Source of the DNA: Rhodoplanes tepidamans
Lineage (GTDB): Bacteria > Pseudomonadota > Alphaproteobacteria > Rhizobiales > Xanthobacteraceae
Assembly (NCBI RefSeq): GCF_030813915.1
Contig: NZ_JAUSUJ010000005.1
Span: 124,001-188,000 of the forward strand
Length of the DNA stretch: 64,000 nt
Direction: 5' to 3'
In this document: positions 1-64,000 of the stretch, piece by piece
Numbering within the stretch: the stretch's first letter is position 1
Layout: each line of letters begins with the position of its first letter
Position numbers and translations under genes: made by a program
The notes under the pieces: model-generated
What the model was told of the DNA's origin: nothing
Seen by the model: the letters and a program-made list of their open reading frames with translations, nothing else
Databases searched by the model: none

Positions 1-625
1 CGGTCGGCACCACCGGCCTTGTGGCGGCGAGGCGATCGCGGATGCGGCCGGTCCGGGTCTCGTTGAACTGCACGACCTTCTCGGCGGCCTCCTCGCGGCC
101 GAGCAGGCGGCCGAGCAGCCGCAGGCTCGGCACGATGTTGTCGAGCGGTTTGGCGATCAGATCGATGAACACGACCGGCACGCCGGCGGCCTCGAAGCGG
201 GCGATCGTCTCCTTGGAGCGGATCGACGGGCCATAGCCGCCGGACAGGATCGCCACGTCGGGCGCCGTCGCCAGCGCCTGCTCGATGGAGAAGCTCTCCT
301 CCGAGCCGCGGCCGACGATCGGGATGTCGGCGATCGCCGGAAATTTTTCACGGTATTGCCCGTACGTCACCTTGTCCTGGCGCACCAGGTCGCCGGGCCA
401 GCCGGCGAGCAGCGACACCGGATCGGGATGGACGAGCGCGAGCGTGATGAGCTGGCGCCCCTCGCCGAGCACGATGCGCTTCACCGGCCTGGCGATCTCG
501 ACGCGCCGGCCGAGCACGTCCGTCACCGTGATCACGTCGCGCGCGGCGCGGGCGCGGCGCGGCAGCAGCGTGCCGAGCGCCGCGGCGGCACCGGTGCGCA
601 GGAGCGTGCGGCGGGAGAAGGTCAT
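1..625 (-). CDS. ABC transporter periplasmic substrate-binding protein (siderophore/iron type), 3' end outside the window
   Basis: About 208 N-terminal residues are present and the gene runs off the left edge. The start (MTFSRRTLLRTGAAAALG) has a twin-arginine-like signal ending at a processing site near RARAARD. It is followed by the start of a class III (FepB/BtuF-like) binding fold, with VTDVLGRRVEIARPVKRIV typical of the N-terminal strand and PDVAILSGGYG in the first lobe. These proteins deliver ferric-siderophore or cobalamin to an inner-membrane ABC importer. The gene lies downstream of, and on the same strand as, the esterase and TonB-dependent receptor, which supports ferric-siderophore uptake. 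The ligand cannot be read from the sequence. Confidence 0.8.
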   Translation of the reverse strand, partial: MTFSRRTLLRTGAAAALGTLLPRRARAARDVITVTDVLGRRVEIARPVKRIVLGEGRQLITLALVHPDPVSLLAGWPGDLVRQDKVTYGQYREKFPAIADIPIVGRGSEESFSIEQALATAPDVAILSGGYGPSIRSKETIARFEAAGVPVVFIDLIAKPLDNIVPSLRLLGRLLGREEAAEKVVQFNETRTGRIRDRLAATRPVVPT

Positions 626-662
626 GACGCGTCTTTCAGAGGAGCGGCAGGCACGGCGCGAA

Positions 663-801
663 CCCTCTCCCCTCGTGGGAGAGGGTGGCTCGCCGCGAAG
701 CGGCGGGCCGGGTGAGGGGGAGCTCCACAAACTCGGAGTTCGTGGCGCGCCCCCTCACCCGCCTCGCTTCGCTCGGCACCTCTCCCACGAGGGGAGAGGG
801 G
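663..801. repeat. Large palindromic intergenic repeat
   Basis: Arms at 663-685 and 779-801 are near-perfect inverted copies (CCCTCTCCC..., with CTCGTGGGAGAGGG in the left arm). Inner blocks GGGTGAGGGGG and CCCCCTCACCC also mirror each other. It sits between the esterase and the binding protein, so a co-transcript would carry a long hairpin there. The same family recurs at 41561-41705. Confidence 0.8.
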
Positions 802-820
802 AAAAGACGGCGCCATGTGA

Positions 821-1813
821 TCACGCGCCCCTCCGATGGCCGACCGGCATTTCACGATCACCCCGCAACGGCCGACCCAGCGCCAGCGTGACGGCGCGCG
901 AGATCGCGGCCGGGACCACGGAGACATGGTCCTCGTCCGGGAACTCGACGTACTCGGCCGTGAGCCCGCGGCCGGCGAGCGGGGCGAGGCGCGCCGCCAT
1001 CTCGCGAGCATTGTCGATCATCCGGTTACGGCGCTTCCAGTCGGCCCGGACCGCGGCGTCGGCGCCGTCGATCTCGACCGCGGTCGGCTCCTGCTCGCAG
1101 CCGCCCATCGTGATCAGCAGGCGAAGATCCGCCCCGGGCCGAAGCGCCGCGACGAAGGCACGCTCGTGCGCCTCGACCACGCGGTCGGCGAACCAGATCG
1201 ACGGGCTCGCGGCGACATGGGTGCGGAACAGGCCGGGCCGGGTGAACAGGGCGTAGAGCGTGAGCAGGCCGCCGAAGGAGTGGCCGAACAGCGTGCGCCA
1301 CGCCGGATCGAGCGGAAACTCGGTCCCGATCGCCGGCAGCACGTCGTCGCCGATGAAATCGAGAAACCGGTCGGCGCCGCCGACCGGCGGCCACAGCGAG
1401 CCGTCCGGCCGCGGCGGCATCTCCAGCGGGCCGCGCGGAGCCGGCGTGTAGTCGAAGGTGCGGCGGACGAGGTCGAGCGGCTCGTCGGTCGGATAGCCGA
1501 GCCCGACCACCACGGCCGGCACCACGCCGGTCACCTCCGGCCGGCGTGAGCGCAAGCCCACCGCCTCGACCATGGTGGCGAAGGCGGCGTTGGCGTCGGT
1601 CAGCACGATCAGCGGATAGCCGTCCGGCGACGGCGGCGGCCCGTGCGGCCGCGCCACATAGATGCGATGCTCCAACCCGCCGGCAGGGCGCAGCGTGCGG
1701 ACCTCGGTGTGCGGCAACGCCGCCGGCGGGGGGCCGGAGAACGTACCCTTGCCGGCGGCGTCTTCGACGCGATCGCGCGGACGCACGATCGCGGGTCCGG
1801 TGAAAGCCGTCAC
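821..1813 (-). CDS. Alpha/beta-hydrolase, Fes/IroE-like putative siderophore esterase
   Basis: 330 residues. The fold belongs to the putative esterase family (enterochelin esterase / IroE / BesA type). The nucleophile elbow is FGHSFGGLL, with serine the likely nucleophile. An acidic residue and histidine near the C-terminus (FPDEDHVSV) fit the rest of the triad. No signal peptide is seen, so it is probably cytoplasmic. The GTG start overlaps the TGA stop of the upstream TonB receptor (GTGA, 1810-1813). This implies translational coupling and favours this start over one 28 codons upstream inside the receptor gene. Family members hydrolyse imported ferric-siderophores to release iron. That role here rests on family and context. 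Confidence 0.8.
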   Translation of the reverse strand: MTAFTGPAIVRPRDRVEDAAGKGTFSGPPPAALPHTEVRTLRPAGGLEHRIYVARPHGPPPSPDGYPLIVLTDANAAFATMVEAVGLRSRRPEVTGVVPAVVVGLGYPTDEPLDLVRRTFDYTPAPRGPLEMPPRPDGSLWPPVGGADRFLDFIGDDVLPAIGTEFPLDPAWRTLFGHSFGGLLTLYALFTRPGLFRTHVAASPSIWFADRVVEAHERAFVAALRPGADLRLLITMGGCEQEPTAVEIDGADAAVRADWKRRNRMIDNAREMAARLAPLAGRGLTAEYVEFPDEDHVSVVPAAISRAVTLALGRPLRGDREMPVGHRRGA

Positions 1814-4149
1814 CAGCGATACCTCGCGGTCGCCAGGATGGTGCGGCGGGTGCCCCAGAAGCAGCCGACGTCGATGTTGCCGGTGCCGGTGCCACACGAG
1901 GCGACGTACTCCTTGTCGAACAGGTTGGTGGCGTTGAGCGACAGGCGCAGGCCCTTCAGCTTCGGCTCGATGTACTCGAAGTCATAATGGATGCCGGCGT
2001 CCATCAGAGTGAAGGCCGGGACCTCGATGGTGTTGGTGGTGTTGGCGTAGGTCGATGCGACATGACGGACGCCGGCGCCGATGCCGAAGCCGGCCAGCGG
2101 CCCCTCGTAGAACGTGTACTTGCCCCACAGCGAGCCGTAATACTCCGGCACCATGATGGGCCGCTTGCCGAGCGCGGTGCTGTCGTTCGTCTGCGTGACC
2201 TCCATGTCCTGCCAGGTGAAGGCGCCGACGAACTCGATGTTGCGGGTGAGCTTGCCCTTGGCCTCGAGCTCGAGACCGCGGCTCAGGACCGCGCCGGTCT
2301 GCACGCTACAGCGCGTGCTCACGCCGCCGCATTGCAGGCCGACATGGGTCGAATCCGGATCGGTGGTCTGGACGTTGTACTGGGTGAGCTCGTAGGCGGC
2401 GACCGTGAACAGCAGGTCCCAGCCGGGCGGCTGATACTTGATCCCCGCCTCGGCCTGCTTGCCGGTGGTCGGCTTGAACGGCCGGCCGTAGTAGTCGAGG
2501 GTCGTGCCGGTCACCGGCTCGAACGAGGTCGAGTAGCTGATGTAAGGCGCGAGCCCGTTCTCGAAGTGATAGAGCAGTCCGGCGCGCCAGCTCGTCGCCT
2601 CGTCGGTCTGCGAGAGGTCGTACGCCACTTTTCCGGTCGCGATGGTGACCTGCCTGTAGTCGAAGCTCGCCCGGTCGCGCCGGATGCCGAACATGCCGAT
2701 CATGTTGCCGAGCCGGATCTGATCCTGAGCGTAGAACCCGAGCTGATCAGTGGTCTGGCTGGAGTCGGTCAGGTAGGGCGCCACCGGGATGTTCTGCCAG
2801 TAGATCGGGTTCGTGTAGTCGATCGTCGTCGCGGCGGCGCTGCCGAGCAAGCGACGAGAATCAGCGTACTGATAGTCGAGCCCGGCCAGAACCGTGTGCT
2901 GGAACGCGCCGGTGGCGAACTGCGACTGGACCTGGTTGTCGGTGGCGACCGAGTCGAGTTCGTCCTTCACGTTCGACTTGTTGCGGCTGATCGTCGTGCC
3001 GCTGAGGCCTGACGGCGAGAGGCCGCGGAAATGCGTGTCGAGGTGCATGTAGCGGGTGTTCTGGCGCACCGTCCAGGTGTCGTCGAAGCGATGCTCGAAC
3101 AGCGACGTCACCGAGGCCTGCTTGCGCTCGAACACCTCGTAGCCCGGATCCGAGACGTTGAAGGTCGACGGGATCTGACCGCGCGAGCTGGCGTAGAGGG
3201 TGCCGTTCTTGGGCAGGAACACCGAGTAGAAGCTGTTCGGATCGTAGGTGTAGTTGGCGAGCAGCGTCCAGGTGGTGTCGGTGCTCGGCTTCCAGGTCAG
3301 GGCCGGGGCGAGCATGTAGCGGTCGTCCTCGGTGTAGTCGACCTGGGTGCCGGAGTTGCGGGCGAGGCCGGTGAGGCGATAGAGCCAGTGCCCGTCCTTG
3401 TCGATCGGGCCGGAGAAGTCGAAGGCGCCCTGCAGGCGCTCCCAGTTGCCGCCTGTGATCTCCACCTCGTGGAACGGCTTGTCGAGCGGCCGCTTGGTGA
3501 CCAGGTTGATCATGCCGCCGAGATTGGTCTGGCCGTAGACGATCGACGACGGGCCGCGCAGCACCTCGATGCGCTCCAGCGCATAAGGATCGACCGTCGG
3601 TATCGCATAGGAGATGCCGCGGAGCAGCCTGAGGCCGTCCTGGAAGCCGACGAAGCTCTGCGCCACGCTGCCGCCGTTGCTGTAGCCGCGCACCGGGACG
3701 ATGTCGAAGCGGCTCGCCGGCCGCAGATCCGGGAGCACGCCCGGCGTGTAGCGCAGCGCCTGGCTGACGCTCTCGGCGCCCTGGTCCTCCATCTGGTCGC
3801 GCGTGACCACCGACACCGACTGCGAGGTCTCGACGATCGGCGTGTTGGTCTTGGTGCCGGTCATGCTGCGGTCGGCGACGTAGCCCTCGACCGGGCCGAC
3901 CGCGCTCGACGAGGTCGCGGCGACGCCGCGGGTCGGGGTCACCGCGCCCCCCTCGCCACCGGCGCCGGGCGCGGTCGCCTCGCCGTCGCCGCCGCCACCG
4001 GTCTGGCGATCGCTCTCGACCCGGATGGTCGGCAGCGCCGTGCCCTCCTGCGCCTGCACGGCCGTCGACACGGCGCCGCCCAGCATCGTCGTCGCGAGCA
4101 GAAGGCTGACGATCCGGGCGGATCGGTCGGTGAAAGTCGTGCAAGTCAT
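1810..4149 (-). CDS. TonB-dependent siderophore receptor
   Basis: 779-residue outer-membrane receptor. A signal peptide ends at VQAQEG and is followed by a Gly-rich linker. The plug domain (about residues 105-210) includes the motif EVLRGPSSIVYGQTNLGGMI, characteristic of siderophore receptors. A 22-strand barrel follows, ending in an aromatic residue (ATARYRW) as expected for BamA-assembled barrels. LPTIRVES just after the signal may act as a TonB box. It most resembles the FhuA/FoxA/FpvA class (TIGR01783). Co-direction with an esterase and a binding protein, and divergence from an AraC/PchR-like regulator, define a ferric-siderophore uptake locus. The specific siderophore is unknown. Confidence 0.92.
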   Translation of the reverse strand: MTCTTFTDRSARIVSLLLATTMLGGAVSTAVQAQEGTALPTIRVESDRQTGGGGDGEATAPGAGGEGGAVTPTRGVAATSSSAVGPVEGYVADRSMTGTKTNTPIVETSQSVSVVTRDQMEDQGAESVSQALRYTPGVLPDLRPASRFDIVPVRGYSNGGSVAQSFVGFQDGLRLLRGISYAIPTVDPYALERIEVLRGPSSIVYGQTNLGGMINLVTKRPLDKPFHEVEITGGNWERLQGAFDFSGPIDKDGHWLYRLTGLARNSGTQVDYTEDDRYMLAPALTWKPSTDTTWTLLANYTYDPNSFYSVFLPKNGTLYASSRGQIPSTFNVSDPGYEVFERKQASVTSLFEHRFDDTWTVRQNTRYMHLDTHFRGLSPSGLSGTTISRNKSNVKDELDSVATDNQVQSQFATGAFQHTVLAGLDYQYADSRRLLGSAAATTIDYTNPIYWQNIPVAPYLTDSSQTTDQLGFYAQDQIRLGNMIGMFGIRRDRASFDYRQVTIATGKVAYDLSQTDEATSWRAGLLYHFENGLAPYISYSTSFEPVTGTTLDYYGRPFKPTTGKQAEAGIKYQPPGWDLLFTVAAYELTQYNVQTTDPDSTHVGLQCGGVSTRCSVQTGAVLSRGLELEAKGKLTRNIEFVGAFTWQDMEVTQTNDSTALGKRPIMVPEYYGSLWGKYTFYEGPLAGFGIGAGVRHVASTYANTTNTIEVPAFTLMDAGIHYDFEYIEPKLKGLRLSLNATNLFDKEYVASCGTGTGNIDVGCFWGTRRTILATARYRW

Positions 4150-4344
4150 GGCCAGCCCCCGTCGACGTCACGGCCGTGGCCGTGTCTTCCCACCCCCACA
4201 GTGGTCGGATCAGTTAACCGACGGAGGGAGGAGACGTACATTCGACGGGACGTGTATTTTCTTTGCGAAATCACCAAACCCCTACGACGAAGGGCTTCCC
4301 TGCTGCAATTCTAGACTTGGAAGATTAGAGCTATACCATTTCAA
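4150..4344. promoter_or_regulatory. Divergent promoter region, receptor / AraC regulator
   Basis: This 195-bp gap separates the TonB receptor from the AraC regulator. The half nearest the regulator (about 4235-4345) is clearly AT-richer than the surrounding coding DNA, as expected for promoters. No convincing Fur, Irr or RirA operator could be identified by eye, although TTCTAGA near 4310 has local dyad symmetry. Confidence 0.4.
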
Positions 4345-5427
4345 ATGCGCGCCGCCGCGATTGACACGGCCGTCCCTCCTGCGTCCTTTGTCGGTCATGA
4401 GAGGCTGGACGGCACTGCGATGAATGCGATGGACGACGCGCCGCGCGGCCCGCGAGTCGTGCGCCATCGCGATCTGCGGCGCTGGGCGAAGGCCGCCGAC
4501 TTCCGCCTGGTCGCGCCGGTGCTGGAGGACGAGGCCGTGCTGCTGCGCGGCGACTTCGTCCAGATGGAGCTGCGCTCCGGGCTGCACCTGCACGCCACCG
4601 ACGTCTGGGATCTGCACGATCTCGAGACCCGCGCCGTGCAGGAGCCCGGCCTGACCTTCTCGCTCTTCCTCGAAGGCGGCGTCACCGCCCGGATGGGCGA
4701 GCGCATCTTCGCCATGGGGCATCGCGACGAGGGCCGGAGCGCCCCGGTCGAGGCCGTCGTGGTGGCGCGCGCCCGACGCGAGACCTTCCAGCGCCGCTCG
4801 GCCTGCGGCACCCATGTCCGCAAGGTCACCGTGACGGTATCGCCGCAGTGGCTCGACGAGAGCGGCCTCGACGCCGTCGAGGGCCATCGCGGCGTGCTCG
4901 CCTTCAGCCGCTCGCATCTCGCCAGCATGCGATGGACACCGTCCGCCCGGCTGGTCTCGCTGGTCGAGCAGATCCTCAAGCCGCCCGCCTACGCGCCGCT
5001 GATGCGCAACCTCTACTGCGAGAGCCGCGCCATCGACATCGTCGGCGAGGCACTGCACGCCGTCGCCCGCTCGGAGAGCGCCGCCGCGGCGCCGTTGCTG
5101 CGGCCGAAGGACTACGCCCGGGTGCGCGCCATCTGCGAGTTCGTCGACGCCCATCTCGACGACGCCGTCACGCTCGACACGGTGGCCCGTCACGTCGGCA
5201 TGAGCGTCTCGACCATGCAGCGCATCTTCCGCGCGGCGCGCGGGACGACCATCGTCGACCACATCCGGGGCCGCAAGCTCGACCGTGCCCGCGAGGCGCT
5301 GGAGCGCGACGGCGTCTCGGTCAACGAGGCGGCGTTCCTCGCCGGCTACGCCAACCCGGCGAATTTTGCCACCGCCTTCAAGCGGGCCTACGGCGTGCCG
5401 CCGCGCCATTTCCGCGCCCGCCTCTAG
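4345..5427 (+). CDS. AraC-family transcriptional regulator, PchR-like
   Basis: 360 residues. The C-terminal ~100 residues form a double helix-turn-helix AraC domain: VARHVGMSVSTMQRIFR is the first HTH and NEAAFLAGYANPANFATAFK the second, followed by AYGVPPRHFR. The N-terminal ~240 residues resemble the siderophore-sensing part of PchR/AlcR-like regulators (FSLFLEGGVTARMGER region). Such regulators bind an imported ferric-siderophore and activate the divergent receptor gene. A later ATG at 4420 is also possible; homologue alignment would decide. The sensing role is inferred from context. Confidence 0.85.
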   Translation: MRAAAIDTAVPPASFVGHERLDGTAMNAMDDAPRGPRVVRHRDLRRWAKAADFRLVAPVLEDEAVLLRGDFVQMELRSGLHLHATDVWDLHDLETRAVQEPGLTFSLFLEGGVTARMGERIFAMGHRDEGRSAPVEAVVVARARRETFQRRSACGTHVRKVTVTVSPQWLDESGLDAVEGHRGVLAFSRSHLASMRWTPSARLVSLVEQILKPPAYAPLMRNLYCESRAIDIVGEALHAVARSESAAAAPLLRPKDYARVRAICEFVDAHLDDAVTLDTVARHVGMSVSTMQRIFRAARGTTIVDHIRGRKLDRAREALERDGVSVNEAAFLAGYANPANFATAFKRAYGVPPRHFRARL

Positions 5428-5768
5428 CCGGTCCGGCCGCGGCGCCACGGCGCTTTGTCGCAGGACGTGATCACGTCCGCGTCGCCGCTCGTAAAATCTC
5501 GCAGAAGCCACGCGCACGCCATCCCGCCGCGGCGCCCGGTCGCACGGTGCGACATCGCGAACGTCCCGGCGGGTCTGGCGCGGCGCGGGCACCTCTCTAC
5601 CTTCTGGCGAGGATCAACGACCGGGAGCGCATCGTGCGACGCCGAGCAGCAGCCTGACGACACGCGCACGCATGGACTGCGACCGGGATCTCTCCGACGC
5701 GAGTCCGGGCGGCCGACTTGGAAATTCCCGAGCTTGGAAATTCCCGAGCCGAACCGAACGAGACCACG
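5428..5768. other. Gene-free stretch upstream of the metal efflux genes
   Basis: No convincing coding region was seen: the open frames are Arg/Pro-rich with no recognisable domain. The only notable structure is a perfect tandem 16-bp repeat at its right end, listed separately. Confidence 0.5.
5717..5748. repeat. Perfect tandem 16-bp direct repeat upstream of the efflux adaptor
   Basis: CTTGGAAATTCCCGAG occurs twice without a gap (5717-5732 and 5733-5748), ending 20 bp before the adaptor start codon. Its core GGAAATTCC is nearly palindromic. It could be an operator for a metal-responsive regulator, or a small duplication. Confidence 0.7.
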
Positions 5769-6932
5769 ATGCCGTTTCCGACTGCCTTCACCGGGCGGGC
5801 CCTGGCGCTCGCCCTGACACTCACGATCGCCCTTCCGGCCGCTCACGCGGCCGACGGAGCCGCACCGCCGGACCACGGCCGCGACCGTGACCGCGAGGGT
5901 GTCGCGATCGCCCTCGACGAGCGCGAAATCCGCACCGCCGGCATCGCCACAACGGCGGTCACGCCGGAAACCGGCGACCTCGAGCTCTCGCTGCCCGGCA
6001 CCGTCGCGATCCCGCCGCAGCAGCTGCGCGTCGTCGCGGCGCCGGCCGGCGGTCTGGTCGAGACCGTGCTGGTCGCGACCGACGAGTCCGTCACGGCCGG
6101 TCAGCCCATCGTCAAGCTGCGCTCACCCGACCTCGTCGAGGCGCAGCGTCAGTATCTCGCCGCGCTCTCCGACGAGGCGCTGGCGGCCGACCGGCTGCGC
6201 CGCACCCGGCTGTTGTGGGAAGGCCGGGTGACGCCCGAGCGCGAGCTGCGGGTCGCCGAGACCGAGGCGGCACACGCCAGGTCGCGGCTCGACGAGCGCT
6301 CGCAGATCCTCGCCTTGATGGAGATGTCGGACGCCGAGATCGAGGCCTTGCGCACCACCCGCAAGATCGCCAGCGCCGTCACGGTGCACGCGCCGATCTC
6401 GGGCACGATCGTCAGCCGCAACGCCAATCCGGGCCAGCGCGTCGAGCCGGCGGCGGCGCTCCTCTCGATCGCGGCGCTCGATCCCTTGTGGCTGAACCTG
6501 CAGGTGCCGGCGACCCGTCTGTCGGCCGTGACGGTGGGATCGCGCGTGATCCTGCCGGCTTACGGAGTCGAGGGCCGCATCATCCGGATCGGCCGCACCG
6601 TCGACGCGGCGACCCAGTCGGCCGTGGCGGTCGCCGAGATCAATTCCGCCGGCGGCACGGTCCGGCCCGGCCTCGCCGTCGCGGCGACCCTCAGGATCGG
6701 CCAGAACGGCCTGCCGCAATGGTCGGTGCCGGCGACCGCGGTGGTGCGCCATCGCGACCGCGCCTGGGTGTTCGTGCGCGAGGAGACCGGCTTCCGCGCC
6801 AAGCCCGTGCAGGTGGTCGCCGAGCGCACCGCCACGACGTCGATCCGCGGCCGGCTGTCGCCAGGAGACCAGGTGGCCGATCGCGGCATCGTCGCGCTGC
6901 TCTCCGAGCTCGCCGCCGCCGACCAGGACTGA
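5769..6932 (+). CDS. HME-type RND efflux periplasmic adaptor (CusB/CzcB-like)
   Basis: 387 residues. The signal peptide ends near AAHAADG. A histidine- and aspartate-bearing stretch follows (PPDHGRDRDREG), as in some metal-efflux adaptors. The membrane-fusion domains come next: a split biotinyl-lipoyl half (VVAAPAGGLVETVLVATDES and VHAPISGTIVSRNANPGQRV), an alpha-hairpin between them, and a beta-barrel. It bridges the inner-membrane pump to an outer-membrane channel. The start used here (MPFPTAF) begins directly with the signal peptide; an in-frame ATG 51 bp earlier would place the tandem repeat inside the gene. It lies 4 bp upstream of the pump gene, so the two form an operon. Confidence 0.88.
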   Translation: MPFPTAFTGRALALALTLTIALPAAHAADGAAPPDHGRDRDREGVAIALDEREIRTAGIATTAVTPETGDLELSLPGTVAIPPQQLRVVAAPAGGLVETVLVATDESVTAGQPIVKLRSPDLVEAQRQYLAALSDEALAADRLRRTRLLWEGRVTPERELRVAETEAAHARSRLDERSQILALMEMSDAEIEALRTTRKIASAVTVHAPISGTIVSRNANPGQRVEPAAALLSIAALDPLWLNLQVPATRLSAVTVGSRVILPAYGVEGRIIRIGRTVDAATQSAVAVAEINSAGGTVRPGLAVAATLRIGQNGLPQWSVPATAVVRHRDRAWVFVREETGFRAKPVQVVAERTATTSIRGRLSPGDQVADRGIVALLSELAAADQD

Positions 6933-6936
6933 TCCG

Positions 6937-9900
6937 ATGCTCGCTTCTCTCGTCGACGTCGCGCTGCGCCAGCGCCTCCTCGTCTTCATCGGCGCGATCG
7001 CGCTCGCCGTATGGGGCGCCACCGCCTATCAGCGGCTCTCCATCGACGCCTTTCCGGACGTCGCGCCCGTGCAGGTGCTGGTCTCCATGAAGGCGCCCGG
7101 CCTGACGCCCGAGGAGCTGGAGAGCCGCGTCACCACGCCGATCGAGCTCGCCGCCCGCGGCATCCCGAACCTCGTGCGCATGCGCTCGACGACGCGCTAC
7201 GCGGTCGCGCTGCTGACCTTCGAGTTCGCCGACGGCACCGACATCTTCTGGGCCCGCGCCCAGGTCAACGAGCGGCTGCAGGAGGTGCGTAGTCAGCTGC
7301 CCGACGACGCCGACGGCGGTCTCGCCCCGATCGTCACGCCGCTCGCCGAGATGGTGATGTTCACCATCGAATCCGACACGCTGACCGCGCAGGAGAAGCG
7401 CTCGCTGCTCGACTGGACGATCCGGCCGGCGCTGCGCGGGCTGCCCGGCGTCGCCGACGTCAACGTGCTGGGCGGATTCGTGCGCACCTTCGAGGTGATC
7501 CCCTCGGCCTCGGCCATGGCGGCGCGCGGCATCACCACCCAGATGCTCGAGAAGGCGATCGAGAACAACAACAGGAACGACGGCGCCGGGCGCATCCGCA
7601 ACGGGGAGGAGGCCCTGCTGGTGCGCTCGGAGGGCCGCATCCGCACCCTCGACGACGTGCGCAACACCATCGTGACGGTGCGCAACGGCGCGATCGTGCG
7701 GGTCGGCGACGTCGCCGACGTGCGCTTCGGCGCCCTCGCCCGCAACGGCGTCGTCACCGCCGACGCGGCGGGCGAGACCGTGTGGGGCCTGGTGCTCGGC
7801 CTGCGCGGCGCCAACGCCCGCACCGTGGTCGACGGGGTGAAGGCGAGACTCGCCGCGCTGCAGCCGCAGCTCCCCGAGAACACCCGCGTCGTGATCTTCT
7901 ACGACCGCAGCGAGCTGATCGGTGCCGCCGTGTGGACCGTGCAGAAGGTGCTGCTGGAGGCGATCGCGCTCGTCGTCGTCATGCTGCTCCTGTTCCTCGG
8001 CAATCTTCGCTCCGCCCTGGTGGTGTCGCTGATCCTGCCGCTCGCCGTGCTCGCCACCTTCGCGGTGATGCGCCAGCTCGGCTGGTCGGCCAACATCATG
8101 TCGCTCGGCGGGCTGGCCATCGCCATCGGCCTGCTGGTCGACTGCGCCGTCGTGGTGGTGGAGAACGTCGAGCACCGGCTGTCGACGGTCGAGAGGCCGG
8201 ATCTCGCGACCCGGCTGCGCCTCACCCTGGACGCGACCCGCGAGGTCGCGGTGCCGCTGGTCTCCGGCGTCGCCATCATCATCGTGGTGTTCACGCCGCT
8301 GCTCGCCCTGCAGGGGCTGGAGGGACGGCTGTTCAGCCCTGTCGCGCTCACCATCGTGGTGGCGCTGATCGCGGCGCTCGTTCTCTCGCTCACCGTGGTG
8401 CCGGCGATCTCGGCGCATGTGCTGCGCGCCGGCCATCACGCCGACCCGTGGCTGGTGCGCAGGCTGCACGCCGGCTACGACCCGCTGCTCGCCTATGTCA
8501 TGCGCAAGCCGGTCGCCGTGGTGATGGCGGTGGCGATCGGCGTCGGCGCGGTCGCGGTGGTGTTCCCGCGCATCGGCAGCACCTTCATGCCGGTGATGGA
8601 CGAGGGCACGCCGGTCGTCACCATCCGCAAGTTCCCCACCATCTCGGTCGACGAGGCGGCGGAGACCGACCTGCGCATCCAGCAGGCGCTGATGGCCGAG
8701 ATCCCGGAGATCAAGGGCATCATGGCGCGGGCCGGCGCCGACGAGCTCGGCATCGATCCGGTCGGGCTCAACGAGACCGACATGTTCATGACCCTCGCCC
8801 CCAAGGACCAGTGGCGCGGGCCCGACACGCGCTGGTTCCTGGGCGAGCTGCGGCGCGTGCTCGACACCATCCCGGGCATCGACTACGCCCTGACCCAGCC
8901 GATCGACATGCGCGTGCAGGAGATGATCATCGGGGCGCGCGGCGACGTCGTCGTCAAGGTGTTCGGCGACGACATCGCGACCCTCAACCGGGCGGCCCGC
9001 GATGTCGCCGCGGCGATCCGAACCGTGCCGGGCGCCATCGACGTGTTCGCGCTGCGCAACGCCGGGATGCGCTACTTCACCGTGGCGGTCGACCGCGAGA
9101 AGGCGGGGCGCTTCGGGCTGAACGCCGACGAGGTGCAGGAGGCGCTGCGCGTCTGGGTCGACGGCCGCCGGCTCGGCCTGGTGCTGGAAGGCCAGGTGCG
9201 CACGCCGCTGGTCGTGCGCGGCGAGGAGCGGCTGCGGTCCTCGGCGGCCGACCTCGCCCGGGTGCCGATCGTGCTGCCGGGCGGCGGCACCGTGGAGCTG
9301 TCGCAGGTCGCGACCATCGCGGTCGAGGACGGGCCGATCCAGGTGATCCGCGAGGACGGCCAGCGCTTCGCCACCGTGCTGGCGAACGTGCGCGGCCGCG
9401 ACCTCGTCGGCTTCGTCGACGACGCCAAGGCGGCGGTCGCGGCGCGGGTCGAGATGCCGAAGGGCTACGGGCTCGTCTGGGGCGGCCAGTTCGAGAACCA
9501 GCAGCGCGCCGCGGCGCGCCTCACCATCGTGGTGCCGATCGCGCTCGCCGCCATCTTCCTGCTGCTCTACCTCACCTTCGGCTCGCTGCGCCAGGCCACG
9601 CTGGTGTTCTGCAACGTGCCGTTCGCCGCCATCGGCGGCGTGGTCGCGCTGTGGGCCTCGGGCGAGTTCCTGTCGGTGCCGGCCTCGGTCGGCTTCATCG
9701 CCCTGATGGGAATCGCGGTGCTCAACGGCGTGGTGCTGATCTCCTACATCAACGAGGTCTGCGCCCGCGGCGACCTGCCGTTCCGCGAGGCCGTGATGGA
9801 AGGCGCGCGGCGCCGGCTGCGGCCCGTGACGCTCACCGCCTCGATCGCGGCGCTCGGCCTCGTTCCGTTCCTGTTCGCGACCGGGCCCGGCGCCGAGATC

Positions 9901-10194
9901 CAGCGTCCGCTCGCCATCGTGGTGATCGGCGGCCTCGTCACCGCGACCGCCCTCACCCTGCTCCTCCTGCCGATCCTCTACGACCGCTTCGCCCTGCCGC
10001 GCGCCGAGCGCCGCCGCCTCGCCGAGGCGGAGGCCGAGGCACCGGCGGCCGCAGCGGCGGCCGGGGCGGCGCCGCCGGCACCCCCGCCCGCGGCGGCGCC
10101 CGCTCCGGCCGCCCCGGCGGTCGCGACCGGCGGTCCCGCCGCCGCGGCAACGGCTCCCGGAAAGGCCGCACCGGCCGACGCGCTGGCGACGTGA
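6937..10194 (+). CDS. HME-family RND efflux pump (CusA/CzcA-like)
   Basis: 1085 residues; twelve membrane segments with two large periplasmic loops are expected. The N-terminal PDVAPVQVLVSMKAPGLTPE block and TM4 sequence IGLLVDCAVVVVENVEHRL match heavy-metal efflux RND pumps. TM4 has the single Asp and the Glu of the CusA-like pattern, not the extra Asp of CzcA, hinting at monovalent Cu/Ag or an unassigned metal. The C-terminus has an extra tail of about 60 residues made almost only of Ala, Pro and Gly (from about residue 1028), absent from classical pumps. No outer-membrane factor gene follows, so a TolC-type channel must come from elsewhere. Confidence 0.9.
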   Translation: MLASLVDVALRQRLLVFIGAIALAVWGATAYQRLSIDAFPDVAPVQVLVSMKAPGLTPEELESRVTTPIELAARGIPNLVRMRSTTRYAVALLTFEFADGTDIFWARAQVNERLQEVRSQLPDDADGGLAPIVTPLAEMVMFTIESDTLTAQEKRSLLDWTIRPALRGLPGVADVNVLGGFVRTFEVIPSASAMAARGITTQMLEKAIENNNRNDGAGRIRNGEEALLVRSEGRIRTLDDVRNTIVTVRNGAIVRVGDVADVRFGALARNGVVTADAAGETVWGLVLGLRGANARTVVDGVKARLAALQPQLPENTRVVIFYDRSELIGAAVWTVQKVLLEAIALVVVMLLLFLGNLRSALVVSLILPLAVLATFAVMRQLGWSANIMSLGGLAIAIGLLVDCAVVVVENVEHRLSTVERPDLATRLRLTLDATREVAVPLVSGVAIIIVVFTPLLALQGLEGRLFSPVALTIVVALIAALVLSLTVVPAISAHVLRAGHHADPWLVRRLHAGYDPLLAYVMRKPVAVVMAVAIGVGAVAVVFPRIGSTFMPVMDEGTPVVTIRKFPTISVDEAAETDLRIQQALMAEIPEIKGIMARAGADELGIDPVGLNETDMFMTLAPKDQWRGPDTRWFLGELRRVLDTIPGIDYALTQPIDMRVQEMIIGARGDVVVKVFGDDIATLNRAARDVAAAIRTVPGAIDVFALRNAGMRYFTVAVDREKAGRFGLNADEVQEALRVWVDGRRLGLVLEGQVRTPLVVRGEERLRSSAADLARVPIVLPGGGTVELSQVATIAVEDGPIQVIREDGQRFATVLANVRGRDLVGFVDDAKAAVAARVEMPKGYGLVWGGQFENQQRAAARLTIVVPIALAAIFLLLYLTFGSLRQATLVFCNVPFAAIGGVVALWASGEFLSVPASVGFIALMGIAVLNGVVLISYINEVCARGDLPFREAVMEGARRRLRPVTLTASIAALGLVPFLFATGPGAEIQRPLAIVVIGGLVTATALTLLLLPILYDRFALPRAERRRLAEAEAEAPAAAAAAGAAPPAPPPAAAPAPAAPAVATGGPAAAATAPGKAAPADALAT

Positions 10195-10545
10195 CGGAGG
10201 AGCGGGACGATGCACCTCACCCCGCCCTCCGCTCATCCCCGCGCAAGCGGGGATCCAGGGCCAAACCCACCAGCGCCCGTCGCGCGGCTCCTGGGTCCCC
10301 GCCTTCGCGCTACGGGATGCACACATTGCGTGTCACGCATGAAAGCGTCATGCGCGGGCTCGCCCCGCGCATCCATCACCTTCACCAAAAAAGCGTTCTG
10401 TGGCAGAGAGATGGATAGTCGGGTCGAGCCCGGCGATGACGTCGGAGGGGGCGGCCGGCGTGTTTGCCTCTCACCGAAACTCCGCAGCTTTTCGAGACCT
10501 GTGCATCCCGTAGCGCCTTCGCGGGGACGAGCGGACCCGTGCGCA
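10195..10545. repeat. Cluster of palindromic intergenic repeats (gene-free to 10629)
   Basis: Two kinds of dispersed repeat lie here. The first is an ATCCCCGC/GCGGGGAT hairpin followed by CCAGG, with an inverted partner CCTGGGTCCCCGC near 10290. The second has GTCATGCGCGGGCTCG-CCCCGCGCATCCATC at about 10349-10377, with an inverted partner (ATGGATAGTCGGGTCGAGCC) near 10412. Further GTGCATCCCGTAGCGCCTTCG at 10500 matches a copy near 17346. No gene was found before the deaminase. Confidence 0.7.
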
Positions 10546-10629
10546 TGAGCTTCGGCTCAGCGCTGGACGACACCTCGCGACGGCCCGATCTGCTATGGTC
10601 CGAGGGATTCGAACCCCCGGGGACCTTGC

Positions 10630-11658
10630 GTGCACATGCCGGACCGCGATCGCCTCATCGCCTGCCTGCCGAAATGCGAACTGCACATCCACATCGAGGG
10701 CTCACTCGAGCCCGAGATGGTCTTTTCGCTCGCCCGCCGCAACAACATCCCACTGCCCTGGGACTCGGTCGAGGCGCTGCGCCGCGCCTACGCCTTCGGC
10801 TCGCTGCAGGACTTTCTCGACGTCTATTACGTCGGCATGTCGGTGCTGGTCACCGAGCAGGATTTCTACGACCTCGCCTTCGCCTATCTGAGGCGGGCGC
10901 ACGCCGACAATGTCGTGCATGTCGAGATGTTCTTCGATCCCCAGGGCCACACCAGCCGCGGCATCGCCTTCGACACCGTGGTGAACGGCCTGCATCGGGC
11001 GTGCGTGGAGGCGAGTGAAAGCTTCGGCATCCGGGCGAGCCTGATCATGTGCTTCCTGCGCCATCTCGACGAGGCCGACGCGCAGCGCACCCTCGACGCC
11101 GCGCTGGCGCACCGCGACCGCATCGTCGGGGTCGGACTCGATTCGTCGGAGAAAGGGCATCCGCCGGAGAAGTTCGCGCATGTGTTCGGCCGCGCCCGCG
11201 ACGCCGGCTTCCAGCTCTTCGCCCATGCCGGCGAGGAAGGCCCGCCGGACTATGTGTGGCAGGCGCTCGACGTGCTCGGCGTCCGCCGCGTCGACCACGG
11301 CAACCGCGCGCTGGAGGATGCCGCCCTGATCTCCCGCCTCGCCCGCGACCGGGTGCCGCTGACCGTGTGCCCGCTCTCCAACCTCCGCCTGCGCGTCGTC
11401 CCCGACCTCGCGCATCATCCGCTGCGGCACATGCTGGAGAAGGACCTCACCGTCACGGTGAACTCCGACGATCCGGCCTATTTCGGCGGCTACGTGAACG
11501 ACAACTTTTCCGCCATCGCCCGGGCGCTGGACCTGTCGCCGGCCGAGATCGTCACGCTCGCCCGGACGAGCTTCTCGGCCGCCATGATGAGCGACGACGA
11601 GCGCGCGGCGGCGCTCGCCCGCTTCGATGCGGCGGTGCGGCAGACGGGGGCTCGTTGA
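10630..11658 (+). CDS. Adenine deaminase (adenosine-deaminase fold)
   Basis: 342 residues. Zinc-site motifs of the adenosine/AMP deaminase superfamily are present: KCELHIHIEGSLEP (His-x-His), FAHAGEEG (metal His and catalytic Glu region), RVDHGNRA, and VNSDDPAYFGGY (Asp pair). Features such as SDDPAYFGGY and the short N-terminus are closer to bacterial and fungal adenine deaminases (Aah1 type) than to true adenosine deaminases. The expected reaction is adenine + H2O to hypoxanthine + NH3, in purine salvage in the cytosol. The start may be GTG at 10630 or ATG at 10636. No partner gene is adjacent. Confidence 0.85.
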   Translation: MHMPDRDRLIACLPKCELHIHIEGSLEPEMVFSLARRNNIPLPWDSVEALRRAYAFGSLQDFLDVYYVGMSVLVTEQDFYDLAFAYLRRAHADNVVHVEMFFDPQGHTSRGIAFDTVVNGLHRACVEASESFGIRASLIMCFLRHLDEADAQRTLDAALAHRDRIVGVGLDSSEKGHPPEKFAHVFGRARDAGFQLFAHAGEEGPPDYVWQALDVLGVRRVDHGNRALEDAALISRLARDRVPLTVCPLSNLRLRVVPDLAHHPLRHMLEKDLTVTVNSDDPAYFGGYVNDNFSAIARALDLSPAEIVTLARTSFSAAMMSDDERAAALARFDAAVRQTGAR

Positions 11659-11736
11659 TTCGTCGTCGTCCGGCGGCGGCGCGCAGGCGCCGAGCCGGGA
11701 TGGCGTCTTCTACGGAGAGCGCCGCACGCCCGGCTC

Positions 11737-12111
11737 TCACTTCTTCCCGAACGCATCCCGGAAGGAGTCGAACTTGCCGCCGGTGGTCTTCGGCTTCGCC
11801 GATTCGGTCTCCTTGGGCGGCTCGCACGGGACGATGCCCTTGTCGATGACCTGCTGGGTGCGGTTGTCGACCGTGTATTCGCGGCAGTTCCCGAGATAGT
11901 CGGCCTTCACCAGCATCCGGCCCCAGCGGCGCACCTCGGCCTCGGGCGGACCGGACGGGCCGAACACACGGGTGGTGAGCGGCACGTAGCCGAGCTGCCG
12001 GGCCCCGACCTCCCACCCGGCGAGCGCGACGACCACCAGCCCGACCGCATAGGCGACGAGGGCGGCGATCCCGTGACGGGCGTGGTGTGTCCTGGTCATG
12101 GTCTTTCCCAT
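11737..12111 (-). CDS. Small hypothetical membrane-anchored protein
   Basis: 124 residues, not assigned to a family. One hydrophobic helix (about residues 16-33, AALVAYAVGLVVVALAGWE) is followed by a soluble region with two cysteines (GNCREY and VPCEPP) and a Lys-rich tail (KTTGGKFDSFRDAFGKK). It is probably a single-pass protein with the C-terminal part outside the cytoplasm, where the two cysteines could form a disulfide. It diverges from the efflux operon across about 290 bp. Codon use matches the neighbours. Confidence 0.6.
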   Translation of the reverse strand: MGKTMTRTHHARHGIAALVAYAVGLVVVALAGWEVGARQLGYVPLTTRVFGPSGPPEAEVRRWGRMLVKADYLGNCREYTVDNRTQQVIDKGIVPCEPPKETESAKPKTTGGKFDSFRDAFGKK

Positions 12112-12404
12112 GCAGCCTACCCCCGAGTCGTTAACCGGCGTTTACGATTTCCGCTCGATCTGTCGTCGGCGGCGCGGTCTCACGGCCGGAACGCAGGCCG
12201 ATGCCTTGATACGCCCCGCGACCGCGCGACCGGGCGCAGCCTGCACGCGATAAGGAAACACACGCGACATGCGCGCGGCGCCGAAAAGCTGATATAAGCA
12301 GGCATCGTCTCGCGGATTCCCCGTCCGGACCGTCCCCTGCAGGATGCGCCCGGCCCGCATGGGACAGCCACGTTCCTGGTGCAAGCTAGTTCCGGAAGGA
12401 CGCC

Positions 12405-13706
12405 GTGACCGCGCTGGTTCGATCGATCGTGACGGCGGGAGCCGTCGGCCTCTCCCTCGTGCTCGCGGCCTGCGGCGAGCAGAACCAATACGTTCCGCCG
12501 CCGCCCCCCAAGGTCTCGGTGGCCAAGCCCGTCCAGCAGGAGGTGACGCGCTTCCTGGAGGCGACCGGCTCGACCGCCGCGGTCAACCAGACCGACCTGG
12601 TCGCCCGCGTCGCCGGCTTCGTCCAGGGCATCAGCTACGGCGACGGCGACTACGTGAAGCAGGGCCAGCTCCTGTTCACGATCGAGCCGGAGCCCTACCG
12701 GGTGAAGGTGGAGCAGGCCAAGGCGGCCGAGCTCGGCGCCGAGGCCAACCTCAAGCAGCAGCAGATCGTCTACGACCGCCAGGTCGACCTGGTCGCCAAG
12801 CAGGCGAGCCCGCAGTCGCTGCTCGACCAGGCGACCGCTGCCCGTGATTCGGCGCAGTCGAACCTCGATCAGTCCAAGGCCAACACCCAGCTCGCCGTGA
12901 TCAACCAGGGCTACACCCACGTGACCGCGCCCTTCGACGGGGTCGTCACGGCCCGTCAGGTGTCGCTCGGCCAGTATGTCGGCGCCAACGGCCAGCCCAC
13001 CACGCTCGCCACCATCGTGCAGCTCGAACCCATCTACGTGAACTTCACGATCAGCGAGACCGACGTGCAGCGCATCCGCGACGAGATGCAGCGCCGCGGC
13101 CTCACCCGCGACGACATCAGGAAGGTTCCGATCGAGATCGCCACGCAGACCGATACCGGCTGGCCGCATGTCGGCACGCTCGACTACGTGTCGCCGAGCG
13201 TGACCGCCTCGACCGGCACGCTGCAGGCCCGCGCCATCCTGGCGAACCAGGACCGCGGCCTGCTGCCCGGCTACTTCGTGCGGGTGCGGGTGCCGATCGA
13301 GCGCATCCGCTCCGCCCTGCTGGTGCCCGACACGGCGATCGGCAGCGATCAGGGCGGCCGCTACGTGCTGGTCGTCGCCGCCGACGGCACGGTGGAGCAG
13401 CGCAAGGTCGAGGTCGGGCCGCAGGTCGGCGAGCTGCGGGTGATCGAGAAGGGCCTCTCGGCGGACGACCGCGTCGTGGTCGCCGGCAGCCTGCGCGCCG
13501 TGCCGGGCCAGAAGGTCGATCCGCAGGCCACGACGATCGCAGCGCCGCCCCCCGCCTCGCTGCCGGCCGCCCCCCCTGCGCCGCCGCCGCTGCCCAACAC
13601 GCTGCCGGCCGCCCCGAAGGTGGGCGAGCCCGCGCTGCCGCCATCGCCCTCGCCGGCGCCGCCCGCGGTGCCGGGCGGTCTCCCCCGTCCCCGCACCATG
13701 CAGTGA
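12405..13706 (+). CDS. RND efflux periplasmic adaptor lipoprotein (AcrA/MexA family)
   Basis: 433 residues. The signal ends in a lipobox (LSLVLAACGEQ), so the mature protein should be a lipoprotein. It shows a biotinyl-lipoyl half (AGFVQGISYGDGDYVKQGQL), an alpha-hairpin with many Gln/Ala, the second lipoyl half (YTHVTAPFDGVVTARQVSLG), a beta-barrel and the membrane-proximal domain (ADDRVVVAGSLRAVPGQKV). A Pro/Ala-rich tail of about 60 residues follows. The GTG start is preceded by GGAAGGA 5 bp upstream. The gene ends 15 bp before the pump and forms an efflux operon with it. No repressor or outer-membrane channel is adjacent. Confidence 0.9.
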   Translation: MTALVRSIVTAGAVGLSLVLAACGEQNQYVPPPPPKVSVAKPVQQEVTRFLEATGSTAAVNQTDLVARVAGFVQGISYGDGDYVKQGQLLFTIEPEPYRVKVEQAKAAELGAEANLKQQQIVYDRQVDLVAKQASPQSLLDQATAARDSAQSNLDQSKANTQLAVINQGYTHVTAPFDGVVTARQVSLGQYVGANGQPTTLATIVQLEPIYVNFTISETDVQRIRDEMQRRGLTRDDIRKVPIEIATQTDTGWPHVGTLDYVSPSVTASTGTLQARAILANQDRGLLPGYFVRVRVPIERIRSALLVPDTAIGSDQGGRYVLVVAADGTVEQRKVEVGPQVGELRVIEKGLSADDRVVVAGSLRAVPGQKVDPQATTIAAPPPASLPAAPPAPPPLPNTLPAAPKVGEPALPPSPSPAPPAVPGGLPRPRTMQ

Positions 13707-13721
13707 CGCGGCGAGGCCCGC

Positions 13722-16700
13722 ATGATCTCGAAATTCTTCATCGAGCGGCCCGTTCTCGCGAACGTGCTGGCCATCCTGATGATCGTGATCGGCGCCGTCG
13801 CGCTGCTGCGGCTGCCGATCTCGCAGTATCCCGACGTGGTTCCGCCGACCGTCTCGGTGACGACGAGCTATCCGGGCGCCAGCGCCCGCACCGTCATCGA
13901 CACCGTTGCGCTGCCGATCGAGCAGCAGGTCAACGGCGTCCAGGACATGATCTACATGCAGTCCTACTCGGGGTCCGACGGCAGCTACAGCCTGATCGTG
14001 ACCTTCGAGATCGGCACCGACCTCGACACCGCGCAGGTGCTGGTGCAGAACCGCGTGGCCACCGCCTTGTCGCAGCTGCCGCAGTCCGTGCAGGTGCAGG
14101 GCGTGACGGTGCAGAAGAAGATGACGTCGATTCTGCAGATCGTCACCCTGACCTCGCCGGACGGCCGCTACGACAGCCTCTATCTCGCCAACTACGCGAC
14201 CATCCGGCTGCGCGACGAGATCTCGCGCCTGTCCGGCGTCGGCAACGTCACGGTGTTCGGCGCCGGCCAGTACTCGATGCGGGTCTGGCTCGATCCGAAC
14301 AAGATGCAGGCGCGCGCCCTGACCACCCAGGACGTGGTGCAGGCGCTGCAGGGCCAGAACCAGCAGGTGACGGCCGGCCAGGTCGGCATGCAGCCGTCGC
14401 CGAAGACTCAGAACTTCCAGTACACGCTCGACGTGCTCGGTCGTCTCGACGATCCCGAGGAGTTCGCCGCCGTCATCGTCAAGACCGGACAGAACGGCGA
14501 CGTGACGCGGGTGCGCGACATCGGCCGGGTCGAGCTCGGCGCCCAGACCTACAGCCAGGTCTTCACCCAGGACGGCAAGCCGGCCGCCGGCCTCGCGATC
14601 TTCCAGTCGCCCGGCGCCAACGCGCTCGACGTCGCCGACCTGGTCAAGGCCAAGATGACGGTGTTGGCCAAGGAGTTCCCGCAGGGCCTGGTCTACGGCG
14701 TCCCGTTCGACACCACCATCTTCGTCACCGCGTCGATCAACGAGGTCTACAAGACGCTCTACGAGGCGGCGATCCTGGTGCTGATCGTCATCCTGCTGTT
14801 CCTGCAGGACTGGCGCGCCATGCTGGTGCCGGCCACCACGGTGCCGGTGACCATCATCGGCGCCTTCGCCGGCATGGCGGCGCTCGGCTTCACGGTGAAC
14901 CTCTCCACCCTGTTCGCCATCGTGCTGGCGATCGGCATCGTGGTCGACGACGCCATCGTCGTGGTCGAGGGCGCCGCACACAACATCGAGAAGGGGATGA
15001 GCGGCCACGACGCGGCGATTGGCGCCATGACGATCCTGCTCGGCCCGATCATCGGCATCACCCTGGTGCTGATGGCCGTGTTCCTGCCGGCCGCCTTCCT
15101 GCCCGGCCTGACCGGTCGCATGTACGCGCAGTTCGCTCTCGTCATCGCCGCGACCGCGCTGCTGTCCGCCATCAACGCCCTCACCCTCAAGCCGACCCAG
15201 GCGGCGACCTGGCTGCGCGCGCCGGTGCCACCCGAGCAGCGCAACGCCTTCTTCCGCGGCTTCAACGCCGTCTACGGCAAGGCCGAGCACCTCTACGAGG
15301 GGCTGATGAAGCGCATGGTGGCGAAGAGCGCCGCCATGGCCGTGCTGGCGCTCGCCATCATCGGCGGCGCGCTCTTCGGCTTCACCCGGGTGCCGACCGG
15401 CTTCCTGCCGATCGAGGATCAGGGCTACATGGTGGCGAGCGTCCAGCTCCCCGACGGCGCCTCGCTCACCCGCACCCAGGCCGTGCTCGACCGCGTCTCC
15501 GCCATCGCGGCGAAGACGCCGGGCGTCAGACAGGTGATCACCATCGCCGGCATCTCGCCGCTCGACAACTCGGCCTCGCTCGCCAACGCCGGCGTCGCCT
15601 ACGTCATGCTGGAGGACTGGGACAAGCGCGGCAAGGGCGAGGATCTGCGCTCGCTGTTCACCGGGCTCAACAACGCCCTCGACGTGATCGAGGAGGCCAA
15701 GATCCTCGTCGTGCCGCCACCGCCGATCCAGGGCGTCGGCAACGCCGGCGGCGTGACCATGCAGGTCGAGCTGCGCGACGGCAGCTTCGACCTGCCCAAG
15801 CTGCAGGGCATCGTCGACAACTTCGTCGCCAACGCGGCGAGCCAGTCGCAGATCCAGCGGGTGATCTCCACCTTCCGGTCGAGCGCGCCGCAATACCGGG
15901 TCGAGGTCGACCGGGTGAAGACCGAGACCCTGCAGGTCTCGCTCGATCAGGTGTTCCAGACGCTCGCCGGCTATCTGGGCTCGACCTATGTCGACCAGTT
16001 CAACAAGTTCGGCCGGGTCTTCCAGGTCTACGTGCAGGCCGACGCGGACTTCCGCCAGCGGCTCGACGACGTCCGCAACCTGACGGTCCGCAACACCAAG
16101 GGCGACATGATCCCGCTCGGCACGCTGATGACCATCACACCGACCGTCGGGGCGCCGCTGATCAGCCTGTACAATCTCTATCCGTCGGCCACCATCGTGG
16201 CGCTGCCGGCAGCCGGCGTGTCGACCGGCCAGACGATGCGGCTCATGGAGGAGATCGCGGCCCGCACCCTGCCGCCGGGCGCCGGCATCGAATGGACGGC
16301 GATGTCGTACCAGGAGAAGATCGTCGGCAACCAGATGTTCATGGTTTTCGCCCTGTCGATTCTGCTGGTCTATCTGGTGCTGGCCGGGCAGTACGAGAGC
16401 TGGTGGGCGCCGATCTCGGTGGTGCTCGCCGTGCCGCTCTCGCTGCTCGGCCCGGTCGCGGTCCTCAACGCGCTGAAGATCGACAACAACCTCTATGTCC
16501 AGATCGGCCTCGTGCTGCTGATCGCGCTCTCCGCCAAGAACGCCATCCTGATCGTCGAGTTCGCCCGCGAGACCCGGGCCGCCGGCAAGAGCATCCTGGA
16601 CTCGGCCGTGGAGGGCGCGCGCGAACGATTCCGGCCGATCCTGATGACGTCGTTCGCCTTCATCCTCGGCGTCGCGCCGCTGGTGGTGGCGACCGGCGCC

Positions 16701-16892
16701 GGCGCCTCGGCCCGGGCCTCGATCGGCATCACGGTGTTCTCGGGCATGATCGCCTCGACCTGCCTCGCCGTGCTGTTCGTGCCGTCCTTCTTCGTCCTGA
16801 CGCAGCGGTGGGAGGAGCACCTCGCCGCGCGCAAGGCGAGGAAGGACGCGGCGAAGAAGGGCAGCGAGCCGACGGCGACACCGGCGGAGTGA
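13722..16892 (+). CDS. HAE1-family RND multidrug efflux pump (AcrB/MexB-like)
   Basis: 1056 residues, full length for the family. It opens with the classical [18 protein letters not shown] and contains [15 protein letters not shown]. The proton-relay pair lies in TM4 ([19 protein letters not shown], two adjacent Asp), and TM10-11 contain the expected [14 protein letters not shown]. The usual EN after VVV is EG here, a minor variant. It is a trimeric proton-driven exporter in the inner membrane for hydrophobic drugs, dyes or solvents. The substrate range is unknown. Confidence 0.93.
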
Positions 16893-16954
16893 GGCTTTCG
16901 GCTGACGCCCAATCGCACGATCCTCGCGATGGTGGTCGTCCGCGGAGGCGAGGG

Positions 16955-17390
16955 CTTTGCAGAATTCGTCATTCCGGGAGGACGCGGAACGTCGGACCCG
17001 GAATCCAGCCCAGAATGCCGAGTTCGGAGCTGGATTCCGGGTTCGCGCCTTCGGCGCGCCCCGGAATGACGGATTCTGCAAAGCCCTCGCGGAGGCGGAC
17101 GACCCAGGATCCGCGGCTTCCGGTGTTCAACCCCGCAAGGCTGCGGCGGACCGGGTGCTCCGCCTTCGCGCTACGGCATGCACAGATCCCGAAAGCGCCG
17201 GCGAACTCAGTGCGTCGCGTTTTTCGGCGTCATCGCCGGGCTCGACTCGGCGATCCATCCGCCTCGAAGAACATGACTGCTTACGAAGAGTGATGGATGC
17301 GCAGGTCGAGCCCGCGCATGACGGCTTGCATGCGCGGCGCACGATGTGCATCCCATAGCGCCTTCGCGGAGCACGGCGACGGAGAGGCCG
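16955..17390. repeat. Palindromic repeat cluster (16893-17408 is gene-free)
   Basis: The first element (about 16955-17092) is a long inverted repeat. GCAGAATTCGTCATTCCGGG at the left mirrors CCCGGAATGACGGATTCTGC at the right, with an inner CCGGAATCCAGC / GCTGGATTCCGG pair. The second (about 17233-17360) carries GTCATCGCCGGGCTCG and an inverted GTCGAGCCCGCGCATGACGG. These are members of the dispersed repeat families seen at 10.2 kb, 19.3 kb and 25-27 kb. No gene is seen. Confidence 0.75.
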
Positions 17391-17408
17391 AAGACCGCGG
17401 CCCGGCCT

Positions 17409-19217
17409 CTATCCCGGCAGGCCGGCGGCCGCCGCGGCGGCGTCGCCTTCGGCGGCCGTGCCGGGGCCGGCGGCGATGAACTGGTCGCGGGCGAGCTCGG
17501 CGAAGCGGCCGTCCTTCGCCATCAGTTCGTCGAACGTGCCCTGCTCGACCACGCGCCCGTGCTCGAACATCAGGATGCGGTCGGCGCGCCGCACCGTGGC
17601 GAGGCGGTGGGCGATCACGAAGGTGGTGCGGCCCTTCATCACCTCGTCGAGCGCCGCCATCAGCCGCGTCTCCGTCTTGGCGTCGAGCGCCGAGGTCGGC
17701 TCGTCGAGGATCAGGATCGGCGGCTCCTTGAGGAGCGCGCGGGCGATGGAGAGGCGCTGGCGCTCGCCGCCCGACAGGCTGCGGCCGCGCTCTCCGACCC
17801 GGGCGTCGAAGCCGCCGGGGGTGCGGGCGATGAACTCCATGGCCTGGGCCCGCTCGGCGGCGAGCCGCAGCTCGGCGTCGGTCGCGTCGGGCTTGCCGAT
17901 GCGCAGGTTCTCGGCGATCGAGCGGTTGAACATCAGGCCCTCCTGGAACACAACGCCGATGTTCCGCCGCAGCGCCGAGAGCGTCATGGTGCGGATGTCG
18001 ATGCCGTCGATCCGGATGGTGCCGGACTGCGGGTCGAAGGCGCGGTGCAGGAGCGCCAGCGCCGTCGTCTTGCCGGCCCCGGTGGTGCCGACGAAGGCGA
18101 TGGTCTCGCCCGGCTTCGCCGTGACGGTGAGATCGGCGACGGCGGCCCGCTTGCCGTCGTAGGAGAACGACACGTCCTCGAACGCGACGAGGCCCTGGAG
18201 CCGGCCGGGATCGACGGCGCCGGGCCGGTCGCGGATCTCCGGCACGGTGTCGAACACCTCGAAGAACTCTGCCAGCCGCGGCGCCTCGGCGAACACCCGG
18301 TTGACGAACCACACGGCGTCCTGCAGCCGCGCGATCAGCATGGTGGCGAAGCCCATGAAGGTGACGATCTCGCCGACCGAGGCGAGGCCGTAGACGTTCA
18401 GCCAGGTGCCGAGCAGCACGATCGCCAGCATGGTGAGGGTGGTCGACGCGCGGGTCAGCACCGCCACCACGGCCCACCAGGACAGCACCGGGATCTGGGC
18501 GGCGAGCAGCCGGTCGATGACGGTCTTGAGCCCCGTCACCTCGGCCTCGACCCGGGCGAAGGAGTGCACCAGGGCGACATTGCCGAGCGTGTCGGAGGCG
18601 CGCTCGGCGAGCTCCGAATAGTTGGTCTCGACCAGACGCTGCAGCGTCTCGGTCTTGCGCATCACGAAGGCGGTGAGCACCGCGAAGACGACGCAGAGCG
18701 CGACGAGCAGCAGCGCCAGCCGCCAGTTGAGGACGAGAGCGAGCGGCAGCAGCACGAAGAACGACACGAAGGCCGCGAGGTTGTCGCGGAAGAAGGCGAG
18801 CCACAGGCCCCACAGCGCGTCGGTGCCCTGCAGCATCACCTTCATCAGCCGGCCCGAATGGGTGGCGCCGTGGAAGGCGAGCGGCTGCTCCAGCACGCGC
18901 TCGAAATAGCTCGCCAGGACCGCCTGACGCTGCTGGTGGGCGAGCCGGTCGGCATAGAGCGCGGTGAGCGTGCCGCAGGCGATGTTGAACAGGCCGAACA
19001 CCGCCCAGGCGGCCAGGAGGGTCGCGAGCGTCGACCAGGCGAAGGCGCTTCCCGGGACCGCGGCGCGCGACAGCGTGTCGACGACGCGGCCGAACAGCAC
19101 CGGCTCGGCGAACTGCGCGGCCGCCAGCGCCAGGTTGGCGAAGGCCAGGGTCCAGGCGAGACGCTTCACCGGCGCCAGCAGCGCCAGCGCGCGCACATAG
19201 AGACGGAAGACGTTCAT
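17409..19217 (-). CDS. ndvA: Glucan exporter ATP-binding/permease protein, NdvA/Cgt family
   Basis: 602 residues. An N-terminal six-helix ABC exporter domain (opening with [16 protein letters not shown]) contains [14 protein letters not shown], a hallmark block of rhizobial NdvA / Brucella Cgt. It is followed by a nucleotide-binding domain with Walker A (VGTTGAGKT), signature (SLSGGERQR) and Walker B ([12 protein letters not shown]) plus the H-loop IAHRLATV. NdvA homodimers export cyclic beta-1,2-glucan to the periplasm, where it aids osmoadaptation and host interaction. The synthase gene (ndvB) is not in the window, so the substrate is inferred from family similarity only. Confidence 0.82.
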
Positions 19218-19257
19218 GACGACCTGCCGGAACGAGTCAGCGGCGGCCTTTATAGCA

Positions 19258-19430
19258 GGTCTTTCCGGGATCGTTCGGGGTGCACTGGCTCTGTCGTCCC
19301 GGGGCGGCGCGACGCGCCGGGCCCGGGACTCATGACCCCTGTGTTTCGTGAGCCATCGGCACCGGGGATATGGATTCCGGGCTCGCGGACCTGCGGTCCG
19401 CGCCCCGGAATGACCCGGTCTGCTACCCCG
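19258..19430. repeat. Palindromic repeat between the NdvA-like gene and feoB
   Basis: GTCCCGGGGCGGCGCGACGCGCCGGGCCCGGGAC forms one dyad (from about 19295). The second, TGGATTCCGGGCTCGCGG with GCGCCCCGGAATGACCC, is the same family as the 16.95-kb repeat. Its right end reaches the stop of feoB and could act as a transcript-end hairpin. Confidence 0.65.
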
Positions 19431-21306
19431 CCGCGAGCAGGCGGGTGACGTTGTAGGTGACGAAGGCGGCCGCGTAGGCGAGCGCGATCATGTAGCCGAA
19501 CGACACCGCCATCCAACGCCAGCCGCCGGTCTCGCGGCGGATCACGGCGAGCGTCGAGGCGCATTGGGGCGCGAAGATGTACCAGGCGAGCAGGGCGAGC
19601 GCCGTGGCGAGGCTCCAGCTCTGGGCCAGCGTCGCCCCGATCTTGTCGGCCGCCTCGGCGCCGCCCTCGATGGCGTAGACGGTGCCGAGCGCCGCCACCG
19701 CGACCTCGCGGGCCGCCATGCCGGGCACCAGCGCCACGTTGATGTGCCAGTCGAACCCGATCGGGGCCGTGATCGGCTCCAGCGCCTTGCCGATCCAGGC
19801 GGCGAGGCTGTAGTCGATGGCCGGCTCGGTGGCGCCCTCGGGCGGCCGCGGGAACGAGGCCAGGAACCAGATCAGCACCATCATCGAGAAGATGGTGGTG
19901 CCGGCCCGCTTCAGGAACATCATCGCCTTGGTGTAGAGGCCGATCAGCACGCTCTTGGGGCGCGGCAGCTTGTAGTCCGGCAGCTCGAGCATGAACGGCT
20001 CGGTCGGGTGGTCGCGCCAGAACAGCCGCTTGGCGACGAACGACACCAAGAGCGCGCTGGCGATCCCGATGGCGTAGAGCCCGAACATCACGAGCCCCTG
20101 CAGCGAGAACAGGCCGAGCACCTCCTCGTCCGGCACGAAGGCCGAGATGATCAGCACGTAGACCGGGATGCGGGCCGAGCAGGTCATCAGCGGCGCCACC
20201 AGGATGGTGGTCAGCCGGTCGCGCCGGTTGTCGATCACGCGGGTCGCCATGATACCCGGGATGGCGCAGGCGAAGCTCGACAGCAGCGGGATGAAGGCAC
20301 GCCCGTGCAGGCCCGCACCGCCCATCACGCGATCCATGAGGAACGCGGCGCGTGCGAGGTAACCCAGATCCTCGAGCACCAGGATGAAGAAGAACAGGAT
20401 GACGATCTGCGGCAGGAACACCAGCACGCTGCCGACGCCGGCGATGACGCCGTCCTGGACGAAGCTCTGCAGCAGGCCTTCCGGCAGATAGGCCTGGACC
20501 AGCGCGCCGAGCGCCTCGAAGCCGGCCTTGATGCCCTCCATGGCCGGCTGCGCCCAGGTGAACACCGCCTGGAACATGACGAACAGCACGGCGAGCAGGA
20601 TGACGATGCCGAACACCGGATGCAGCAGCACCGTGTCGAGCCGCCCGGTCAGGGTGTCGGGCCGGCCCGGTGCCTTCACGGCGGCGGCCAGGATGCGGTC
20701 GGCCTCTCGCTGGGTGGCGCGCAGCTCGGACGCCGTCGGCACGGCCCAGGTGCCGGCCGCGGCCTTTGCCGGAGGGGCCGCGATCAGCGCGTCCATGCGG
20801 CCGACCAGGTCCTCGACGCCGCCGCGGCGTACCGCCGTCGAGGTGACGACCGGAATGCCGAGCTCCTCCGACAGCCGGTCGAGGTCGAACTCGAAACCGC
20901 GCTTCCTGGCGATGTCGATCATGTTGAGGGCGAGCATCATGGGCCGCCCGACCTTCTTGAGCTCCAGCACCAGGCGCAGCGCGATGCGCAGGTTGGTGGC
21001 GTCGGCGACGCACAGGAGCATGTCGGGGGCCGACTCGCCGGCGAGCTTGCCGAGCACGGCGTCGCGGGTCACCTGCTCGTCCGGGCTGCGGGCGCGCAGG
21101 GAATAGGTGCCGGGAAGGTCGAGGAGATGGACGCTGCGGCCGGACGGCGTCTGGAACTGGCCCGACTTCCGCTCGACCGTGACGCCCGGATAGTTGGCCA
21201 CCTTCTGGCGGCTGCCGGTCAGGGCGTTGAACAGGGCCGTCTTGCCGCAGTTCGGGTTGCCGACCAGGGCCAGATGCCACGGCCCGACCGGTTCGGCGGC
21301 GCTCAT
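19423..21306 (-). CDS. feoB: Ferrous iron transporter FeoB
   Basis: 627 residues. The N-terminal G domain has G1 [17 protein letters not shown]2-region [11 protein letters not shown]3 DLPGTYSL and G4 NMID. A helical GDI-like segment follows, then a polytopic membrane domain with two Gate repeats (for example [18 protein letters not shown] and [10 protein letters not shown]). It is shorter than E. coli FeoB (773 residues) but within the range of other bacteria. GTP-dependent Fe(II) uptake occurs at the inner membrane. feoA lies 14 bp upstream, so feoA-feoB form an operon. Unlike E. coli, no feoC is seen. Confidence 0.95.
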
Positions 21307-21320
21307 GTCGGAAACCCGGA

Positions 21321-21626
21321 TCAGCTCACCAGGATCGCCATCGCTTCGCGGCGGCGCAGCGCGATGGTCGCGTCGTTGACCCGCACGGCGATCGGATCGC
21401 GGCCGAAAGTCCCCTCGTGCAGGATCTCCACCCGGGCGCCCTCGACGAAACCGAGCTCGAGCAGCCGGCTCTCCAGCTCGCCGGCCGGCAGGCCGGCCGC
21501 GTGCCCGGTGGCGGCGATCGCGTCGATGCGGCCGCAGAAGCCGCGTCGCGCCGTGCCGAGCGGGAGGGGAGATGCCGAGGCCGACAACGCGGCGACGGTC
21601 TGCACGTCCGGAAACACATGAGCCAT
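21321..21626 (-). CDS. feoA: FeoA, SH3-like ferrous iron transport accessory protein
   Basis: 101 residues. The FeoA core shows GFCGRIDAIAATGH, a segment LESRLLELGFVEGARVEILH, and the conserved end DPIAVRVNDATIALRRREA. FeoA is a small cytosolic protein needed for FeoB function. The start at MAHVFPD follows GAGGCG and avoids an N-terminal extension that would begin inside the promoter. The 180-bp region upstream is AT-rich relative to the surroundings. No iron-regulator box was confidently recognised. Confidence 0.9.
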   Translation of the reverse strand: MAHVFPDVQTVAALSASASPLPLGTARRGFCGRIDAIAATGHAAGLPAGELESRLLELGFVEGARVEILHEGTFGRDPIAVRVNDATIALRRREAMAILVS

Positions 21627-21810
21627 GAGGACGCCTCGGTTCTGAAATCGCAACTGCGAACCAATGTCAGGTTGTCTTGGAGCGGGCCCTCGGAGTCAAG
21701 AAAATATCTACGAAACGTCAGTAAGTTAGAAAGCTTGCAAAGTAGCCGGGCGGCGCGACGGGGACGGGGCGACGCGGGCGCAGTCCGCCCGGACTAGTGC
21801 CGCGCCGCCG

Positions 21811-23538
21811 TCAGGCCGGCGAAGCCTCGGGACGGGCGCGGGCGCGCAGCCGGTTGACGGTGTCCTGCGCCTCCTCGGCGGAAACGCCCAGGCGCTGCAG
21901 GGCGAAGTCCGACATGCCGAAGGCGATCTCCCGCTCGCCCATGACGGCGAGCCCGACCCCGGCATCGGCGAGATAGAGGGCCTCGGCATCCGAATGGGTG
22001 CGCACCACCGTCTCGATCGTCGGGTTGAGGGCGCGGGCGAGCGCGATCACCCGGCGAGCGTGGAACGCATCGGGCAGCGCCACCACGATCAGCCGGGCCA
22101 GTTCCGGAAAGGTGGCGCCGAGAACCTCGGGACGGCTGGCGTCCCCGTAGACCACGGGGGTGCCCTCGTCGCGCAGCCGCTCGGCCAGCCGACGGTCGGA
22201 TTCGACCACCACGAAATCGAGGCCGTGCCGGCGCAAGGCGGTCGCGACGGTCGAGCCGACCCGCCCGTGCCCGACCAGGATGGCGTGATCGACGAGCATG
22301 CCCGGCCGTGACGTGAACGACAGGAGCTCGTGATCGCGCCAGCGGACCACCGCGGGCCGCTCGCCGAGCCAAGCCGCGACCCTCAGGGCGATCGGAAACA
22401 TCAGCGGGTTGAGCATGATGGCGACCAGCGCCGCAGCCAGCACGAGGTCGCGGCCGATGCCGGGCAGGAGCCCGTGGCGAACCGCGAGGTCGGACAGGAT
22501 GAAGGAGAACTCGCCGATCTGGGCGAAGGTCGCACCGACCACGCCGGCCGTTTCCGGGCTCGCCCGCAGGACCAGCAGGATCGCCATGGTGACGAGCCCG
22601 GTGCCGACCCCGATGGTGACCACGAGGGTGGCGATCTCGAGCGGCATGCGCACGATCGTCGCCGGGTCGAACAGCATGCCGGCCGAAACGAAGAACAGCA
22701 CGGCGAAGACGTGCTGCATGGGCAGCGCCTCGGCGGCGGCGTGATGGTTGAGGTCGCTCTCGCCCAGCACCACGCCGGCGAAGAAGGCGGCGAGCGCCAG
22801 CGAGATGCCGAACAGCAGCGACGCTCCCCAGGCGATGCCGAGCGCGATCACCACCACGGCGAGGGTGAACAGCTCGCGCGAGCCGAGCCGCGCCACGTAG
22901 CCGAGCAGCGCCGGGATCGCCCGCCGGCCGACCACCAGGATGATGACGACGAAGCCGACGAGCTGCAGCACGGCCCGGCCGAGCTCGACCGCGAAGTCGC
23001 CGGCCGTGGCGGCACCCGAGCCGAGCGCCGGAATCAGCACCAGCGCCAGGATCACCACCATGTCCTGGACGACCAGCCAGCCGAGCGCCATGCGGCCGGC
23101 CGGCGCAGTGAGCTGGCCGCGCTGGTCGAGCGCCCGGGTCGCCACCGCCGTCGAGGCGATGGCGAGCGACAGGCCGACGATGACGGACGCGACCGGATCG
23201 AGGCCGAGGACCCAGGCGGCCACCGCCCAGCCGATCGCGGTCGAGGCGGCGATCTGGACCAGGGCCCCCGGCACCGCCGTGGTGCGCACCGCCAGGAGGT
23301 CGCGGAAGGAGAAATGCAACCCCACGCCGAACAGCAGCAGCGCGACCCCGATCTCGGCCAGCTCGTTGGCGATCGCCTGGTCGGCGATGAACCCCGGCGT
23401 GAACGGCCCGACCACGATGCCGGCGACCAGATAGCCGAGCATCGGCGGCAGACGTATTGCACGGGCCACGACGCCGCCCAGGAAGGCGATCGTCAGGCTG
23501 ACCACCAGGGTCGACAGCAATCCTCCGTGTCCGATCAT
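21811..23538 (-). CDS. Cation:proton antiporter of the CPA2 family with RCK domain (KefB/YbaL-like)
   Basis: 575 residues. Ten to twelve helices begin with LLSTLVVSLTIAFLGGVVAR and contain the CPA2 segment RLPPMLGYLVAGIVVGPFTP. A cytosolic Rossmann RCK_N domain starts at HAILVGHGRVGSTVATALR and ends before a short Arg-rich tail. Resemblance to YbaL and KefB suggests K+/H+ exchange controlled by nucleotide binding. No KefF-like ancillary gene is next to it. A tandem repeat array lies 53 bp upstream of the start. Confidence 0.87.
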   Translation of the reverse strand: MIGHGGLLSTLVVSLTIAFLGGVVARAIRLPPMLGYLVAGIVVGPFTPGFIADQAIANELAEIGVALLLFGVGLHFSFRDLLAVRTTAVPGALVQIAASTAIGWAVAAWVLGLDPVASVIVGLSLAIASTAVATRALDQRGQLTAPAGRMALGWLVVQDMVVILALVLIPALGSGAATAGDFAVELGRAVLQLVGFVVIILVVGRRAIPALLGYVARLGSRELFTLAVVVIALGIAWGASLLFGISLALAAFFAGVVLGESDLNHHAAAEALPMQHVFAVLFFVSAGMLFDPATIVRMPLEIATLVVTIGVGTGLVTMAILLVLRASPETAGVVGATFAQIGEFSFILSDLAVRHGLLPGIGRDLVLAAALVAIMLNPLMFPIALRVAAWLGERPAVVRWRDHELLSFTSRPGMLVDHAILVGHGRVGSTVATALRRHGLDFVVVESDRRLAERLRDEGTPVVYGDASRPEVLGATFPELARLIVVALPDAFHARRVIALARALNPTIETVVRTHSDAEALYLADAGVGLAVMGEREIAFGMSDFALQRLGVSAEEAQDTVNRLRARARPEASPA

Positions 23539-23590
23539 GAGTGTCCGATCACGACGTATCCGATCATGCGGGCCCGGCCGCCGGTGCCAC

Positions 23591-23649
23591 GATCATGGTC
23601 CATGATCATGGTCCATGATCATGGTCCAGGTCATGGTCCAGGTCATGGA
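23591..23649. repeat. Short tandem repeat with internal 12-bp palindromes
   Basis: GATCATGGTCCAT repeats three times (13-bp period, 23591-23629) and decays into 12-bp GGTCATGGTCCA units to 23649. The perfect palindrome CCATGATCATGG occurs twice (23600-23611, 23613-23624). It is in the 565-bp gap 23539-24103 between the divergent antiporter and cyanate operon, which contains no gene. Confidence 0.75.
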
Positions 23650-23979
23650 CGCGCGGCGCCGACCGCCCGGGGTGGTTGCGACCTCCCGTCACGCGGCGGC
23701 ACGGCGGCTCAGGATAAGGTGGAATCGGTAGGCAGAATCTTGCGGCAGCGCATTTTTTCGGCGGTGCCGGTGCCCGCGGCGTCCGCCGGAACGGTCCGGC
23801 GCCGCCTGCGGGGTTTTGCGAAGGGAACAAACCACGGAAATCGTTCACGGAACTCTGTTCGTGCTTCGTTGCGCCGGCGCTGCCATCCGAAACGTCAGCC
23901 GGCGGGGCGACGCGCCTGCACGAAGACGTGCGCATGCGCCTGCCGCGCCAGGGGTCAGCCGCGCCCGCTTTCTAGGCAT

Positions 23980-24000
23980 TGCATACACCAACTGCATACA
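23980..24000 (+). promoter_or_regulatory. Candidate operator: direct repeat TGCATACA, 13-bp spacing
   Basis: TGCATACA occurs at 23980-23987 and 23993-24000, about 40 bp upstream of the sigma-54 -24 element, which is a position used by activators or repressors. It does not clearly match an NtrC site; the binder is unknown. Confidence 0.4.
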
Positions 24001-24040
24001 ACCGGCCGGTGCCAGCATCGGAATTCGTCGCGCCACTTTT

Positions 24041-24056
24041 TGGCACATGCCTTGCA
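24041..24056 (+). promoter_or_regulatory. Sigma-54 (RpoN) promoter of the cyanate/nitrate operon
   Basis: TGGCACATGCCTTGCA matches the -24/-12 consensus TGGCAC-N5-TTGCA, with the invariant GG (24042-43) and GC (24054-55) exactly 12 bp apart. The predicted start is near 24067, about 37 bp before the ATG of the binding-protein gene, which has GGAG as ribosome site at 24093. RpoN control fits nitrogen-limited expression of cyanate assimilation. Confidence 0.82.
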
Positions 24057-24103
24057 AAACCGCTCCACGGCCCGCCGGCCCGGCGGCGACACGGAGTGCC
24101 CTC

Positions 24104-25498
24104 ATGTCGATTTTCGACGATCCCTTTCGAAGCGATCGCCGGCTGACGTCCGGCTGCGCCTGCGGTCGCCATGCGAGCCAGACCGAGCACGACCAGGCCG
24201 TCCGGGCGGAAGCGCTGCAGATGCAGCAGGCCGCCGCGGCCGCGGAGGAGGAGCGCTACAAGGGCGTGGTCGCCTCCGCCGTGATGCGGGCGATGTTCCC
24301 CAAGGACGCGGCCCGCCGCGCCTTCCTGAAGTCGGTCGGCGCCTCGACGGCGGTCGCCGCGCTGTCGCAGTTCTTCCCGCTCGGCACCGCGACCGAGGTG
24401 TTCGCGCAAGGCGCGGGCGCGCTGGAGAAGAAGGACCTGAAGGTCGGCTTCATCCCGATCACCTGCGCCACCCCGATCATCATGGCGCATCCGATGGGCT
24501 TCTACGCGAAGCACGGGCTGAACGTCGAGGTGGTGAAGACGGCCGGCTGGGCCGTGGTACGCGACAAGACGCTCAACAAGGAATACGACGCCGCCCACAT
24601 GCTGTCGCCGATGCCGCTCGCCATCACGCTCGGCGCCGGCTCCAATCCGATTCCCTACACCATGCCGGCGGTGGAGAACATCAACGGCCAGGCGATCACG
24701 CTGGCCATCAAGCACAAGGACAAGCGCGATCCGAAGTCGTGGAAGGGCTTCAAGTTCGCGGTGCCGTTCGACTACTCGATGCACAACTACCTGCTGCGCT
24801 ACTACGTGGCGGAGCACGGGCTCGACCCCGACCAGGACATCCAGATCCGCGCCGTGCCGCCGCCCGAGATGGTGGCCAACCTGCGCGCCGACAACATCGA
24901 TGGCTTCCTCGCCCCCGACCCGGTGAACCAGCGCGCCGTCTACGACGGCGTCGGCTTCATTCACGTGCTGTCGAAGGACATCTGGGACCGCCATCCCTGC
25001 TGCGCCTTCGCCGCCTCGAAGGAGTTCGTGACGACCGCGCCGAACACCTATGCGGCGCTGCTGAAGGCCATCATCGACGCCACCGCCTACGCCACCAAGG
25101 CCGAGAACCGCAAGGCGATCGCCGAGGCGATCGCGCCGGCCAACTATCTCAACCAGCCCGTCACCGTGGTCGAGCAGGTGCTCACCGGCACGTTCGCCGA
25201 CGGGCTCGGCAACGTGAGGAAGGTGCCGGACCGGATCGACTTCGATCCGTTCCCGTGGGAATCCTTCGCGGTGTGGATCCTCACCCAGATGAAGCGCTGG
25301 GGCCAGATCAAGGGCGACGTCGACTACAAGGCGGTGGCCAGCCAGGTGTTCCTGGCGACCGACACGGCCCGCCTGATGAAGGAGGTCGGGCTGACGCCGC
25401 CGACCGCCACGACCAAGAGCTTCTCGGTGATGGGCAAGACCTTCGATCCGGCCAAGCCCGAGGAGTACGTGGCGAGCTTCAAGATCAAGCGGGCGTAA
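24104..25498 (+). CDS. Cyanate/nitrate ABC transporter substrate-binding protein (NrtA/CynA family)
   Basis: 464 residues. The unusual N-terminus of about 70 residues (with SGCACGRH near residue 20) precedes a twin-arginine signal, RRAFLKSVGASTAVAAL (from residue 71). It then continues as the NrtA/CmpA/CynA fold: LKVGFIPITCATPIIMAHPM, NIDGFLAPDPVNQRA. It should bind the anion in the periplasm and feed the permease/ATPase encoded next. The cyanase gene at the end of the operon makes cyanate the favoured substrate; nitrate or nitrite cannot be excluded. The long N-terminus containing the Tat signal is shared by NrtA-like proteins. Confidence 0.87.
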   Translation: MSIFDDPFRSDRRLTSGCACGRHASQTEHDQAVRAEALQMQQAAAAAEEERYKGVVASAVMRAMFPKDAARRAFLKSVGASTAVAALSQFFPLGTATEVFAQGAGALEKKDLKVGFIPITCATPIIMAHPMGFYAKHGLNVEVVKTAGWAVVRDKTLNKEYDAAHMLSPMPLAITLGAGSNPIPYTMPAVENINGQAITLAIKHKDKRDPKSWKGFKFAVPFDYSMHNYLLRYYVAEHGLDPDQDIQIRAVPPPEMVANLRADNIDGFLAPDPVNQRAVYDGVGFIHVLSKDIWDRHPCCAFAASKEFVTTAPNTYAALLKAIIDATAYATKAENRKAIAEAIAPANYLNQPVTVVEQVLTGTFADGLGNVRKVPDRIDFDPFPWESFAVWILTQMKRWGQIKGDVDYKAVASQVFLATDTARLMKEVGLTPPTATTKSFSVMGKTFDPAKPEEYVASFKIKRA

Positions 25499-25525
25499 CA
25501 ACCGGCGGGGCTCCCAATCCGGCCC

Positions 25526-25616
25526 GTCATGGCCGGGCTCGTCCCGGCCAGCCACGTCGCTTTCTCGGCGTCGACCCGAGGCATGGATGCCCGCGACGAG
25601 CGCGGGCATGACGGCT
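25526..25616. repeat. Palindromic repeat, gap 1 of the cyanate operon
   Basis: GTCATGGCCGGGCTCGTCCC at the left is mirrored by GCCCGCGACGAGCGCGGGCATGAC at the right, with GGCATGGATG between. It is one of three related copies, one in each gap of this operon. Confidence 0.8.
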
Positions 25617-25668
25617 CGGAGAGCGGCGCCGCTTCCATCAAGCGCCGAAGTCCCTTTCAGGAGCTCGG

Positions 25669-26508
25669 ATGACCCGTTCCCTCACCTTCCGTGCGGCGAT
25701 CGTCTCTATCCTGCTGTTCGCCGCCTTCGTGCTGGTGTGGCACCTGGCGACGCGCGGCTCGGGCGCGACGGTCGCGATGGATCCCGAATACGCCAAGCTG
25801 ATGGGTGCAACCGCGACGACCGGCAAGTCGGCGATGCCGGGACCGCTCGACGTCGGCGCCACCGTGTGGGGTCACCTGAAGGATCCGTTCTACGACCGCG
25901 GCACCAACGACAAGGGGCTGGGCATCCAGCTCGGCTGGTCGATCCTGCGGGTGACGATCGGCTATCTGCTGGCCGTGCTGGTGGCGATCCCGATCGGTTT
26001 CCTGATCGGCATGTCGCCGCTGATGAGCAAGGCACTCGATCCCTTCATTCAGGTGCTCAAGCCGATCTCGCCGCTCGCCTGGATGCCGCTCGCGCTCTAC
26101 ACCATCAAGGACTCGGGTCTGTCGGCCGTGTTCGTCATCTTCATCTGCTCGCTATGGCCGATGCTGGTGAACACCGCCTTCGGCGTCGCCTCGGTCCGCA
26201 AGGAATGGATCAACGTCGCCCGCACGCTCGAGGTCGGCACCCTGCGCCGCATCTTCACGGTGCTGCTGCCCGCCGCGGCGCCGACGATCCTGACCGGCAT
26301 GCGCATCTCGATCGGCATCGCATGGCTCGTCATCGTCGCGGCCGAGATGCTGGTCGGCGGCACCGGCATCGGCTACTTCGTCTGGAACGAGTGGAACAAC
26401 CTCTCCATCACCAACGTCATCACGGCCATCCTGGTCATCGGCGTCGTCGGCATGATCCTCGATCAGCTCCTCGCCCGCGCCACCCGCGCCGTCACGTTCC
26501 CGGAGTGA
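25669..26508 (+). CDS. Cyanate/nitrate ABC transporter permease (NrtB/CynB family)
   Basis: 279 residues with about six membrane helices. The N-terminal helix is ILLFAAFVLVWHLA. The binding-protein-dependent permease region includes PISPLAWMPLALYTIKDSG and the EAA-type cytoplasmic loop (ARTLEVGTLRRIFTVLLPAA), which docks to the ATPase. It belongs to the NitT/TauT branch. It is the second gene of the operon, following a palindromic repeat. Confidence 0.88.
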   Translation: MTRSLTFRAAIVSILLFAAFVLVWHLATRGSGATVAMDPEYAKLMGATATTGKSAMPGPLDVGATVWGHLKDPFYDRGTNDKGLGIQLGWSILRVTIGYLLAVLVAIPIGFLIGMSPLMSKALDPFIQVLKPISPLAWMPLALYTIKDSGLSAVFVIFICSLWPMLVNTAFGVASVRKEWINVARTLEVGTLRRIFTVLLPAAAPTILTGMRISIGIAWLVIVAAEMLVGGTGIGYFVWNEWNNLSITNVITAILVIGVVGMILDQLLARATRAVTFPE

Positions 26509-26541
26509 AGGGGATGCCGCTCAGCCATTCGTCCATTGCTC

Positions 26542-26631
26542 GTCGTGGCCGGGCTCGTCCCGGCCATCCACGCCTTCCTTTCAGCGCCCGCATCGAGACG
26601 TGGATGCCCGCGACGAGCGCGGACATGACGG
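26542..26631. repeat. Palindromic repeat, gap 2 of the cyanate operon
   Basis: GTCGTGGCCGGGCTCGTCCC and an inverted TGGATGCCCGCGACGAGCGC form the arms. It is closely related to the copies at 25526 and 27534. Confidence 0.8.
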
Positions 26632-26650
26632 CAGAGAGCATGGCCAGCCC

Positions 26651-27580
26651 ATGACCGACAAGTTCATCTCCATCGAAGGCATCTCCAAGCGCTTCCCGGC
26701 GGCGGGGGGCGGCACCACGACGGTGTTCGAGGATCTGTGGCTCGGCATGGAGCGCGGCACCTTCACCTGCGTGATCGGGCACTCGGGCTGCGGCAAGACG
26801 ACCGTCCTCAACGTGCTGGCCGGGCTCGACCGGCCGAGCGACGGCGCCGTCATCGTCGACAACCAGTCGATCGAGGGCCCGAGCCTCGACCGCGCCGTGA
26901 TCTTCCAGAGCCACGCGCTGCTGCCGTGGCTCACCGTGATGGGCAACGTCGCCTATGCGGTGGCGTCGAAATGGCGGCGCTGGTCGCGCGCCCAGGTCGA
27001 GGAGCACGCCCAGAGATTCATCGCCCTGGTCGGACTGTCGGGGGCCGAGCGAAAGCGTCCGGCGGAGCTCTCCGGCGGAATGAAGCAGCGCGTCGGCATC
27101 GCCCGCGCGCTGTCGATCGAGCCGAAGATCCTGCTGATGGACGAGCCGTTCTCGGCGCTCGACGCGCTCACCCGCGGGACCCTGCAGGACGAGGTGCGGC
27201 GCATCTGCCAGGAGACCGGTCAGACCGTGTTCATGATCACCCACGACGTCGACGAGGCGATCTATCTGGCCGACCGCATCGTGCTGATGACCAACGGCCC
27301 GCAAGCCGTGCTGGCCGAGATCGTCGACAACCCGCTGCCCGCCGACCGCGCCCGCGACGACGTCCACAAGCATCCGCTCTACTACGCGGTGCGCAACCAC
27401 GTCGTCGATTTCCTGGTGACACGCTCGAAGAGCTACACTGACGCCGACAAGGCGGCGCTCGACCGCCGCAATCCGCCGATCGTCCGCCCAGGCGCGCCGG
27501 AGCCGGCGATCGTCAGCGGCGAGTCCGCATCGCCGTCATGGCCGGGCTTGTCCCGGCCATCCACTTCCCACGCCGGCTGA
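26651..27580 (+). CDS. Cyanate/nitrate ABC transporter ATP-binding protein (NrtD/CynD family)
   Basis: 309 residues. Walker A is IGHSGCGKTT, Q-loop region FQSHALLPWLTV, signature LSGGMKQR, Walker B ILLMDEPFSALD, switch ITHDVDEA, all intact. It energises the permease next door. The MTDKFISIEG start is chosen because the longer frame would begin in the upstream palindromic repeat. The last ~16 residues (SPSWPGLSRPSTSHAG) are encoded by the left arm of the following repeat, so the natural C-terminus has been overwritten or extended by the repeat. Confidence 0.9.
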   Translation: MTDKFISIEGISKRFPAAGGGTTTVFEDLWLGMERGTFTCVIGHSGCGKTTVLNVLAGLDRPSDGAVIVDNQSIEGPSLDRAVIFQSHALLPWLTVMGNVAYAVASKWRRWSRAQVEEHAQRFIALVGLSGAERKRPAELSGGMKQRVGIARALSIEPKILLMDEPFSALDALTRGTLQDEVRRICQETGQTVFMITHDVDEAIYLADRIVLMTNGPQAVLAEIVDNPLPADRARDDVHKHPLYYAVRNHVVDFLVTRSKSYTDADKAALDRRNPPIVRPGAPEPAIVSGESASPSWPGLSRPSTSHAG

Positions 27581-27622
27581 CGGACGCAAGACGTGGATGG
27601 CCGGCACGAGGCCGGCCATGAC
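27534..27622. repeat. Palindromic repeat, gap 3; overlaps the 3' end of the ATPase gene
   Basis: GTCATGGCCGGGCTTGTCCC (from 27534) is mirrored by GGCACGAGGCCGGCCATGAC ending at 27622, with TGGATGG between. Its first ~47 bp lie inside the ATPase reading frame. Confidence 0.82.
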
Positions 27623-27662
27623 ACAGACCGTTTTCAGATCACCATCTCGAAGGAGACCCGTC

Positions 27663-28151
27663 ATGATCCGTGCCGACCTCACCGAGAAGCTCCTCGACAT
27701 CAAGCGCGAGAAGGGCTGGACCTGGAAGTACATCTGCGACGAGATCGGCGGCTTCTCGCCGGTGCTGATCGTCGGGGCGCTGCTCGGCCAGCACAAGCTG
27801 ACCAAGCCGCAGGCCGCCAAGGCGGGCGAGCTGTTCGGCCTCGACAAGGCCGAGACCGCGATGCTCAACGAGGTGCCGATGCGCGGCGCCGACGCCGTGA
27901 TACCGCCGACCGACCCGCTGATCTACCGCTTCTACGAGCTCGTGATGGTCAACGGGCCGGCCTGGAAGGCGCTGATCGAGGAGGAGTTCGGCGACGGCAT
28001 CATGTCGGCGATCGACTTCGACATGGTGATGGAGCGCCAGCCCGACCCGAAGGGCGACCGCGTCAAGATCTCGATGTCGGGCAAGTTCCTGCCCTACAAG
28101 TACTACGGCGCCACCGGCAACGTCCCGGCCTACGGCTTCAAGGAGGAATAG
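27663..28151 (+). CDS. cynS: Cyanase (cyanate hydratase)
   Basis: 162 residues; the family is typically about 156. The catalytic triad of E. coli CynS (Arg96, Glu99, Ser122) is present with correct spacing as Arg89, Glu92 (IYRFYELV) and Ser115 (GIMSAIDF). The C-terminal segment with GKFLPYKYYGA is conserved. It converts cyanate plus bicarbonate to ammonia and CO2 (via carbamate) as a cytosolic decamer. It closes a transporter-cyanase operon that allows cyanate to serve as a nitrogen source and be detoxified. An AAGGAG ribosome site precedes the ATG at 27663. Confidence 0.96.
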   Translation: MIRADLTEKLLDIKREKGWTWKYICDEIGGFSPVLIVGALLGQHKLTKPQAAKAGELFGLDKAETAMLNEVPMRGADAVIPPTDPLIYRFYELVMVNGPAWKALIEEEFGDGIMSAIDFDMVMERQPDPKGDRVKISMSGKFLPYKYYGATGNVPAYGFKEE

Positions 28152-28162
28152 GCGCGTCGTGT

Positions 28163-28196
28163 GCCATCGTGCACGGGTCCGCCCGTGCACGATGGC
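28163..28196 (+). terminator. Strong hairpin after cynS
   Basis: A perfect 15-bp inverted repeat (arms GCCATCGTGCACGGG and CCCGTGCACGATGGC) with a 4-nt loop starts 11 bp after the cynS stop. There is no clear T-run, so it may be a Rho-independent-like terminator of GC-rich type or an mRNA-stabilising hairpin. No gene lies between it and 28450. Confidence 0.7.
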
Positions 28197-28449
28197 TTAG
28201 ACATGAATGTCCGGCTCGGCATCCTGTGCGGGAGCGGCGTCTCGCCGACGCTCCCCGGGCCCGGTCGACCGCAGCGACCGGCCGTGACGGCCTGGAGAGA
28301 ACCGCAGCGCACACCGACCGCGATCTCGGCCGGCGCGATCTCGCGCCGTGCGGGTCGAGCCCACCCAGGTCGACCGTCGGCCGCCTGAAACAACCGTCTT
28401 GCCCCGTACAAGAGCGGCAAGCACTTTTCACAGGCACGCGGACATCGAT

Positions 28450-30480
28450 ATGGCAGTCACCGGACGTCAGGCAGCCGAGACCCTCCTGAAGGTCTTCGGA
28501 CCTTGCCGCGTGGTGCATGTCGGACCGGGAGACGACTCGCTGGCGGTCGAGTTGCGGCTCGCCGGATGTGCGATCTGTGCTGTCGACGAACTGTCGATCC
28601 CGCCCGGTCACGACCCGATGTCGCCGGACCGGCCGGCGGCGCTGCCGCCCGACGTCGTCGTCCTCGACCTGCTGCACGGCGGCGACCCCGCTGCGGTCCT
28701 CGCCGGCATCGCCCCGCGCCTCGGCTCTCCCCGCGGATTGATGCTGCGCAGTGAAGGGGAAGACCGACGGCGGGTCGAGGCGGGCCTGTGGAAGTCCGGA
28801 TGGCGTCGTCATCCCGGAGCGATGACGGTTCACGACTATGCTAGGCTGCACGACATCGAGATGCCGGAGCTGGCATTCTACGAGCGCATCCCGCACGACG
28901 CGGCGCGTCGCTGGCCGGTCGAAGCGCTGGCGGCGGAGCGTGGGCTGCACATGGACATGCTGCGCGAAAGCGGCTGCCGCGCAGATGCGCACATCGTTCG
29001 CTACACGCTCGCCGCGACCTACATCCGACCCGGCGACACGGTCCTGGATTGCGCGTGCGGACTGGGCTACGGCACCGCCGTCATGGGCGCACTGGCACGG
29101 GCCTCGCGATTCGTCGGCGTCGACGCCGACGCCGGCGCGATCGACTATGCGACAGCCCATTACGGACGCGAGGACGTGGAATTCCGGATCGGCGACGCGG
29201 CCGCGCTCGACCGGATGGCCGACGGCTCCATCGACGTGGTCGTCTCCATGGAGACCCTGGAGCACGTCCCGGACTGGCGTGCCGCGCTCGCCGAGTTCCG
29301 GCGCGTGCTGAAGCCCGACGGACGCCTGATCGCGAGCGTTCCGGATCGCTGGGCGGACGAGACCGGACACGATCCCAATCCTTATCACTTCCACGTCTTC
29401 GACTGGCAGACGCTCGCCGGCGCCCTGAACGACGACTTCATCGTCGAGGCCAGATACCTCCAGACCGCCCCCGGCGGCGTGAAGCTGCCAGCCGCAACCC
29501 GGGTGCTGCGACGGATCGAGCTGGACGCCGACGTCGAGGCCGAATGGGTGCTGGTGGTGGCGTCCAACAACCCGTTCGCGGCCGACGAGGCCGCGTGCAG
29601 CCGCTACTCCCACCCGGCCTTCGCCAGGGCCCTCTCGGCCAGCGGCGCGGCCGTCGTCGACTTCGGCCGCGGCTACGACAATCCCTACCTGTACCGCCTG
29701 CTCGTGCAGATGGGCGAGCGGCTGACCGACGAGACGAAGCTGACGCGGCTCGCGGAGTGGGTGGCGACCTACGCGCGGGTCGGCTCCGCCGACCAGGGCG
29801 CCGGACTCTGCGTGCTCGGCTATCGGGCGTTGGAGGCCCGCAGCTGCGATGCGGCCCGCCAGATCGTGGAGCGGATCCAGGCCTACGACCAGGCGGCGGC
29901 CGCCGACCGGACGAACCCGCATGTGGCGCGCTGGCGGGTGTCCCTCGCCTTTCTGGCCGGCCGGCTGTCCGAGCTCACCGACGAGCGCGGCGCCGCGCTC
30001 GACTGGTACGGCCGGGCGTCCGAGGGAGACTGGCGCTCGTTCTCGCCCCTGCTGGCGACCAAGACGGTCGCCGCAGCGTTCTTCGCCGGGCGCTTGTGTC
30101 TCGCCGACGGCGATACGGTCGCGGCGCACCGATGGTTCGCCCGGGGGATCGCCGAGGCCCAATCCGCGGCGCAAAGCGATTTCCGCTCGATCCTCGGCGA
30201 TCCGAACGAGCCGATTCCATTCGGACTGACCGAGCTCGCCGAAGTGATCGACATGGGATCCCAATGTGCGAACGCCGTCACCGCACTGGCCCTGTGGCAG
30301 CGGGATCCGGGGCTGTTCTGGCGGCAGGTCGACATCCGGCGCTTCGGCGTCGCGTCCTGGGCTCGTGACGTCGAGAAGGACAACCAACGATTGCTCGCGA
30401 GCCTGCAGGCTGCAAACGCCAAGATCGTGGCCACACAGCGAGAGCTGATCCGTTCACGTCGAGCACCCGAATATCGGTAG
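28450..30480 (+). CDS. Large protein with tandem methyltransferase-like domains
   Basis: 676 residues. Residues 1-130 resemble a degenerate Rossmann methyltransferase (RVVHVGPGDDSLAVELRLAG, DVVVLDLLHGG). From about residue 175 a canonical SAM methyltransferase follows: motif I VLDCACGLGYGTAV, motif II FVGVDADAG, and VSMETLEHVPDW with VLKPDGRLIASVPD. The last ~280 residues are of unknown fold and end in a likely coiled coil (NQRLLASLQAANAKIVATQRE). The start is placed at MAVTGRQAAE because the upstream extension is Arg-rich and unlike a protein. The substrate is unknown; such architectures occur in surface-polysaccharide loci, but no glycosyltransferase is nearby. Confidence 0.72.
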   Translation: MAVTGRQAAETLLKVFGPCRVVHVGPGDDSLAVELRLAGCAICAVDELSIPPGHDPMSPDRPAALPPDVVVLDLLHGGDPAAVLAGIAPRLGSPRGLMLRSEGEDRRRVEAGLWKSGWRRHPGAMTVHDYARLHDIEMPELAFYERIPHDAARRWPVEALAAERGLHMDMLRESGCRADAHIVRYTLAATYIRPGDTVLDCACGLGYGTAVMGALARASRFVGVDADAGAIDYATAHYGREDVEFRIGDAAALDRMADGSIDVVVSMETLEHVPDWRAALAEFRRVLKPDGRLIASVPDRWADETGHDPNPYHFHVFDWQTLAGALNDDFIVEARYLQTAPGGVKLPAATRVLRRIELDADVEAEWVLVVASNNPFAADEAACSRYSHPAFARALSASGAAVVDFGRGYDNPYLYRLLVQMGERLTDETKLTRLAEWVATYARVGSADQGAGLCVLGYRALEARSCDAARQIVERIQAYDQAAAADRTNPHVARWRVSLAFLAGRLSELTDERGAALDWYGRASEGDWRSFSPLLATKTVAAAFFAGRLCLADGDTVAAHRWFARGIAEAQSAAQSDFRSILGDPNEPIPFGLTELAEVIDMGSQCANAVTALALWQRDPGLFWRQVDIRRFGVASWARDVEKDNQRLLASLQAANAKIVATQRELIRSRRAPEYR

Positions 30481-30627
30481 GCTCGCCGGCTTCGGCCCGG
30501 GCGCGCTCCACGTCGGCGCGAGAGGCTCGGAGTCTTCTGCCGGTTCGAGCAGCCCGGGCGCGGCCGGCACTTCGGCACCGCCGAGGCGGGATGACTTTCA
30601 TAGGAGCACGATCCCTTCCGAGAATGC

Positions 30628-31326
30628 GTGCCACATCTCGGGATCATGCTTCACCACCTGATGCCGTCCGCGCCGACCGTCTGGTTCGTGCGCCCGGTCA
30701 ACGAGGATCGAATGCTGCAACCCGATTTCGCCGAACTGGCTTGGCTGTTCACGTCCAGCAACCGCAACCGCGGCATTCTTCGCCAGAACTTCGACGAGGC
30801 GGCGCTGCTGTGGCGCGCCGTCCGCCGCAGCGCCGGCCCGATCCTGGAGATCGGACGCCGGCACGGCGGCTCGACCGCTCTGCTGCTGACCGCCGGTGCG
30901 GGCCGTCCGGTGACCAGCATCGACATCGAGCCGGCCCATCACGAGGTATGCCAGAGGCTGTTCGACCAGACCCTGCTCGCCACCCCTGAACGGCTCCATT
31001 TGATCGTCGGCGACTCGCGTGTGCCGCTGCCCGGCGCCAGTTTCGGCTTCGCCTTCATCGACGGCGACCATTCCTACGAGGGTGTGAAGGCCGACACGGC
31101 CGCCCACTGGGCCGCGCTCGAGCCGTATGGCGACAGCCCTCCGACCGTCGTCTATCACGACGCCGTGCCCAACGACGGGCTGGCCGATGTCGGCCAGCCC
31201 AATCATTGCGACGGCGTCCTGCTTCTGTGCCGGCAGTTGATGGATGCCGGAATCGCCCGTCCGGTCGCAACCGCCGGCTCCAGCCTGTGGCTGGAAAAGA
31301 TGACGGAGTTGCCGTCCGACTTCTGA
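30628..31326 (+). CDS. Class I SAM-dependent methyltransferase (Methyltransf_24-like)
   Basis: Up to 232 residues. Motif I is GPILEIGRRHGGSTALLLTA, with the acidic SAM-contact block VTSIDIEPAHHEV and the metal-site-like FAFIDGDHSYEGVKADT found in cephalosporin hydroxylase / O-methyltransferase type proteins. HDAVPNDG continues the pattern. The start is uncertain (GTG 30628, ATG 30646 or 30664). It lies downstream of the larger methyltransferase gene on the same strand, so the two may work on the same product. The substrate is unknown. Confidence 0.7.
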   Translation: MPHLGIMLHHLMPSAPTVWFVRPVNEDRMLQPDFAELAWLFTSSNRNRGILRQNFDEAALLWRAVRRSAGPILEIGRRHGGSTALLLTAGAGRPVTSIDIEPAHHEVCQRLFDQTLLATPERLHLIVGDSRVPLPGASFGFAFIDGDHSYEGVKADTAAHWAALEPYGDSPPTVVYHDAVPNDGLADVGQPNHCDGVLLLCRQLMDAGIARPVATAGSSLWLEKMTELPSDF

Positions 31327-31513
31327 GGGGGTGCCTCTCGACACGCGACGCGATTGTTTCCTGGAGATGAAGGCGCTCTTTCCGCAGCGCACACTAGTCG
31401 CCGCAGTGCAGCATAGGTATGTTTACGGGTAGACTGAACCACGCGTTCGCCGTCTCACGCACGCAGAGCGTGCGGAGACGCCTCGCACGAGGGGCTCCAG
31501 GACCGACCCGACC

Positions 31514-32167
31514 ATGATCTCGCTCGCCATCAATGCGGCGCTCGCCTTCTACGGCGCGGTCTTCCTCGCCGGCCATACGGCCTCGCAGCCCGATCCCTAC
31601 ACCGAGGCGCTGGGGTTCGCGGTGACGGGGCGGGAGAACGCCGACGTCAAGGTGGTCGACTGGTCGGCCTGCGCGTTCGAGGCGGATGGCGCCGTGATCC
31701 GGATCGGCGACATCGACCGCTCGCGGCTCGCCTTCGCGATCAAGGAGACGATGACGGGCTGGGGCCCGGTCCGGCGGGTCACCGTGACGCTGCACGGGGA
31801 CGGGCCGGTCTACGAGCGCACCGACAAGGGGCTCGACGAGGAAGGCCCGTGGGACGACGAGGCGGTGCGGATGCTCAAGCGCATCGTCAAGGAGCGCAAC
31901 CCCGAGCTGTTCCGCGACCGCAAGGTGGCGGCGCGCGACTACACGCTGACGCTCGCCACCACCGACATCGAGCGGGTGCGCCAGGACTGGACCACCGTGA
32001 TGCGCGGCTGCGTGCCGCGCCGGTCGCCGTCGCCGTCGCCGGCTCCCGCCGAGTCGAGCGCCCCCGCTCCGATCGCGGCCGCACCGGCCGCTGCGTCCCC
32101 CTGGCGGCTCGACGCCGCGACCCTGTCGGCCTGGACGGCGGCGGCCTGGACTACGCCGCCGCTCTGA
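31514..32167 (+). CDS. Hypothetical secreted protein
   Basis: 217 residues, not assigned. The N-terminus (SLAINAALAFYGAVFLAG) looks like a signal peptide. A compact domain of about 130 residues with many charged residues follows, including KGLDEEGPWDDEA and FRDRKVAARDYTL. The tail is Pro/Ala/Ser-rich (PSPSPAPAESSAPAPIAA). It overlaps the convergent TPR gene by 17 bp. It is probably periplasmic. Confidence 0.6.
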   Translation: MISLAINAALAFYGAVFLAGHTASQPDPYTEALGFAVTGRENADVKVVDWSACAFEADGAVIRIGDIDRSRLAFAIKETMTGWGPVRRVTVTLHGDGPVYERTDKGLDEEGPWDDEAVRMLKRIVKERNPELFRDRKVAARDYTLTLATTDIERVRQDWTTVMRGCVPRRSPSPSPAPAESSAPAPIAAAPAAASPWRLDAATLSAWTAAAWTTPPL

Positions 32168-33479
32168 GCGCCGTCGCCCGCGCGGCGAACAGCCGGGCGA
32201 GCGGGCTCTCCGGCTTCGCCGCGGCGCGCTCCGCCGCCAGCGCGGCGGCGAGCGCAGCGTCGCCGTCGCGCAGCGCCGCCTCGATCAGGGTGAGGTCGAT
32301 CACGTCGCGCTGGGCGTGGCTGCCGCCGAACCGGTGAGCGATGCCGCGCACCGGCCGCAGGAGCCGCACCGTGTCGGCCCAGCGGCCGTCGCCGAAGGCG
32401 ACCATCGCCTGCACGACCGGCGCACCGACCTCGCGCGTGAAGGCGGCGTTGTCGCCGGGCCCCTCCATGGCGCGCCGCTGCGCCTCGACGACGCGCGCCA
32501 CCGCCTGCGGCCGCCCGGCTCCGACGAAGGCCATCACGGCGTGCACGTCGTTGAACGCATAGAGCCCGGCCTCGGCGACCGGCTCCCAGGCGTCGGCGAT
32601 CTCGGCGAAGCGGGGACCGACGTCGATGCCGCGCAGATGCAGGCGCCACAGCATCGCCGCGGCGTCGATCATGTCGAGGATCAGACCCGAGCGGCCCGAG
32701 CGGATCGGGCCGTCATAGAGGTCCAGCACCGCGTCGATCTCGCCCCGCTCCAGGTGATAGAGGGCGAGGTGCCACCAGTTGTGCACGGCGAGGAAGTTGC
32801 CGTCGGCCCAGGCGTCCGGCTCCCGGCTCATCCAGGCGATGCCGTCGTCGTGGCGGCCCTGCATCTCCATCACGTGGGCGACGGCGTGCCGGGCCCAGGC
32901 GTCGCGCGGCTCCGCCTCGACCGCCGCCCGCCCGGCCCGCTCGGCCTCCGCATAGGCGCCGGTCTCCTCCAGGCCGAAGGCCGCCATGCCGAGCACGGCG
33001 TGATGGCCGGGCACCGCCGGCGACCACGCCGGCCGGGCCCGGGCGATGCGGTCGCGCAGCATGCGGGCGTCGCCGCGGAAGAAGTCGAGCTGGTGGCCGG
33101 CCTGGAGGGCGAGCAGGTCGCGCGGATGCGCGATGGCGACGTCCTCCAGCACCCGGGCCGCCGCGTGCCAGCGGGCGTCGGCGAGATGGGCGATCGCCGC
33201 CAGGTGGCCGCGCTCCTGCTCGGTGCCGGCGCGGTCCCGCGCCGCAGCGAGCGCGGCGCGGGCCACCGGCACACCGGCCGGCTCGGTGCCGAGCAGGTGC
33301 AGCCACGCCCTGAGGGCGTGCGCCATCACGAAGTCCGGGCTGTCGGCGAGCGCCGCGTCGACGGTGGCGACCGGGTCGTCGCGGAACAGCGCCAGCTCTC
33401 CCACGGCCTGGTCGTAGAGGCGGGCGGCGGCCTCGCTGGCGCCGCCGAGGCGATGGCCGCGGATGTCGGTGACGGTCAT
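32151..33479 (-). CDS. Tetratricopeptide-repeat protein, TTC38-like
   Basis: 442 residues with repeated helix-pair TPR-like units. The segment WARHAVAHVMEMQGRHDDGI followed by NFLAVHNWWHLALYHLE is typical of the TTC38 family found in bacteria and eukaryotes. No signal peptide or membrane helix is seen, so it is probably a cytosolic scaffold. The function of this family is not established. It diverges from the frameshifted TetR gene, which might once have controlled it. Confidence 0.75.
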   Translation of the reverse strand: MTVTDIRGHRLGGASEAAARLYDQAVGELALFRDDPVATVDAALADSPDFVMAHALRAWLHLLGTEPAGVPVARAALAAARDRAGTEQERGHLAAIAHLADARWHAAARVLEDVAIAHPRDLLALQAGHQLDFFRGDARMLRDRIARARPAWSPAVPGHHAVLGMAAFGLEETGAYAEAERAGRAAVEAEPRDAWARHAVAHVMEMQGRHDDGIAWMSREPDAWADGNFLAVHNWWHLALYHLERGEIDAVLDLYDGPIRSGRSGLILDMIDAAAMLWRLHLRGIDVGPRFAEIADAWEPVAEAGLYAFNDVHAVMAFVGAGRPQAVARVVEAQRRAMEGPGDNAAFTREVGAPVVQAMVAFGDGRWADTVRLLRPVRGIAHRFGGSHAQRDVIDLTLIEAALRDGDAALAAALAAERAAAKPESPLARLFAARATALRAAA

Positions 33480-33735
33480 GGGGGTGTCCTCTTCGACGGT
33501 CGTCCGGCGCCGGCGGCGGCCGGTCCGGCGTCTCTTTGGTCGGTACGGACCCTACCGGCGCGACCCGTCCGGCATCAGTGGACCCGTGGTACGGCCCGGT
33601 TCACGAACCCGTCAGTCGCGATTTCAACGGCTTGGCCGCCGCCGGGGGGACGGCGGCGGCCGGCGCGCCCGACCCGGCGCGCAAAGCCGCACTCGTGGTA
33701 CAGTGCGGGATCGCCGCGAACCGGAGCCCCCGCCG

Positions 33736-34373
33736 ATGTCGACAGCGATGCCGCAGACCCGCCCGCGCCGGCGCGGCGAGACGCGCGAGCGGCTGCTCGC
33801 GGTCGCCGAGGAGGCGATCCTGGCGAAGGGCTTCGCCGCCACCTCGATCGACGAGCTGATCGCCGCCACGGGCCTCACCAAGAGCGGCTTCTTCTACCAC
33901 TTCAAGGACAAGGGCGAACTCGCCAAGGCCCTGCTGCGGCGCTATCTCGACCGCGACGAGGAGATCCTCGACGGCCTGTTCGCCCGCGCCGACGCGCTCA
34001 GCGACGACCCGCTGCACGGCTACCTGATCTTCCTCAAGCTGTTCGCCGAGATGCTTGCCGACCTGCCGGGCGCCCATCCGGGCTGCCTCGCCGCCTCCTA
34101 CTGCTACCAGGAGCAGCTCTTCGACCAGGAGATCCGCGACCTCAACCGGGCCGGGGTGCTGGCCTGGCGGGCCGCTTCCGGGCCCGGCTCGACCGCATCG
34201 CCGAACGGCATCCGCCGCGGCTGCCGACCGACCTCGACGTGGTCGCCGACATGGCCGCGACCCTGGTGGAAGGCGGCATCGTGCTGTCGAAGCTGCTGCG
34301 CGATCCCGCCGTGCTGCCTGGCCAGGTCCTCGCCTACCGGGACTATGTGCGGCTCCTGTTCGGAACCGCCTGA
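33736..34373 (+). pseudogene. TetR/AcrR-family regulator interrupted by a one-base deletion
   Basis: The N-terminal HTH is intact (TSIDELIAATGLTKSGFFYH) and the ligand domain reads well to about residue 146 (NRAGVLAWRAA). Near 34174-34176 the reading frame changes. The expected continuation FRARLDRIAERHPPRLPTDL... to the stop at 34373 lies in another frame. One missing C in GCCGC-TTCCGG restores a 212-residue protein. In the actual frame the protein runs on to 34449 with a nonsense Cys/Ser/Arg-rich tail. This may be a true recent mutation or a sequencing error. Confidence 0.75.
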
Positions 34374-34478
34374 GGGCAGGCGGCCGCCGACCGGGGGCAT
34401 CGGGATCTTGCCTTTGCCGAAACGATACGCTACTGGACCGTTCCGTTAGCCGGCGAGGGGCGTCGGCGCGGAGACGCA

Positions 34479-35201
34479 ATGCCGACGCCATACACGGAGA
34501 TCCAGCCGCAGCGTCCCGGGCCGCGCAGCGGCGGCCGGCCGTCGCGCGAGGCGGCGGCCCGCATCGGCGGACGCATCCTCTCGGCGGCCAGGGCGTTGTT
34601 CCTGCGCGACGGCTTCGCGAAGACGTCGATGGACGCGATCGCCATCGAGCTGGGCATGTCCAAGCGGACCCTCTATGCGCGCTTCCCGGCCAAGTCCGAC
34701 CTGTTCGCGGCGGTCGCCGCCGACGTGCTGGAGCAGTCGCTCGCCGGCATGGCGGACCTCGACCTGCCCGGCCGGCCGCCGCGCGAGCAGATCCTCGAGG
34801 CGGCGCGCCGATTCGTGGAGACGGCGCTCGCTCCCGAGCTGGTCGCCCTCGACCGGGTCGCCACTGCCGAGGCGCGGCACGCCCCCGATCTCGCCCGCCG
34901 GGTCCACGAGCACGCCGTCGCCCGCTCGGTGGAGGTCATGGCCGGGCTCCTGTCGCGCAGCGGGCTGCTGCCGGACGCCGACCCGCAGGAGATTCACCGC
35001 GACGCCCGGCTGCTGCTGGAGTTCGTGGTCCTGCCGCCGCTGCGGGCCGCCGTGCTGGGCTTGACGGAGGCGGCCGAGGAGACCCATAGCGACGCCCTCC
35101 TGCGCCGCCGGGTCGAGATCTTCCTCGACGGCGTCGTCTCCAGGCAACACCCGGCGGCCGAGACCCGTCGGGGGTCCGATCGGACCTCCGAGCCAACGTG
35201 A
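34479..35201 (+). CDS. TetR/AcrR-family transcriptional regulator
   Basis: 240 residues. The N-terminal HTH (TSMDAIAIELGMSKRTLYAR) and the following FPAKSDLFAAV are canonical. The C-terminal part matches the TetR_C_7/AefR-like branch, including the PHD-like ARHAPDLARRVHEHAV. It ends 13 bp before the squalene-hopene cyclase gene on the same strand, so it may be co-transcribed. Whether it regulates hopanoid synthesis is inference. Confidence 0.85.
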   Translation: MPTPYTEIQPQRPGPRSGGRPSREAAARIGGRILSAARALFLRDGFAKTSMDAIAIELGMSKRTLYARFPAKSDLFAAVAADVLEQSLAGMADLDLPGRPPREQILEAARRFVETALAPELVALDRVATAEARHAPDLARRVHEHAVARSVEVMAGLLSRSGLLPDADPQEIHRDARLLLEFVVLPPLRAAVLGLTEAAEETHSDALLRRRVEIFLDGVVSRQHPAAETRRGSDRTSEPT

Positions 35202-35214
35202 ACGTGTGTGACTC

Positions 35215-37326
35215 ATGAGTGTGGTGGACGTCGAACCCGGCAGCCGGGACCTCGGCAATGTCGAGAGTGCGCTGCGGTCGGCCGTGCGGGCCGCGGCCGA
35301 CTGGCTGATCGAGCGGCAGAAGCCGGACGGCCACTGGGTCGGCCCGGCGCAGTCGAACGCCTGCATGGAGGCGCAGTGGTGCCTGGCCCTGTGGTTCCTG
35401 GGGCTCGAGGACCATCCGCTGCGCCCGCGCCTCGCCCGCGCCCTGCTCGACACCCAGCGGCCGGACGGCTCCTGGCAGATCTTCCACGGCGCCCCGAACG
35501 GCGACATCAACACCACGGTCGAGGCCTACGCGGCGCTGCGCTCGATGGGGCATCGCGACGACGAGCCGGCGCTGCGCCGCGCCCGCGCCTGGATCGCCGA
35601 CAAGGGGGGCCTGCGCAATATCCGCGTCTTCACCCGCTACTGGCTGGCGCTGATCGGCGAATGGCCGTGGGAGAAGACGCCCAACCTGCCGCCCGAGGTG
35701 GTGTGGCTGCCGCTGTGGTTTCCGTTCTCGATCTACAATTTCGCCCAGTGGGCGCGCGCCACCCTCATGCCGATCGCGGTGCTGTCGGCGCGCCGGCCGA
35801 GCCGGCCGCTGCCGCCCGAGAACCGCCTCGACGCGCTGTTCCCCGAGGGACGCGACCGGTTCGACTACGACCTCCCCCGGAAGGCCGGTGCCGGGGCATG
35901 GGACGTCTTCTTCCGCGCCGTCGACAAGGCGCTGCACGCCCTGCAGACGGCCGGTGGCCGGCTCGGCCTGTCGCTGCAGCGCGAGGCGGCGATCCGGCAC
36001 GTGCTGGAGTGGATCGTCCGCCACCAGGACGCCGACGGCGCCTGGGGCGGCATCCAGCCGCCCTGGATCTACAGCCTGATGGCGCTGCGGGTCGAAGGCT
36101 ACGGGCTGGACCATCCGGTGATCGCCAAGGGCCTCGCCGCCCTGGACGATCCGGGCTGGCGCGTCGACCGCGGCGCGGCCACCTTCATCCAGGCGACCAA
36201 CAGTCCGGTCTGGGACACCATGCTGACGCTGCTCGCCTTCGACGATGCGGCCATGGCGGACCGGCATCCGGAGGCGGTCGACAAGGCGGTGCAGTGGCTC
36301 CTCGACCGCCAGGTGCGCGTGCCCGGTGACTGGTCGGTCAAGCTGCCGGACGTGGCGCCGGGCGGCTGGCCGTTCGAATACGCCAACAACTCCTATCCCG
36401 ACACCGACGACACCGCCGTCGCCCTGATCGCCCTCGCCCCGTTCCGCCACGACCCGCACTGGCGGGCGCGCGGTATCGAGGAGGCGATCCGGCGCGGCGT
36501 CGACTGGCTGATCGCCATGCAGAGCCGGTGCGGCGGCTGGGGCGCCTTCGACAAGGACAACGACAGGCGCATCCTCACCAAAATCCCGTTCTGCGACTTC
36601 GGCGAGGCGCTCGATCCCCCGTCGGTCGACGTGACGGCCCATGTGGTCGAGGCGTTCGGCAAGCTCGGCGTCTCTCGCGAGCATCCCGCCGTGCAGCGGG
36701 CGCTGGCGTTCCTGCGCCGCGAGCAGGAGCCGGACGGCGCCTGGTTCGGTCGGTGGGGCGTCAACTACGTCTACGGCACCGGCGCCGTGCTGCCGGCGCT
36801 CGCCGCCATCGGCGAGGACATGCGCCAGCCCTGGATCGCGCGGGCCTGCGACTGGCTGGTGGCGCGCCAGCAGGACGACGGCGGCTGGGGCGAGAGCTGC
36901 GAGTCCTACATGGATGCCGCGACGGCCGGCCGCGGCGTCGCCACCGCGTCGCAGACCGCCTGGGCCCTGATGGCGCTGCTCGCCGCCGATCGCCCCGGCG
37001 ACCGCGAGGCGATCGAGCGCGGCTGCCTGTTCCTGGTCGAGCGCCAGACGCGCGGCACCTGGGAGGAGGCGCAGTACACCGGCACCGGATTCCCGGGCTA
37101 CGGAGTCGGTCAGTCGATCCGGCTCGACGACCCGCTGCTGCGCCACCGGCTGATGCAGGGCCCCGAGCTGTCGCGTGCCTTCATGCTGCGCTACGACCTC
37201 TACCGGCATTACTTCCCGCTGATGGCGCTCGGCCGGGCGCTGCGCGCGCGCCGCGGCGCGGCCGGCACCGGGTCGACGGCGCAGGCGCCGGTCAGCGCGG
37301 CCGTTCCGAGCGGCCGTAATGGCTGA
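35215..37326 (+). CDS. shc: Squalene-hopene cyclase
   Basis: 703 residues, slightly longer than the A. acidocaldarius enzyme. The protonating DxDD motif is DTDD at residues 396-399. Several QW repeats are visible (for example QDDGGWGES, QEPDGAWFGRWG). The N-terminal WLIERQKPDGHWVG and C-terminal YEEAQ-type region TWEEAQYTGTGFPG fit the family. It cyclises squalene to hopene/hopanol at the inner membrane, the first step of hopanoid synthesis. Other hpn genes (hpnCDE, hpnH) are absent here, so shc is outside a standard cluster. Confidence 0.96.
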   Translation: MSVVDVEPGSRDLGNVESALRSAVRAAADWLIERQKPDGHWVGPAQSNACMEAQWCLALWFLGLEDHPLRPRLARALLDTQRPDGSWQIFHGAPNGDINTTVEAYAALRSMGHRDDEPALRRARAWIADKGGLRNIRVFTRYWLALIGEWPWEKTPNLPPEVVWLPLWFPFSIYNFAQWARATLMPIAVLSARRPSRPLPPENRLDALFPEGRDRFDYDLPRKAGAGAWDVFFRAVDKALHALQTAGGRLGLSLQREAAIRHVLEWIVRHQDADGAWGGIQPPWIYSLMALRVEGYGLDHPVIAKGLAALDDPGWRVDRGAATFIQATNSPVWDTMLTLLAFDDAAMADRHPEAVDKAVQWLLDRQVRVPGDWSVKLPDVAPGGWPFEYANNSYPDTDDTAVALIALAPFRHDPHWRARGIEEAIRRGVDWLIAMQSRCGGWGAFDKDNDRRILTKIPFCDFGEALDPPSVDVTAHVVEAFGKLGVSREHPAVQRALAFLRREQEPDGAWFGRWGVNYVYGTGAVLPALAAIGEDMRQPWIARACDWLVARQQDDGGWGESCESYMDAATAGRGVATASQTAWALMALLAADRPGDREAIERGCLFLVERQTRGTWEEAQYTGTGFPGYGVGQSIRLDDPLLRHRLMQGPELSRAFMLRYDLYRHYFPLMALGRALRARRGAAGTGSTAQAPVSAAVPSGRNG

Positions 37327-37519
37327 AATGGCCTTCGCGGGCGGCCTGGGCGCGGGCGGACGTGATCAGGCCCTTGCTCCGGCCCTCCGGCGCCACGCGG
37401 GAGACCAGGCGCTCCAGCGCCGTGCCGCCGCAGGCCGGACAGACCGGCGTGTCGGAAGCGCGGATCAACAGTTCGACGTCCTTGTCGCAAGTCGCACAAT
37501 GATAGCCGTAGAGCGGCAT
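37292..37519 (-). CDS. FmdB-family zinc-ribbon protein
   Basis: 75 residues starting MPLYGYHCATCDKDVELL, with a second pair CPACGG to complete a Cys4 zinc ribbon (CxxC-x18-CxxC). The FmdB/CxxC_CXXC_SSSS family is widespread and was first named as a putative regulator of methanogen formamidase; its function in bacteria is not settled. The 3' end overlaps the convergent shc gene by 35 bp. Confidence 0.82.
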   Translation of the reverse strand: MPLYGYHCATCDKDVELLIRASDTPVCPACGGTALERLVSRVAPEGRSKGLITSARAQAAREGHFSHYGRSERPR

Positions 37520-37650
37520 GACGGAGGCTCCCCGTCGGCTGTGAAAGCCTGATCGTTCGACGGAATCCGACGCCTCGCCGACCCGCTCGCACGGCCGGCG
37601 CGGCGTCGTGACGGGTCTTGCAGAAATCGGACCATGTCGGCCCGCCGAGG

Positions 37651-39510
37651 TCAGGCGGCGTCGGCCGCCCGCACCAGGGCGATCAGGTCGGCCCCGTAAT
37701 GCTCGAGCTTCTTGTCGCCGATTCCCGGCACGGCGCGGAGCTGATCGAGCGCCGTCGGCCGGGCTGCGGCGATGCCGTCCAGCGTGGCGTCGTGCAGCAC
37801 CACATAGGCCGGCACGCCGCGCCGGCGCGCCTCCTCGGAGCGCCACGTCTTGAGCCGGGCGACCAGAGCGGCACCGGCGGCATCGACGGGCGCGGCCGCC
37901 GGGTCGCCACGCCGGGCACGGTCGCGTCGGGCCCGCCGTGTGTCCGCCTGCTCGCGCAGCATCACCCGGGTCTCGCCCTTCAGCACGCTGCGCGCCGTGT
38001 CGGTCAGCCGCAGCCCGCCATAGGCTTCGGCATCCGGCCGCAGATGGCCCAGCGCGACGAGCTGGCGGGCGACGGCGCGCCACTGCTTCTCGGTCATCTC
38101 GCCGCCGATGCCGAACACCGACAGGGTGTCATGCTGCAGCGACTGCACCCGCTCGGTCGGGCGGCCGAGCAGCACGTCGATCAGATGCGCGACGCCGAAG
38201 CGCTGGCCGGTGCGATAGGCGCAGGACAGGAGCTTCTGGGCCGCGACGCTGCCGTCCCACTGGCGCGGCGGCGCCAGGCAGTTGTCGCAGTTGCCGCAGG
38301 TCGCGCCGGCGCGCTCGCCGAAATAGCCGAGCAGATGGGCGCGCCGGCAGCCGGCCGTCTCGGCGAGGCCGACCAGCGCCTCGAGCTTCTCGCGCGACAC
38401 CCGCTTGAAGGCGTCGCTGCCGGTCGACTCGTCGATCATCCGGCGCTGCTGGACGATGTCGGAGAGGCCGTAGGCCATCCAGGCCTCGGCCGGCTTGCCG
38501 TCGCGCCCGGCCCGTCCGGTCTCCTGGTAATAGGCCTCGATGCTCTTCGGCAGGTCGAGATGCGCGACGAAGCGCACGTCCGGCTTGTCGATGCCCATGC
38601 CGAACGCGATGGTGGCGACGATGACGACGCCGTCCTGGTTGACGAAGCGGTCCTGGTGGCGGGCCCGCACCGCGGCGTCGAGACCGGCGTGATAGGGCAG
38701 CGCCGGGATGCCGGCCCGCACCAGCGCGGCCGCCGTGTCCTCCACCTTGCCGCGCGACAGGCAGTAGACGATGCCGGCCTCGCCGGCGTGGCGGTCGGCG
38801 ATGAAGGCCTCGAGCTGGCGCTGCGGGCTCGTCTTCTCGACGATCTCGTAGCGGATGTTGGGCCGGTCGAAGCTGGCGACGAACATGGGCGCGCCGGCGA
38901 GGCCGAGCCGCTCGACGATCTCGGTTCGGGTGCGGGCGTCGGCCGTCGCGGTGAGCGCGATGCGCGGGACCGTGGGGAATCGTTCGGCCAGCACCGACAG
39001 GCCGATGTATTCGGGGCGGAAGTCGTGCCCCCATTGCGACACGCAGTGCGCCTCGTCGACGGCGAACAGCGCGAGCCGCGCCCGCTCGAGCAGCGCGAGA
39101 CAGCGTGGGGTGAGCAGCCGCTCCGGCGCGACATAGAGAAGGTCGAGCTCGCCGGCGACGAGCTGCCGCTCGACCGCGGCCGCCTCGTCGAAGGTGAGGG
39201 TGGAGTTGAGCACCGCGGCGCGGACGCCGGCGTCACGCAGGCCTTCGACCTGGTCGCGCATCAGCGCGATCAAGGGCGACACGACGATGCCGCAGCCGTC
39301 GCGCAGCAGCGCCGGCAGCTGGTAGCACAGCGACTTGCCGCCGCCGGTCGGCATCAGCACCAGGCAGTTGCCGCCGTCCGTGACGTGGCGGACGATCTCC
39401 TCCTGGGCGCCGCGGAAGGACGGCAGGCCGAACACCGCCTCGAGCACCGAGAGCGCGGTCGGCCGGCGATCGGACTCGCGTCCGGGACTGGAAACCGAGT
39501 GTTGCGCCAT
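37651..39510 (-). CDS. recQ: ATP-dependent DNA helicase RecQ
   Basis: 619 residues. It has motif [21 protein letters not shown]-box motif [19 protein letters not shown], motif [10 protein letters not shown], and motif [12 protein letters not shown]. The RQC zinc site ([17 protein letters not shown]) and a C-terminal HRDC domain ([20 protein letters not shown]) complete the standard RecQ layout. It unwinds DNA 3'-to-5' in recombination and fork repair. The start at MAQHSVSS is used because the upstream in-frame extension overlaps the extensin-like gene and has no homology. Confidence 0.95.
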
Positions 39511-39599
39511 GCGCCTTCGCGAGCCGGTCGGGAACGTGGCCGGAGAATAGTCCGCCGCCTCCCCGGCTTCAATTGCATCCCGGACGAAAGGCCCGGGCT

Positions 39600-40583
39600 T
39601 CACTCCGGCCCCGGCGCCGCGGCGGCATCGGGCGGGGCGGCGTCGGGCGCGACCGCGTCGGGCTCGGGCTCCGGCTCCGCCTTGGGGTCGGCTTTCGGAT
39701 CGGCCTTGGCGTCCGGTTTGGCGGGCTCGGGCTTCGGCTTCGCCGGCGGTTTCCAGGAGGCGTCGCGGACCTCCCACTTGCACAGGCGCATCCCGTTGCG
39801 CCGCTCGGCCAGATCCACGTGCACATGGGCTTCGTGATAGCCGTCGGAGCCCGGGCCCAGCACCGTCATGAAGCGGGCGCAGACCGACTGCGCGAGCGCG
39901 CTGCGCACCGGCTTGTCGGCCAGGTGGTCGGTCAGGACGATGGTGCGCCCGCTCGCGAAGGCGACGGCACGCACGTCGAGCGCGTTGCCGGTGCCGTGCT
40001 CGCTCATCTTCGCTCCGGCGACGCGGTTGCGGGTGCGGCACTCATAGGCGCTGTCGACCACCAGGGCCGAGGGCGGACCGAGCGCGGCCGTCGCCGCGAC
40101 CACGTCCTCGCGCACCCAGCTGGCGACCGCCTCGGCCATGCCGCAGCGCAGCCGGGTCTGCGGCTGGAACGGCGCCTGGAGGGCGACGCGGCCGCCGCCC
40201 GGCAGCCGGATCGCGATCAGGCGGACGAGCTCGCGGGTCTCGCAGCCGGCGGGTCCGAGCACCGGCGGCTCGGGCTCCGCCTCGGCGAGGCCGGCGAGCC
40301 GGGCCAGGCAGGCGGCATGGGCGGCGTCGGCCTCCGGATCGCCCGGCGGCCCGGGAATCGGCAGCCCGGCCGAATCGCGCGCCGGGCCCGGGCGCGGCAG
40401 CGGCACGGCGACGGGAAGGCCCGCCGGCAACAGGTCGGCCGGCAGCCGGACCAGCGGCACAGTCGCCGGTGCGTCGGGCGGCCGCGGACGCGGCAACGGC
40501 ACCGGACCGGCCGGCCCCGGCGCGGCGACGGCCATCCCGCCCGCGGCGGCCAGCAGCACCGCCGAAATCACCGAGTTCCGCAT
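39600..40583 (-). CDS. Extensin-like family protein (putative LAS-type metallopeptidase fold)
   Basis: 327 residues. A signal peptide ([14 protein letters not shown]) and a Pro-rich linker precede the extensin-like C-terminal domain (PF06904). The conserved zinc-binding pattern resembles VanY/LAS peptidases: [11 protein letters not shown] and HEAHVHVDL. The tail is a low-complexity Pro/Lys/Asp/Ala string ([19 protein letters not shown]). It is probably periplasmic and acts on the cell wall. Members are common in Hyphomicrobiales but largely uncharacterised. Confidence 0.82.
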
Positions 40584-40735
40584 GCCCCCTCGCCGTCTCC
40601 CCCCGCCGCCGACGACGAGCCCCAGCGATCTCGGGTGCCATTGTGGCGCCAGCGGGACGGTCGGGCGACGAGCCGGAATGCACGGGAAGACGTCTGGAGG
40701 GGGCGGGTGACGGCCCTCCGGCGGAAGGCCGCGCC

Positions 40736-41524
40736 TCACCCCCGCGCGTCGTGCGCCACCGGGCGCCAGACCAGCAGGCGACGCTCGACGACGCTGACCA
40801 GCACGTCGATGACGATGACGAAGGCGGCCAGGACGGTCATGCCGGCAAACACGCCGGCGACGTCGAACACGCCCTCGGCCTGCTGGATCAGGTAGCCGAG
40901 GCCGGCGGCCGAGCCGAGATACTCGCCGACCACCGCGCCGACCACAGCGAAGCCGACCGAGGTGTGCAGCGACGAGAACATCCACGACAGCGCCGACGGC
41001 CAGTAGACGTGCCGCATCAGCTGGCGCTCGCTCATCCCCAGCATCCGGGCGTTGGCCAGCACCGTGGGACTGACCTCCTTGACGCCCTGATAGACGTTGA
41101 AGAACACCACGAAGAACACCAGCGTGATGCCGAGCGCCACCTTCGACCAGATGCCGAGCCCGAGCCACAGCGCGAAGATCGGCGCCAGAACGACGCGCGG
41201 CAGCGCGTTGATCATCTTGACGTAGGGATCGAAGACCGCCGCGATCAGCGGCTTGCGGGCGAACCAGAAGCCGACCAGCGCACCGCCGAGCGAGCCGATC
41301 ACGAAGGCGAGCACCGATTCGGTCAGCGTGATCCACAGATGGATCCAGATCGAGCCGTCGGCGAACCACTTGACGATGCGGGCGCCGACGTCGGCCGGCC
41401 GCGAGAAGAAGAACGGCGGAAGCAGCACGGTGCCGAAGATCGGCACGCTGGTCAGCAGCTGCCACAGGCCGATGACCACCACGGCGACGAGAATCTGGAG
41501 CGCGAGGAGCGTCAGGCGGGACAT
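40736..41524 (-). CDS. ABC transporter permease, NitT/TauT type
   Basis: 262 residues, about six helices. It starts SRLTLLALQILVAVVVIGLW. The EAA loop is LANARMLGMSERQLMRHVYW, and AVVGAVVGEYLGSAAGLGYL is typical of SsuC/TauC/ThiX permeases. It is downstream of the ATPase gene with a 211-bp gap that contains a palindromic repeat. No binding-protein gene is adjacent, so the substrate cannot be inferred (sulfonate, taurine, pyrimidine precursor or other). Confidence 0.85.
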   Translation of the reverse strand: MSRLTLLALQILVAVVVIGLWQLLTSVPIFGTVLLPPFFFSRPADVGARIVKWFADGSIWIHLWITLTESVLAFVIGSLGGALVGFWFARKPLIAAVFDPYVKMINALPRVVLAPIFALWLGLGIWSKVALGITLVFFVVFFNVYQGVKEVSPTVLANARMLGMSERQLMRHVYWPSALSWMFSSLHTSVGFAVVGAVVGEYLGSAAGLGYLIQQAEGVFDVAGVFAGMTVLAAFVIVIDVLVSVVERRLLVWRPVAHDARG

Positions 41525-41560
41525 TGGCAGCCTCCAGACGAAGCATCGACCAGGCGACGC

Positions 41561-41705
41561 GTCACCTCTCCCCAGCGGGGAGAGGTCGACGCGCGGAGCG
41601 CGTCGGGTGAGGGGGTGCCGAGGCCTCCATCGGCTCCGAAAACCCTCACCCCGGTCGCGAGCTGCGCTCGCGCCCGACCCTTTCCCTGACGGAGAGGGTT
41701 CGGCG
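41561..41705. repeat. Palindromic repeat between ATPase and permease
   Basis: CACCTCTCCCCAGCGGGGAGAGG is a tight hairpin. GGGTGAGGGGG and CCCTCACCCC mirror each other, followed by ACCCTTTCCCTGACGGAGAGGG. It is the same family as the 663-801 element. Confidence 0.75.
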
Positions 41706-41735
41706 TGCGCAGCGGCTCCCCGTGCGAGACCATGC

Positions 41736-42569
41736 TCATCCCAGTCCCCCCGTCTGCGCGTAGCCCTTCATCACCTCGTCGCGCAACACCGCCCAGATCT
41801 CGCGGTGCAGGTCGTGGAAGGCCTTGTCGAGCTTGATCTCGGCAACCTCGCGGGGCCGCGCCAGCGGGATCGTCCAGTCACCGATGATCCGGGCGGCGGG
41901 ACCGGCCGACATGATCACGACGCGGTCGGCGAGCGCGATCGCCTCCTCGAGGTCGTGGGTGACGAACATCACGCCCTTGCGGTCGGCGCTCCACAGCTCG
42001 AGCAGCAGGTTGCCCATGATCTGCCGGGTCTGCGCGTCGAGCGGCCCGAACGGCTCGTCCATCAGCAGGATCTTCGGGTGGCGGATCAGCACCTGGGCGA
42101 GGCCGATGCGCTTGCGCTGGCCGCCCGAGAGCATGTGCGGATAGCGGTCGCCGAAGGTGCCGAGCCCGACCCGCGACAGCCAGCGCGCCGCCTCGGCGCG
42201 CGCCTCGGCCTTCGGCGTGCCGGCGACCTCGAGCCCGATGGCGACGTTCTCCAGCGAGGTCTTCCACGGGAACAGCGCGTCGGCCTGGAAGAGATAGCCG
42301 GCGGTGCGGTTGAGGCCGGCGAGCGGCTGCCCGAAAATCTCCACCGTGCCGGCGGCCGGCGTCAGCAGGCCCGCGGCGGCGTTGAGCAGGGTCGACTTGC
42401 CGCAGCCGGTCGGCCCGACGATGGCGACGAACTCGCCGTCGGCGACCGAAAGCGAGGCGTCGCGCACCGCCGTGAAGGTCGAGCGGTCGGCGAGCCGGAA
42501 CGCGATGGTGAGGTCGTCGAGATGCACGGCGCGCGGCGCCGCGGACTCCCGGGCTGCGGCCTGCTGCAC
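41736..42569 (-). CDS. ABC transporter ATP-binding protein, NitT/TauT type
   Basis: 277 residues. Walker A VGPTGCGKSTLLNAAAG, signature MLSGGQRKR, Walker B ILLMDEPFGPLD, and H-loop VTHDLEEA are all intact. It pairs with the downstream permease. The opposite-strand gene starts at 42806, and no binding protein is encoded upstream, so this is an incomplete importer in this region. Confidence 0.88.
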   Translation of the reverse strand: MQQAAARESAAPRAVHLDDLTIAFRLADRSTFTAVRDASLSVADGEFVAIVGPTGCGKSTLLNAAAGLLTPAAGTVEIFGQPLAGLNRTAGYLFQADALFPWKTSLENVAIGLEVAGTPKAEARAEAARWLSRVGLGTFGDRYPHMLSGGQRKRIGLAQVLIRHPKILLMDEPFGPLDAQTRQIMGNLLLELWSADRKGVMFVTHDLEEAIALADRVVIMSAGPAARIIGDWTIPLARPREVAEIKLDKAFHDLHREIWAVLRDEVMKGYAQTGGLG

Positions 42570-42805
42570 GTGCCCCCCTTCCCTGATGGCCCATCATGTC
42601 CCGCGGCGGTCGGCCTGCCGCCGCGGTGATCGAAAAGGCGCAATAGCGTGCGCCGGCGCAAACGTCCATACGCCGTGAGGCGAACCGGACCGAGACGCCG
42701 GCGACGGCTTGGCGGCGGCCGCCGGTCGTGGCTTACTTCCCGGACGCGGCGTCGCACTCCTGCTGCGCCGGACGCGCGAGAGACGCGGGAGATCGGACGG
42801 AGGCC

Positions 42806-43741
42806 ATGACCGGCGGGTCGAGCACCGGGATGCTGGTTCGCTTCTGGGGCGTGCGCGGCAGCGTCACCTGTCCAGGGCCCGCGACCGTGCGCTACGGCGG
42901 CAACACCGCCTGCGTCGAGGTCCGCTGCGGCCACCGGCTGGTCATCTTCGACGCCGGCTCCGGGCTGCGGGGCCTCGGCCTCGCCCTGGCGGCGGGCGGC
43001 GAGACCGCGGCCCCGGCGCCCGGCCGGCCGCTGCCGGTCGACGCCGACATCTTCTTCAGCCACTGCCACCTCGACCATGTCTGGGGCCTGCCGTTCTTCC
43101 AGCCGGCCTACGAGCCGGGCACCCGGCTGCGCCTGTGGGCCGGCCATCTCCTGCCCGAGACGACGCTCGCGGCGGCGATCCGCCAGCTCGTCGCCCACCC
43201 GCTGTTCCCCGGCGGCGGCGACCTCTTCCGGGCCGACATCGCGTTCGAGGACTTCCGTTGCGGCGAGACGCTGACCCCGCATCCCGGCATGGTGCTGCGG
43301 ACCGGACCGCTGCAGCATCCCGGCGGCGGCACCGGCTATCGGCTGGAGTATGGCGGCGCTTCGCTCGCCTACGTGACCGACACCGAGCACCGGGCCGGGC
43401 AGCTCGATCCCGCCGTCCTGGCGCTCGCCGCCGACGTCGACCTGTTCGTCTACGACTGCACCTACACGGAGGCCGAGTACGCGGCCAATGCCGGCCGCGG
43501 CCACTCGACCTGGCAGCACGGGGTGCGACTCGCCTCCGCCGCCGGCGCGCGGCGGCTGGCGATCTTCCACCACGACCCGAGCCACGACGACCCCACCCTC
43601 GACCGCATCGCCCGCGAGGCCGAAGCGATGCGTCCGGGCACCCTGGTCGCGACCGAAGGCCTGACCCTGCGGCTTCCCGCCGCCCCGCCGGCGCGTGCCC
43701 CCGAGGTCCACAGCGACGACGGCACGCCCTGGCTGGTGTGA
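42806..43741 (+). CDS. Metallo-beta-lactamase-fold hydrolase
   Basis: 311 residues. The metal motif is FFSHCHLDHVWGLPFF (HxHxDH). Further ligands are likely LQHPGGG and DTEH and the late FHHDPSHDD. The N-terminus LVRFWGVRGSVTCPGPAT followed by YGGNTACVEV is the signature of the PhnP/cyclic-phosphodiesterase-like MBL branch. The start with GGAGG five bases upstream was preferred over one 26 codons earlier. The substrate is unknown; phosphodiester hydrolysis is the best family-based guess. Confidence 0.78.
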   Translation: MTGGSSTGMLVRFWGVRGSVTCPGPATVRYGGNTACVEVRCGHRLVIFDAGSGLRGLGLALAAGGETAAPAPGRPLPVDADIFFSHCHLDHVWGLPFFQPAYEPGTRLRLWAGHLLPETTLAAAIRQLVAHPLFPGGGDLFRADIAFEDFRCGETLTPHPGMVLRTGPLQHPGGGTGYRLEYGGASLAYVTDTEHRAGQLDPAVLALAADVDLFVYDCTYTEAEYAANAGRGHSTWQHGVRLASAAGARRLAIFHHDPSHDDPTLDRIAREAEAMRPGTLVATEGLTLRLPAAPPARAPEVHSDDGTPWLV

Positions 43742-43773
43742 CGCCCCGGCGGTTCCGGCGGCGGTCCGCCTTG

Positions 43774-43789
43774 TGTGATCCACTTCACA
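43774..43789 (+). promoter_or_regulatory. CRP/FNR-like dyad upstream of the ECF sigma gene
   Basis: TGTGATCCACTTCACA is a perfect TGTGA-N6-TCACA site, 54 bp before the sigma factor start. It matches the CRP consensus half-sites exactly. Binding by an alphaproteobacterial CRP-family regulator is inference. Confidence 0.65.
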
Positions 43790-43843
43790 TTGCAGGGCCG
43801 CGGCAGGGCCTATGGATCCGGCACACAGTTCGTGGAGGTGCCG

Positions 43844-44479
43844 ATGTCCACCGTTCTTGCCCTGCCGCGCGTGAGCGACACCCAACGCCCCCCGGCGACC
43901 GGCGCCAAGGCTCCGGGTGCGAAGCCTCCGACCGACGCCGGCCTGATGGCCCGCATGGCGGCCGGCGACCGCGCCGCCCTCCAGGCCTTCTACACCCGGC
44001 ACCATGTCCGGGTGTTCCGCTTCGTCCTGCGCATCCTGGGCGACCGCACCCAGGCCGAGGACGTGATCAGCGACGTGTTCATCGACGCCTGGCGGCAGGC
44101 CGGCCAGTTCGAGGGCCGCTCCGCCGTCTCGACCTGGCTGCTCGCGATCGCCCGCCACAAGGCCTACGCGGTGCTGCGCCGCCGGCCGACCGAGTCGATC
44201 GACGACGAGAAGGCGGCCCAGATCGAGGACGGCTGCGACACGCCGGACGTGACGCTGGAGAAGCAGAACCGGGCCGCCATCCTGCGCCGCTGCCTGGAGG
44301 CGCTGCCGTCGGCGCATCGCGAGATCGTCGATCTCGTCTACTACCACGAGCGCTCGGTGGCCGAGGTCGCCGCGGTGTTCGGCATCCCGGAGAACACGGT
44401 GAAGACGCGGCTGTTCTACGCCCGCAAGAAGCTCGCCGGCATGCTCGCGGCCGCCGGCGTGGATCGCGACTGGCTGTGA
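43844..44479 (+). CDS. ECF-type RNA polymerase sigma factor
   Basis: 211 residues. Region sigma2 includes RVFRFVLRILGDRTQAEDVI and DVFIDAWRQAGQFEGRSAV. Region sigma4 shows LPSAHREIVDLVYYHERSV with HTH VAAVFGIPENTVKTRLFYAR. The N-terminal ~40 residues are an extra Ala/Pro/Lys-rich stretch. GGAGGTG lies at the right distance before the ATG. No anti-sigma gene follows (the next gene is on the other strand 12 bp away), so it is an orphan ECF controlled perhaps by the CRP-like site. Confidence 0.9.
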   Translation: MSTVLALPRVSDTQRPPATGAKAPGAKPPTDAGLMARMAAGDRAALQAFYTRHHVRVFRFVLRILGDRTQAEDVISDVFIDAWRQAGQFEGRSAVSTWLLAIARHKAYAVLRRRPTESIDDEKAAQIEDGCDTPDVTLEKQNRAAILRRCLEALPSAHREIVDLVYYHERSVAEVAAVFGIPENTVKTRLFYARKKLAGMLAAAGVDRDWL

Positions 44480-44491
44480 GGTCCGGCCGCC

Positions 44492-45058
44492 TCAGCCCGA
44501 GGCGGCCCCGGACGACGCCGCCCCGCCGCGCGGCGCCGCCGCGCCGAGCGACCGCATGAACATCTGCATGCCGTAGTGGAAGGCGACGAAGGCGCCGAGC
44601 TCCATCACCTGCGCCTCGGTGTAGTGGCTCTTCAGCTCGTCGTAGAAGGCCGCGTCGATCTTGCTGGGGTCGAGGAACATCTGGTCGGCGTAGCGCAGCG
44701 CGCACTTCTCGGCCGGCGTGAACAGATCGGACTCCTCGTAATCGCCGCAGCCCGCCTCGATGCGGGCTTCGTCCAGTCCCATCGCCTTCGCCTTCTCGGA
44801 ACGCAGCGCCGCGAAGTAGCGGTCTCCGGCGAAGCGCGCCAGCAGGATGCGGACGACCTCCTTGAGCCGATGATCGACATTGCCCTCCGCATGGCTGTGG
44901 ATCAGGGCCCGCATCACCGGCACGGCGTGGTCGGGCGAGCGGGCGAGGAGGCGCGGAAACAGATCGTCGGGCACCCCGAGCGCCTCGCCCTCGGCGACGA
45001 GCCGGGCGAGCTCCGGATCCGTGATCGCCGCGCGCGGCAGCGGTGCGATGCGGGTCAT
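44492..45058 (-). CDS. AhpD/carboxymuconolactone-decarboxylase-family protein lacking the redox motif
   Basis: 188 residues, all-alpha CMD fold. It aligns along its length with the upstream Sec candidate: HRLKEVVRILLARFAGDRYF here versus HPLKEVIRVQLSRMASCSYU there, and MELGAFVAFHYGMQMFMRSL versus VELGAFVGFNLGYHTFFGSL. The two redox positions are Asp and Phe here, so it cannot use a CxxC-type centre. Its ATG overlaps the upstream TGA stop (ATGA), implying coupled translation and perhaps a heteromeric complex. The C-terminus is Ala/Gly-rich. It probably gives an oligomerising or regulatory partner; this is inference. Confidence 0.82.
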   Translation of the reverse strand: MTRIAPLPRAAITDPELARLVAEGEALGVPDDLFPRLLARSPDHAVPVMRALIHSHAEGNVDHRLKEVVRILLARFAGDRYFAALRSEKAKAMGLDEARIEAGCGDYEESDLFTPAEKCALRYADQMFLDPSKIDAAFYDELKSHYTEAQVMELGAFVAFHYGMQMFMRSLGAAAPRGGAASSGAASG

Positions 45059-45681
45059 TCGGCGGCCTCCTCGTCGGACGCGAGCGAGCCGGGCGCCGCG
45101 CCGTAGATCCGCTCCGACTCCTCCTGCGAGACGAGCCGGCCGTCGGGCGCGAACATCGGGTAGAACTTCAACGACCCGAAGAAGGTGTGGTAGCCGAGAT
45201 TGAAGCCGACGAAGGCCCCGAGCTCGACGATATCGTCGTCGTCGTAGTGTCGCCGGAGCTCGGCGAACATCGCGTCGTCGACGGCCTCCGGATCGGTCGC
45301 CATCAGCTCGCTGTAGCGCAGCGCCGCCTTCTCGGCCGCGGAGAACCGCGCACTGCTCGCGTAGGCGTCGATGCCCTCGTCGAGCAGCTCCTCGGTCAGT
45401 CCCTGTCGCTTCGCCGAAGCAGACCGGACGTTCCCTCAATAGCTGCAGGAGGCCATGCGGGAGAGCTGGACCCGGATCACCTCCTTGAGGGGGTGCGGGA
45501 TCCGCCCCTTGTTGAACAGCGAGTCCCACGCCACGAACATCGCCTCGGCGAGATCGATGTTGTGACCCATCACGGCGTGGAAGCCGGGATCGGGAGCGCG
45601 GTGCACCAGGCACTTCTCGATATAGGGCCGGAGCTTGGTCCGGCGGAGCACCTCGATGTCGAGCAGGGTGACATGGGCCAT
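45055..45681 (-). CDS. Candidate selenoprotein: AhpD/CMD-family protein with C-x-x-U motif (in-frame TGA)
   Basis: Read through the TGA at 45436-45438 as selenocysteine, this is one 208-residue protein. It starts at an ATG preceded by AAGGAGGTCG. The N-terminal half ends RVQLSRMASCSY; the C-terminal half continues GNVRSASAKRQGLTEELLDE... with no further stop and good similarity to the downstream paralogue over both halves. U82 sits three residues after Cys79, exactly where AhpD-family peroxidases carry the second cysteine of CxxC. A SECIS-like hairpin follows (45401-45428). The first half alone (81 residues) lacks most of the fold. Known AhpD acts as a disulfide reductase/peroxidase, and Sec-containing AhpD-like proteins have been reported from metagenomes. 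An ordinary nonsense mutation is the alternative, less likely given codon position and hairpin. Confidence 0.8.
45401..45428 (-). promoter_or_regulatory. SECIS-like hairpin directly after the in-frame TGA
   Basis: On the mRNA: UCC, G, GUC, a bulged U (45421), GCUUC, apical loop GGC (45413-45415), GAAGC, GAC, A, GGG. This gives 11 paired positions around one G-A mismatch and a single bulged U. The first loop base is G at nucleotide 21 after the UGA, inside the 16-37 window of bacterial SECIS elements, which require G in the first two loop positions. A bulged U below the upper stem also occurs in the E. coli fdhF element. Confidence 0.72.
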
Positions 45682-45709
45682 TCGACCTCCTTCTCCGCCG
45701 TCGGCGGCT

Positions 45710-46039
45710 TCAGGCGTGCGTTTCCACCAGCTTCTTGAGCACCTGTCGGCGGTCCACCCCGGTGCGGGTGGCGACGAGGGTGCCATCCTTGAAGAACATC
45801 AGGGTCGGCGCGGCGTGCACCCCGAGACGCTCGGCGAGCGCCGGATTCTCCTCGATCTGCACGGTGCCGATCCGCACCCCGGAGGGGATCTCCGTCGCCA
45901 GCTGCTGCAGAAGGCGGCCGAGCTGGCGACACGGGGCGCAGCCTTCGCTCCAGAAATCGACGAGGGTGAGGCCGGACCGGCCGAGCACCTCGACCTCGAA
46001 GGTCCGCTCCGTGAAGACCGCGAAGCCCGTTTCGTTCAT
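45710..46039 (-). CDS. Thioredoxin-family protein
   Basis: 109 residues with a thioredoxin fold. The active site is VDFWSEGCAPCRQL (Cys34-Ala-Pro-Cys37; canonical thioredoxin has WCGPC, so the flanks are unusual). The cis-Pro loop is HAAPTLMFFKDG. There is no signal peptide, so it is cytosolic. The stop is 28 bp from the start of the AhpD-like Sec candidate on the same strand, making it first in a three-gene redox operon. It may serve as the electron donor to the AhpD-like protein; that is inference. Confidence 0.88.
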   Translation of the reverse strand: MNETGFAVFTERTFEVEVLGRSGLTLVDFWSEGCAPCRQLGRLLQQLATEIPSGVRIGTVQIEENPALAERLGVHAAPTLMFFKDGTLVATRTGVDRRQVLKKLVETHA

Positions 46040-46230
46040 CGAGATGCCCTCCGGGACCCGACACAGTGTCGCATCCGTAGCCTGCGGCACGCAACCCGGT
46101 TCGCCTTCGTACGGCGGACCTCCGCCGCGACGGGAACGTGGTGTTGACAGCGGCGCCGGTAAAATCTCAAGCTGGGCATACAAAGCAGAACAACGTCCGC
46201 GCAATGGCGGGCGATCGGGAGGAGACAGAC

Positions 46231-47298
46231 ATGCATCGTACCGTCACGGCCGCGCTCGCGGCCGGTCTCGCCGTGCTGGCCGCGACGCCGGCCGCGTCCC
46301 AGGAGACGTTCCGGCTGCGCATCGCCTCGGGCCATCCGCCGGTGCAGACCTACGTCAACCTGATCAGCACCTTCTTCGTCCCCGAGGTGACCAAGCGGGT
46401 CGCCGAGCGGACCAAGCACAAGGTGCAGTTCGTCGAGGGCTACGGCGGCTCGATGGTGAAGGTGGCCGACACGCTCGAGGGCGTGCAGTCCGGCATCATC
46501 GACATCGGCGGCTACTGCTTCTGCTTCGAGCCCTCCAACCTGCCCCTGCACGCCTTCCAGGTGATGCTGCCGTTCGGCACCATGAGCCCGGTGGCGAGCG
46601 TCAAGCTCGCCCGGGAGGTCTACGACCAGGTGCCCTACCTGTCGAAGGTCCTCGAGGACAAGTACAAGCAGAAGCTGCTCGGCCTGATCGCCGACAACGG
46701 CTACAACCTCGGCACTACGTTCCCGTGGAAGACGGTCGCCGACATCAAGGGCCAGAAGATCGCCGGTGCCGGCCTGAACCTGAAGTGGCTGGAATACGCC
46801 GGCGCGACGCCGGTGCAGTCGTCGCTGCCGGAGGCCTACACGGCGATGCAGACCGGCGTCTACAACGGCTGGATCATGTTCCCGTCGGCATGGCTGCAGT
46901 TCAAGCTCTACGAGATCGGCAAGCACTATGCCGAGACCGGCTTCGGCGCCATCACCTGGCACGGCCTCACCATCAACACGGCGAGCTTCGCGAAGCTGCC
47001 CAAGGAGGTCCAGGACATCCTGGTCGAGGTCGGCCGCGAGTACGAGGCGAGGACCGGCACCGTCAACGAGGAGAACTATCCCAAGCAGCTCGAGGAGCTG
47101 CGCAAGGTCGGCGTCGACGTCCGCAAGGTTCCGGACGCGGTGCGCGAGGAGTGGGCGCGGTCGCTCGCCGAATGGCCGAAGCAGAAGGCCAAGGAGCTCG
47201 ACGCCCAGGGCCTGCCGGCCACTCAGGTGCTGGAGCTGACGCTCGCCGCAGCCGAGAAGCACGGCCACAAGTGGCCGGTGCGCTACGTCGTGAAGTGA
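46231..47298 (+). CDS. TRAP transporter substrate-binding protein (DctP family)
   Basis: 355 residues. The signal peptide (AALAAGLAVLAATPAASQ) is followed by RLRIASGHPPVQTY. The family's conserved block (WKTVADIKGQKIAGAGLNLK) and NTASFAKLPKEVQDIL are clear. It is periplasmic and binds an organic acid, passing it to the DctQM membrane proteins encoded next. It diverges from the redox operon across a 191-bp gap. The start at 46231 follows GGGAGGAG. A downstream UbiD decarboxylase suggests an aromatic or other unsaturated carboxylate ligand (inference). Confidence 0.9.
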   Translation: MHRTVTAALAAGLAVLAATPAASQETFRLRIASGHPPVQTYVNLISTFFVPEVTKRVAERTKHKVQFVEGYGGSMVKVADTLEGVQSGIIDIGGYCFCFEPSNLPLHAFQVMLPFGTMSPVASVKLAREVYDQVPYLSKVLEDKYKQKLLGLIADNGYNLGTTFPWKTVADIKGQKIAGAGLNLKWLEYAGATPVQSSLPEAYTAMQTGVYNGWIMFPSAWLQFKLYEIGKHYAETGFGAITWHGLTINTASFAKLPKEVQDILVEVGREYEARTGTVNEENYPKQLEELRKVGVDVRKVPDAVREEWARSLAEWPKQKAKELDAQGLPATQVLELTLAAAEKHGHKWPVRYVVK

Positions 47299-47360
47299 GC
47301 CGGGGCGGCGGCGGAGCGCATCCGCCGCCGCCCGCCTTCCAGCGCCCGGAGACGCCACCC

Positions 47361-47864
47361 GTGTTCGACCGCTTGACCACGCCCGTGGTCCATCTGCTGC
47401 TCGCCCTCGCCGCGCTGATCATCTTCGCGCTCGGCTTCCTGGTGGTCGCCGACGTGGTCGGCCGCGGCGTGTTCAACAGCCCGGTGAAGGGGACGCCGGA
47501 GCTGGTCTCGATGTCGATCGTCATCGTCTGCTTCCTGCTCGCCGCGCACGCCGTACAGAGCGGCGGCATGCTCAAGGCGGACGTGCTGGTCGGCGCCTTC
47601 GGGGCGCGCGGCCAGGCATTCTCCGAGCTCGTCTCCGGCGTGCTCGGCGTGCTGTTCTTCGGCCTGATCGTGTGGGGCGGCTTCGGGCCGGCCCTCAACG
47701 CCTTCGTGGTCGGGGAGTACGAGGGCGAAGGTGCGCTGCGCGTCCCCGCCTGGCCGGCCCGCTTCGTCGTGGTGATCGGCTCCGCGCTCGTCGTCCTCAT
47801 CTATCTCGCCAAGCTCGTACGGGCATTCCGCGCGCTGCTGAGCAAGACCCCGACCACCCCCTGA
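47361..47864 (+). CDS. TRAP transporter small permease (DctQ family)
   Basis: 167 residues, about four membrane helices: VVHLLLALAALIIFALGFLV, ELVSMSIVIVCFLLAAHAV, a third around LVSGVLGVLFFGLIVWGG, and VVVIGSALVVLIYLAKLV. The GTG start (VFDRLTTP) is preceded by GGAG. Only this start gives a normal DctQ length, since the frame is open far upstream through dctP. It forms the TRAP complex with the DctM gene that follows 33 bp later. Confidence 0.82.
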   Translation: MFDRLTTPVVHLLLALAALIIFALGFLVVADVVGRGVFNSPVKGTPELVSMSIVIVCFLLAAHAVQSGGMLKADVLVGAFGARGQAFSELVSGVLGVLFFGLIVWGGFGPALNAFVVGEYEGEGALRVPAWPARFVVVIGSALVVLIYLAKLVRAFRALLSKTPTTP

Positions 47865-47897
47865 GACGTCCGTCGTCCATCCCCGAGGATTTCGAGC

Positions 47898-49250
47898 GTG
47901 TTCGGCCACAGCGAGATGCTGATCGTCATCCTCGTGGTGCTGGCGCTGGTGTTCGCCGGCGTCCACATCGCCGTCGCACTCGGCATCACGGCGGCCTTCG
48001 GCATCTGGCTGATGCTGGGCGACGTCGACGTGGTCCGCACCTTCGTGGCCAACACGGCTTACGAGGCGCTGCGCGACTACGTCTTCGCCGTCATCCCGCT
48101 GTTCATGCTGATGGGCGACCTGCTGGCGAAATGCGGCGCGGCGCGCGACATCTACGCGCTCGGCCACCGCTTCAGCAAATGGCTGCCGGCCCAGCTCGCC
48201 GCCGCCACCATCGTGTCGAACGCGCTGTTCGGCTTCGTCACCGGAGTGAGCATCGCGGCGGCCGCCGCCTTCTCGCGCATCGCCTATCCGGAGATGAAGC
48301 GCTACGGCTACCGCCGCGACTTCGCGCTCGGCTGCGTCGCCGGCAGCGCCTGCCTCGGCATGCTGATCCCGCCCTCGGTGCTGATGATCGTCTGGGCGGT
48401 GCTGACCGAGGTGTCGATCGGCAAGCTGTTCCTGGCCGGCGTGATCCCCGGCTTCCTGGCCGCCGGCGGCATGATCCTCTACGTGGTGATCGCCGCGAAG
48501 CTGAATCCGGCCCTCGTCGGCGGGCCGTCGAAGGTGATGCCGCGTGCCGCCGGCGTCACCATAGGCGACCAGCCGACCGGCCTCCCCAGCGACGAGCCGC
48601 TCGGCCCGCTCCTGCGCAGCACCGGGCTCGTCGTCGCGCTGGTGATCGGGGTGCTGGCCGCCATCTGGCTCGGCCTGTGCACGCCGACCGAAGGGGCCGG
48701 GCTCGGCGCCGTCGGGGCACTGGTGCTGGCGATGATCAAGGGCATCCGGCCGCGCGAGATCCGCGACGTGGTGCTCGACGTCGGCCGCACCTCCGGGCCG
48801 CTGCTGCTCCTCCTGTTCTGCGCCCAGCTCTACTCGCGCGTGCTGTCGATGACCGGCTTCACCGAGGTGGCGAAGTCGTTCCTGCTCGCCACCGGGCTCG
48901 GCGCCTGGGGCATCCTGGTCGTCATGGTCGGCATCTGGCTGGTGCTCGGCTGCCTGATCGATTCGATCTCGATCATCCTGCTCACGGTGCCGATCTTCGC
49001 GCCGATCGCCGCGCATCTCGGCTTCGATCCGCTCGCCTTCGCCATCATCGGCATCCTCGCCATCGAGACCGGCCTGCTGACGCCGCCATTCGGCATCCTG
49101 GTGTTCACCGTGAAGGCCGCCGTGCCCGACAGGTCGGTCGAGCTCGCCGAGATTTTCCGGGGCGCCATCCCCTACTGGTTCGTACTGCTCGCCGTGGTCA
49201 TCGCGATCGCGCTGGTCCCGCAGCTCGCGACCTGGCTGCCGAGCCTGTGA
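47898..49250 (+). CDS. TRAP transporter large permease (DctM family)
   Basis: 450 residues, about 12 helices. It starts FGHSEMLIVILVVLALVFAG from a GTG codon. The conserved block ACLGMLIPPSVLMIVWAVL and the C-terminal ETGLLTPPFGILVFTVK are hallmarks of DctM. It is the sodium-coupled transport subunit. It is followed by a UbiD gene about 100 bp later. Confidence 0.92.
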   Translation: MFGHSEMLIVILVVLALVFAGVHIAVALGITAAFGIWLMLGDVDVVRTFVANTAYEALRDYVFAVIPLFMLMGDLLAKCGAARDIYALGHRFSKWLPAQLAAATIVSNALFGFVTGVSIAAAAAFSRIAYPEMKRYGYRRDFALGCVAGSACLGMLIPPSVLMIVWAVLTEVSIGKLFLAGVIPGFLAAGGMILYVVIAAKLNPALVGGPSKVMPRAAGVTIGDQPTGLPSDEPLGPLLRSTGLVVALVIGVLAAIWLGLCTPTEGAGLGAVGALVLAMIKGIRPREIRDVVLDVGRTSGPLLLLLFCAQLYSRVLSMTGFTEVAKSFLLATGLGAWGILVVMVGIWLVLGCLIDSISIILLTVPIFAPIAAHLGFDPLAFAIIGILAIETGLLTPPFGILVFTVKAAVPDRSVELAEIFRGAIPYWFVLLAVVIAIALVPQLATWLPSL

Positions 49251-49351
49251 CGGAGGTCCCGACGGACTTTGTATGACATCTGCCGGACGCGGCCCCGCGC
49301 TGCCCCGGCTTTGGGCGCGGCCTGCGCACGCTTTGGCCTTGCGGGCGCGCA

Positions 49352-50806
49352 GTGGCGGCGACATGCTGTTCGTCCCGCCTCGAACCTCCCCGCCGAAGGA
49401 GCCGCCCCCTGGCCCACCCCGATCTCGACCAGCAAGGCCTGCGCGGATTCCTGCGCATGGTCGACGCGCGCTTTCCCGGCGAGTTGCTGCGCATCCGCAC
49501 CCCGGTGCGGACCCGCCTCGACATCACGTCGGCCGTGTTCGAGCTGGAGAAGGCCGGCCGCGACCCGGTCGTCGTCTTCGAACAGGTCGAAGGCCACGCC
49601 ATGCCGGTGGTCACCAACACGACCGGCAACCGCCGCCTGCTCGCCGCCTGCCTCGACGTCGACGCCGCGGACCTGCCGACCGCCTTCCGCGAGCGCTGCC
49701 AGCGCTACGTCCCGTGCGAGGTGGTCGACCGGGCGCCCTGGCAGGAGGTGACGCTGGAGGGCGACGCCGTCGACCTGACGGCGCTGCCGATCCCGATTCA
49801 CTTCTCGGTCGACGCGGCGCCCTATGTCACGGCCGGTCAGATCGTCGCCCGCGATCCGGTGACCGGCGTCGACACCACCGGGTTCCACCGGCTGATGCTG
49901 AAGGGCCGCAACCGGCTCGGCGTGTCGCTGCACTCGCGCCGGCGCATGTGGGAGTTCCACCGCCGCGCCGAGGAGCGGGGCGAGCCGCTGCGGGTCGCGG
50001 TCACGCTCGGCGTCCATCCGCTCCACTACATGGGATCGATGGTCTACGCCTATCCGCCGGGCGTGCGGAAGTTCGAGATCATCGGCGGGCTGTTCGACGC
50101 ACCCTACCGCCTCGCCCGCTGCGGCAACGGGCTCGAGGTGCCGGCCGGGGCCGAGATCGTGCTGGAGGGCGAGATCCTTCCGGGCGTGCACGAGCCGGAA
50201 GGCCCGTTCAGCGAGTTCACGGGCTACGCCTCGTATCGCAGCACCCAGAACGTGCTGGAGGTGCGCCGCGTGCACATGCGCCGCGACGCCATGTTCCACT
50301 CGGTCGCCTCGGGCATGGCCAAGGACCACATCCTGGTGTCGTGCATCACCCGCGAGGGCGAGATCCTCAACACGCTCCGTCGCAACCTGCCGAACGTGCT
50401 GGCCGTTCACGTGCCGCACACCACCTGCGGCGCCTTCATGGCCTTCGTGAAGATGAGGAAGACCGCCCAGGGCGAGCCGCAGCAGGCCATCATGGCGGCG
50501 CTCGGCACCGAGTTCTACACCAAGTACGTGATCGTCGTGGACGAGGACGTCGACATCTTCGACATGAACGACGTGATGTGGGCGGTGGCGACGCGGGTGC
50601 GGGCCGAGCAGGACATCGTGATGGTGCCGGGCTGCAAGGGCGCGATCCTCGACCCGACCTCGGACCCCGACACCTTCACGCTGACCAAGATGGGCATCGA
50701 CGCCACCCGTCCGCTGGGCCGCGACTTCGCCGAGCGCCTCGTCATCTCGGACGAGCAGCGGGCGCGGGTGCGGGGGATCCTGGCCGAGGCCGGCGTGGCG
50801 ATGTGA
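49352..50806 (+). CDS. UbiD-family (de)carboxylase
   Basis: About 465-484 residues. Clear UbiD blocks are present: PVVVFEQVEG, FHRLMLKGRNRLGVSL, GEILPGVHEPEGPFSEFTGY (the E-x-P-x-E-F catalytic Glu region), and SVASGMAKDH. UbiD enzymes use prenylated FMN supplied by UbiX to (de)carboxylate aromatic or alpha,beta-unsaturated acids; no ubiX is in the window. The start is uncertain: GTG 49352, or a CTG at 49409 with AAGGAG upstream that would give LAHPDLDQQGL, or ATG 49457. Being third after a TRAP operon suggests metabolism of the imported acid. Confidence 0.86.
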   Translation: MAATCCSSRLEPPRRRSRPLAHPDLDQQGLRGFLRMVDARFPGELLRIRTPVRTRLDITSAVFELEKAGRDPVVVFEQVEGHAMPVVTNTTGNRRLLAACLDVDAADLPTAFRERCQRYVPCEVVDRAPWQEVTLEGDAVDLTALPIPIHFSVDAAPYVTAGQIVARDPVTGVDTTGFHRLMLKGRNRLGVSLHSRRRMWEFHRRAEERGEPLRVAVTLGVHPLHYMGSMVYAYPPGVRKFEIIGGLFDAPYRLARCGNGLEVPAGAEIVLEGEILPGVHEPEGPFSEFTGYASYRSTQNVLEVRRVHMRRDAMFHSVASGMAKDHILVSCITREGEILNTLRRNLPNVLAVHVPHTTCGAFMAFVKMRKTAQGEPQQAIMAALGTEFYTKYVIVVDEDVDIFDMNDVMWAVATRVRAEQDIVMVPGCKGAILDPTSDPDTFTLTKMGIDATRPLGRDFAERLVISDEQRARVRGILAEAGVAM

Positions 50807-50850
50807 AGCCGTGCTGATCGCCGCGCCGTGACGGATCGCGGCTCCAGGGG

Positions 50851-50874
50851 TCCCTCCCCCCTTATGGGGAGGGA
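50851..50874. terminator. Hairpin between convergent genes
   Basis: A perfect 9-bp inverted repeat (TCCCTCCCC and GGGGAGGGA) with a 6-nt loop sits between ubiD (+) and the small minus-strand gene. It may end transcription from both sides; no T-run is present. Confidence 0.45.
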
Positions 50875-50936
50875 CAGGGAGGGGCAGCGCCGTGCGCGGC
50901 GTGTCGACCGGACGGGCGCCGCCGACTCGAAAACGG

Positions 50937-51194
50937 TCAGCGTGCCGCGAGGCTGCGCAGGGTGCCGCGCCGGTCGGCGGCGAGCGCGGTGGCGGCGCGC
51001 TGGGCGGCGGCCGGGCTGGCGAAGCGCCGCTGGTCGAGCGGATAGAAGTCCGGCGCCGCGGCGATGAAGGTGTAGTCGTTGCCGCTGTCGCGAATCACGA
51101 TCCCGACCGTCGTGTCGTCGACCTCCACGGCGAAGGCGTGATGCGTCGTGTCGCTGCGCGATCGTGCGGAGGGTTCGCTCTGGACGAGGCTCAT
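50937..51194 (-). CDS. Small conserved-type hypothetical protein
   Basis: 85 residues, not assigned. The centre (HHAFAVEVDDTTVGIVIRDS and NDYTFIAAAPDFYPLDQRRF) looks like a small alpha/beta domain and is followed by Ala/Arg-rich helix (PAAAQRAATALAADRR). There is no signal peptide. It is convergent with ubiD. Confidence 0.6.
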   Translation of the reverse strand: MSLVQSEPSARSRSDTTHHAFAVEVDDTTVGIVIRDSGNDYTFIAAAPDFYPLDQRRFASPAAAQRAATALAADRRGTLRSLAAR

Positions 51195-51460
51195 CGTCGG
51201 TTCCTTGTCGTATCGGAGCCCACGAAGACGCTTCGTGGCGCTTTAGCGCTTGGTGACGCGGCGCAAGCTGCTCCATCAAATCCCGCGGCCGACCGTGCAC
51301 ATATCGTGCCTGTTTGTCGGCCAGACGACGATGACCCGAAGGCAGGCCCGAGACAAGCGGACGAATATTCTTGTTTTTGATTGTGTCGGAGGCGGAAATT
51401 TCAAGGTCGATCTTGACATCGATCAGGATCCCCAAATGACGGAAAAGCTTGTGATTCGAT

Positions 51461-52888
51461 TTACGCCGCAGCGGCCCGCGCCGCCGCCTTCACGGCCTGC
51501 AGGTCGGCCACGAAGGCACGATACTCGTCCGCCTGCCGGGCTGCCTCGGGCAGGCGCAGCAGGAACGACGGGTGCACGGTGACGAAGCCGGCACGGGCGC
51601 CGAATCGAGCCGGTCCCCGCTCGCGCAGCACCGAGACGGCTCGTCCGGCGAGCGCACCCGCCGCGGTGCCGCCGAGCGCCACCACGAGGCGGGGCGACAG
51701 CGCCGCGAGCTCGCGGTCGAGCCACCAGCGGCAGGCCCTCACCTCGCCCGGATCCGGCTTTCCGTGGATGCGGCGCCGGCCCCGCGGCTCGTACTTGAAG
51801 TGCTTGACGGCGTTGGTGAGATAGACGCCGCCGCGGTCGATCCCGGCCTCCGCCAGCGCGCGGTCGAACAGCTGGCCGGCCGGGCCGACGAAGGGCCGGC
51901 CGGAGAGGTCCTCCTGATCGCCCGGCTGCTCGTCGACGAACACGATCGCGGCGTCGCGCGGCCCTTCGCCGCACACGGCCTGGGTCGCCGGGCCGTGCAG
52001 CGGGCACCGCCGGCACGCCGCGACCTCGCCCCGCAGGGCCTCCAGCGGAGTCGCGGGCCCATCGGGACCGGGGCTCGCCCGGGCGGCGATCTTGTCGGCG
52101 AAGCCGGGCGGCACGTCCGGGGCACGGGCCTTCATCGCCGCGACTCGCCGGCCCGCGGTCGCGACCATGGCCGGAATCTCCCGCGTCTCCGGCATGTTGG
52201 CCCAGAAGTTCCGGGGCATCTCGCGGCGCATGGCGGCGAGCCGCAGGCGGGCCGGGTCGAAGGTCGTCCGATAGTAGGTGGTCCACAGCGCATCGAGCAC
52301 CGGGTCGTCCGCGTCGGCAGGCCTGGCGGCCGGCGGCCCGAACGCCAGCCGTCCCTCCGACCAGGCCGCCGTGCCGGCCGGGGTGGCGATCAGCCAGTCC
52401 ATGGCGGCGAAGCGATCGACGAAGAACGGCGCCGCCTGCTTCAGCACCCGGTGCTGCGGCTCGTACCAGGCGACGTGGACGGGGCGGCCGTCCACCTCGC
52501 GCGGCCGGAAGCGCAGGAAGGCGTGCATCTTGTGGATGTCGCGCCGCACCGCGCGGGCATAGTCCGACAGGCGTGCCACCACCGGATCGGCCGGATTGGC
52601 GACCACGTCGCGGGCTCCCGAGACGATCCGCCACAGCAGATCGTAGAGGAGATCGAAGCGATCGGCGGCGGAATGGCCGATCGCGTCGGCCAGGAGCGCC
52701 TGATAGGCGCGCGGCGCCGAAACGGCGGGCGCCGTTGCGTCCGTGTCGGGCAGCGGCGGGAACAGCGACGGCGCCGACTCCTCCGCGAAGGCGACATCGG
52801 CTGGCGCGAGCCGCAGGGCAAGGCAGCGCCGCGCCGCGGCCCGGAAGGCCGCCTCGTCCGCATCGCCCGGGAGCCGCACCGCGTACAT
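51461..52888 (-). CDS. DUF4130-UdgX fusion, uracil-DNA glycosylase family protein
   Basis: 475 residues. The N-terminal half is DUF4130 (YDLLWRIVSGARDVVANPAD, DIHKMHAFLRFR). The C-terminal half is UDG family with [4Fe-4S]-type cysteines (ACRRCPLHGPATQAVCGEG), motif A VDEQPGDQEDLSGRPFVGPA, and TVHPSFLLR. The RRRIHGKP segment matches the UdgX-specific loop (KRRIH), whose histidine forms a covalent bond with uracil DNA in the Mycobacterium smegmatis protein. The gene follows the radical SAM gene by 3 bp and shares its SOS box. Confidence 0.9.
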   Translation of the reverse strand: MYAVRLPGDADEAAFRAAARRCLALRLAPADVAFAEESAPSLFPPLPDTDATAPAVSAPRAYQALLADAIGHSAADRFDLLYDLLWRIVSGARDVVANPADPVVARLSDYARAVRRDIHKMHAFLRFRPREVDGRPVHVAWYEPQHRVLKQAAPFFVDRFAAMDWLIATPAGTAAWSEGRLAFGPPAARPADADDPVLDALWTTYYRTTFDPARLRLAAMRREMPRNFWANMPETREIPAMVATAGRRVAAMKARAPDVPPGFADKIAARASPGPDGPATPLEALRGEVAACRRCPLHGPATQAVCGEGPRDAAIVFVDEQPGDQEDLSGRPFVGPAGQLFDRALAEAGIDRGGVYLTNAVKHFKYEPRGRRRIHGKPDPGEVRACRWWLDRELAALSPRLVVALGGTAAGALAGRAVSVLRERGPARFGARAGFVTVHPSFLLRLPEAARQADEYRAFVADLQAVKAAARAAAA

Positions 52889-52891
52889 GGT

Positions 52892-54142
52892 TCAGAACAG
52901 CGAGAGCTGCACGGGCGCCGGCGCGAGCCTGCGGCGCAGATGGGCGTCGTCGAGCATGGCGGTCGGCCGCCAGTCGGCCGTGACGACGAAGGGCCGGGTC
53001 CGCTTCAGGCCGCCGGACAGCCGCGCCAGGTCGACGAGCCGCAGCGCGCCGCTGCGCCGCCGCGCCGCCAGGACGCGGTCGACGGCCCGCGGGCCGAGCC
53101 CCGGCACCCGCAGCAGCATCTCGCGCGGGGCCGTGTTGACGTCGACCGGGAAGCGGTCGCGATGCGCCAGCGCCCAGGCGAGCTTCGGGTCGATCGCCGT
53201 GTCCAGCATGCCGGACGGCGCGGCGGCGGCGAGATCCGGCAGCGCGAACCCGTAGAAGCGCATCAGCCAGTCGGCCTGATAGAGCCGGTGCTCGCGCAAC
53301 AGCGGGGTCGCCGCCTGCGGCAGCCCGGCGGAGGGATGGCCGGTCGGGCTGAACGCCGCGTAGTAGACGCGCCTGAGCCCGTAGGACGCATAGAGCGAAG
53401 TCGAGGCCGAGAGGACGGCCAGATCGTCCGCCCCGTCGGCGCCGACGATCATCTGGGTCGACTGCCCGGCCGGGGCGAAGCGCGGCGGCGGCGCCCGGCC
53501 GATGGTGCCGGACCCGCGCCGGCGGGCGTCGGCGGCGCCGTCGATCAGGCTGCGGGTCGTCGCCAGCCCCTTGCGGATCGAGGTCGCGTCCTTCTCGGGC
53601 GCGTAGGTCGCGAGCGACCGCTCGCTCGGCAGCTCGACGTTCAAGGACAGCCGATCGGCCCAGCGGCCGGCCTCGGCGACCAGCGCCTCGGCGGCGCCCG
53701 GGATGGTCTTGAGATGGATATAGCCGCGAAAGCCGTGCACGGTGCGCAGCGTCTTCGCCACCCGCACCAGCTCGGCCATGGTGTCGTCCTCGGACAGTGC
53801 GATGCCGGACGAGAGGAACAGGCCCTCGATGCAGTTGCGGCGGTAGAGATCGAGGGTGAGGCGCACCACCTCGTCGACCGAGAACTTCGCCCGCGCGACA
53901 TTGCTGGACCGCCGGCTGACGCAGTAGGCGCAGTCGTAGCGGCAGAAATTGGTGAGCAGGATCTTCAGCAGCGACACGCAGCGGCCGTCCGGCGTGTGGG
54001 CGTGACAGATGCCGGCTCCGGTGGTCGAGCCGAGCCCGCCGCGCCGCGAATCCCGCTTCGGCCCGCCCGACGACGCGCAGGAGGCGTCGTACTTGGCGGC
54101 GTCGGCGAGGATCTCGAGCTTCTGCACCAGGTCGAGCGGCAT
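52892..54142 (-). CDS. Putative DNA modification/repair radical SAM protein
   Basis: 416 residues. The radical SAM cluster motif is CRYDCAYC (Cys67, Cys71, Cys74). A C-terminal helix-hairpin-helix (DVNTAPREMLLRVPGLGPRA) suits DNA binding. The family (TIGR03916) nearly always occurs beside the DUF4130-UdgX gene, as here. The chemical reaction is not known. The MPLDLVQKL start is preferred over an upstream ATG at 54155 that reads in another frame. Confidence 0.9.
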   Translation of the reverse strand: MPLDLVQKLEILADAAKYDASCASSGGPKRDSRRGGLGSTTGAGICHAHTPDGRCVSLLKILLTNFCRYDCAYCVSRRSSNVARAKFSVDEVVRLTLDLYRRNCIEGLFLSSGIALSEDDTMAELVRVAKTLRTVHGFRGYIHLKTIPGAAEALVAEAGRWADRLSLNVELPSERSLATYAPEKDATSIRKGLATTRSLIDGAADARRRGSGTIGRAPPPRFAPAGQSTQMIVGADGADDLAVLSASTSLYASYGLRRVYYAAFSPTGHPSAGLPQAATPLLREHRLYQADWLMRFYGFALPDLAAAAPSGMLDTAIDPKLAWALAHRDRFPVDVNTAPREMLLRVPGLGPRAVDRVLAARRRSGALRLVDLARLSGGLKRTRPFVVTADWRPTAMLDDAHLRRRLAPAPVQLSLF

Positions 54143-54155
54143 GGCGGCACTTCAT

Positions 54156-54170
54156 GTTCTCTTTTTGTTC
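54156..54170. promoter_or_regulatory. LexA (SOS) box of the radical SAM / UdgX operon
   Basis: GTTCTCTTTTTGTTC is an exact GTTC-N7-GTTC, the alphaproteobacterial LexA operator (GAAC-N7-GAAC on the coding strand). It lies 13 bp before the start codon, directly downstream of a -10-like TATAAA (54171-54176, minus strand), so LexA would block transcription. Confidence 0.8.
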
Positions 54171-54243
54171 TTTATAGGGCGCGCCACCGCAGGCCGCAAG
54201 AGACGGGCGCGGCCCGCCGTCGGCGGAGCCGCGCCCGCTGTGC

Positions 54244-55251
54244 TCAGAACGCCGGCTTGATACCGGCCGCCTTGACGAGCGACACCGCCGCCTCGGCGTC
54301 CTGGCGGAAGAACCGGTCGAACTCGTCGACGGTCATCGCCATCGGCTCGACTCCGAGGGTGGCCAGCCGCTCCTTCACGGCGGGCACCTGCAGGGCCGCG
54401 GCGGTCTCGCGGTGCAGCCGGTCGACGATCGCGCGCTGCGTGCCGGCCGGCACGAACAGGCCGGAGTAGAACGGATAGACCGCCTCCGCCGGCAGCCCCG
54501 CCTCGACCAGGGTCGGCACGTCGGGCAGCACGGCCGAGCGCGCCTCGGCGCCGACCGCCAGGGCGACGAGCTGCCTGTCCCGGATCTGCGGCAGCGAGGT
54601 GGTGAAGAGCTGCACCGAGAAGTCGGAGCGGCCGGCGATCACGTCGGTGACGGCCTCGGCGGCGCCCTTGAACGGGATGTGCTGGGCCTTGAAGCCGCCG
54701 GCGACGCGCAGCCGCTCAGCCCCGAAATGCGAGGCCGAGCCGACCCCGGCGCTGGAGAAGTTCAGCCCCTCGGGCCTGGTCCGGCCGGCCGCGACCAGGT
54801 CCTGCAGCGTCTTGTACTTCGCCGGGCTGGCGACGATCACCAGCGGCTGCCGGCCGAACGGGATCACGGCCGCGAAGTCCTTGAAGGTGTCGTAGGGCAG
54901 CTTGGGATAGAGCGCGTGCGCGGTGCCGAGCGCCCCGAAGGCGAGGATCGTGTGGCCGTCTGCCGGCGCCTTGGCGACCGCATTGGCGCCGATGGTGCCG
55001 CCGGCGCCGGGGCGGTTCTCCACCACCACGGTCTGGCCGAGCTGGCGGCCGACCTGCTCCATCACGACCCGGGCCATGATGTCGCTGGCGCTGCCCGCGC
55101 CGGGCGGCACGATCACGGTGAGGGTGCGGGTCGGCCAGTCGGCGGACTGGGCGGCCGCATCTCGCGGCGCGGCGGAGCCGAGCGCGAGGGCGGCGACGAT
55201 GGCGGCGAACAGAACGGGTGCGCCCGGACGGGCGCGGCGCGGCGTGTCCAT
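54244..55251 (-). CDS. Tripartite tricarboxylate transporter substrate-binding protein (Bug/TctC family)
   Basis: 335 residues. A signal peptide ends near RDAAAQSADWPTRTLTV. Conserved Bug blocks are VVENRPGAGGTIGANAVAKA and the PDVPTLVEAGLP region. The start follows GGGGAGGACAC. Bug proteins bind carboxylates for TctAB permeases, which are absent here, so this is an orphan or signalling Bug. It is last in the acyl-CoA gene run. Confidence 0.9.
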   Translation of the reverse strand: MDTPRRARPGAPVLFAAIVAALALGSAAPRDAAAQSADWPTRTLTVIVPPGAGSASDIMARVVMEQVGRQLGQTVVVENRPGAGGTIGANAVAKAPADGHTILAFGALGTAHALYPKLPYDTFKDFAAVIPFGRQPLVIVASPAKYKTLQDLVAAGRTRPEGLNFSSAGVGSASHFGAERLRVAGGFKAQHIPFKGAAEAVTDVIAGRSDFSVQLFTTSLPQIRDRQLVALAVGAEARSAVLPDVPTLVEAGLPAEAVYPFYSGLFVPAGTQRAIVDRLHRETAAALQVPAVKERLATLGVEPMAMTVDEFDRFFRQDAEAAVSLVKAAGIKPAF

Positions 55252-55399
55252 GTGTCCTCCCCAGGACGATCGTTTGTCGGCGCGGCGTTCTCGCCGCGCT
55301 TCGGCACACCAGCCTAGCGTGACGGCAGCGCGATGCGCCACCGTCCGCACGGCCTCGGGGGAGGCGCGCTCGCGCGCGGGACCCGGTCGATCCGGGCCG

Positions 55400-56227
55400 T
55401 CACGCCATGTTGTGCAGGCCGGCGTCGACGTAGATGGTGTCGCCCGTCATGCCGGACGCGCTGCCGCCGACCAGGAACGCCACGGTGCGCCCGACCTCGG
55501 CGATGTCGACCAGCCGGCCCGCCGGGCTGCGGGCGACGGCGTCGGCGACCAGCTCGTCGAAGGCCGCGATGCCGCTCGCCGCGCGGGTCTTCAGCGGACC
55601 CGGCGACACCGCGTAGACGCGGACCCCGGCGTCGCCGAGCTCCGCCGCGAGATAGCGGGTGGTCGCCTGCAGGGCCGCCTTCACGGGCCCCATGATGTTG
55701 TAGTTGCTGACGACCTTGTCGGCCCCGTAGTAGCTCATCGTCAGCAGCACGCCGCCGGGCCGCATCAGCGGCTCGGCGAGGCGCGCCATCTCGATGAACG
55801 AGAAGCACGACACCCGCATCGCCTGCTCGAAGCCGGCCAGCGAGCAGTCGATCACCCGGCCGTGCAGGTCTTCGCGCGGCGCGTAGGCGATCGAGTGGAT
55901 GACGAAGTCGAGGTGGCCCCATTCGGCGCGGATGCGGTCGAACACCGCCTGCATCTCGCCCGGCCGCTCGACGTCGAGCGGCAGCAGCAGGCTCGCCTGA
56001 ATCGTCTCGGCGAGCGGCCGGACGTACTTCTCGGCCTTCTCGTTGAGATAGGTCAGCGCCAGCTCGGCCCCGAAGGCGCGCAGCTTCGCCGCGCAGCCAT
56101 AGGCGATGCTGTGCTCGTTGGCGACGCCGACGACGAGCCCGCGCTTGCCCTTCAACATGTCGCCGATCCGAGTGTCCGGGTCCCACACCTTGGGAAGCGG
56201 GTCGATCGGCCTGGCTGCCATCGTCAT
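55400..56227 (-). CDS. fabI: Enoyl-[acyl-carrier-protein] reductase (NADH), FabI type
   Basis: 275 residues, SDR fold. It shows GKRGLVVGVANEHSIAYGCA (NADH-binding, FabI variant), HSIAYAPREDL, and the catalytic YNIMGPVK (Tyr-x6-Lys). The C-terminus (GDTIYVDAGLHNMA) is typical. It reduces trans-2-enoyl-ACP in fatty-acid elongation. It lies in a catabolic neighbourhood, so it may be a secondary copy or act on a pathway enoyl ester; not decided by sequence. Confidence 0.92.
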   Translation of the reverse strand: MTMAARPIDPLPKVWDPDTRIGDMLKGKRGLVVGVANEHSIAYGCAAKLRAFGAELALTYLNEKAEKYVRPLAETIQASLLLPLDVERPGEMQAVFDRIRAEWGHLDFVIHSIAYAPREDLHGRVIDCSLAGFEQAMRVSCFSFIEMARLAEPLMRPGGVLLTMSYYGADKVVSNYNIMGPVKAALQATTRYLAAELGDAGVRVYAVSPGPLKTRAASGIAAFDELVADAVARSPAGRLVDIAEVGRTVAFLVGGSASGMTGDTIYVDAGLHNMA

Positions 56228-56315
56228 GTCGGGTCCTTCAGTGGCATGGGTGGATGCGCCTGCCGTCCGGTCACGACCGCCGAAGCGGCGCGACGGGCGC
56301 GCGGCCTTCCGCGCG

Positions 56316-56528
56316 TCAGGACTCCAGACGGCTCACGCTCCACGGCGCGTCGAAAACCGTGATCATGGCCGCCGTGACGAACGGGTTGGCGAGCATCATG
56401 GCGGCCGACACGTTGCATCCTACCATCATGACCAGCAGCGGAAACGGCACGAGGTCGCATGGCCGGAAACCGATGGCTGCCCTGCGGAACGCGGGACGCT
56501 CGCGGCCGTCCACCGGGACGGGTGTCAT
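56316..56528 (-). CDS. Small hydrophobic protein between the dehydrogenase and fabI
   Basis: 70 residues starting MTPVPVDGRERPAFRR, with a central nonpolar stretch (VPFPLLVMMVGCNVSAAMML, then PFVTAAMITVFDAPW). The ATG is preceded by GGAGCGGAG and lies 8 bp after the hydroxyacyl-CoA dehydrogenase stop, in operon position. It has no recognised family. It may be a real membrane peptide or an incidental reading frame. Confidence 0.5.
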   Translation of the reverse strand: MTPVPVDGRERPAFRRAAIGFRPCDLVPFPLLVMMVGCNVSAAMMLANPFVTAAMITVFDAPWSVSRLES

Positions 56529-56536
56529 CTCCGCTC

Positions 56537-57397
56537 CTACCTGGTCGCGTAGTCGAAGAAGCCGCGGCCGGACTTGCGCCCGAGCCAGCCGGTCTCGACG
56601 TATTTCCGCAGCAGCGGACAGGGCCGGTACTTCGAATCGCCGTAGCGGTCGTGCAGGATCTCCATGATCGACAGCACCGTATCGAGACCGATCAGGTCGG
56701 CGAGCGCCAGCGGGCCCATCGGATGGGCGAAGCCGAGCTTGGCGACCGCGTCGATGTCGGCGGCGGTCGCGACCCCCTCCATGAGCGCGAACACCGCCTC
56801 GTTGATCATCGGGATCATGATGCGGTTGCCGCAGAAGCCCGGATAGTCCTCGATCCTGACGGCCCGCTTGCCCATGCGCTCGATCAGGGCCTGGGTCGCG
56901 CGCAAGGTCTCGTTCGCGGTCGCCAGCCCGACGACCACCTCGACCAGCGGCATCACCGGCGCCGGGTTGAAGAAATGCATGCCGATGACGCTGCCCGGCC
57001 GCCGCGTCGTCGCGGCGATCTGCGAGATCGGCAGCGACGACGTGTTGGTCGCCAGGATGGCGTGCGGCGGCGCCGCCGCGTCGAGGCGGGTGAAGATCGC
57101 CCGCTTGACCTCGAGCGTCTCGGGCGCCGCCTCGATGACGAGGTCGGCCTCTCCGGCCGCGGCCTCGAGATCGGGCGCGGCCCGCACACGCGCGCGCGCG
57201 GCCTGCCGGCCGGCGGCGTCCATCCGGCCCTTCTCGACGAGCTTCGCCAGGCCCGCGTCGATGCGCTGGAGGCCGCTGTCGACGCGCTCCGGCGCGACGT
57301 CGTTGAGCGCGACGTCGAGGCCGGCGCACGCCGCCACCTGGGCGATGCCGGCCCCCATCTGGCCGGCGCCGATGATCAGAAGGCTCTCGATCGACAT
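56537..57397 (-). CDS. 3-hydroxyacyl-CoA dehydrogenase (3-hydroxybutyryl-CoA dehydrogenase type)
   Basis: 286 residues. The Rossmann motif LLIIGAGQMGAGIAQVAA and catalytic HFFNPAPVMPLVEV (His) with the second domain GFCGNRIMIPMINEAVF are those of Hbd/PaaH. It oxidises (S)-3-hydroxyacyl-CoA to 3-ketoacyl-CoA with NAD+. It stands between MaoC and a small ORF on the same strand, 52 bp after MaoC. Confidence 0.93.
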   Translation of the reverse strand: MSIESLLIIGAGQMGAGIAQVAACAGLDVALNDVAPERVDSGLQRIDAGLAKLVEKGRMDAAGRQAARARVRAAPDLEAAAGEADLVIEAAPETLEVKRAIFTRLDAAAPPHAILATNTSSLPISQIAATTRRPGSVIGMHFFNPAPVMPLVEVVVGLATANETLRATQALIERMGKRAVRIEDYPGFCGNRIMIPMINEAVFALMEGVATAADIDAVAKLGFAHPMGPLALADLIGLDTVLSIMEILHDRYGDSKYRPCPLLRKYVETGWLGRKSGRGFFDYATR

Positions 57398-57449
57398 GAC
57401 GTCCTCGTCTCGTTCGTGTCGTGATGATTCGGCGGGGCCGGCGCAGCCG

Positions 57450-57893
<444 letters not shown>

Positions 57894-57987
57894 AGTTCCT
57901 CCGCTTCGTTTCGGGCGACGGCCCGGGACACGCCCGCGCTCCGGTGACGAGGAGCGCGGACGTGCCGCACGGCGCCGCCGTGGTGCC

Positions 57988-58926
57988 TCACGCGGCGTCG
58001 GCCCAGCCGACTGCTGTCCGCCCCTTCAGGCCCAGGATGGTTCGCGCCTCGTCCGGCGCGGCGATGCCGAGGCTCAGCTCGCGGGCGATGCGGACGATCG
58101 TCTCCACCTGCTCGGCGCTGCTCTTCGCCAGCCGCCCCGGCCCCATGTAGAGGTTGTCCTCGAGCCCCACCCGGACATTGCCGCCCATGGTCATTGCCAG
58201 GAGCGTCATCGGCAGCTGGGCCCGGCCGGCCGCGCAGCACGACCAGACGAAGTTCCCGGCTCCGATCACCCTGCGGGCGGTCTCCACCATGAACACCAGG
58301 TTCTCGGCCGTCGCCGCGATGCCGCCCAGGATCCCCATCACGAACTGCAGGTACAGCGGCGCCTTGAGCACGCCGATGTCGAGCAGATACTTGACGTTGT
58401 TGATCATGCCGACGTCGTAGATCTCCAGCTCCGGCTTGGTGCCGGCCGCGTACATGGCGTCCGTGAAGGCGGAGATGCTGCGGAACGTGTTGGGGAAGAT
58501 CAGATCCTCGGTGGACTTCAGGTACGGGATCTCCCAGTCGAACTTCGGCGTCTCGATCTTGTCGGCCAGGCGGTGGATGGCGAAGTTCATCGAGCCGGCG
58601 TTGAGCGAGGCGAGCTCCGGCCGCAGGATGCCGATCGGCTTCACCCGCTCCTCCGGGCTCATGCCGAGGCCGCCGCCCGTGGTGATGCAGATGGCGGCGT
58701 CGCAGCGCGCGTGGATGGCGGCGGCGATGTCGCGGAACACCCCGATGTCGCTCGACGGACGGCCGTCCTTCGGGTCGCGGGCGTGGATGTGGACGACCGC
58801 GGCCCCGGCCTCGGCGGCGCCGACCGCCTGGTCGACCACCATGTCGGGAAGGTAGGGAAAATGCGGCGACAGGCTGGGAACGTGCACGCCCCCGGTGATC
58901 GCCGCGGTGACGACGAGCTTGCTCAA
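57988..58926 (-). CDS. BKACE family beta-keto acid cleavage enzyme (DUF849)
   Basis: 312 residues, TIM barrel. It starts from TTG as (L)SKLVVTAAITGGVHVPS, with conserved AGAAVVHIHARDPKDGRPS (zinc His-x-His), ITTGGGLGMSPEERV, and GGNVRVGLEDNLYMGPGR. BKACE condenses a 3-keto acid with acetyl-CoA, giving acetoacetate plus a CoA ester, in pathways such as lysine fermentation and carnitine degradation. The cognate keto acid is not evident. The nearby 3-hydroxybutyrate dehydrogenase could process the acetoacetate. Confidence 0.9.
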   Translation of the reverse strand: MSKLVVTAAITGGVHVPSLSPHFPYLPDMVVDQAVGAAEAGAAVVHIHARDPKDGRPSSDIGVFRDIAAAIHARCDAAICITTGGGLGMSPEERVKPIGILRPELASLNAGSMNFAIHRLADKIETPKFDWEIPYLKSTEDLIFPNTFRSISAFTDAMYAAGTKPELEIYDVGMINNVKYLLDIGVLKAPLYLQFVMGILGGIAATAENLVFMVETARRVIGAGNFVWSCCAAGRAQLPMTLLAMTMGGNVRVGLEDNLYMGPGRLAKSSAEQVETIVRIARELSLGIAAPDEARTILGLKGRTAVGWADAA

Positions 58927-59012
58927 AGCGATTGTTCCTGTTGTTCGGGGGCGGCCGTCTCGGATCCGGCCGGCACGCCCCGTCGTGATCGATCCGCCGA
59001 AGACGGCTGCTC

Positions 59013-60587
59013 TCAGGCCGATGTCTTCTCCGCGTGCACCTCGTGGTGGGCGCTGTCGTCCTCGCGGCGGATCCGCAGCGCGACGGCGCGGGTTGAGGGA
59101 CTGACGTCCGGCTCGAAATAGGCCTCGTAGGCCTCCCGCGGCGGAGCGGGCGTCAGGTAGACACCGATCAGCGTCGCGACGAGCGACAGGCCGGCGCCGA
59201 CCGCGAACGGATTGGAGAAGTCCAGGAGCTTGGCGACGACATAGACGAGCGTCCCGACCAGGATGCCGGCATAGGCGCCCGAGCGGTTCATCCGCCGCCA
59301 GAAGAGCCCCAGCCAGACCGGCCACATGAAGGCCGCACCGAACGCGCCGTAGACATAGGTGAAGCCCATGGCGAGCAGGAGCGGCGGCTTGATCGCGCTG
59401 AGGACCGACAAGGCGCCCAGCACCAGCACGGTCCAGCGAAGGTGTCGCGTCGCCTTCACGTCGTCGAGCTGGCCTTGCGGGCGCAGCGCACGGTAGATGT
59501 CATAGTAGAGCGAGGTGCCGCAGTTCAGCAGCATGGAGTTGGCGGTCGAGATCGCGGCCGCCAGGATGGCGATCAGCGTCATCGCACCGACGAAGGCCGG
59601 CGCATGCTCCTGCACGATCAACGGCATGATGTAGTCGGTGGTCTTGCCGACCGGCAGGCTGGGCAGAAGCATCTTGGCGCCGAGGCCGATGACGATCAGG
59701 CAGACGAAGATCGGGATCAGCGCGACCACGGTCCACATCATCTGGAGCACGGCCGCCTTGGTGTTCCTGGGCGCCATGAAGCGGTTGATCCAGTGCGGCG
59801 CCACCGACGCCCCGAGGGCGTTCGACATGAATATGCCCATCAGCACCGACCAGCCGAAGGTGCCTTCGGGCGTCAGCAGAACACCCGCCTCCATCGGCGC
59901 GCCCCCGACATTGATCGGCGCGGTGGTCTGCGCGAGATTGTCGAGAATCGGGCCGATGCCTCCCGTCGCGTAGAGGACGGCGCCGGTGCCGAAGACCAGG
60001 CCGATCAGGATCAGCACCGCGTTGAGCGTGTCGGTCGCCGCCACCGACCAGAAGCCGCCGAGCGACGTCAGCACCAGCAGCGCCAGGAAACCGAAGATGG
60101 CGTACTCGTAGGGAATGCCGGTGATCGTGTTGAACACGATGCCGAAGCCGACGACCTGCAGGTGGCAGAAGATGAAGTAGCCGACGAACATCAGGGCCGC
60201 CACGAGAAGCTGCAGGGTGCTGACCTTCTCGAAGGGCTCGAACCGCATGCGGATGAACTCGGGGAAGGTCCGCGCCGGGATCTCCGGACGACGCACCTTG
60301 TAGGCGAGGATCGGCATGATCGACGTCGCCAGGAACCACCCGGCCACCCAGCCGATGATCGCCGCGACACCGGTGCGGTAGAGATACCCCGGCACGCCCA
60401 TCACGGACGCCACGCTGACCCAGGTGGCCACGGACGTGCCGATCCCCAGCAGCAGCCCCATCCGGTGGCCGCCCGTGGTGAAGTCCGAGAGCGTCTCGAC
60501 CTGCCTCATGCTCTGGACGCTGGTCCACGCCAGAAAGGCCAGATATCCCGCGAAGACGACGATGTAGGAGATGCTCATGGCGCTCAT
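59013..60587 (-). CDS. Sodium:solute symporter (SSS family)
   Basis: 524 residues, about 13 helices. The opening SISYIVVFAGYLAFLAW, GGHRMGLLLGIGTSVATWVS and SFGGF-like SLGGFWSVAATDTLNAVL fit the SSS fold. The C-terminal tail is hydrophilic (EDDSAHHEVHAEKTSA). The start (MSAMSIS) has AGGAGGTCGCC just upstream, within the end of a 44-residue ORF. The solute is unknown; the operon content suggests a carboxylate or keto/hydroxy acid. Confidence 0.88.
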   Translation of the reverse strand: MSAMSISYIVVFAGYLAFLAWTSVQSMRQVETLSDFTTGGHRMGLLLGIGTSVATWVSVASVMGVPGYLYRTGVAAIIGWVAGWFLATSIMPILAYKVRRPEIPARTFPEFIRMRFEPFEKVSTLQLLVAALMFVGYFIFCHLQVVGFGIVFNTITGIPYEYAIFGFLALLVLTSLGGFWSVAATDTLNAVLILIGLVFGTGAVLYATGGIGPILDNLAQTTAPINVGGAPMEAGVLLTPEGTFGWSVLMGIFMSNALGASVAPHWINRFMAPRNTKAAVLQMMWTVVALIPIFVCLIVIGLGAKMLLPSLPVGKTTDYIMPLIVQEHAPAFVGAMTLIAILAAAISTANSMLLNCGTSLYYDIYRALRPQGQLDDVKATRHLRWTVLVLGALSVLSAIKPPLLLAMGFTYVYGAFGAAFMWPVWLGLFWRRMNRSGAYAGILVGTLVYVVAKLLDFSNPFAVGAGLSLVATLIGVYLTPAPPREAYEAYFEPDVSPSTRAVALRIRREDDSAHHEVHAEKTSA

Positions 60588-60596
60588 GGCGACCTC

Positions 60597-60731
60597 CTAC
60601 TCGTACCGGAACAGGCGACCGGTGGCGCCCCAGCGACGCACGCCGGAGGCTTCGATCAGGCTGCAGAGATAGACCGCGACGGCGACGCAGAAGGCGATGC
60701 TCGCGCCCCAAAACATCAGTGCTATCCACAT
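60597..60731 (-). CDS. 44-residue membrane peptide preceding the SSS symporter
   Basis: MWIALMFWGASIAFCVAVAV opens one hydrophobic helix (to about residue 27). A basic C-terminus follows (EASGVRRWGATGRLFRYE). It ends 9 bp before the symporter start, and its TAG stop touches that gene's ribosome site. The arrangement is like that of small accessory subunits of some SSS transporters (such as the YhdT-PanF pair). It is too short for standard ORF calling but looks real on hydrophobicity and spacing. Confidence 0.68.
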   Translation of the reverse strand: MWIALMFWGASIAFCVAVAVYLCSLIEASGVRRWGATGRLFRYE

Positions 60732-60812
60732 GAGTCAGACCCTCGTTCGAATCTGTGATGCGGCTCGGTGCGGCCCCTGTCGGGGCGCGCTCTCGGCGTG
60801 GGCGGCTCGGCT

Positions 60813-61595
60813 TCAGCGCGCCGTGTAACCGCCGTCGACAGGGAGCAGCACTCCCGTGATCGACTTGGCGCCCTCGCTGCAGAGGAACACGACCGTCGCG
60901 CCGATCTCCGAAGGATCGATCAGCCGCCGGGTCGGATGATTCTGGGTGAAGACGCGGTCCATCGCTTCCTCCTCGGTGCAGCCGAGGACCTTGGCCTGAT
61001 TGGGAAGCTGACTCTTGATCACGTCGGTCAGGACGGTGCCGGGCAGGATCGCGTTGCAGGTGATGCCGTCGGCGGCCACTTCCAGCGCGACCGCCTTGGT
61101 CAGGCCGGCGAGACCGTGCTTGGAGGAGACGTAGGCCGGCTTGTGAGGCGCGGCGATCACGCCCATGACCGACGAGATGTTGACGATGCGGCCCCATTTC
61201 CGCTCGATCATCCCGGGTAGCACGGCCTTGATGAGATGGAACGGGGCGTCGAACATCACGGCCCGCAGGAGGTTCCATTTCTCCTCCGGATACTCGACCA
61301 GCGGTGCAACGAACTGCAGCCCGGCGTCGTTGACCAGGATGTCGATGTGCCCCAGCTCGCGCATGGCGTCGGCCGCCAGGCCGCGCACCGCCTCCGGCTC
61401 GCTCAGGTCGGCGCCCGAGTGCACGACCTTGACGCCGTGCTCGCTCGCGATCTCCCCGCACAGGCGCTCCGGCACACCGGCCGGCGCCAGACCCCCGATC
61501 ATCAGGTTGCAACCTTCGGCGGCCAGCGCCCTGGCGATGCCCAGGCCGATTCCGCTCGTCGCACCCGTGACGATGGCATTCCGATTTTTCAGCAT
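60813..61595 (-). CDS. bdhA: 3-hydroxybutyrate dehydrogenase (SDR)
   Basis: 260 residues, classical SDR. It shows AIVTGATSGIGLGIARALAA (TGxxxGxG), NDAGLQFVAPLVEYPEEKW, catalytic Ser in VNISSVMGV and YVSSKHG (Tyr-x3-Lys). The QFVAP and EEKWN positions and the C-terminus (VLLPVDGGYTAR) match bacterial D-3-hydroxybutyrate dehydrogenases. It interconverts 3-hydroxybutyrate and acetoacetate, which suits the neighbouring BKACE that forms acetoacetate. It is first in the minus-strand run and faces the GntR gene. Confidence 0.88.
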   Translation of the reverse strand: MLKNRNAIVTGATSGIGLGIARALAAEGCNLMIGGLAPAGVPERLCGEIASEHGVKVVHSGADLSEPEAVRGLAADAMRELGHIDILVNDAGLQFVAPLVEYPEEKWNLLRAVMFDAPFHLIKAVLPGMIERKWGRIVNISSVMGVIAAPHKPAYVSSKHGLAGLTKAVALEVAADGITCNAILPGTVLTDVIKSQLPNQAKVLGCTEEEAMDRVFTQNHPTRRLIDPSEIGATVVFLCSEGAKSITGVLLPVDGGYTAR

Positions 61596-61654
61596 TTCTC
61601 GACCCCCGGCTGGTTCCTCCGGGGCACTTTCCCGCTCCGTCGTGCTCAGGTCAA

Positions 61655-61682
61655 GATCATTGATCTATGATCTGTGATCACA
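61655..61682. repeat. Four-unit 7-bp GATC array between bdhA and gntR
   Basis: GATCATT-GATCTAT-GATCTGT-GATCACA: GATC at 61655, 61662, 61669 and 61676, exactly 7 bp apart, about 60 bp upstream of bdhA. It contains overlapping TGATC/GATCA half-sites and could be a GntR operator. The remaining gene-free stretch to 62015 shows nothing else clear. Confidence 0.65.
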
Positions 61683-62015
61683 CTTATGTACCATACTCAC
61701 CTGTCTGGCCCCGGCGCCTCGCGGCAGAGGCCGGAGGCGAACGGACCGTGTCCACGTGAATGCCGTGCTCGTCGGACGGGCGAGTGCCCGGGCGTGCCTC
61801 TGTCCGGCGATCGCGCACCGGCGACAGGCACGGCCGCACCGCCTCGGACGATACGTTCCGGTTGATTGACTCCGTCAGATCAAACACATACACCGGGTCG
61901 AGGCGAATCGGCGCGGTTCACCGACGCCCTGCAGCGCAGTTCGTTGTGAGGGTCTGCGCAATGCGGCATGCTCGCGGGCTCGGCTCGTCGGGCTGGCTCG
62001 CCGGGTTTTTCATCG

Positions 62016-62744
62016 ATGTACGACAGTTTGCCTTCGATCGACGTCTCCAGCTTGCAGGAGCGGGTGTACCAGGGCCTGCGCATGGCCCTGCTGAGCGGCC
62101 ACTTCCAGCCGGGCGAGCCGATCTCGATCCGCAAGCTGGCCGAGTCGCTCGGCACCAGCCCGATGCCGGTCCGCGAGGCCCTGAAGCGGCTGATGGCCGA
62201 GAAGGTGCTGGTCCAATCGTCCAACCGGCAGATCCGGGTCACCCCGTTCGATCCGCAGCTGCACGGAGAGTTCGTCCGCATCCGGATGGAGATCGAAGGC
62301 TACGCCGCCGAGCGGGCCGCGCGGATCCGCGACGCCGGTCTGGTCGACCGGCTCCGGCAGGCCAACGCCGGGATGGTCGAGGCCGCCCGGCGGTCAGATA
62401 CCGCCGCGGCACTCGCCGCCAACCAGGCCTTCCATTTCGAGATCTACCGCGCCGCCGGCTACTCTCAGCTCGTCGACATGATCGAGAACCTGTGGCTGCG
62501 GACCGGCCCCTTCCTGGGGACGATCGGCCGCAAGCCGGTCAATCTCGAGACGTTCTTCGGGAACGGCCACCACTTCCACGTCCGCGCCATCGAGGCGATT
62601 GCGGCCCGCGACGGCAAGAAGGCGCGGCGCGCCATCGCGCTCGACATCCGCACCGGAACGATGTTCCTGCGCAAGATCTACGACCCGCTGGACGCGACAC
62701 GTTCCGCGGCCGAAAGGCCGGGCCGCAAGTCCGGCTCCGCCTGA
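62016..62744 (+). CDS. GntR-family regulator, FCD subfamily
   Basis: 242 residues. The winged HTH is ISIRKLAESLGTSPMPVREA followed by LKRLMAEKVLVQS. The FCD ligand domain shows RIRMEIEGYAAERAA, ANQAFHFEIYRAAGY (metal-binding His/Asp pattern) and HHFHVRAIEAI. FCD regulators sense carboxylic acids and usually control the adjacent, often divergent, catabolic genes; bdhA and its operon are the obvious targets. The start is the ATG of MYDSLPS. Confidence 0.9.
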   Translation: MYDSLPSIDVSSLQERVYQGLRMALLSGHFQPGEPISIRKLAESLGTSPMPVREALKRLMAEKVLVQSSNRQIRVTPFDPQLHGEFVRIRMEIEGYAAERAARIRDAGLVDRLRQANAGMVEAARRSDTAAALAANQAFHFEIYRAAGYSQLVDMIENLWLRTGPFLGTIGRKPVNLETFFGNGHHFHVRAIEAIAARDGKKARRAIALDIRTGTMFLRKIYDPLDATRSAAERPGRKSGSA

Positions 62745-62790
62745 CGGCCAAGCGAGCCGGGCTCCGGCTGCGAGCCGATATCCTTCGGCC

Positions 62791-62850
62791 GGTCGCAACG
62801 CCGCACCAGAACGGCGACGACGCCGACAGCGCCAGCAGCAGCGGCACGTG
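62791..62850 (-). pseudogene. Possible remnant of a GCS2 carboxylate-amine ligase
   Basis: The reverse frame reads VPLLLALSASSPFWCGVATG, resembling the LLALSANSPFW-G-DTG core of GCS2-type carboxylate-amine ligases. Nothing before or after is conserved. No other gene is seen in 62745-63111. Confidence 0.3.
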
Positions 62851-63111
62851 CGTCGGGCCGACGACCCGCGCCGTCACATCATGGGCCGGGTGATCCGTCA
62901 CGTCCTGCCACGGCGCTCGCGCCCGTGCGCGGCATGGAGCCGAGCCTTGCCGCGGTGCGGGTCGGGGTCGGCGCGATGACCAAACTCGTCGAGACGCCTT
63001 GACGGGCTGCGTCCGACGCGAGCACGCCTTCCGGCGCGATCATGAAACCTCCGGCGTGCCAAACACTTGACTCCGCGTCTATGCGCTCGCGCGCCCGCTG
63101 CGGCAGGACCC

Positions 63112-63270
63112 ATGAGATCGACATCCGGAGTGCTCGTGCTCGCGCTCGTGGCCGGCGCCTGCCAGCGGGAGGCGCGCGAGCTGCACGAGCGTGAGGCGAT
63201 CACGGTCAAGACTTCGAAGATCGAGACGCCGTGGGAGCCGACGCCGTTTCCGCCGGACCTTCATGGATGA
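63112..63270 (+). CDS. Small putative lipoprotein
   Basis: 52 residues: MRSTSGVLVLALVAGACQRE with a lipobox-like VAGAC, then a short hydrophilic tail ending PWEPTPFPPDLHG. GCAGGA precedes the ATG. It resembles other tiny lipoproteins; no function can be assigned. Confidence 0.45.
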   Translation: MRSTSGVLVLALVAGACQREARELHEREAITVKTSKIETPWEPTPFPPDLHG

Positions 63271-63687
63271 CGGCCTTGCCGCCAGAGACTCAGAGCCCGG
63301 CGCGATAGTTCCCCGACGCGGGGAAGCGCCCTCGATCGGAGGGCGAGACGAATTCGCGTGGAGCTTCCGGAGGCGCGACCCGACCGGAGGGCGCAGATCG
63401 GAGACGTTTTCGAACCCGATCGCGTCCGGGCTGGCGGAGGGAGTCGAGCTGCGGACGAACATTCTCCACGTCGATCGACGCACGAGATCGTGCGAGAGCG
63501 GATTCGCGCAAAATCGACAGTGCGAATGGGAGACGAAAGCTCCGCGCCGGCTTCCGTTTGAGTCTCTCGTCCAGGGATGTGAGCACGAGCGGCGCAACCC
63601 GGGCGAAGTTGGTAGCAGGAATTTTTTCCTTGACGACATCACCCCGTCCACATAGGAAATTTGTCATGATCAACTGAGACACAGATC
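63271..63687. other. Gene-free stretch before the right-edge gene
   Basis: Reading frames here are Arg/Ser-rich on both strands and match no known family. Base composition is less GC-rich towards 63600-63690. No repeat, promoter motif or RNA gene was recognised. Confidence 0.5.
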
Positions 63688-64000
63688 ATGGCAACCTCTC
63701 CCGACCTCGCCTCCCAAATTCTCCGGTACAAGTCGTTGGTCGCCGCCGAGAGGGTCTTGCTGGGTTTGGCGGAGCTGCTGCCTCCGGGACCACGTCAACG
63801 CGCCGAGTGGCTCCGCATCAAATCGAACTTGGCCTTCCGGCGGTTCCAGCTCGCCCTGGTCGAGTACGTCGCCGGTGAACAAAAGGCGGGCTACAACCCC
63901 GAACAGCCGCGGGTTCCCGCCGGCAATCCGGATGGCGGCCAGTGGACCCGGGTGGCCGGCCCCTACTCGGGTCGCGGTCCAACGCGGCTTGGCGCGAATT
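63688..64000 (+). CDS. Protein with PAGNPDGGQWT linker, 3' end outside the window
   Basis: Starts MATSPDLASQILRYKSLVAA; about 104 residues are visible. An N-terminal helical part is followed by YNPEQPRVPAGNPDGGQWTR. This PRVPAGNPDGGQWT motif is frequent in Bradyrhizobium/Rhodopseudomonas proteins, often ahead of a variable C-terminal domain, including toxin-like ones. Its C-terminal domain is not in the window, so function is open. Confidence 0.7.
   Translation, partial: MATSPDLASQILRYKSLVAAERVLLGLAELLPPGPRQRAEWLRIKSNLAFRRFQLALVEYVAGEQKAGYNPEQPRVPAGNPDGGQWTRVAGPYSGRGPTRLGAN

Follow-up and report, generated by a model that had tools for sequence, protein, structure and literature searches.

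A predicted selenoprotein gene of the CMD/AhpD-like family in Rhodoplanes tepidamans, with a conserved in-frame TGA and neighbouring thioredoxin and cysteine-less CMD genes

The cmdU locus and the predicted active site of its product

The window analysed here, a stretch of 64,000 nucleotides from Rhodoplanes tepidamans, carries on its minus strand a gene, cmdU, whose reading frame is crossed by a TGA. Starting with an ATG at 45681, the frame runs through 81 open codons to this TGA and then through 126 further open codons to its natural stop, another TGA at 45055-45057, for a product of 208 residues. All of this agrees with the coordinates and codon counts of an earlier note on the same DNA. 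The genes and features of the locus are as follows:

45710-46039, minus strand: thioredoxin of 109 aa with a CAPC motif (Pfam Thioredoxin, 70.1 bits), 28 nt upstream of cmdU
45058-45681, minus strand: cmdU, predicted CMD/AhpD-like selenoprotein gene of 208 codons, with a Pfam CMD match and conserved in 20 sequences
45436-45438, minus strand: in-frame TGA, codon 82 of cmdU, conserved in homologues and predicted to be read as selenocysteine
45399-45429, minus strand: predicted bacterial SECIS hairpin with a GUCC...GGAC lower stem and a GCUUC-GGC-GAAGC core, with one bulge
44492-45058, minus strand: CMD2, a Cys-less CMD paralogue joined to cmdU by an ATGA overlap, with a homologue downstream of cmdU in relatives

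Routine annotation of such a gene would yield two fragments or a pseudogene call. The match to Pfam CMD (PF02627) nevertheless spans the TGA and scores 30.7 bits against a cut-off of 23, which places the product in the CMD family. No NCBIfam model reached its cut-off (NF053654, 66.9 bits against 310; NF041047, 15.6 against 110; TIGR01926, 37.1 against 81.8). The best-scoring of these curated models, NF053654, describes the GroundWater_YciW (seleno)protein, but at 66.9 bits cmdU is not a member of that family.

We compared the predicted active site with that of PA0269 from Pseudomonas aeruginosa. The TGA falls in the column of the second Cys of the CxxC motif of PA0269 (PDB 2ijc, E = 1e-11; 2o4d, 1.5e-11), and the phmmer alignment is gap-free through the motif, in line with the earlier note's placement of the TGA at the catalytic second cysteine (C79-x-x-U82). 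According to the account of its proton relay in PMC3141380, PA0269 uses Glu36, Cys48, Tyr50, Cys51 and His55, and that account gives the relay His as invariant among the structures compared. These five residues fall on E67, C79, Y81, U82 and R86 of cmdU, whose motif accordingly reads E67...C79-S-Y-U82...R86. The two proteins thus share Glu, Cys, Tyr and the second redox residue at identical spacing, and differ in that Sec would replace the second Cys and Arg replaces the relay His in cmdU. Arg86 stands in place of His in every listed Sec sequence that covers the position; Cys homologues in the host and its relatives (L061, L075, L098 and L099), which read C-E-F-C-GNQRS, have Arg as well. The AhpD-type relay is built from a Glu, a CxxC or CxxU motif and a His; cmdU has Glu67, C79, Y81 and U82 and lacks the His. 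Because the relay His is replaced by Arg86, we refer to the product as AhpD-like and not as AhpD, and the Arg may alter the chemistry. Among solved structures, the debrominase Bmp8 is a relative of the same fold (PDB 6ohi, E = 2.4e-8).

The earlier note had further held that both halves of cmdU align with the adjacent paralogue. This stands, with 38-39% identity across both halves, but the paralogue is itself not a CxxC protein, since in CMD2 and its homologues the C79 column holds Asp and the U82 column Phe or, in some, Ser. They retain the relay Glu and Arg, and all but one retain the Tyr. CMD2 gave no Pfam match at E <= 0.001.

Conservation of the TGA, decoding machinery and hairpin

A scan of 84,980 species genomes with six search patterns, one of them the Cys form of the motif, returned 20 cmdU loci, one of which (L031) ends before the TGA site. 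All 19 loci that cover the site, chosen by similarity, carry TGA at the homologous codon; no close Cys homologue of cmdU turned up in these genomes with the Cys-form pattern among the queries. Within one alphaproteobacterial family, cmdU was found in 18 of 24 genomes, each Sec-type copy having one internal TGA. Six of these carriers are genomes already among the loci, as identical selA places show, which leaves 12 new genomes. The same codon being TGA in 19/19 loci and 18/18 family carriers is far beyond chance. When rows were chosen by similarity alone, those covering the site at 59% identity or more made up 31 distinct stretches, and all 31 had a stop there; in rows of 42% identity or less, the columns of positions 79 and 82 held Cys or Asp or, in the case of L043, another stop. 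A separate nucleotide set of 31 sequences was gathered by a pattern demanding a stop and is informative only on the identity of the stop and on the hairpin; the stop is TGA in every member, and likewise in L089, which was too short for this set. The alignment of homologues that the earlier note called for thus gave TGA at codon 82 in close homologues and Cys in distant relatives, both in the same genome and in others.

Coding constraint persists beyond the TGA. Between the window and five relatives, dN/dS was 0.13-0.22 before the TGA and 0.13-0.35 after it, higher after it in four of the five comparisons, and invariant columns reach down to P197. Together with the conserved codon, this argues for the earlier note's view that the TGA is not a random nonsense mutation.

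The host was the only carrier of the close Sec family seen among 398 genomes of the phylum, four others joined the host among 385 genomes of the class, and cmdU was present in one of six genomes of the host genus. Several side observations were made during these comparisons. One genome (L067, L070 and L074; G487:C5:88895-90784) has two cmdU copies flanking a single CMD2, both with the TGA. A different AhpD-like gene (L043:1636, G139) has a TGA in the same column (CPF-TGA-IDINS) followed by a hairpin, in a genome with selA; judged by these features, it looks like an independent CxxU selenoprotein gene. Two MAG records titled Bordetella parapertussis (L022 and L023) contain cmdU and CMD2, with selA in their genomes; their label is doubtful because the tree places both among other betaproteobacteria.

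The earlier note had proposed a search for selA, selB, selC and selD, and all four were found in the host genome, every one over its cut-off (selB, 412.7 bits; selA, 588.2; tRNA-Sec, 81.8; selD, 431.1). They lie on one contig (C18), away from cmdU and its window, which belong to another (C5). ARAGORN called a host tRNA-Sec with a TCA anticodon. The tRNA-Sec model also passed its cut-off in 5/14 control genomes and gave a second, marginal match in the host (G000:C28:78600-78685(-), L011; 48 bits against a cut-off of 47), which may represent a tRNA whose variable arm is long. We therefore put weight on the ARAGORN call, the 81.8 bits and the place beside selB. The host tRNA-Sec gene (L117:4495-4590(-)) lies within the 3' end of the selB frame (L117:4477-7419(-)), where gene calls in the GC-rich sel region were made by codon-position GC, and a nested selBC arrangement like the host's is reported for Alphaproteobacteria in PMC8124441. 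Beside selA on the same contig are the host formate dehydrogenase genes (L117:10076-14944(-)), in which FdhA has an in-frame TGA (QARV-TGA-HGP) and is a second selenoprotein of the host.

The presence of selA tracks that of cmdU. It was over the cut-off in 20/20 collection genomes with cmdU, L031 included, and in 18/18 cmdU carriers of the alphaproteobacterial family versus 2/6 non-carriers, which amounts to 33/33 distinct genomes with cmdU (20 + 12 + the host). In the host genus, selA passed in five of six genomes, the sixth being 58% complete, though cmdU occurs in only one; selA thus appears required rather than sufficient.

The hairpin downstream of the TGA has the properties of a bacterial SECIS element. 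As listed in section 5 of PMC13188914, the constraints on such elements are a loop of 3-9 nt with a G in its first two places, a stem of 4-16 bp, a distance of 16-37 nt from the TGA and an MFE of at most -7.5. The cmdU hairpin satisfies all four: its apical loop is the 3-nt GGC, starting 20 nt after the TGA, the consensus apical stem has 7 pairs, and the 31-nt hairpin of the window folds with an MFE of -13.4 kcal/mol. Across the 31 sequences, 98.6% of the cells in this stem are paired. The outermost consensus pair is C-A in the window and is unformed there; the window pairs with a bulge instead. Among 20 sequences, codons 88-91 (GCT TCG GCG AAG) show zero synonymous differences in 190 pairs each, a comparison made without a Cys-homologue control, and the lowest synonymous variation of all 188 nine-codon windows begins at codon 85. 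In the wider 31-sequence set, L084 has ACT at codon 88. Stability against shuffled sequences is unexceptional (z -1.3; 18/200 shuffles fold as well), and covariation is weak, with one pair, 3 cells and 50/500 shuffles reaching the score. Because of this weak covariation, the case for a SECIS element is built on the machinery, the published constraints and the frozen synonymous sites. The most divergent cmdU with its hairpin was L084, in the genome region of L120 (G750:C45:260000-272000), where 0.2 kb separates cmdU from a divergent selA and the contig also has a tRNA-Sec about 3.6 kb further along.

Thioredoxin, CMD2, a seleno-peroxiredoxin and linkage to sel genes

The gap of 28 nt between the thioredoxin gene and cmdU contains a GGAGG-type ribosome site. 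In a neighbour scan with low-complexity frames filtered, a CMD2 homologue was found downstream of cmdU in 19/19 loci; the rows of two queries, ORF49273 and DctQ, were left out because these derived from wrong or shadow frames. Thioredoxin lies upstream of cmdU in the window and in eight of the 19 loci (L012 and L024-L030), and was not found there in the other 11. On the far side of the thioredoxin gene, and divergent from it, the window has a gene for DctP, a TRAP substrate-binding protein (46138-47298(+)); in L024-L027 a DctP gene stands upstream of thioredoxin on the same strand (about 23-28% identity), possibly by chance.

In the tree, the cmdU and CMD2 sequences fall into distinct groups (99/97, recovered in 100% of bootstrap trees). 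The CMD2 of the window groups with alphaproteobacterial sequences (96/89) and its cmdU does so loosely (80/66); the two Cys rows sit on very long branches, which makes their placement unsure. The best matches are betaproteobacterial (77%). Transfer from Betaproteobacteria was considered, but we make no such claim, given how the tree groups the window genes.

A further gene with an in-frame TGA occurs directly after cmdU and CMD2 in three betaproteobacterial loci, where it reads RGHW-TGA-PYC (UxxC):

L012:6283-6756, plus strand: AhpC-TSA-like UxxC gene with an in-frame TGA
L020:6238-6708, plus strand: AhpC-TSA-like UxxC gene with an in-frame TGA
L030:6276-6749, plus strand: AhpC-TSA-like UxxC gene with an in-frame TGA

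The L012 product matches AhpC-TSA with 72 bits, and no NCBIfam model reached its cut-off for the gene of L012 or L020. In all three loci the UxxC gene is followed by tRNA-Sec and then, on the other strand, by selB and selA. Both selB and selA were recognised from the ORFs in L012, and L020 and L030 have homologous ORFs in matching positions; for selA, the model places of the three genomes also fall inside these loci.

A comparable association is seen in the alphaproteobacterial family. The same peroxiredoxin-like gene, with one TGA, is present in 16/24 genomes, including 15 of the 18 with cmdU; in one of the 16 (G756), an additional TAG lies within the match. In seven of the 15, the peroxiredoxin-like gene, selA and cmdU share one contig within about 10-16 kb, and in the other eight the peroxiredoxin-like gene and cmdU are on different contigs. 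selA itself lies 10 kb or less from cmdU in nine of the 18 carriers. At E <= 1e-12, no Sec-peroxiredoxin homologue was found in the host or in the six genomes of its genus; a Sec-peroxiredoxin is therefore not a general partner of cmdU.

Proposed function and alternative readings

With the machinery present, TGA in the close homologues and a SECIS-like element downstream, the earlier note's selenocysteine reading is well supported. We consider it very nearly certain, from the sequence evidence, that TGA 82 of cmdU is read as selenocysteine, and what might pass for a disrupted gene is almost certainly the intact selenoprotein gene of a probable antioxidant enzyme. The conserved TGA, the machinery, the hairpin, the fold family, the gene order and the active-site residues, each read directly from the DNA, form the basis of the mechanism that we propose. 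The downstream hairpin would direct SelB and Sec-tRNA-Sec to insert Sec at TGA 82. In the resulting AhpD-type active site, C79 and U82 would be the redox pair (selenenylsulfide/selenolate), and E67, Y81 and R86 would occupy the proton-relay positions. The thioredoxin of the same operon would reduce the C79-U82 selenenylsulfide, and the U82 selenolate would in turn reduce an oxidised peroxiredoxin, where a Sec-peroxiredoxin is present, or a hydroperoxide directly. CMD2 may be a non-redox oligomer partner of CmdU, in a fold that forms rings or trimers.

The most plausible role is thus that of a thioredoxin-driven seleno-AhpD reducing peroxiredoxin or hydroperoxides. The explanation as a whole, a genuine selenoprotein reduced by thioredoxin and acting on peroxiredoxin or hydroperoxide with CMD2 as its partner, seems to us likely. 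Taken jointly, thioredoxin as reductant, peroxide or peroxiredoxin as substrate and the hetero-oligomer are only somewhat favoured, because thioredoxin and peroxiredoxin are not found everywhere and the Arg may alter the chemistry.

The main competitor is a real selenoprotein that works outside any peroxide system, on a small organic substrate, for instance in reductive dehalogenation or in the metabolism of aromatics or selenium. The shared fold with the debrominase Bmp8, the change of the relay His to Arg, the TRAP transporter genes nearby and the lack of a Sec-peroxiredoxin match in the host genome at the above threshold are all consistent with it. Set against these are the thioredoxin gene adjacent to cmdU in the window and eight loci, the UxxC AhpC-TSA-like gene next to it in the three betaproteobacterial loci and the UxxC gene within about 16 kb in seven alphaproteobacterial genomes, and we regard this competitor as unlikely, at perhaps a minority share of our belief. 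Much less probable is a selenium-dependent switch in which the TGA mostly terminates translation and what matters is an 81-residue product or the translational coupling of CMD2. Termination at codon 82 would indeed uncouple CMD2, since the two genes share the ATGA overlap, and in four of the five comparisons dN/dS rises somewhat beyond the TGA; yet conservation after the TGA is strong, with dN/dS at or below 0.35 and the invariant columns noted above, so that the full-length protein is under selection and any regulatory effect would be additional. A young pseudogene or misread Cys codon, conceivable in that TGA is one base from TGT and TGC and distant homologues have Cys, was rejected for the cmdU family as having hardly any chance, given the same TGA in 19 loci and 12 further genomes, the purifying selection after it, the synonymous freezing just downstream and selA in all 33 distinct genomes. 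Suppression that decodes the TGA as an amino acid other than Sec (Trp or Cys), for which we found no supporting evidence, was rejected as equally negligible in view of the host tRNA-Sec with its TCA anticodon, the Sec pathway, the SECIS-like element and the position of the residue at the catalytic Cys.

Returning to the thioredoxin-driven seleno-AhpD, one known counterpart is the Cys-based AhpC/AhpD system of Mycobacterium tuberculosis. AhpD is reduced there through lipoamide proteins, whereas the cmdU locus has a neighbouring thioredoxin as the candidate reductant. The M. tuberculosis AhpD acts as a CxxC adaptor to a peroxiredoxin, as outlined in PMC3141380. Concerning novelty, the earlier note's expectation of an undescribed system was met in part. 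Publications on CMD/AhpD-like CxxU selenoproteins go back to 2005, with the Sargasso Sea and GOS surveys (PMC1088965, PMC2398784), and those on a pair of peroxiredoxin-like and AhpD-like proteins to 2008; a 2026 review (PMC13188914) repeats the survey account. By their description, the CMD and AhpD-like 2 selenoproteins of these surveys resemble cmdU in having pfam02627 and CxxU; in the survey passages on these families (PMC1088965, PMC2398784) there is no mention of thioredoxin, a Cys-less partner, selABC linkage or the Arg-for-His change. For the arrangement of thioredoxin, Cys-less CMD, Sec-peroxiredoxin and selABC, we found no description in open-licence papers. What appears new in the cmdU locus is the operon, the Arg-for-His relay change and the Cys-less partner.

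More tentatively, and with the balance slightly against it, these genes may constitute a selenium redox module in which thioredoxin, the seleno-AhpD CmdU, the Cys-less CMD and the UxxC seleno-peroxiredoxin would form a peroxide-reducing chain with Sec in both adaptor and peroxidase. It would be a compact island with selA, selB and tRNA-Sec in some alpha- and betaproteobacteria, and the host would have a reduced form without the seleno-peroxiredoxin. For the CMD/AhpD-like selenoproteins listed by the surveys, the operon supplies candidates for both the electron donor and the electron acceptor, together with a conserved partner that lacks Cys; being defined, it makes their function directly testable with a set of three or four purified proteins. 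Its linkage to sel genes in several lineages suggests that the module may help to explain why selenocysteine has been retained there.
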